From the NCBI GenBank assembly GCA_037446255.1, contig JBBIIY010000016.1, positions 1 through 23,034 on the forward strand: a DNA stretch of 23,034 bases, in the 5' to 3' direction. The stretch's first letter is position 1. Every line of letters starts with the position of its first letter. The stretch is from Lithacetigena sp037446255 [NCBI: Coprothermobacterota bacterium] (GTDB taxonomy: Bacteria; Coprothermobacterota; HKB111). Of this stretch, positions 1-23,034 are shown piece after piece. A model generated the notes under the pieces. That model saw nothing but the letters and a program-made list of their open reading frames with translations, was not told where the DNA came from and ran no database searches. The position numbers and the translations under genes were made by a program.

Positions 1-146
1 TAAGCAGCCCAGATAGCTTTAGAAATAGCGGTCCTAAATCCTTCTTTTTCTAATTAATTTATTGGGGTCAAACCTGCAAAATACACTTTACTATCTCTTA
101 AAATATTTATAAGGATAAAAATAATGTAAAATAATAAGGATACTGT
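1..146. other. Left-edge non-coding or unresolved segment
   Basis: No gene can be called with confidence here. On the minus strand a frame without stops reads leftwards off the window (residues like LEKEGFRTAISKAIWAA), and it could be the start of a divergent gene. However, it has only GTG or TTG candidate starts and no clear Shine-Dalgarno site. On the plus strand a frame entering from the left would stop at 51-53. The region from about 60 to 146 is AT-rich and must contain the promoter of the phosphoribosyltransferase gene. No convincing -35/-10 pair was found there. Confidence 0.3.
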
Positions 147-680
147 ATGGAATATAGGGACGAAATTATTAATGTTAGCTGGAATGAATATTTTAAGATT
201 ATTTCAAATCTAATCTATAAAATATCAGATTCTGACTTTAAACCCAATCAGGTAATCTGTATTTCCCGAGGTGGGCTTATACCTGGAGATATAATTTCCA
301 GAACACTGAAACTTCCCCTGGCTGTTCTATCAGCTTCCAGATACAGACCAGATGTTGCCTATAACACGGACAAGCCAAGAGAAGTGATGTTAAGCCAGGA
401 TTTAACCTCAGCTTATTTTCTTAATTCTAAAGTATTATTCGTTGATGATTTAACCGACTCTGGTACTACCATGAAAAGATCTTTAGAATGGCTAACACGC
501 TATTACCAGCCTTTTATCAAGGAAATAAGGACTGCTGTCTTGTGGCATAAAGAAATATCTTCCTTCACTCCTGACTACCATTCGGTATTTATTCCACTTG
601 ATAAGGATGGTAAATGCCCCTGGATACTACAACCTCAGGATACTCTCGCCCAAGAAATTATTGAATTCAAACAGAATTAA
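147..680 (+). CDS. Purine-type phosphoribosyltransferase
   Basis: This is a cytosolic type I phosphoribosyltransferase of 177 residues. It probably transfers the phosphoribosyl group of PRPP to a purine base such as xanthine, guanine or hypoxanthine in salvage. The PRPP-binding loop VLFVDDLTDSGTT (residues 96-108) has the canonical two acidic residues followed by the TDSGTT turn. An upstream SRGGLIPG stretch (40-47) matches the pyrophosphate-loop region. The late segment PDYHSVF...CPWILQPQD resembles the base-binding tail of archaeal and bacterial Gpt/Hpt-like enzymes, where a WI motif stacks on the purine. AAGGA lies about 6 bases before the ATG, supporting this start. The 3' end overlaps the convergent membrane-protein gene by 14 bases. 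Base specificity is inferred; a regulatory PRTase-like protein is the main alternative. Confidence 0.82.
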   Translation: MEYRDEIINVSWNEYFKIISNLIYKISDSDFKPNQVICISRGGLIPGDIISRTLKLPLAVLSASRYRPDVAYNTDKPREVMLSQDLTSAYFLNSKVLFVDDLTDSGTTMKRSLEWLTRYYQPFIKEIRTAVLWHKEISSFTPDYHSVFIPLDKDGKCPWILQPQDTLAQEIIEFKQN

Positions 681-1041
681 TCTTTTTATCGGTCTTAAAA
701 GCTAATTTTAGATAGTAAATATGTATAGGCAGCAAAACCAGAAAGGAAAGGGTATTAGTTAACATATTTCGTAGATAAATTCTCTTTTGCATCTTTTGAC
801 TTTCTTCTTTTCTTTCCTCAAAGTAAGCCTGCATCTCTTTATCAGTATAAGTTATTTCTGATTTGTCAGGACCGATACTATAGAATCCCCGGCTAATAGG
901 AGTAGCTGGACCATCCATTTCTCCCCCTAAAAAATAATCAGGAATTGACCTCACTAAACCGATAAAATTAGAAAGTAATACCACAAAAGTAATAAGCGCT
1001 ACCAAATATAAATAAATCCGGGAAATAGACCAATTACCCAT
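667..1041 (-). CDS. Small two-helix membrane protein, paralog A
   Basis: I do not recognise a named family with certainty. The 124-residue protein has an N-terminal hydrophobic helix (about residues 9-30, YLYLVALITFVVLL), a polar middle rich in charged residues, and a second hydrophobic helix near the end (about 93-115). This suggests two membrane passes with the middle on one face. It is clearly a paralog of the gene just upstream on the same strand: 23 of the first 37 residues are identical, and both keep NW near the start, LVRSIP after helix 1 and VLLPIHI in helix 2. GGGAGG sits 5 bases before the ATG. The arrangement resembles small DUF5671-like membrane proteins, but that assignment is only a guess. 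Its stop lies inside the end of the phosphoribosyltransferase gene on the other strand. Confidence 0.72.
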   Translation of the reverse strand: MGNWSISRIYLYLVALITFVVLLSNFIGLVRSIPDYFLGGEMDGPATPISRGFYSIGPDKSEITYTDKEMQAYFEERKEESQKMQKRIYLRNMLTNTLSFLVLLPIHIYYLKLAFKTDKKINSV

Positions 1042-1114
1042 TTATGCCTCCCAAATCGGTATAAATTAATACCAGTTTTATTTTTGTATAAATAACCAAT
1101 CTTGGAAATTATTT

Positions 1115-1495
1115 CTATGCTTCGCTCTTTCTGGCTAATCTAAAGTAAAAAATATGAATGGGAAGTAAAACCAAAAATGACACTCCGTTGGTTACAATAT
1201 TCTTAAGTGTATAGGACTTTTGTCTATTTATATCTTCCTGGTATCTTTCATCAATTAATTTTTTAATTTCTTCTTCAGAAAATTCTGGTGTTTCTTTGGT
1301 ATCGGGATACTTGCCATACTTTCTCATATACAGCTCATTCCTGGCATCCATATAACTCATTTTATAACTATAACTTACATCAAAAAGATATTCAGGAATT
1401 GACCTTACCAGTTGGATAAAATTAAATAAAACTACTATAAATGTAATGAGAGCAACCATATAAACATACACCTTAGCTACTGTCCAATTACTCAT
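1115..1495 (-). CDS. Small two-helix membrane protein, paralog B
   Basis: This 126-residue protein is the upstream member of the tandem pair. It has the same plan as its neighbour: helix 1 at about residues 9-30 (YVYMVALITFIVVL), LVRSIP at the membrane edge, a longer charged middle with an acidic/basic stretch (EFSEEEIKKLIDERYQEDI), and helix 2 near residues 98-121 ending in VLLPIHIFYF. The ends are conserved between the copies while the middles differ in length and sequence, so the soluble loop has diverged fastest. AAGGAGG lies 7 bases before the ATG. A 73-base gap separates it from paralog A, and the two are probably co-transcribed from the extended -10 promoter just upstream. Function is unknown. 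A role as a paired membrane complex is possible but unproven. Confidence 0.74.
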   Translation of the reverse strand: MSNWTVAKVYVYMVALITFIVVLFNFIQLVRSIPEYLFDVSYSYKMSYMDARNELYMRKYGKYPDTKETPEFSEEEIKKLIDERYQEDINRQKSYTLKNIVTNGVSFLVLLPIHIFYFRLARKSEA

Positions 1496-1521
1496 ACTAT
1501 TGCCTCCTTGGAAATTTGTTA

Positions 1522-1530
1522 ATTATAGCA
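1522..1530 (-). promoter_or_regulatory. Extended -10 promoter for the paralog pair
   Basis: On the minus strand TGCTATAAT reads towards the membrane-protein gene starting at 1495. It is a perfect TATAAT with the TGn extension. No good -35 hexamer is seen 17 bases upstream, which fits an extended -10 promoter. The predicted leader is about 20 bases and contains the AAGGAGG ribosome site. Confidence 0.5.
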
Positions 1531-1599
1531 TTCAAATAATTAGACTGTATTTTATGTACAATAGTTTCAATTTTTTAATGGTTATTTTTGGAGGTTAAC

Positions 1600-1779
1600 T
1601 TGAGAGCATTAATAGTTTTATCCCAGCAAGAGTCCAGAAAAATAATTGCCAGGGGAGTAGTCTCCCTGCCTGAAACTAAAAACGCTCTTAAAAACAATAT
1701 TATCCATAAAGCTCGGGGTACCACCAATGCTTATGTTTACGAAGAACTTACAGGAATAACAGTTCATAAAAACAGGTAA
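1600..1779 (+). CDS. Short conserved-domain protein, probably a truncated remnant
   Basis: A TTG start at 1600 is preceded by GGAGG with a 5-base spacer, which is better placed than the in-frame TTG at 1588. The 59-residue product has a protein-like pattern: a hydrophobic strand (RALIVLSQ), a basic-helix segment (ESRKIIARGVV), SLPETKNALKN, and then RGTTNAYVYEEL. This pattern resembles the beginning of a larger conserved hypothetical family seen in anaerobes, in which a similar ESKRLIAKGV...GTTNAYVAEELLG region opens a protein several times longer (from memory, not checked). Here the frame stops at 1777-1779, and only 28 bases later lies the end of serS on the other strand. There is no room for the rest, so this may be a truncated pseudogene or a free-standing small domain. 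No function is assigned. Confidence 0.5.
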   Translation: MRALIVLSQQESRKIIARGVVSLPETKNALKNNIIHKARGTTNAYVYEELTGITVHKNR

Positions 1780-1807
1780 ACTTTCCGTGTTTACATCAGA
1801 ATACTTA

Positions 1808-3064
1808 TCAGCAAATCCTATCAAAACCGGTGTATTTCCTCAGTACTTCTGGAACTACCAAACTCCCATCAGCTTGTTGGTAGTTTTCCATTATGGCTAT
1901 CAGGGTTCTGCCAATAGCTACTGCAGTTCCGTTAAGGGTATGAACGAATTCCACCTTATTTTTTCCCGCCCTATAACGGATATTCAAACGACGAGCTTGA
2001 AAGTCTGTGCAGTTAGAAGTAGAATGGGTCTCCCTATATCTCTCCTCGCTGGGTAACCAGCATTCAATATCGTATTTTTTGGAAGCAGGAAACCCGAGGT
2101 CACCGGTACACATTAAAACCACCTGATAGGGAAGTCCCAATCCTTTAACTATCTGCTCCTCCAGGTTCAACATCAAATCGTGCTCCTTTGGTGAATCTTC
2201 CTGGTGACAGAAAGTAAACATCTCCACCTTGTCAAACTGATGTACCCGAAAGATTCCTTTTACATCTTTTCCATAAGAGCCTGCCTCCCTGCGAAAACAG
2301 GTAGAAAAACCAGCATACCTGAGGGGTAGAGTATCGCTTTCCAGAATCTCCTCCATGTGTAAAGGTCCCAAAGTGTGCTCTGAAGTTGCTACTAACCTCA
2401 TATCATCAAGAGTAGTTTTATACATTTCCTGGTCAAGTTGGGGCAGGTAACCCATGCTAATCAATATGTCCTCTCTGGCTAACACAGGCGGTACTATAGG
2501 TATGAACTTTTTTTGAGTGAGAATCTCCAGCGCATAATTTATCAGGGCAAACTCCAGAAGCACTGCTTCTCTTTTTAAATAGTAAAATCTGGAACCAGAT
2601 ACCCTGGAAGCTCTCTCTACATCTATAAGGTCAAGGTCTTTTCCCAGCTGAAGGTGGTCTTTAACTTTGAAAGAATGTTTGATAGGTTCTCCCCATTTCT
2701 TTATAACCACATTCTCTGACTCACCCTTACCTTCCGGTACTTCATCCCGGGGAAGGTTAGGAATTTGCATTATTAAACGATTAATTTCTTCATCAATCTC
2801 TCTTAACTCAGGTTCTTTAGTTTTTATTCTATCGGCAAGCTCTTTCATTTCCTTTATTCTGATCGCTTTTACTTCACCTTCAAGGGTAGCTATTTCCCTG
2901 GAGGCTCTTCCCTGCTTAGCCCGCAGATTTTCTATCTCTAACAATAAATACTTTCTCATTTTATCTTTTTGAATAATTAAATCTATATCCACAGAACCCT
3001 GTTTTTTCCTGATTCCTTCTTTGACCAGTTCAGGTTTCTCTCTTATCAATTTAATATCTATCAT
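1808..3064 (-). CDS. serS: Seryl-tRNA synthetase
   Basis: This class II aminoacyl-tRNA synthetase of 418 residues charges tRNA-Ser with serine in the cytosol. The N-terminal 100 or so residues form the long charged helical arm that grips the tRNA variable arm. The catalytic core shows the TSE serine-site motif at 227-229, motif 2 around FRREAGSYG (257-265) with the ATP-binding arginine, and motif 3 around GTAVAIGRTL (379-388). The C-terminus VPEVLRKYTGFDRIC corresponds to the usual VPEVLRPYMGG ending and is a little variant. The length is typical for bacterial SerRS. GGGAGGA lies just before the ATG. The gene is transcribed alone, divergently from acsE. No T-box leader is visible in the upstream 200 bases, so tRNA-sensing control is not supported. 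Confidence 0.97.
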   Translation of the reverse strand: MIDIKLIREKPELVKEGIRKKQGSVDIDLIIQKDKMRKYLLLEIENLRAKQGRASREIATLEGEVKAIRIKEMKELADRIKTKEPELREIDEEINRLIMQIPNLPRDEVPEGKGESENVVIKKWGEPIKHSFKVKDHLQLGKDLDLIDVERASRVSGSRFYYLKREAVLLEFALINYALEILTQKKFIPIVPPVLAREDILISMGYLPQLDQEMYKTTLDDMRLVATSEHTLGPLHMEEILESDTLPLRYAGFSTCFRREAGSYGKDVKGIFRVHQFDKVEMFTFCHQEDSPKEHDLMLNLEEQIVKGLGLPYQVVLMCTGDLGFPASKKYDIECWLPSEERYRETHSTSNCTDFQARRLNIRYRAGKNKVEFVHTLNGTAVAIGRTLIAIMENYQQADGSLVVPEVLRKYTGFDRIC

Positions 3065-3190
3065 ATTATCCTCCCGGTAAAAGCATAAACTACTTTCATA
3101 ATTACTAAATTATAACCGATAGAAGATATTTTCTTTATAATGAGTACCAATAATATAAATCTATCCCCTTTTATAACCATATTTGCGCAA

Positions 3191-3224
3191 TTAGGTTATA
3201 ATTATTAGGTTAAAAAACCTTTTT
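3191..3224 (+). promoter_or_regulatory. Candidate operator repeats and weak hairpin upstream of acsE
   Basis: The octamer TTAGGTTA occurs twice in direct orientation (3191-3198 and 3205-3212), 14 bases apart, and straddles a TATAAT at 3197-3202. There is no good -35 box. The second copy runs into a small hairpin (AGGTT, loop AAAA, AACCT) followed by five Ts at 3220-3224, which resembles a weak terminator or attenuator. Positions 3065-3276 separate divergent serS and acsE. A minus-strand TATAAT at 3109-3114 could serve serS. All of this is suggestive only. Confidence 0.3.
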
Positions 3225-3276
3225 GTTAAATCAAAAATTTTATAAAATTAAACTATATCAAGGAGGCTTGGAAATA

Positions 3277-4149
3277 ATGATTTTAATAGGGGAAAATATC
3301 CACATTCTCTCCAAAGTAGTTTCTGTTTCCATTAAAGAAAAAAAAGCAAAACCACTGCAAGAATTAGTTGTACGCCAGGCAGAAGCCGGAGTAGATTACA
3401 TTGACCTGAATGTAGGTCCTGCCCGTAAAGACCCCGAGGTGATGAAGTGGTTGGTAGAAATTACCCAGGAAGTTACTGATTTACCCTTATCTTTGGACAC
3501 CACCAATCCGAAAGCTATGGAAGCAGGTTTAGCGGTTTGTAAAGTAAGACCCTTGATAAACTCAGCTTCTGGTAAAGAAGAAAGCAGGCAGGAAATGCTT
3601 CCTTTAGCTGCTAAATACAACTGCGATGTGATAGTATCAGTTTTAACAGATAAAGGTATCCCTTCAGATACCGACTCCAGAGCTGAAGCCATCATGGATA
3701 CTATCGCTTATGCCAATGATATAGGTATACCTAACGAAAGCATCTGGGTTGACCCCATAATGTTCCCTCTTTGTGTGGATCAAGTGCAAATAGCCGAACT
3801 TCTGGAATTTATAAAGTTGCTACCTGATATAGCACCCGGGGTAAAATCATCCCTGGGGTTATCCAACCTCTCCAATGGAGTCCCCCACCATTTAAGACCT
3901 ATTTTAAATCAGATTTACCTGGTTATGCTCCAGAGATACAACCTATACTCCTCTATAGTGGATAGCTTTGATAATACTTTGATTAATCTGGTAAAGGGAA
4001 GATTGCCGGAAACAGTAAACCTGATTTACCGGGCTATGGATGAAGATGTTGATTTATCTGCTCTTTCTCAGGAGGAGCGTGATATAGTAAAAACAGTAAA
4101 TGTTCTAACAGGTAAAACTTTGTTTTCTAATTCCTGGTTAGAGATTTAG
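3277..4149 (+). CDS. acsE: Methyltetrahydrofolate:corrinoid protein methyltransferase
   Basis: This is the enzyme that moves the methyl group of 5-methyl-tetrahydrofolate (or a related pterin) to the cobalt of the corrinoid iron-sulfur protein in the Wood-Ljungdahl pathway. The protein folds as a pterin-binding TIM barrel and keeps the family signatures: IDLNVGPA (42-49), Asp74 in LDTTN, Asn95 in LINS, Asp159 in WVDP, and Asn197 in LGLSNLSNG. These correspond to the folate-binding and catalytic residues of the Moorella enzyme. The length is 290 residues against about 262 in Moorella; the excess lies towards the C-terminus. The ATG at 3277 follows AGGAGG by 10 bases. An open frame extends 18 codons further upstream but has no ribosome site. 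acsD follows after 11 bases with its Shine-Dalgarno over this stop codon, so the two are co-translated. Confidence 0.9.
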   Translation: MILIGENIHILSKVVSVSIKEKKAKPLQELVVRQAEAGVDYIDLNVGPARKDPEVMKWLVEITQEVTDLPLSLDTTNPKAMEAGLAVCKVRPLINSASGKEESRQEMLPLAAKYNCDVIVSVLTDKGIPSDTDSRAEAIMDTIAYANDIGIPNESIWVDPIMFPLCVDQVQIAELLEFIKLLPDIAPGVKSSLGLSNLSNGVPHHLRPILNQIYLVMLQRYNLYSSIVDSFDNTLINLVKGRLPETVNLIYRAMDEDVDLSALSQEERDIVKTVNVLTGKTLFSNSWLEI

Positions 4150-4160
4150 GAGGAAGTTTT

Positions 4161-5054
4161 ATGAAGTTTAATGATTTTTTAGATACTTACAAGGGAGATA
4201 TTAAAGAAGTTATTATAGGTAAAGAAGGCAAATCAGTCGTAATTGGCGGAGAAAATACTCTTCCCTTCCATTACTTTGAAGGCAGTATCCCCCATAAACC
4301 CTTATTAGCTTTAGAAGTATGGGATACTATCCCTGCTAATTGGCCTCAACACCTGTTGAGCTCTTATGATGATGTTATTCAGTGCCCGGTTGCCTGGGCA
4401 AAAAAATGCCTGAACAACTATAAAGCTGATTTGGTATCCCTCTACCTTTCTTCCGCTGATGAAGAAGGCGCTAATCCCACCATCATAGCTGAAAATGTTA
4501 AAAAGATTGCTGATGCCCTCCCTGTTCCCCTGGTAGTTTACGGACTGGGAGATAAAGATCGGGATGTTCCCGTCTTAAAAGAAGTAGCTCGCGTATGTGC
4601 TGGGGAAGGAATGCTTCTTGGGCCGGTGCTTAAAGATAATTACGAGGAAATTGGAAAAGCAGCCCTGGATTACGGACACAGCGTTATAGCACAAACCCCA
4701 ATTGATATCAACCTTTCCAAGGAACTTAATGTAAAACTCAGCAAGTTTTTCCCCCGCGAAAGAATTGTCATTGATCCACTTTCCTCTGCTCTGGGATACG
4801 GACTTGATTACTCATTCTCCATCATGGAAAGAGTAAAACAGGTGGGGGTAATACACGCTGATGAATTGATGAAAATGCCTATTATTGGTAATGTAGGTAG
4901 GGATAGCTGGAAAACCAAAGAAGCCAAAGAAAGTAAAGAGCAAGGTATTATGTGGGAAAGCATCACCGCTCTTACCCTGGCTTTAGCTGGAGCTAACCTG
5001 ATAATTTTAAGCCATCCCGAAAGCATGCATCTCGTAAGAAAAACTATAGGTTAA
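4161..5054 (+). CDS. acsD: Corrinoid iron-sulfur protein small subunit (CO dehydrogenase/ACS delta)
   Basis: This is the small subunit of the corrinoid iron-sulfur protein, a cytosolic partner that holds the cobamide and receives the methyl group from AcsE. The 297-residue sequence has a TIM-barrel layout with family-typical stretches: ALEVWD near the N-terminus, ADLVSLYLSSAD, PLVVYGLGD, and the strong C-terminal signature IDPLSSALGYGLDYSFSIMER followed by PIIGNVGRDSWKTKEA. The length is slightly below the usual 305-325. AGGAGGA lies 7 bases before the ATG. The large Fe-S subunit (acsC) and the ACS and CODH catalytic subunits are absent from the window. They must be elsewhere, or the pair may serve another methyl-transfer role such as methionine or acetyl-CoA-derived one-carbon supply. 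The operon ends at a strong terminator. Confidence 0.88.
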   Translation: MKFNDFLDTYKGDIKEVIIGKEGKSVVIGGENTLPFHYFEGSIPHKPLLALEVWDTIPANWPQHLLSSYDDVIQCPVAWAKKCLNNYKADLVSLYLSSADEEGANPTIIAENVKKIADALPVPLVVYGLGDKDRDVPVLKEVARVCAGEGMLLGPVLKDNYEEIGKAALDYGHSVIAQTPIDINLSKELNVKLSKFFPRERIVIDPLSSALGYGLDYSFSIMERVKQVGVIHADELMKMPIIGNVGRDSWKTKEAKESKEQGIMWESITALTLALAGANLIILSHPESMHLVRKTIG

Positions 5055-5083
5055 AACTAAATATTAAAATTTTAACCAATCAG

Positions 5084-5108
5084 GGCAGGGTGAAAACCCT
5101 GCCTTTTT
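5084..5108 (+). terminator. Intrinsic terminator after acsD
   Basis: A perfect 8-bp stem (GGCAGGGT with ACCCTGCC, 5084-5091 and 5096-5103) closes a GAAA tetraloop and is followed by five Ts. It lies 30 bases after the acsD stop and separates the acsED unit from the molybdopterin genes. Confidence 0.95.
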
Positions 5109-5165
5109 CATTCAAGTTTTATGTTATGATAAATTATTAATTTATTACAGAGGGTAGATAATTAT

Positions 5166-6086
5166 ATGAATAATACCGAATTTTCCCACCTTGATGGAAA
5201 AGGACGAGCAAAAATGATTGACATATCTTCCAAAAATAGTTCCCTGAGAATTGCCCGAGCACGAGGTATAGTCAGATTTAAAGAAAAACTACTCCCCAGA
5301 ATTCTTCAGGGTGAAACTCCCAAAGGTGATGTGTTGACTGTAGCCAAAATAGCAGGCATTCAGGGGGCGAAAAATACCCACCGGTTGATTCCGCTAACTC
5401 ACGCATTAGCTTTATCATTGGTGGATATCAACTTTAAAGCCATCAATGAAAACGAGTTGGAAGTAGTCAGCGAGGTCAGGTACGAAGGGAAGACCGGGGT
5501 GGAAATGGAAGCCCTAACCGCAGTAGCAGTTTGCTCTTTAACCATTTACGATATGTGTAAATCCTTGGATAAAGAGATAGAAATATCTGATATTGCCTTA
5601 ATATATAAAGAAGGTGGAAAAAGCGGTATTTTCCGAAAAGAAATAGGAACAATTTACTCATTAAATACCAGCCTAAAAAAGGGAGGGAAAAAATTCCCTG
5701 TAGAAGAATCGATATTTGTTAAAGGTAAAGGTATTGAAGGAGATGCCCATGCTGGTCCAGGAGATAAACAGGTAAGTCTGTTATCGTTGGAAAGTATTCA
5801 TAAAATGAAAGCTAAGGGCATAACGGTAGAGCCGGGTTCCTTTGCGGAAAATGTTACCGTTGCTGGATTCAGTGTGTACCTCTTACCAATAGATACTATA
5901 CTACATCTGGGAAAGGAAGCTAAACTTAAAGTAACCCGACTGGGAAAAGAATGTGTTAATCCTTGCTCCATTGGAAAACAGATAGGTGATTGCGTGATGC
6001 CCAGGGAAGGTATATATGCTGAAGTTATAAAGGGTGGTAAGGTTAAAAGAGGGGATGAAATAATTGCCGTGGTGAAGCATAAATGA
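5166..6086 (+). CDS. moaC: MoaC-MOSC fusion protein, molybdenum/tungsten cofactor synthesis
   Basis: This protein of 306 residues joins two domains. Residues 1-157 are MoaC, which makes cyclic pyranopterin monophosphate from the MoaA product: FSHLD at the start, KGDVLTVAKIAG with Lys53, GVEMEAL with Glu113 and Glu115, YDMCK with Asp129 and Lys132, and GGKSG. The catalytic histidine is kept (His79), but the usual LCHP setting has become LTHA. Residues about 160-306 are a MOSC domain, a fold that binds sulfur or finished cofactor in sulfurases: GIEGDAHAGPG, GSFAENV, and a cysteine-rich run with Cys263, Cys267 and Cys276 before PREGIYAEV. The ATG has AGAGGG 11 bases upstream. The downstream mogA overlaps by 4 bases. 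The fusion suggests that early and late steps are coupled. The MOSC partner is unknown; cofactor carrying or sulfuration is an inference. Confidence 0.92.
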   Translation: MNNTEFSHLDGKGRAKMIDISSKNSSLRIARARGIVRFKEKLLPRILQGETPKGDVLTVAKIAGIQGAKNTHRLIPLTHALALSLVDINFKAINENELEVVSEVRYEGKTGVEMEALTAVAVCSLTIYDMCKSLDKEIEISDIALIYKEGGKSGIFRKEIGTIYSLNTSLKKGGKKFPVEESIFVKGKGIEGDAHAGPGDKQVSLLSLESIHKMKAKGITVEPGSFAENVTVAGFSVYLLPIDTILHLGKEAKLKVTRLGKECVNPCSIGKQIGDCVMPREGIYAEVIKGGKVKRGDEIIAVVKHK

Positions 6087-6559
6087 AGGCAGGTATTGTT
6101 GTTTTAAGCACCCGCTCTAATCGTGGTGAAAGAGAAGACCTCTCCACACCTGCTCTCTTAGAAACCCTTTCTTTTATGGGATTTGAGGTGATAAGTAGCT
6201 ATCTGATAGAAGATTCTGCAGAAAAACTAAAAAACCTATTAATTAAAATGGTTGATGAAGATAAACTTGACCTTATCATTACCTCTGGAGGAACCGGTCT
6301 ATCTCCCTCAGATGTAACCCCTGAAAGTACTTTACTGGTATTGGATAAGGAAGCAAAAGGAATTGCTGAGGCTATAAGGATGTATAGTCTTAAATATACG
6401 CCTATGGCTATGTTGTCCCGGGGAGTAGCTGGAATCAGAAATTCATCACTTATTATCAACCTACCGGGAAACCCACGGGCAATCAAGGAAATTCTGGAAT
6501 TTTTACAACCTGCTATCATACATGCTCTACCCATCATCCAGGGTGAAATAATTGAATAA
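6083..6559 (+). CDS. mogA: Molybdopterin adenylyltransferase-like protein
   Basis: This cytosolic enzyme of the MogA/MoaB family, 158 residues, activates molybdopterin with ATP before metal insertion. The family motifs are clear: TSGGTGLSPSDVTPE (67-81) with the conserved glycines and Asp77, and the LPGNP loop (127-131). The length matches stand-alone MogA/MoaB proteins rather than the fused MoeA type. Its ATG overlaps the stop of the MoaC-MOSC gene (ATGA), so translation is coupled. The enzyme probably supports the tungsten or molybdenum pterin cofactor needed by the aldehyde ferredoxin oxidoreductase encoded later in the window. MoaB and MogA cannot be told apart reliably by sequence reading, so the symbol is provisional. 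Confidence 0.9.
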   Translation: MKAGIVVLSTRSNRGEREDLSTPALLETLSFMGFEVISSYLIEDSAEKLKNLLIKMVDEDKLDLIITSGGTGLSPSDVTPESTLLVLDKEAKGIAEAIRMYSLKYTPMAMLSRGVAGIRNSSLIINLPGNPRAIKEILEFLQPAIIHALPIIQGEIIE

Positions 6560-6585
6560 AAAAGCGGGGTGGTTAATCCCCGCTT
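6558..6585 (-). terminator. Intrinsic terminator for the YHS gene
   Basis: An 8-bp stem (AAGCGGGG, 6562-6569, with CCCCGCTT, 6578-6585) with an 8-base loop is followed on the minus strand by a run of Ts that overlaps the mogA stop codon. On the plus strand the hairpin is followed by ATAATAATT rather than a clean T-run. It is therefore best oriented to end the minus-strand YHS transcript, though it may slow plus-strand transcription too. Confidence 0.8.
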
Positions 6586-6611
6586 ATAATAATTAACTGC
6601 TTAACCGATAA

Positions 6612-6782
6612 TTAGTGTTTGCAACCGCAACCGCGACTCTTTTTTAAATATTTATCAGGTTCTTTATCAAAAGCTACTTTACATTCTGCATCGCAAAAAT
6701 AATAAGTTTTATTCTGGTAATCTGATTTAGCTGGAGCTTCCTCTGGTTTAACTATCATTCCACACACAACATCTTTTTCCAT
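6612..6782 (-). CDS. Small YHS-domain metal-binding protein
   Basis: This 56-residue gene starts with ATG at 6782, and GAGGTGA is placed just upstream. The product begins MEKDVVCGM and continues with the YHS pattern: VCGM near the start, then KTYYFCDAECKVAFDKEPDKYL. Conserved cysteines are at 7, 30 and 34. This domain is found in heavy-metal ATPases and small free-standing proteins and is thought to bind transition metals. The tail is unusual: it ends SRGCGCKH, adding a CxC pair (Cys52, Cys54) and a terminal histidine as a possible second metal site. The gene has its own terminator and faces the cofactor genes. A role in metal handling (for example copper or another soft metal) is inferred from the domain only. 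Confidence 0.88.
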   Translation of the reverse strand: MEKDVVCGMIVKPEEAPAKSDYQNKTYYFCDAECKVAFDKEPDKYLKKSRGCGCKH

Positions 6783-6920
6783 TAATTTCACCTCATTTTA
6801 TTAATTTCTGTAAAACAAAAGCTTGTATAGTTTATCCACTTATATTATATAATATACAATATATTGACATCCATCTCTTTAAATAATCCAATAATGATGA
6901 ATTTCTGTTAGAATTAAACA

Positions 6921-6926
6921 TATAAT
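6921..6926 (+). promoter_or_regulatory. Possible -10 box for the Fn3-like gene
   Basis: A perfect TATAAT lies 20 bases before the ATG at 6947. No -35 or TG extension is seen. A TTGACA at 6864-6869 is too far away and lacks a partner -10 at normal spacing. The gene has no real Shine-Dalgarno, so a very short leader is possible. Confidence 0.3.
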
Positions 6927-6946
6927 ATTTAATTAAATTATTGAGA

Positions 6947-8056
6947 ATGAACATAATTAAATATTTATTAATTTTCATAGTAACAATTGTGATAACAGTA
7001 ATGGTTATTACCCTAACACCTTTAAGAAAATATGTTTTAAACGGTGAAATTACACCACCCAGCGAAGCTCCAACATTGGTCTCGCCTATTAATAAGGCAG
7101 ATAAACAGCTGCTTAACCCTACTTTATCCTGGGAGGCTGTTCCGGGAGCTACTTTTTATTTATTATGTATAAGGGATGCCACAACTAACAACATAATTTT
7201 TAATCGTTCCATCAAAAATACTTCTTTTTCTATGCCAGAAAATGTTTTAACTGAAAAAAATAATTACCTCTGGATTGTTGCTGGAGGTAACTCTGCAGGA
7301 AACGGTCCTTTTTCTGAACCCTGGCATTTTACCACCCTTTCTCCTTATGTTAACTTCCTTATTCAGGACGAAAACGGTAAATTCCTTGAGGGAATAAAGG
7401 TAAAACTGTTTGGAGAAGATACCCAATATTCTATATATGTTGAGCAGGAAAAACTTTCCGATTCTACAGGTTCTGTATCTTTTAATAACTTTCGCTTGAA
7501 GACTGCTGTATTTTTAGACCCTTCAGGGAATCATTACCCACATATCTTTTCCTTAGAGGAAAGGTCTTCTCGTTCAAAGACTTACCAAATCAAGTTGTAT
7601 AAATTGTTAAAATCAACTGTTTCCAGAACCAGAGAATTAGTTAAATCCAATATTGATGCCGATGATTTGGAAATATTCGGCTGGCGTACTGTTAGAAATA
7701 ATATAATCCCGATAAAAGATTTTGTTGATAAGAAGAATGACCATATTTCCTTAATTACTCAATCACTTAATCAAGTAAAAGAAGTTGACACTATTTTAAA
7801 CAACATTTTAGTCGTCGGACCGATATCACCTGCCAAAGAATTAACAATTAAGTACAAGACATCACCAGGTACTTTCTTAGTTGTGGGAAGCAGTATTTCT
7901 GTACCAGAAAGGCTTTTAGCTGAACATTTTTATGACCTGATTTACAGGGAAATCACCAAAAAAGGTTTAAATATCCCCGGGTCAAAATTATTTATCTCTC
8001 TAATGAACTATAAGCAGGGCAGGCTTTTAATATTTAAGTGGTGGTACACCATTTGA
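6947..8056 (+). CDS. Membrane-anchored protein with Fn3-like domain
   Basis: I do not recognise a named family. The 369-residue product starts with a hydrophobic helix (about residues 2-25, YLLIFIVTIVITVMVITL) that anchors it or acts as a signal, so most of the protein should lie outside the membrane. Residues about 38-130 look like a fibronectin type III-like beta sandwich: PTLVSPINKA, the LSWEAVPGATFYLL strand pair, and GNGPFSEPWHFTT at the end. Next comes a short beta domain resembling carboxypeptidase-regulatory folds (FLIQDENGKFLEGIKVKLFG, then DSTGSVSFNNF). The C-terminal 150 residues are mixed and unassigned. The ATG at 6947 is preferred over an upstream TTG at 6941; neither has a good ribosome site. 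It is a probable surface or periplasmic interaction protein. Confidence 0.62.
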   Translation: MNIIKYLLIFIVTIVITVMVITLTPLRKYVLNGEITPPSEAPTLVSPINKADKQLLNPTLSWEAVPGATFYLLCIRDATTNNIIFNRSIKNTSFSMPENVLTEKNNYLWIVAGGNSAGNGPFSEPWHFTTLSPYVNFLIQDENGKFLEGIKVKLFGEDTQYSIYVEQEKLSDSTGSVSFNNFRLKTAVFLDPSGNHYPHIFSLEERSSRSKTYQIKLYKLLKSTVSRTRELVKSNIDADDLEIFGWRTVRNNIIPIKDFVDKKNDHISLITQSLNQVKEVDTILNNILVVGPISPAKELTIKYKTSPGTFLVVGSSISVPERLLAEHFYDLIYREITKKGLNIPGSKLFISLMNYKQGRLLIFKWWYTI

Positions 8057-8096
8057 ATGGTACCTCAAGAACATAACCTATAATCACCTACAATTA

Positions 8097-8105
8097 TGAT
8101 ATAAT
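8097..8105 (+). promoter_or_regulatory. Extended -10 promoter giving a leaderless mRNA
   Basis: TGATATAAT is a perfect extended -10 element. It ends only 11 bases before the ATG at 8117, so transcription should start about 4 bases before the start codon. No Shine-Dalgarno fits in that space, and none is present. The MFS gene is therefore probably expressed from a leaderless transcript. Confidence 0.6.
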
Positions 8106-8116
8106 GTACTTTACTT

Positions 8117-9301
8117 ATGACTAAGAATAATAATGTTCAAATACTTTCACTAACCGCTTTTTTAATACTGGTTTTTCTTTTTTCCTGGGTTTACCTGCTT
8201 CCTATCCATTTAAAAGAGCTGGGAGCTACCGATAGACAGATTGGTTTTTCCTACACCTTATTTATTTTAAGTTTTACTATTACCCAATTAATTGGAGGGT
8301 TTTTAGTTGACAGGTTTGGCAGAAAAACCATGATTGTTATTCCCGGATTTATTTACCCTCCCCTATACCTTTTAATGGCTTTTTCTAAAAGTTGGTTTAT
8401 GGTTACCCTGTGTTATTTCTTCGTAAACATGGCTTCTTCTTTTCAATCTCCAGCTTTTTTCCCTTTTGTAGCTGAATCTACTGAGAATAGAGAAAAAGCT
8501 TTTGCACTTTTCAATGCTTCTGCTTCCCTGGGGATTGGTTTAGGCACTTTAACAGGGTCTTTTATAATAAAACCTATTGGAATACAAAACATGATGATTA
8601 TAACTGCTTTTATTTATCTATTTGCAGCTACATTAAGATATTTTTATCTAAAAGATACAAGGCAAAAGATAACAGATACAGATAAGAACACCTTCCCCGA
8701 AAAACTTTCTTTACCCCCGTTTAATACAACCCTGTTAAGCTTTTTTATTATCTCTTCCTTGATATCTCTCTCAATCTCTTTGACTATTAACGGTCCTTTT
8801 ATAACTCTTTATTTAAGAGAAACCCTTTTGAAAACTAAGGAACAGATAAACCTTCTTTACGCTTCAGGTTGGATTGTTGCCTCTCTTTTGAGTTTTACAG
8901 GAGGAGACCTGGCTAAAAATTATGGAGCTCGTAAAATTCTTGGCTTAAGTGTTTTATTACATCCTCTATTCTTGATTCTTTATTTCCTTCCTTTTAATTA
9001 TCCATTCCCTACTATATTTTTGTTTCTGATTTCTTTTATTTTTTTCCAATTAATTATGATTGCTCAACCACTGGTATTGACTTCTTTAACCAGAATTGAA
9101 GAAAGAGGTAGAATAACCGGTCTTTTCGGCGCGGTTACCGGTGTATTCAGTTCTATGGGACCAACTGTAGGCGCAGAACTGAAACTCGCTTTTGGTGGAC
9201 TATCCCCCTTTATTCTGGCGCAAGTATGGGGTGTATTAGCCTTCATAGCCTTTTTAATCCACCGGATACGTAGAATAAGATTATTCAAGAAGCAAAATTA
9301 A
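8117..9301 (+). CDS. Major facilitator superfamily transporter
   Basis: This integral membrane transporter of 394 residues has about 12 hydrophobic helices in two halves. The MFS signature between helices 2 and 3 is present as GGFLVDRFGRK, with the conserved Asp, Arg and Gly. A second, weaker copy in the other half reads GGDLAKNYGARK. A polar loop between helices 6 and 7 (around DTRQKITDTDKN) separates the halves. The layout matches drug- or metabolite-type antiporters, but nothing in the sequence fixes the substrate. The start is placed at the ATG directly after the extended -10 box. The gene stands alone, with a 60-base gap from the Fn3-like gene and a repeat-containing gap before proS. Confidence 0.88.
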   Translation: MTKNNNVQILSLTAFLILVFLFSWVYLLPIHLKELGATDRQIGFSYTLFILSFTITQLIGGFLVDRFGRKTMIVIPGFIYPPLYLLMAFSKSWFMVTLCYFFVNMASSFQSPAFFPFVAESTENREKAFALFNASASLGIGLGTLTGSFIIKPIGIQNMMIITAFIYLFAATLRYFYLKDTRQKITDTDKNTFPEKLSLPPFNTTLLSFFIISSLISLSISLTINGPFITLYLRETLLKTKEQINLLYASGWIVASLLSFTGGDLAKNYGARKILGLSVLLHPLFLILYFLPFNYPFPTIFLFLISFIFFQLIMIAQPLVLTSLTRIEERGRITGLFGAVTGVFSSMGPTVGAELKLAFGGLSPFILAQVWGVLAFIAFLIHRIRRIRLFKKQN

Positions 9302-9345
9302 GTTACTCAACAACCACCTTTGTTTTTGCGTTCATCATTCTCCTC

Positions 9346-9374
9346 TCGTCTTAGTAAGAAGCCTGTAAAGACGA
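9346..9374. repeat. Short inverted repeat in the MFS-proS gap
   Basis: TCGTCTT (9346-9352) and AAGACGA (9368-9374) form a perfect 7-bp stem with a 15-base loop. It has no following T-run and so is not a standard terminator. Read on the minus strand, the nearby GCTTCGTCG text looks like a decayed dispersed repeat. It lies in the 280-base gap 9302-9581, which holds no credible gene. Confidence 0.4.
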
Positions 9375-9416
9375 CGAAGCATCTTATCTTTTAAGTCCTT
9401 TAAATTAAAAAGTGTG

Positions 9417-9449
9417 GTTAACACAGACCCTTTGGGTCTTCGCGATAAC
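9417..9449 (-). repeat. Dispersed hairpin repeat, copy 2
   Basis: AGACCC, loop TTT, GGGTCT forms a 6-bp stem inside a wider GTTA...TAAC pairing. The 20 bases 9422-9441, read on the minus strand, match 13997-14016 with a single difference in the loop. This is a near-identical copy of the repeat upstream of the glycosylation operon, in opposite orientation. Confidence 0.75.
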
Positions 9450-9495
9450 AAAAAACATAAGCATAAGTTCACCCGGTTTGTTTTTTGGCAGTCTC

Positions 9496-9528
9496 TTGAT
9501 AATAGAAAGTTGACACAAACATTATCAA
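9496..9528. promoter_or_regulatory. Inverted repeat over the proS promoter, candidate operator
   Basis: TTGATAAT (9496-9503) and ATTATCAA (9521-9528) are a perfect 8-bp inverted repeat. The -35 hexamer of proS lies in the 17-base gap, and the right arm covers most of the spacer. A repressor dimer or a DNA hairpin here would block RNA polymerase. No regulator is identified. Confidence 0.35.
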
Positions 9529-9538
9529 AGAATAAAAT
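9510..9538 (+). promoter_or_regulatory. proS promoter
   Basis: TTGACA (9510-9515), a 17-base spacer and TAAAAT (9533-9538) make a near-consensus housekeeping promoter. Transcription should begin near 9545, leaving a leader of about 37 bases that carries GGGAGG before the ATG. The leader is too short for a T-box. Confidence 0.85.
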
Positions 9539-9581
9539 TAATAAACATTATTACACCTAAACCAGGGAGGTTTTTTTATAA

Positions 9582-11339
9582 ATGAGAGCAACCAGGCTGT
9601 TTACATACACTCTAAGGGAAGACCCAGCAGAAGCTGAGGTTGATTCTCACATACTACTTTTAAGAGCAGGATTTATCCGTCAATTTGCTGCTGGTGTATT
9701 TGCTTATTTACCCCTGGGCTTAAGGTCGCTAAAAAAAATAGAGAAAATAATCAGGGAAGAACATAGCTTTATCGGAGCACAGGAAACCCAGCTGAGCATA
9801 CTGCAAACCCGGGAATTATGGGAGGAGGCAGGTCGTTGGGATGTTTACGGAGATATCCTCTTTCGCCTTAAAGACAGAAAAGATAGAGATTTATGTCTGG
9901 GACCGACTCATGAAGAACCCATCACCGATATTGTCAGGAACATGGTAAAAAGCTACCGAGAACTCCCGGTTGCTTTATATCAGATACAAACCAAATTTCG
10001 TGACGAAGCCCGCCCAAGGTTTGGCTTAATACGCTGTAGAGAATTTCTCATGAAAGATATGTACAGTTTTCACGAAACCAATGAGGATTTAGAAAACTTC
10101 TACGAACAGGTGGCCCGATGCTATGAAAGAATATTTTCCAGATTAAACCTGACTTACTATAAAGTTGAGGCTGACCCGGGTGCTATTGGCGGGTCAGCTA
10201 ATCATGAGTTTATAGTCCCCGGTCTTTCGGGAGAGTCTCAGATATTCTTGTGCTCAAATTGTGAGTACAAAGCTACCTCAGAAAAAGCCAGCGGAAAAAT
10301 AGTAGAATTGCCCTCCCTTAACAAAGAGGATGATACCAAAGAGATATACACACCAGAGGTTGATACAATAGATAAATTAGCTTCTTTCTTAAATATCAAA
10401 CCTGCTGACATTATTAAAACTATGGTTTTTATCGTAGATGGAAAACCCTATGTAATTCTAATAAGGGGTGATTACGAAGTTAATGAAGCTAAAGTGCTCA
10501 ATAAGCTTAACGCTAAAGAACTTCGGGTAGCAACTGGCGAGGAAGTTTTCCGCTACTATTTTGCACCCATAGGATTTTTAGGACCCAAAGGATTACCTGT
10601 TAATGCCAGGATTCTTGTTGATGAAAGTGTAATTACAGTAAAATCAGGGGTAGTAGGGGCTAACAAAGAAAATTTCCACTTTATGGGTTTCAATCCTTTA
10701 CAAGATTTACCCGCTTCTACCAACTATGGTGATTATAGAACAACCAAAAATGGTGATTTATGTCCCTTGTGTGAGGCTCCCCTTAAAGAAATAAAAGGTA
10801 TGGAAGTGGGGCATGTTTTCAACCTGGGTACTAAATACTCAGATGCCATGAAAGCTACTTTTACTAACCGTGAAGGTAAAGAACAAACTTTTTTAATGGG
10901 TTGCTATGGTATTGGTGTAAGCCGCTCCCTACAATCAGTGGCTGAAGAACACCACGATGAAAACGGTTTGAAATGGCCTATTTCCGTTGCTCCTTATGAG
11001 TTAATTATTATTCCCATAGATTACCAGAAAATAGACCAAAAAAATGCTGCTGACCAGCTTTACGAAAAACTTTTATCCCTTAAGTTTGAAGTAGTCCTGG
11101 ACGACCGAGAAACCACCGCAGGAGTTAAATTTAAGGATGCTGACCTCATAGGCTATCCCCTAAGGATTACCATCAGCCCCCGAACACTGGCAAAAAGGGC
11201 AGTAGAATTGAAACTTAGAAAAGATGGGTCTTCTGAATTAATTCCCCAGGAGGAAGTAGTAAACTACCTGCTATCTCTTAGAACCAGGCTATTTAAGGAA
11301 ATTGAGGAAATGGTTCCTCCTCTTTTATCTTTAGAATAA
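9582..11339 (+). CDS. proS: Prolyl-tRNA synthetase, bacterial type
   Basis: This class II aminoacyl-tRNA synthetase of 585 residues loads proline on tRNA-Pro. The N-terminus (MRATRLFTYTLRE, then AGFIRQFAAGVFAYLPLG) and the catalytic signatures LGPTHEEPITDI, KFRDEARPRFGLIRCREFLMKDMYSFH and GCYGIGVSRSLQSVAEEHHDE are typical. The stretch between motif 2 and motif 3 (about residues 225-400) is the editing insertion found in bacterial ProRS, which removes misloaded alanine. It includes GVVGANKENFHFMGFN. Two Cys pairs border the insertion (CSNC and CPLC). The C-terminal anticodon-binding domain starts near IIIPIDYQK. GGGAGG precedes the ATG. The stop lies 3 bases from the convergent end of the MoaD-like gene. 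Confidence 0.97.
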   Translation: MRATRLFTYTLREDPAEAEVDSHILLLRAGFIRQFAAGVFAYLPLGLRSLKKIEKIIREEHSFIGAQETQLSILQTRELWEEAGRWDVYGDILFRLKDRKDRDLCLGPTHEEPITDIVRNMVKSYRELPVALYQIQTKFRDEARPRFGLIRCREFLMKDMYSFHETNEDLENFYEQVARCYERIFSRLNLTYYKVEADPGAIGGSANHEFIVPGLSGESQIFLCSNCEYKATSEKASGKIVELPSLNKEDDTKEIYTPEVDTIDKLASFLNIKPADIIKTMVFIVDGKPYVILIRGDYEVNEAKVLNKLNAKELRVATGEEVFRYYFAPIGFLGPKGLPVNARILVDESVITVKSGVVGANKENFHFMGFNPLQDLPASTNYGDYRTTKNGDLCPLCEAPLKEIKGMEVGHVFNLGTKYSDAMKATFTNREGKEQTFLMGCYGIGVSRSLQSVAEEHHDENGLKWPISVAPYELIIIPIDYQKIDQKNAADQLYEKLLSLKFEVVLDDRETTAGVKFKDADLIGYPLRITISPRTLAKRAVELKLRKDGSSELIPQEEVVNYLLSLRTRLFKEIEEMVPPLLSLE

Positions 11340-11342
11340 CCT

Positions 11343-11576
11343 TTAACCACCAGAAAGGGGGGAGAGAATTATTATCTCCTCTCCACCCTCCAGAATAGTT
11401 TCTTTATGAATGGGCTTCCCTTCCTTCAGGTAAGCCATAGCCATCGTGGGAGGCAGGTTAATCCTATTTAATATTTCCAACAAGGTTAGTGGTTTATCCG
11501 CCTCAATCTCCAATAAATCTTTTCCTTCAAAATAAACATCCCTCAAATGGCCAAGTATTCTTAGAGTAATTTTCAA
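11343..11576 (-). CDS. MoaD/ThiS-family sulfur-carrier protein
   Basis: This 77-residue ubiquitin-like sulfur carrier ends in LSGG. The terminal diglycine is the site that becomes a thiocarboxylate to donate sulfur to the pterin dithiolene (MoaD role) or to thiazole (ThiS role). Strands and the PLTLLEILNRI helix match the beta-grasp fold. The start is a TTG that overlaps the AOR stop codon (TTGA), with GAGGG inside the AOR gene 11 bases upstream, so translation is coupled. Its place directly after an AOR gene matches operons where a dedicated MoaD-like protein supports the tungstopterin enzyme. The sequence alone does not separate MoaD from ThiS. Confidence 0.86.
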   Translation of the reverse strand: MKITLRILGHLRDVYFEGKDLLEIEADKPLTLLEILNRINLPPTMAMAYLKEGKPIHKETILEGGEEIIILSPLSGG

Positions 11577-13429
11577 TACTGATAAAACCCTCTTTTTTTC
11601 AAATCTTCAACTACAAAATCTAATTCCAATTCTTTCAATTTATCTACGGAAGGCAAGCCTTCCTTATCCCATCCTCTTAAAGTATAATAATCATCAAGCA
11701 GATAATTTAGTTTATCTTCAGAAATAAGCTGACCCTTTGCAGGTCCATCAGGAATTGGTTCAGCATACCATCTTTTTGGAGGCCAATCCCAACCCCTGCC
11801 AAAACCTGGCACTTCCCTGAACCAATAAACTCGAGTTAAATTCCATATTTTTTCAGATATTTTTAGAAGATTGTCCCACGAATATTCCCTACCGGTGATA
11901 GCTTCAAACAACGGAGCATAATGTTGCAGAGTTAAACCAATCTCTACCCATTGTAGTCGGCAAACGCCGAGGGCATCAAATAAAGGCCTGATATGTTGAA
12001 GTTCAATGACTCTTTTTGCCTTATCTTCCAGTTTATCTCTCCCTTTTTGCACATCGTAGGTAACCGCCCAGGCCCTATTGTGGTGTGCTCCCACATCTGC
12101 TGTCATATAAGAAAGCATCATAGCTGGCGCATAGCGAGATTCATAACCGCTGATTTCCATCCCCTTGATTTCCATTGCATAATCCTGGCTTCCTCCCCCC
12201 AGCGCTTTTGAAGCTTCCTTAACCCCCATAGCCAGCAGTTCACCTATCCCCTGTTTGCGGGCAATCATCTCAGAGAGATGGACTAACCCTTCCACATCTC
12301 CCCAGCCCACTTTTCTCCCAATATCGCTTTCTTTGATGACTCCTTTCTCCAGGGCTTCTATGGCAAAAGCCAGAACATTCCCCCCGGAGATGGTATCTAA
12401 CCCCAGGTCATCAAGCACATAATTCAGGTAAGCTACCTCTTTTATATCCTTTAATAGCAGGTTTCCACCCAGGAGAGCTATGGTTTCGTATTCGGGTCCT
12501 TCAACATAAACATCTTTTTCACCCAGAACTACATGAGAATACTTTCCACAGGGTGTTGGGCAACCAAAACAACCCTTATCGGTTACCACAATTTTTTCCC
12601 TCATAACCTCTCCAGCTAAGCTTTCGTATCCTTCCATAAAAGAAGTGAAGAAATTCTTGGTGGGGAAAGCAGTGTTCTCATTAACCCAGCGAACAACTCC
12701 GGGAGTTCCATAATCAGTCCAGTACCGATAACCAGGTTTATTACGCGTATCAGAATACATTTTCTTCCCCAGCTCTAAAACCCTGGCAGGGTCCTTAAGA
12801 GGAAAGCCTTTACTTCCTTTAATACCAATGGCTTTTACCTTTTTATATCCCATAAGGGTCCCCATTCCAGCACGACCTGCCTGTCTTCCAAAATCGTGGT
12901 TGATACAGGCAAAGCGGATTAAATTTTCTCCAGCCGGACCAATCACCATAAACTGGTAGTCCTCACCAAACTGTTTTTTCAGGAGGGCTTCGGATTCTAA
13001 TGCTCCTTTACCCCACAGGTGAGAGGCATTTTGAAAAGTTACCTTATCATTATTAATTAAAATAACCGTGGGCTTTTCGCTGTTTCCTTTGAGGGTAATG
13101 AGGTCATAGCCTGCAAATTTCATTTCCGAAGCTATATGGCCACCCATATTGGAGTCTCCATATCCACCGGTTAAAGTAGATTTAGCCCCTATTTCCACCT
13201 TACCTGCCCCAGTTACCAACGAACCCGAAAGGGGTCCTGAAGCAATATACAGGTGATTATCATCACTTAAAGGCTTGATACCCGGTTTGGTATAGGTATA
13301 TTCCAGGTAAGCAGTGAAGCCCCTCCCACCAAGATATTTTTCTGCCATATATTCGTCAGTTGCGCTGGTTTCATAGCTTTGAGTGAATAAATCAATCCAC
13401 AGGTTTTTACCACCATACCCGTAAAGCAT
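11573..13429 (-). CDS. aor: Aldehyde:ferredoxin oxidoreductase, tungsten-pterin enzyme
   Basis: This cytosolic oxidoreductase of 618 residues is expected to oxidise aldehydes to acids, or to run the reverse reaction, with ferredoxin electrons. It carries a tungsten (or molybdenum) bis-pterin and one [4Fe-4S] cluster. The N-terminal domain has LGGRGFTAYLEY, a glycine-rich GGYGDSNMGGHIASEMKFAGYD region and GRAGMGTLMGYKKVKAI, all cofactor-facing segments. The cluster ligands are Cys287, Cys290 and Cys294 (CFGCPTPC) and Cys490 (LGVCRL), almost the same numbering as in the Pyrococcus enzyme. LGLDTISGG (pterin contact) is present. The ATG at 13429 has GGAGGAGG 6 bases upstream. A longer open frame to 13498 only reads back through the ferredoxin gene. 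The ferredoxin stop is one base away. Substrate is unknown. Confidence 0.95.
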   Translation of the reverse strand: MLYGYGGKNLWIDLFTQSYETSATDEYMAEKYLGGRGFTAYLEYTYTKPGIKPLSDDNHLYIASGPLSGSLVTGAGKVEIGAKSTLTGGYGDSNMGGHIASEMKFAGYDLITLKGNSEKPTVILINNDKVTFQNASHLWGKGALESEALLKKQFGEDYQFMVIGPAGENLIRFACINHDFGRQAGRAGMGTLMGYKKVKAIGIKGSKGFPLKDPARVLELGKKMYSDTRNKPGYRYWTDYGTPGVVRWVNENTAFPTKNFFTSFMEGYESLAGEVMREKIVVTDKGCFGCPTPCGKYSHVVLGEKDVYVEGPEYETIALLGGNLLLKDIKEVAYLNYVLDDLGLDTISGGNVLAFAIEALEKGVIKESDIGRKVGWGDVEGLVHLSEMIARKQGIGELLAMGVKEASKALGGGSQDYAMEIKGMEISGYESRYAPAMMLSYMTADVGAHHNRAWAVTYDVQKGRDKLEDKAKRVIELQHIRPLFDALGVCRLQWVEIGLTLQHYAPLFEAITGREYSWDNLLKISEKIWNLTRVYWFREVPGFGRGWDWPPKRWYAEPIPDGPAKGQLISEDKLNYLLDDYYTLRGWDKEGLPSVDKLKELELDFVVEDLKKRGFYQY

Positions 13430-13430
13430 T

Positions 13431-13823
13431 TTATGCCTCCTCCAAAAAAGTAATAGCCTCGTGAGCACAAACAACACTACAATCCCTGCACCAATCACAC
13501 TTCAAAGGTAAGTTAGTATCTTTATTAATGAATAATACCTGCTTGGGGCAGGCATCCACGCATAGATAACAGCTGGTGCATAATTCCTTTTTTAGCTTAA
13601 AAACCCCCTCATCCTTATAAAGGGCTAAGGTTGGACATACTTCAGCGCAGTTTCCGCATTGCTTGCAATAATTAACATAGTACTTACCGGGCTTGGGAAA
13701 TACTCCTTCAACTTTTAAAGCTGCTTTGGTAGGATTATTCTCTAAAAGTTTATTTAAGGCGCATACCAGCTCACAAGCTCGGCACCCTGAACATAAATCA
13801 TTTTTAATAGTCATTTTTTCCAT
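13431..13823 (-). CDS. Ferredoxin-like protein with four [4Fe-4S] motifs
   Basis: This polyferredoxin of 130 residues passes electrons to or from the AOR encoded immediately downstream. Four complete four-cysteine sets are visible: Cys11/14/17/21, Cys53/56/59/63 (followed by Pro), Cys82/85/88/92 (followed by Pro) and Cys109/112/115/119. This pattern matches the HycB/AorA-type electron-transfer subunit, typically the small subunit of an AOR complex that can link to NAD or other partners. The order ferredoxin, AOR, MoaD-like protein matches aor operons of aromatic-degrading and fermentative anaerobes. The ATG at 13823 has AAGGAAGG about 9-10 bases upstream. A second in-frame ATG lies three codons later. 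A small hairpin (AGGAA/TTCCT) may partly cover the ribosome site. Confidence 0.92.
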   Translation of the reverse strand: MEKMTIKNDLCSGCRACELVCALNKLLENNPTKAALKVEGVFPKPGKYYVNYCKQCGNCAEVCPTLALYKDEGVFKLKKELCTSCYLCVDACPKQVLFINKDTNLPLKCDWCRDCSVVCAHEAITFLEEA

Positions 13824-13866
13824 AGGAAAGTAACCTTCCTTTAAAAACAGAAATCAATGTCCATTT

Positions 13867-13875
13867 ATTTTATCA
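13867..13875 (-). promoter_or_regulatory. Candidate extended -10 promoter of the ferredoxin-AOR operon
   Basis: On the minus strand TGATAAAAT lies about 44 bases before the ferredoxin ATG, without a clear -35. A TATAAT further upstream (near 13910) is an alternative. Neither is certain. Confidence 0.4.
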
Positions 13876-13925
13876 GTTAAAGATATAGTAATTCTATATA
13901 AAATATTATACGGCACTTGGACGCC

Positions 13926-13990
13926 ACACCTGAGAAAACCGTGGGGACAGTCCTAACATTCTCTTGGGGGACTGTCCTGTAAAAAGGTGT
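13926..13990. repeat. Compound hairpin element with short terminal inverted repeats
   Basis: The ends ACACCT (13926-13931) and AGGTGT (13985-13990) are inverted repeats. Inside are GGACAGTCC (13945-13953) and its reverse complement GGACTGTCC (13969-13977), each nearly palindromic itself. The 65-base unit has no coding potential and resembles REP- or MITE-like dispersed elements. It begins the 13824-14335 non-coding stretch. Confidence 0.6.
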
Positions 13991-13992
13991 CC

Positions 13993-14020
13993 TTGTGAAG
14001 ACCCGAAGGGTCTGTGACAA
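13993..14020 (+). repeat. Dispersed hairpin repeat, copy 1
   Basis: AGACCC, loop GAA, GGGTCT forms the stem, with an outer TTGT/ACAA pairing. Twenty bases (13997-14016) are repeated on the other strand at 9422-9441 with one mismatch. Shape and size fit a short interspersed bacterial repeat. Confidence 0.75.
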
Positions 14021-14145
14021 TCTAATGTTTTCTCCCTCCCTACCCTCCCCCTGTTTAAAAGAGAGATTGCTTAAGAGATGAGACTGCCACACGGAGTTTA
14101 TCCTGATCAAAGTCAGGGCTCACAGAGACAAAAATTGATAGTGTC

Positions 14146-14190
14146 ACTCTGGGTTCTTGTCCTGAACTTGATTCAGAAACAACCCAGAGT
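14146..14190. repeat. Perfect 10-bp inverted repeat with inner stem
   Basis: ACTCTGGGTT (14146-14155) pairs with AACCCAGAGT (14181-14190). Within the loop CTGAA (14162-14166) pairs with TTCAG (14172-14176). The internal text CCTGAACTTGATTCAG has the look of dispersed repeats in other bacteria. No T-run follows, so this is not a terminator. Confidence 0.6.
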
Positions 14191-14204
14191 CTCCGACTTT
14201 TACC

Positions 14205-14259
14205 ACCAAAAGAAGAGTTCCCGGGGCAAGCAGGCCCCAGGGAAGACTTCCCTTTTGGT
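14205..14259. repeat. Long hairpin directly upstream of the STT3 promoter
   Basis: The outer arms ACCAAAAG (14205-14212) and CTTTTGGT (14252-14259) pair perfectly. Continuing inward, GAAG/CTTC, TTCCC/GGGAA and GGGGC/GCCCC pair around a 6-base loop with only small bulges. The foot of the hairpin lies 5 bases before the -35 box of the glycosylation operon. It could end read-through, bind a regulator, or simply be a mobile repeat. Confidence 0.6.
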
Positions 14260-14264
14260 CATGC

Positions 14265-14293
14265 TTGACTTAACCTGTAAAAATAACTATTAT
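14265..14293 (+). promoter_or_regulatory. Promoter of the glycosylation operon
   Basis: TTGACT (14265-14270), exactly 17 bases, then TATTAT (14288-14293) gives five of six matches at each box. The expected leader is about 35 bases and contains AAAGGAG 6 bases before the TTG start at 14336. No later terminator or strong promoter is seen before the right edge, so the whole run may be one transcript. Confidence 0.72.
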
Positions 14294-14335
14294 GATAATA
14301 TCTTATTGAGCACTTAAACCAGAAAGGAGCGAAAA

Positions 14336-17029
14336 TTGGAGCAGGAGAACAAATTAACCGAAACTTTATCTCATGATAGTAAACTAAAAACATATATTCT
14401 ACGCTTTCTACCAATCATACTGATTATCGGGTTATCCCTCTTTATAAGAGTTTATATGCCCTGGGGCGTTTCTGTAAGAGATGGTTTCGTCAGAATTGCT
14501 GCTGATGATGCTCCTTATCATCTGAGATTGATAGAAAATACGGTACACAACTTCCCCCAAAGAATTTATTACGACCCTTTTGTTTTCTTTAAAGATTATA
14601 CTATCTCTTATGTGGGTCCACTGTTCACCTGGCTTGGAAGTTCCTTTGCTTTCCTGTTACAATTCCTATTCTTCGGTGGAGGAACTCCTACTCGCTATAC
14701 CATAGAACTGGCAAGCTCACTTTTGCCTGCTTTTGGTGGAACTATAATCGTTTATCTTGGGTATCTTACTTCCTTATTGTTATTTCAAAACCGAAAAACT
14801 GCTTTGCTTTCTGCTTTGATTTTAGCTACCATGCCTGGTCAGTTTTTAGGAAGGACTTTATTTGGTTTCGCTGACCATCATTTCCTGGAAACCCTATTTT
14901 CCCTATTGGCTTTTTACTTTTTAATGCTTGCTTTGAGAGAAATTGAAAATTTTGATGTTTCTGACTCTGCTGATAATCAATCTCATTTTAAATTAATTAC
15001 TCTCTATTCTTTATCAGGAGGAATAGCCCTTACCCTGTACCTGTTGTCCTGGGTGGGAGCAGCTTTCTTGCTTCCCATGTTATTAGTTTTTCTATTCATC
15101 ATCTTTATAATGAGACACCTGCAGAGTAAATCAACCTCTCCTTTGTTCATATCTATCTTTTTCTTTCTCATCCCTCCTTTTCTGGTTTCTCTGCTCCTTT
15201 TGAGACTAAATGGCCTTGAGCAATTTTTCTACGGTACTTTAATCTTACCTCTCTCATTTACTATGCTATTTATTTTAATAATGAATTTCCTTTCCAAATT
15301 ATTAAACAGTTTACAACTGAATAAATTCCTCTACCCCTTGATTTTCGTTTTTCTTTTTGTTCTCGGTCTGGGAATGCTTAACCTTCCCCTGATCAATTCG
15401 CTATTCCAGGCACCGCTTAATTCAATGCTAAACCTGTTATTTCCCACCGGTCAACTTGCCACCGTTGCCGAAGTTCAACCGATGTTTTTCGTAAATGGTT
15501 TGTTATCTCTTGATTCCGCCTGGGCAAACTTTACGACAAACCTATATTTAGCTTTTATTTCTCTGATTGCTCTCACCTTCATCACCTTAAAAAAGAAAAA
15601 TAGCCTGTTAATTTTCCTGGTTATCTGGAGCTTGTACATGTTAATGGCTACCAATGCCCAAAACAGGTTCGCTTATTACTTAGCCGTTAACATTGCCCTA
15701 CTTTCAGGTTTTGCTGGTATACACATTTTCCAATGGATACTTAATCAAATGAACAAATATGTGGAAAGTGGAAGTTCGGTTTTTGGAGTTTTTAAGTCTG
15801 CGAAAATCATTAAAGTTTTACTATGGATCTGGTTGTTGGTGGTATTGATATATCCCAATTCATTAATAAGTACTTATAGCGCAAGTAGAGGACTGGGCAC
15901 TCACCCTGATTGGTACGACTCCCTAAGCTGGTTAAGCAACAATACTCCATCTCCAGGATTGAGTTATCATGGTACCTATCAACTACCCGAAAAGGGAGAA
16001 GATTATATCTACCCGCCTGGTTCATACAGCGTCATGTCCTGGTGGGATTTCGGTTATATGATCGCTTACTATGGATTAAGAATGCCTGTGGCTAACCCGG
16101 GGGGTTTTGGAGTAGGTAGTTATAGCAATGTTATGTTTTTAGACCTGAATAAAGACGGTCAATTCCAGAAAGAAGAACCACTAATAGTAGATATTAACGA
16201 GGATGGATTTTTTGGAAGTAGCGATATTTTACTATCAGGAACTAAACCTTCAGACAACCAGAAATTAACTAATTTCACCACCGACTATATGTATTATGAT
16301 TACCACCAGGATAAAATGTTCAATCCCCTTGAACCAATAATTTATGATAAAGACAAAAACTTTACCTTTTCTGAAGGGGACGAACTGCTTTATGGGGCTT
16401 TGACTCCTTCCCTGGGGAGTAAGTTGAGATTCATCTCTCTCAACCCCGGTGTTGCTCCTTTCTTTGTGGCTACCGATGTGAAAACTGCTCAAGACCTGCT
16501 TAAATATTACAACACCAGGTATATTATTACCAGCCTTTCTATGGCCACCAGCAGGTTCTGGGCGATGGCCCAGTTAGGTGCGGGTAGTAGGTCAAAATTT
16601 ATTGGTGACTTCCTTATGGAAACAGTCACGGAAGGTGGGGTGGAAATTAAACCGATTACCATTTACTACCCCGAATATTATAAAACTATAATTGCCAGAT
16701 TGCATTTTTTCAAAGGAGAAGAAGTAATTCCCTATAATTCTACCTGGGTAATAGCCTATGAGATCAAAAATGAAGATAACAAGACCTATAAAATTATCAC
16801 CAACGAATGGCTTTTTAAAACTTATTACGAAGCGGTTGAATTTATTAAAAAACAGGAAGGGACTAATTATTTAATTGTGGGAAAATCTCCCAACATAAGT
16901 CCGGTACCCTTAGAAAAATTAGAAAACTTTAAAGCGGTTTATGAAACTATTAATACAGTGCTTAAGTTCCGTCATGACGATAGAAAACTAAGGGGAATCA
17001 TAATTTTTGAATATCTTGGTTTGAAGTAG
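14336..17029 (+). CDS. STT3/AglB-type oligosaccharyltransferase with EF-hand-like module
   Basis: This large membrane enzyme of 897 residues should transfer a lipid-linked glycan to asparagine in secreted proteins. The N-terminal half is a multi-helix membrane domain with the acidic metal motif in the first outer loop (Asp57-Asp58, DDAPYHLR), a second acidic site (DHHFLE, Asp180 to Glu185), and the TVAEVQP segment matching the outer-loop motif that contacts the acceptor. The soluble half opens with the WWDFG sequon-binding motif at 569-573 (WWDYG in most relatives). Right after it, residues 603-682 hold four EF-hand-like loops in two pairs. Each loop has the Asp-x-Asn/Asp-x-Asp/Asn spacing and a final acid. 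AAAGGAG precedes a TTG start. It heads a rhamnose, flippase and glycosyltransferase cluster. N-linkage is inferred from the family. Confidence 0.9.
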   Translation: MEQENKLTETLSHDSKLKTYILRFLPIILIIGLSLFIRVYMPWGVSVRDGFVRIAADDAPYHLRLIENTVHNFPQRIYYDPFVFFKDYTISYVGPLFTWLGSSFAFLLQFLFFGGGTPTRYTIELASSLLPAFGGTIIVYLGYLTSLLLFQNRKTALLSALILATMPGQFLGRTLFGFADHHFLETLFSLLAFYFLMLALREIENFDVSDSADNQSHFKLITLYSLSGGIALTLYLLSWVGAAFLLPMLLVFLFIIFIMRHLQSKSTSPLFISIFFFLIPPFLVSLLLLRLNGLEQFFYGTLILPLSFTMLFILIMNFLSKLLNSLQLNKFLYPLIFVFLFVLGLGMLNLPLINSLFQAPLNSMLNLLFPTGQLATVAEVQPMFFVNGLLSLDSAWANFTTNLYLAFISLIALTFITLKKKNSLLIFLVIWSLYMLMATNAQNRFAYYLAVNIALLSGFAGIHIFQWILNQMNKYVESGSSVFGVFKSAKIIKVLLWIWLLVVLIYPNSLISTYSASRGLGTHPDWYDSLSWLSNNTPSPGLSYHGTYQLPEKGEDYIYPPGSYSVMSWWDFGYMIAYYGLRMPVANPGGFGVGSYSNVMFLDLNKDGQFQKEEPLIVDINEDGFFGSSDILLSGTKPSDNQKLTNFTTDYMYYDYHQDKMFNPLEPIIYDKDKNFTFSEGDELLYGALTPSLGSKLRFISLNPGVAPFFVATDVKTAQDLLKYYNTRYIITSLSMATSRFWAMAQLGAGSRSKFIGDFLMETVTEGGVEIKPITIYYPEYYKTIIARLHFFKGEEVIPYNSTWVIAYEIKNEDNKTYKIITNEWLFKTYYEAVEFIKKQEGTNYLIVGKSPNISPVPLEKLENFKAVYETINTVLKFRHDDRKLRGIIIFEYLGLK

Positions 17030-17057
17030 TGAAGGTTAGATTGTGGGAGGTCGTAAA

Positions 17058-18125
17058 ATGAAAGCAATTATTTTATCTGGTGGAAAAGGAACCCGTCTTA
17101 AGCCTCTTACTTATACCACTGCCAAACAACTGCTTCCTATTGCCAATAAGCCGATTCTTTTTTATGTGCTTGACCAGGTAAAAGAAGCAGGTATTACCGA
17201 TGTGGGCATTATTATTTCCCCCGATACCGGTAACCTGATAAAAACAGCAGTGGGAGATGGCTCCCGGTGGAACTTCAAAGTTACCTATATATTACAAACA
17301 GAACCTCTTGGTTTAGCTCATGCAGTTAAAACAGCTAAAGAATATCTACTGGATTCGCCCTTTTTAATGTTTCTGGGTGATAACCTGATTGGTGGGGGGA
17401 TAGCTGATTTTGTTAAGGAATTTAAAACCAATTTGTGCGATTCTCTGGTTTTATTTAAAGAAGTTCCCGACCCCAGGTTGTTTGGGGTAGCCGAATTAGA
17501 TAGTTGTGGCAAGGTAATCAGGTTGGTAGAAAAACCCAAAGAACCTAAAAGTAACCTGGCAGTAGTTGGGGTTTACCTTTTCAAACCTTCCATTCATAAG
17601 GCTATTGAACAAATAAAACCTTCCTTCAGAGGTGAGTTAGAAATAACTGATGCTATACAGAAACTGCTTGACCAGGGGTTGGAAGTAAAAAGTCACCTGC
17701 TAACTGGTTGGTGGCTGGATACCGGTAAAAAAGATGATTTACTGGAAGCTAACCGGGTAGTATTAGACGACTATACTACAAGGATTATCCAGGGTAATGT
17801 TTGTCCTCAAAGCCAGGTAATTGGCAGGGTAGAGATTGGAATCGGCTCCAATATTCAAAATAGTATAATCAGGGGACCTGTGGTGATTGCTTCCAATTGT
17901 CAGGTATTAAACTCCTATATTGGACCATTTTCCAGTATTGGCGAAGGCTCTTTTATTGAAAAATCTTCCCTGGAGCATTCTGTGATTTTAGAAAAATGCA
18001 GAATAAATAATATTGACCGTTTAGCAGATAGTATCATGGGAAAAAATGCTTCCGTGGTAAGAACCGAGAACAACTTTAAAGCCCTCAGGGTTTTTATTGG
18101 TGATGACGCCAGGTTGGAACTGTAA
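17058..18125 (+). CDS. rmlA: Glucose-1-phosphate thymidylyltransferase, long form
   Basis: This cytosolic nucleotidyltransferase of 355 residues makes dTDP-glucose from dTTP and glucose-1-phosphate, the first step to dTDP-L-rhamnose. The N-terminal Rossmann-like domain begins MKAIILSGGKGTRLKPLT, with the nucleotide loop at 8-16, and continues with KQLLPIANKP and FLGDN (metal site). After about residue 240 the chain becomes a left-handed beta-helix of hexapeptide repeats (VIGRVEIGIGSNIQNSIIRGPVVI). This is the longer StrD/archaeal-type architecture rather than the 290-residue enterobacterial RmlA. The ATG at 17058 follows GGGAGG by about 7 bases. An in-frame GTG at 17043 lacks a ribosome site. 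rmlD follows after 6 bases. Confidence 0.92.
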   Translation: MKAIILSGGKGTRLKPLTYTTAKQLLPIANKPILFYVLDQVKEAGITDVGIIISPDTGNLIKTAVGDGSRWNFKVTYILQTEPLGLAHAVKTAKEYLLDSPFLMFLGDNLIGGGIADFVKEFKTNLCDSLVLFKEVPDPRLFGVAELDSCGKVIRLVEKPKEPKSNLAVVGVYLFKPSIHKAIEQIKPSFRGELEITDAIQKLLDQGLEVKSHLLTGWWLDTGKKDDLLEANRVVLDDYTTRIIQGNVCPQSQVIGRVEIGIGSNIQNSIIRGPVVIASNCQVLNSYIGPFSSIGEGSFIEKSSLEHSVILEKCRINNIDRLADSIMGKNASVVRTENNFKALRVFIGDDARLEL

Positions 18126-18131
18126 AAAACT

Positions 18132-18995
18132 ATGTTGAAAGGAAATATCATTATTTTAGGAAGTAGTGGCCAATTAGGCAGTGAATTTTATAATTTTTTT
18201 CAGGATTACCAGCAATTATTTACCTTCAGTCATAAAGGGCTCGACATTACTGAACTTGATACTCTTATAACCACTTTTGCCAAGATTAAACCAACCACGG
18301 TGATAAACTGCACTGCCTATACCCAGGTAGATAAAGCTGAGGAAGAAAGAGATAAGTGTTACCTGGTAAATTCACTGGGTGCCAGAAATGTCGCTTATGC
18401 TTCCTTTTTATCGGGTTCCAAGATAGTATATTTCAGTACAGACTATGTTTTTGACGGAAGAAAAAACGAACCCTACAGGGAATACGACCAGCCCAATCCC
18501 CTTTCCATTTACGGCTGGTCAAAACTATTAGGTGAACAATATACTTCCACCTACAATCCTAACCACTTGATTATCAGAACCTCCTGGTTATACGGTATTC
18601 AGGGCAAGAATTTTATAAAAACAGTGTTAAACCATTATAATAATGGTAAGCACCTGGAAATAGTAGATGACCAGTATGGTTGCCCGACCTACGCCCGGGA
18701 CCTGGTTCAACAAACTGTTTCCTTGCTTAAAAATGATGAGGTGGGACTATTTCACGCGGTTAACAGCGGAGTTACTAATTGGTATCAGTTAGCGGTTAAA
18801 GTATTTGATATTCTGGAAATTGAAGTTGCTATTAAACCGATAAAAACCGGGGATTTTCCAGCTCGGGCTAAAAGACCATCCTTTTCAGTATTGGAGAATT
18901 ACCACCTGAACATAAAAAACTTGAATCTTATGAGAGATTGTCAATTAGCCCTAAAAGATTTTTTACTGACTAACAGGAAGGTGTTGGTAATATGA
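18132..18995 (+). CDS. rmlD: dTDP-4-dehydrorhamnose reductase
   Basis: This short-chain dehydrogenase-like enzyme of 287 residues performs the last, NAD(P)H-dependent step to dTDP-L-rhamnose. The NAD(P)-binding start is LGSSGQLGSEF. FSTDYVFDG lies at 101-109, and the catalytic Tyr127 and Lys131 (YGWSK) have the normal spacing. The length is typical. The upstream ribosome site is poor, so translation probably depends on coupling with rmlA, which ends 6 bases before. Its stop overlaps the rmlB start (ATGA). The order A-D-B-C differs from the common B-D-A-C order. Confidence 0.93.
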   Translation: MLKGNIIILGSSGQLGSEFYNFFQDYQQLFTFSHKGLDITELDTLITTFAKIKPTTVINCTAYTQVDKAEEERDKCYLVNSLGARNVAYASFLSGSKIVYFSTDYVFDGRKNEPYREYDQPNPLSIYGWSKLLGEQYTSTYNPNHLIIRTSWLYGIQGKNFIKTVLNHYNNGKHLEIVDDQYGCPTYARDLVQQTVSLLKNDEVGLFHAVNSGVTNWYQLAVKVFDILEIEVAIKPIKTGDFPARAKRPSFSVLENYHLNIKNLNLMRDCQLALKDFLLTNRKVLVI

Positions 18996-20002
18996 GCAGT
19001 AACACAGTATTAATTACCGGGGGAGCTGGTTTTATTGGTTCCAATTTCATTCACCACCTAAAAAAATCTTATCCTGATTATCGGATTATCAATGTGGATA
19101 AGCTTACTTACGCCAGTAACCTCCATAATCTTCTGGGAGTAGATGAATACCCCGACTATATCTTTGTGAAAGTAGATATTTCCAATAAAGAAGCTATGGA
19201 AAATGTATTTGAGCAATATAACCCAGATTATGTCATCAACTTTGCTGCTGAATCCCATGTGGATAGGAGCATAGAAGGACCTGAAATATTTGTAAAAACT
19301 AATGTTTACGGAGCTCAGATACTTCTGGAATGTGCCAGGACATTCTGGAAAGAAGATAAATTGGCATCTGCCAGATTTCTACAAATAAGTACCGATGAAG
19401 TTTACGGGTCTTTGCCCCTGAGTAGTACCGATAAATTTACCGAACAATCACCCTTACTACCCAATAATCCTTACTCGGCTTCTAAAGCTGGAGCCGACTT
19501 ACTTTGCAAGGCATATTTTAACACCTATGGCTTCCCGGTTTTGATTACCCGCTCCAGTAATAATTTTGGACCCAGACAATACCCCGAAAAACTTATACCT
19601 TTACTAATAAACAATGCCCTGTTAGGTAAAGGCTTGCCCATTTACGGTGATGGACTAAATATCAGAGATTGGTTGTATGTTGAAGATAATTGCCGGGCTA
19701 TTGATATAGTCCTTCATAGTGGTAAACCCGGTGAAATCTATAATATAGGCGCTGACAATGAGTGGAATAATATTGAACTTGTGTATTTATTATGCGAACT
19801 TCTGGCAGAAGAACTGGGCATGGAGAGGGATTGGTATAAGAGATTTATTATTTTTGTCAAAGATAGACCAGGACACGACAAAAAATACTCTTTGAACTTT
19901 GATAAAATTCAGAATGAACTTGGTTGGCAACCAACCTTTGATTTTAAGGAATCTTTAAAAACCACAATCAAATGGTATATTGACCAATATGGAAAAATTT
20001 AA
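18992..20002 (+). CDS. rmlB: dTDP-glucose 4,6-dehydratase
   Basis: This extended short-chain dehydrogenase of 336 residues converts dTDP-glucose to the 4-keto-6-deoxy sugar using a bound NAD. The NAD loop is GGAGFIGSN (10-18), the catalytic TDE is at 134-136, and the Tyr161/Lys165 pair lies in YSASK. RSSNNFGPRQYPEKLIP and the C-terminal DRPGHDKKY signature are characteristic of RmlB rather than related epimerases. GGAAGGTG lies upstream of the ATG inside rmlD. The gene overlaps rmlD by 4 bases and rmlC by 14 bases, showing tight packing of the pathway. Confidence 0.95.
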   Translation: MSSNTVLITGGAGFIGSNFIHHLKKSYPDYRIINVDKLTYASNLHNLLGVDEYPDYIFVKVDISNKEAMENVFEQYNPDYVINFAAESHVDRSIEGPEIFVKTNVYGAQILLECARTFWKEDKLASARFLQISTDEVYGSLPLSSTDKFTEQSPLLPNNPYSASKAGADLLCKAYFNTYGFPVLITRSSNNFGPRQYPEKLIPLLINNALLGKGLPIYGDGLNIRDWLYVEDNCRAIDIVLHSGKPGEIYNIGADNEWNNIELVYLLCELLAEELGMERDWYKRFIIFVKDRPGHDKKYSLNFDKIQNELGWQPTFDFKESLKTTIKWYIDQYGKI

Positions 20003-20534
20003 CTTTATAAAAACTTTTATCCAGGGTTTATTTGTCATAGAACCTTACATTATTAAAGACAATCGCGGCTTTTTTATGGAAACCTATAACTATCAAGATT
20101 TTAAAGAGGCAGGATTAGATATCAATTTTGTACAGGACAACCATTCTAAATCTAATAAATGTGTTTTACGAGGTTTACATTACCAGGTTAAATATCCTCA
20201 AGGAAAACTAATCAGAGTAGTTAAAGGCAAGGTATTTGATGTAGCCGTAGATTTACGAAAAGATTCTCCCACTTATCTAAAATGGTTCGGTACGGAACTT
20301 TCCGAAATAAATAAAAAACAGCTTTATATTCCACCACAATTTGCCCATGGTTTTTTAACTCTTTCCGGGGAAGCAGAGGTTGTATATAAATGCACCGATT
20401 ATTACAGACAGGATGATGAAGCTGGTATTATCTGGAACGATAGAACTATTGGTATAAAATGGCCGATAGATAAAATAGAGGAAGTTATACTTTCTGAAAA
20501 AGATATAAAATGGCCCCTGATAGATACTTTCTAA
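19989..20534 (+). CDS. rmlC: dTDP-4-dehydrorhamnose 3,5-epimerase
   Basis: This cupin-fold epimerase of 181 residues inverts C3 and C5 of the 4-keto sugar to give the L-rhamno form. Diagnostic segments are DNRGFFMETY near the N-terminus, LRGLHYQ with the catalytic His64, FDVAVDLRKDSPTY and PPQFAHGFLTLS. The length is standard. The ATG at 19989 is chosen over an in-frame TTG at 19980 because homologs begin close to this point. There is no clear Shine-Dalgarno, and translation is likely coupled to rmlB, whose stop lies 14 bases inside this gene. Confidence 0.94.
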   Translation: MEKFNFIKTFIQGLFVIEPYIIKDNRGFFMETYNYQDFKEAGLDINFVQDNHSKSNKCVLRGLHYQVKYPQGKLIRVVKGKVFDVAVDLRKDSPTYLKWFGTELSEINKKQLYIPPQFAHGFLTLSGEAEVVYKCTDYYRQDDEAGIIWNDRTIGIKWPIDKIEEVILSEKDIKWPLIDTF

Positions 20535-20541
20535 ATATGAA

Positions 20542-22053
20542 ATGAATTTAGAGATTAGTGGTAAAATCCTGGCCCGAAATACCCTGCTAAACCTTATTGG
20601 ACAAATAATACCTCTTTTAGTTGGCATTATAACTATACCTTTTATTATCAGAGGATTGGGGGTTGAGCGCTTCGGTCTTTTATCTCTAGCTTGGGTAGTT
20701 GTAGGTTATTTTACTATCTTTGATTTAGGGCTGGGGCGAGGCACCACCAAGTTTGTGGCTGAGGCAGTGGGCAAAGGTGAAGACGAACAGATACCTCACC
20801 TTGTCTGGACGGCAGTTACGGTTCAGGCGATATTAGGCATTGCAGGGGCCCTTGTTCTGCTTGGGATTACACCTCTTTTGGCGGAACGAATCCTTAATAT
20901 TCCCACGGAGATAATAAGTGAAGCCAAAATCATCTTTTATATTCTCTCACTTTCCATCCCGGTGATCTTGATTTCCAGCACCTTTAGTGGAGTATTGGAA
21001 GCATTCCAGCGGTTTGATTTAGTAAATATTGTAAAAGTTCCTTCAAATACTTTAACTTTCCTTCTCCCTGTGGTTGGTTTACTATTAGGTTTCAACCTGC
21101 CTGGTATTGTAGCTTTAATTTTGTTGACAAGGATTGGAACATTAGTAGCTTTTGTGGTGATCAATCTCTGTATTACCCCACAATTAAGAAGATACTCGGG
21201 AACCTCTTCTCTCTTCCCTCGTCTCTTCTCCTTTGGAGGATGGGTAACGATATCAAATATTGTTGGGCCAATTTTAGTGTATTTAGACCGCTTCCTGATC
21301 GGCTCTCTTTTGTCATTAGCAGCGGTGGCGTATTACTCAACTCCCTATGAAGCAGTAACCCGTCTTTGGATTATATCTGCCAGCTTAGCAACGACCCTTT
21401 TCCCGGCTTTTAGTTCCTTGGAAGGGGTCAAGGACAGGCAAAAGCTTGGTATGCTTTTTGCCCGCTCCGTCAAATACATTCTTTTAGTATCGGGACCGAT
21501 TATTCTTGTGGTGATGTTGTTTGCTAAAGAAGCCCTGCAGGTATGGTTAGGGGTGGATTTTGCTCAACAAAGTACTTTAGCAATGCAGATTCTTGCCCTT
21601 GGTGTTTTAATTAATTCCCTTGCTCACATTCCTTTTGCGCTCTTGCAGGGAGCGGGACGGCCTGACCTTCCTGCCAAATTCCACCTGCTTCAGCTTCCCA
21701 TTTATGTGGTAATTGCTTGGTTCTCAATCCCCCAATGGGGAATAGCCGGGGCAGCAGGTGCCTGGACCTTTCGTATAGTATTAGATACCATCTTGCTTTT
21801 TGGAGCCTCCTTCAAAGTTTACCAATTAACACCTCGCATTTTGGCATCGAATGGCTTAACACTCGCAAGCCTTACCTTCCTACTGCTTGTAGGCATATCC
21901 TACGGATTAAAAAATCTAATAAGCGCTTTTCCGCTGTTTATTCAGTTCACCCTTTTCTTGATTCTTATCGGCTTATTTGTTTGGTATCTCTGGGGAAAGG
22001 TTTTAGATGTTTGGGATAAAAATATTATTTTGAAAGTGATAAAACCATGGTAG
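20542..22053 (+). CDS. Wzx-type lipid-linked oligosaccharide flippase
   Basis: This integral membrane protein of 503 residues has about 12-14 hydrophobic helices and belongs to the MOP/MATE superfamily polysaccharide-export branch. The N-terminus shows NTLLNLIGQIIPLLVGII and then FGLLSLAWVVVGYFTIFDLGLGRGTTKFVAE, a typical Wzx beginning. It should move undecaprenyl- or polyprenol-linked glycans across the membrane to supply the STT3 transferase (or a polymerase, though no Wzy is seen here). The start follows the rmlC stop by 7 bases without a clear ribosome site, and its end overlaps the next gene by 7 bases. By eye its base composition is less AT-rich than the following methyltransferase gene. 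Confidence 0.88.
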   Translation: MNLEISGKILARNTLLNLIGQIIPLLVGIITIPFIIRGLGVERFGLLSLAWVVVGYFTIFDLGLGRGTTKFVAEAVGKGEDEQIPHLVWTAVTVQAILGIAGALVLLGITPLLAERILNIPTEIISEAKIIFYILSLSIPVILISSTFSGVLEAFQRFDLVNIVKVPSNTLTFLLPVVGLLLGFNLPGIVALILLTRIGTLVAFVVINLCITPQLRRYSGTSSLFPRLFSFGGWVTISNIVGPILVYLDRFLIGSLLSLAAVAYYSTPYEAVTRLWIISASLATTLFPAFSSLEGVKDRQKLGMLFARSVKYILLVSGPIILVVMLFAKEALQVWLGVDFAQQSTLAMQILALGVLINSLAHIPFALLQGAGRPDLPAKFHLLQLPIYVVIAWFSIPQWGIAGAAGAWTFRIVLDTILLFGASFKVYQLTPRILASNGLTLASLTFLLLVGISYGLKNLISAFPLFIQFTLFLILIGLFVWYLWGKVLDVWDKNIILKVIKPW

Positions 22054-23033
22054 AAAGTTTTCTGAGTAAATCACTAAGAATAATTAAGAAAGAGGGGTTG
22101 TTTTCATTTCTTAGAATAGTAAGCTACCATATAATAAAACCTTTTTTAACTCCTTATGCAATTTACAAATTAAGACGAGAAATATACAAAAAAAATAAAT
22201 CCGAAGATTATGTAAATTTTGCCTTTGATTTTAAGGTAGATGGATTAAATATTGTTCCATACCAAATTAAAGAAGAAATTTTGGAATTGCTCAAAATTTT
22301 GGAAAAACTTAAGCCAAAAACAATTCTTGAAATAGGAACCGCAAATGGTGGCACTCTATTCCTCTTTTCCCAAATAGCAGATCCTGATGCAATTATTATA
22401 ACAATTGACTTGCCAGGTGGAAAATTTGGCGGAGGTTATCCAAAGTGGAAAGTTCCATTATATAAATCTTTTACTCGACAAAATCAAAAAATACATTTAA
22501 TAAGGGCAGATTCTCATAATCAAGAGACTTTAGAAAGAGTTCAAGATATTCTTGAGGATAGAAAAGTTGATTTCCTGTTTATTGATGGAGACCATACATA
22601 TGAAGGAGTTAAAAAGGATTTTGAAATGTATAGTCAGTTAGTAGAAAGAGAGAGTAATAGCCATACACTATATAGTCCATCATCCCTTTTTTCCAGATTG
22701 TCAGGTAGAGAAATTTTGGAGAGAGATAAAGCAGAATTACAAGACAAAAGAAATGATTTCCCTGGTAAACCAGACATGGGCCGGGATTGGGATAGTTTTC
22801 AAGGAAGTAGAGGTATCATTGCATTTCACGACATTGTTCCTGGCCCATTTGAAAATGTTGGTGGAGTGCCAAAATTCTGGGATGAAATAAAAATGAAAGA
22901 TAATTGTTTAAATCTAAATGAAATTATAAAGGATAGAACTCAGGGAGGATATGGGATAGGTGTTGTAAAAATCCCAAGAGGAAAAAATGAACCCGAAGGT
23001 AGCAATAATAATCCTAAACTGGAACGGTCTTGA
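22047..23033 (+). CDS. Class I SAM-dependent methyltransferase with an internal insertion
   Basis: This predicted methyltransferase of 328 residues is of the kind found in polysaccharide loci (Methyltransf_24/cephalosporin hydroxylase-like). The SAM site is ILEIGTANGGT (93-103), with an acidic residue after the second strand (TIDLPGG). FLFIDGDHTYEGVKKDFEMY (177-195) and IIAFHDIVPG (257-266) are typical core strands, and the latter pair often holds a metal. Between them, residues about 200-254 form a polar insertion (from RESNSHTLYS to DSFQGSR) where homologs usually go straight from the helix to the next strand. The last 16 codons share DNA with the next gene in another frame. The gene is visibly richer in A and T than the flippase, hinting at a separate origin. 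Substrate is probably a sugar or glycan (inference). Confidence 0.78.
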   Translation: MVESFLSKSLRIIKKEGLFSFLRIVSYHIIKPFLTPYAIYKLRREIYKKNKSEDYVNFAFDFKVDGLNIVPYQIKEEILELLKILEKLKPKTILEIGTANGGTLFLFSQIADPDAIIITIDLPGGKFGGGYPKWKVPLYKSFTRQNQKIHLIRADSHNQETLERVQDILEDRKVDFLFIDGDHTYEGVKKDFEMYSQLVERESNSHTLYSPSSLFSRLSGREILERDKAELQDKRNDFPGKPDMGRDWDSFQGSRGIIAFHDIVPGPFENVGGVPKFWDEIKMKDNCLNLNEIIKDRTQGGYGIGVVKIPRGKNEPEGSNNNPKLERS

Positions 23034-23034
23034 A
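22987..23034 (+). CDS. Family-2 glycosyltransferase, N-terminal fragment cut by window edge
   Basis: The first 16 codons of a gene begin at an ATG at 22987, in a different frame from the methyltransferase. AAGAGG lies 5 bases before it. The sequence MNPKVAIIILNWNGLE is the classic first strand of GT-A family-2 glycosyltransferases (rhamnosyltransferase-like proteins often start with VAIIILNWNG). It overlaps the methyltransferase 3' end by 47 bases, so either the overlap is real or the methyltransferase tail is shorter than it appears in relatives. The gene fits the locus as an assembly enzyme for the rhamnose-containing glycan. Confidence 0.8.
   Translation, partial: MNPKVAIIILNWNGLE

What the first reader, a model, noticed from the sequence alone, without database searches (positions are those of the whole stretch)
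16142..16381. Oligosaccharyltransferase with a duplicated four-loop EF-hand-like module after WWDFG
Residues 603-614, 619-630, 655-666 and 671-682 each fit the 12-residue EF-hand/dockerin loop: acids or Asn at 1, 3 and 5, hydrophobic at 8, acid at 12. The loops come in two pairs, each with exactly 16 residues start to start. The pairs align (D-x-N/H-x-D-x-x-F-x-x-x-E-P-x-I, then D...F...D.LL.G), so the module arose by tandem duplication. It is placed just after the sequon-recognition motif, where it could rigidify or gate the catalytic soluble domain in response to calcium. Known STT3/AglB proteins bind metal at the active site and sometimes calcium elsewhere, but a duplicated EF-hand-like insertion at this point is not something I know of.
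Basis: partly seen in the sequence, partly recalled or inferred. Interest (0 to 1): 0.8.

Follow-up and report, generated by a model that had tools for sequence, protein, structure and literature searches.

The report
Calcium-loop insert in N-glycosylation enzyme
A protein-glycosylating membrane enzyme carries, beside the part that recognises its target sequence, an extra 105-residue piece with four calcium-type binding loops, and the same piece sits at the same place in a few archaeal versions of the enzyme, which suggests that calcium stabilises or tunes it.

Summary
Window 14336-17029(+) encodes an 897-aa AglB/STT3-type oligosaccharyltransferase. Against A. fulgidus AglB-L it carries one clean insert, residues ~599-703 (nt 16130-16444), between the WWDFG helix and the DK-motif helix (123 residues where 49 aligned relatives have 12-25). 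The insert is two ~52-residue repeats, each with two 12-residue EF-type loops spaced 16 residues.

Over the 16 loops of the four proteins, position 1 is always Asp, 5 Asp/Asn, 8 Phe/Tyr, and 12 is Glu in odd and Asp in even loops. Between two archaeal carriers the insert is the best-conserved part (84% identity against 73% and 56%).

Most likely it is an extracytoplasmic four-site Ca2+ module that orders the mobile segment next to the sequon pocket. It is no true EF-hand: four residues between loops leave no room for helices. AlphaFold could not model it (pLDDT ~30), so calcium binding and any regulatory role are inferred. Literature searches list no description of such an insert.

The parts
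14336..17029 (+). AglB/STT3-type oligosaccharyltransferase, 897 aa, TTG start after an AGGAG (by inspection)
   Evidence: Pfam STT3 55.2 bits (cut-off 24.5) and AglB_core-like 56.9 bits (cut-off 27); phmmer to A. fulgidus AglB-L 6e-65; AF2 model pLDDT 85 matches 7e9s/3wak/5gmy at Foldseek E 3e-34 to 2e-32
15461..15472 (+). TVAE (residues 376-379), the TIXE-motif equivalent of external loop 5
   Evidence: aligned with TIAE of AfAglB; E379 shared by 48 of 49 relatives
16040..16054 (+). WWDFG (residues 569-573), Ser/Thr-pocket motif
   Evidence: W, W, D in 49 of 49 relatives
16094..16111 (+). NPGGFG (587-592), equivalent of the AfAglB-L hinge segment Asn568-Gly573
   Evidence: alignment; hinge described in PMC3703281
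16130..16444 (+). the insert, residues ~599-703 (105 aa), two repeats of about 52 aa; absent from AfAglB-L
   Evidence: phmmer breaks at query 598/704 against chain 580/582; P588-F710 is 123 aa against 12-25 aa in 49 relatives; homologous inserts in three archaeal AglBs
16142..16177 (+). loop 1, residues 603-614
16190..16225 (+). loop 2, residues 619-630
16298..16333 (+). loop 3, residues 655-666
16346..16381 (+). loop 4, residues 671-682
16532..16555 (+). DK-motif region, residues 733-740, with unusual letters (S733, S735, R740)
   Evidence: D in 47 of 49, E in 29 of 49 and K in 39 of 49 relatives at these columns

Best explanation
The insert is a compact extracytoplasmic metal-binding module of the DxDxDG-loop kind: two tandem copies of a pair of 12-residue loops, probably with one Ca2+ per loop and strands or turns rather than EF helices between them. 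It interrupts the catalytic core domain of an AglB-type oligosaccharyltransferase in the stretch between the WWDYG helix and hinge and the DK-motif helix, the stretch that is mobile in known AglBs and whose motion appears needed for catalysis. Bound Ca2+ folds and stiffens the module, which anchors or limits the motion of that stretch and so stabilises the enzyme's sequon pocket outside the cell membrane; a chelator or low Ca2+ should lower stability or activity. Shown: the enzyme family, the insert and its boundaries, the loop pattern, the duplication, homologues at the same site, purifying selection between two archaeal carriers. Inferred: Ca2+ as the metal, four sites filled, the structural effect, and any effect on catalysis.
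For: One clean insert at AfAglB 580/582. Loop pattern far beyond shuffles. Homologous insert at the same site in 3 archaeal AglBs, BLASTP E 5e-22 between window and G718 inserts. Invariant columns of the 4-row alignment include positions 1 and 12 of all four loops; all 16 loops keep D1, D/N5, F/Y8 and an E/D alternation at 12. The insert has the highest identity between two archaeal carriers: 87/104 against 191/262 (rest of soluble part) and 242/433 (before WWDYG), dN 0.087 and dS 0.67. Catalytic D58, D180, E379 kept. The segment after WWDYG in AglB is flexible, is the domain-swap hinge, and a disulfide that restricts flexibility abolished activity of P. furiosus AglB, as told in PMC3703281. 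Dx[DN]xDG loops bind Ca2+ in at least twelve families, and a four-Ca2+ insertion in an archaeal subtilisin is needed for folding, PMC3123361.
Against: No structure: AF2 gives pLDDT about 30 for the insert in the full-length model and 34 alone. No Pfam EF-hand or dockerin match above cut-off. Loops 3 and 4 of the window lack Gly at position 6 and loop 3 has His at 3. The profile of four inserts finds nothing convincing in PDB (best E 0.62), nor does the window insert alone (best E 0.24). None of the 80 AglB-type relatives has it. By dN/dS the insert (0.13) is like the rest of the soluble part (0.15). Mobility of the segment was shown in other AglBs, not here.
Confidence: 0.55

Rival explanations
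1. A calcium switch: the module senses external Ca2+ and turns sequon binding or catalysis up or down, rather than being permanently filled.
For: Position beside the mobile WWDYG segment whose motion appears needed for activity (PMC3703281); conserved ligands. PMC3123361 names regulatory as well as structural roles for such loops.
Against: No regulatory data here. The nearest functional precedent found, a four-Ca2+ insertion in an archaeal subtilisin, acts in folding. Extracellular Ca2+ is usually high (general knowledge), which favours permanently filled sites.
Confidence: 0.2
2. A docking module: like a dockerin, the paired loops bind a partner, such as an S-layer or secretion component or the acceptor protein, and Ca2+ only holds the fold.
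For: Dockerins are paired Ca2+ loops that bind a protein (general knowledge); the stretch of loops 1-2 matches Dockerin_1 weakly (E 0.12-0.14).
Against: The dockerin match is under cut-off and not listed for the three archaeal inserts; loop spacing is 16 with no room for helices. A cohesin-like partner was not sought.
Confidence: 0.15
3. An acidic spacer with no metal role, tolerated at a permissive loop and kept by chance.
For: The site is a loop of variable length (12-25 aa in 49 relatives); AF2 does not fold the insert.
Against: Ligand positions kept across 16 loops in four proteins; highest identity of the protein between two carriers, with dN/dS 0.13.
Confidence: 0.06
4. The segment is an ordinary part of all STT3 proteins, or an assembly artefact.
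For: None found.
Against: Absent from AfAglB-L, from the 49 aligned relatives, from the 80 loci read and, by pattern, from the AglB frames among the 110 other loci then held; present in frame in three other genomes.
Confidence: 0.01

Closest known systems
A. fulgidus AglB-L (PDB 3waj, 5gmy, 7e9s)
   Same: whole enzyme architecture and catalytic motifs; best sequence and fold match
   Different: has no insert between residues 580 and 582; keeps E613/K618 of the DK motif, where the window has S735/R740
IS (insertion) units of AglB/PglB
   Same: also extra units inside the catalytic core domain (PMC3703281)
   Different: described as beta-barrel-like in P. furiosus, P. horikoshii and C. jejuni; the word calcium does not occur in that paper
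Four-Ca2+ insertion of Thermococcus kodakaraensis subtilisin
   Same: a Dx[DN]xDG-bearing insertion in an archaeal enzyme, needed for folding (PMC3123361)
   Different: 25 residues, another enzyme; no tandem duplication is mentioned in the passages seen
GEVED domain (PF20009)
   Same: all four inserts match it at E <= 1, one above its cut-off (G740, 27.9 against 24.4 bits)
   Different: the window insert scores 16.8 bits, below cut-off; only profile positions 3-51 of 78 are matched
EF-hand and type I dockerin
   Same: 12-residue loop with D1, D/N3, D/N5, hydrophobic 8, acid 12
   Different: loops 16 residues apart leave 4 residues between them, no room for helices; no Pfam match above cut-off

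Membership tests
STT3/AglB/PglB oligosaccharyltransferase | Pfam STT3 and core-domain match above cut-off | tested here: met
   STT3 55.2 over 24.5 bits; AglB_core-like 56.9 over 27; STT3-PglB_core 20.6 under its cut-off of 23
STT3/AglB/PglB oligosaccharyltransferase | catalytic acids of the two DXD-type motifs, TIXE Glu, WWDYG | tested here: met
   D58, D180, H182, E379, W569, W570, D571 present and shared with relatives
STT3/AglB/PglB oligosaccharyltransferase | DK or MI motif of the Ser/Thr pocket | tested here: inconclusive
   window has S733, S735, R740 where most relatives have D, E, K; Arg for Lys may serve
STT3/AglB/PglB oligosaccharyltransferase | fold | tested here: met
   AF2 model, confident outside the insert, matches AglB structures, Foldseek E 3e-34
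EF-hand | 12-residue loop with ligands at 1, 3, 5, 12 | tested here: met
   4 loops here, 16 over four proteins; Gly at 6 only in loops 1 and 2 of the window
EF-hand | helix on each side of the loop | tested here: not met
   only 4 residues between loops 1-2 and 3-4; the insert models show no helix either but are of too low confidence to count
EF-hand | Ca2+ binding | not testable with these tools
   needs protein
Dockerin type I | Pfam Dockerin_1 above cut-off | tested here: not met
   13 bits, cut-off 22.9; not listed for the three archaeal inserts
GEVED domain | Pfam GEVED above cut-off | tested here: inconclusive
   window 16.8, G718 14.2, G749 18.5, G740 27.9 bits; cut-off 24.4

The most novel reading that the evidence does not exclude
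A calcium-gated oligosaccharyltransferase: a duplicated four-site Ca2+ module, shared by a bacterium and a lineage of archaea, couples external calcium to the opening and closing of the sequon pocket, so that N-glycosylation is allosterically controlled by Ca2+.
Probability: 0.18. Interest if true: 0.85.

Novelty: new variant of a known kind. Interest (0 to 1): 0.6.

Why it matters
The motion of the WWDYG segment is thought to be part of the oligosaccharyltransferase cycle but is hard to manipulate. A natural metal-binding module spliced beside that segment gives a handle: Ca2+ or a chelator could tune it reversibly in a single-subunit enzyme. It also suggests how membrane enzymes gain Ca2+ loops in extracytoplasmic parts, and a matching insert in bacterial and archaeal AglBs whose host sequences do not group together on a quick tree raises a question of transfer, ancient presence with loss, or repeated gain at one site.

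Tried and rejected
Fold of the insert: AF2 of the full protein with 49 relatives left the insert at pLDDT about 30; no row of that alignment had it. The insert alone gave pLDDT 34. Both inconclusive, and no fold search was made with the second model. The three archaeal carriers were not handed to the folder because its stated rule does not list loci of the genome search.

Relatives: the first genome-contig scan with P0001 found none; the second with A1 kept 80 of 267. The viral-contig scan found none; plasmids gave one haloarchaeal OST matched over residues 25-602 only; the insert alone gave nothing convincing in plasmids (E 6 and 8) or in 147 genomes of the class of G001 (two at E 0.03-0.05; no paired loops in those two loci). 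The recalled consensus gave no match in plasmids or phages at E 1e-4, and nothing significant in PDB (best E 0.33). In the phylum of G001 it rang in 4 of 101 genomes at E <= 0.001, in very long frames (2119-6426 aa), some with DxNxNG-type loops; I set these aside as general loop-rich surface proteins. In Pfam that consensus itself just reaches GEVED (24.5 against 24.4 bits).

NCBIfam was run on the four inserts only (none for the window insert, four unrelated weak ones for others).

Organism of the window: not identified. No own genome is held; ProRS rang in 0 of 171 genomes of the phylum of G001 at a very strict 1e-180, which says little. That it is a bacterium is inferred from gene content (for instance a ProRS with an editing domain inside the catalytic domain).

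Single origin of insert-bearing hosts: AU test p 0.0098 against window plus three carriers as one clade, insert cut out. I named the group after seeing the tree, the tree was a quick one, and the window has a long branch, so this is a lead only.

A first pattern scan used a misplaced spacing and missed even the window; it was corrected.

Full report
WHAT IS THERE. Window 14336-17029 on the + strand is one open frame of 897 codons, TTG start. It is an oligosaccharyltransferase of the AglB/STT3 kind: Pfam STT3 55.2 bits (cut-off 24.5), AglB_core-like 56.9 bits (cut-off 27), phmmer 6.2e-65 to A. fulgidus AglB-L. The AF2 model with 49 relatives has mean pLDDT 85.1 and its best PDB matches are AfAglB 7e9s, 3wak, 5gmy, 3waj (E 2.7e-34 to 3.1e-28), then eukaryotic STT3 and PglB. 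The catalytic letters are kept: D58 in 44 of 49 relatives (the other 5 have a gap), D180 49 of 49, H182 46 of 49, E379 48 of 49, WWD 49 of 49. It is followed by a nucleotidyltransferase and rml-type genes, a Polysacc_synt-type flippase and a methyltransferase (rmlD, B and C named by inspection only), which fits a glycan pathway.

THE INSERT. The AfAglB alignment runs query 27-598 to chain 16-580 and then query 704-815 to chain 582-708, so residues about 599-703 (nt 16130-16444) are extra. From P588 to F710 the window has 123 residues; the 49 relatives aligned have 12 to 25, median 16 (49 of the 80 loci were aligned). In one search I read up to 190 residues from WWD in all 80 loci; none shows the insert. 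Three of them (L014, L065, L075) run only 35-88 residues past WWD, but past the site. A paired-loop pattern finds the window twice and, in the 110 other loci then held (1.28 Mb with the window), only two other frames, one on the strand opposite the AglB (L042) and one low-complexity (L059).

THE LOOPS. The strict loop pattern occurs four times in the protein, all here; no shuffle of the insert (20000) or of the whole protein (3000) reaches four. The halves align with score 63; shuffles average 21 (0 of 3000 reach it); with ligand positions fixed 7 of 3000 do. Loops of a pair start 16 residues apart, so 4 residues lie between them: this is not helix-loop-helix.

HOMOLOGUES. A query built from a repeat consensus that I recalled, not from a call, rang in 1 of 147 genomes of the phylum of G005 (the Methanocellales MAG of L001) at E <= 1e-6: G718, E 1.5e-15. 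That frame is an AglB with the same kind of insert at the same site, after NPFQAGIGG and before PGACTF. BLASTP of the two inserts: 38/104 identical, E 5e-22. A two-row profile then searched the class of G718: 3 of 58 genomes at E <= 0.001, G718 (a row of the profile), G749 (4.1e-47) and G740 (3.1e-25); both new ones are AglBs with the insert at the same site. The four-row profile A3 rang in 3 of 344 genomes of that phylum at 1e-5, the same three, which are rows of the profile, in 0 of 350 of the phylum of G001 (the Dehalococcoidia MAG of L003) at 1e-5, and in 2 of 179 of the phylum of G003 (a Phycisphaerales MAG) at 1e-4, outside AglB. These are samples drawn from larger groups except for the class of 58. 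Searches with the whole protein in 294 genomes of the class of G001 and 199 of the phylum of G003 gave 19 and 1 genomes at their E limits (1e-60, 1e-50), at 30-38% identity; no closer relative came up.

CONSTRAINT. In A3 positions 1 and 12 of all four loops are invariant. Over 16 loops position 1 is D 16 of 16, 5 is D/N 16 of 16, 8 is F/Y 16 of 16, 12 is E in all 8 odd and D in all 8 even loops; position 3 is N, D or, once, H. Three of the four proteins are archaeal relatives of each other, so these are not sixteen independent draws. Between G718 and G749 the insert is 87/104 identical, the rest of the soluble part 191/262, the part before WWDYG 242/433; dN/dS figures are 0.087/0.669, 0.235/1.6 and 0.352/1.566. 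By ratio the insert (0.13) is close to the soluble part (0.15); its lower dS means part of its similarity may come from composition or conversion. Between window and carriers the insert is 31-39% identical, much like the rest of the soluble part (34-42% over the locally aligned columns).

WHERE IT SITS. In AfAglB-L the segment Asn568-Gly573 after WWDYG is the domain-swap hinge; the WWDYG motif and following helix are dynamic in AfAglB-S2 by NMR, and an engineered disulfide restricting flexibility abolished P. furiosus AglB activity until cleaved (PMC3703281, parts 1-3 of 4 of the text read, and passages; the primary paper was not seen). The insert begins 7 residues after the equivalent hinge (587-592) and ends just before the next core helix (707-711 in the model).

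MECHANISM. Dx[DN]xDG loops bind Ca2+ in at least twelve families, and in an archaeal subtilisin a four-Ca2+ insertion is needed for folding (PMC3123361: abstract, passages and section 7 seen). By that analogy I take the insert to be a Ca2+-folded brace beside the sequon pocket. Gating is possible but has no direct support.

WHAT THE MODULE IS AKIN TO. All four inserts match GEVED at E <= 1; one passes its cut-off (G740, 27.9 bits). EF-hand_5 and Dockerin_1 match the window insert only below cut-off. The two other proteins hit by A3 are a 2783-residue open frame (L130; nothing above a Pfam cut-off) and an AI-2E family transporter (PF01594, 160 bits) with a loop-rich stretch ahead of its best-matched region (L131). 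So loops of this kind occur in other proteins too, one of them a membrane protein.

HISTORY. On a quick tree of 41 rows with the insert cut out (the window, three archaeal carriers and 37 of 74 relatives of 680 aa or more), the three archaeal carriers form one clade (SH-aLRT 100) next to Methanophagales and Methanosarcinales MAG AglBs (95); the window stands apart on a long branch. One clade of all four carriers: p-AU 0.0098; window with the 18 bacterial rows: p-AU 0.31, not rejected. Transfer, ancient presence with loss, and repeated gain stay open.

LITERATURE. Searches for AglB/STT3 with calcium, EF-hand, dockerin or insertion list no paper whose title or abstract start describes such an insert; only open-licence papers are held, and most of those listed were not opened. 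PMC8342417 and PMC7226087 were searched for passages only and do not hold the word calcium.

LIMITS. No structure of the insert, no metal test, organism unknown, three archaeal carriers only, one of them (G749) in a frame that looks broken upstream and one (G740) on a 4.4-kb contig.

Noticed in passing
window 16532-16555: The DK-motif region is unusual: S733 where 47 of 49 relatives have D (2 have N), S735 where 29 of 49 have E, R740 where 39 of 49 have K. The Ser/Thr pocket may be altered.
   Followed up: partly
L127 (G740), AglB frame: Upstream of the TIXE-type motif, this archaeal AglB carries a zinc-finger-like CPICG...HIRIKH stretch, by inspection.
   Followed up: no
L131:1685-3052: An AI-2E family transporter (PF01594, 160 bits) with a stretch of similar paired acidic loops ahead of the best-matched region.
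   Followed up: partly
L130:1762-10107: A large open frame with two paired-loop stretches similar to the insert, otherwise without a Pfam match above cut-off.
   Followed up: partly
L120/L126 inserts: The two halves of these archaeal inserts resemble each other more (51% and 68%) than they resemble the window's halves (29-41%), which hints at conversion or renewed duplication.
   Followed up: no
window 5166-6086: MoaC fused to a MOSC domain in one frame.
   Followed up: no
window 667-1495, - strand: Two adjacent short membrane-protein-like frames (124 and 126 aa) alike in sequence, a likely tandem duplicate, by inspection.
   Followed up: no
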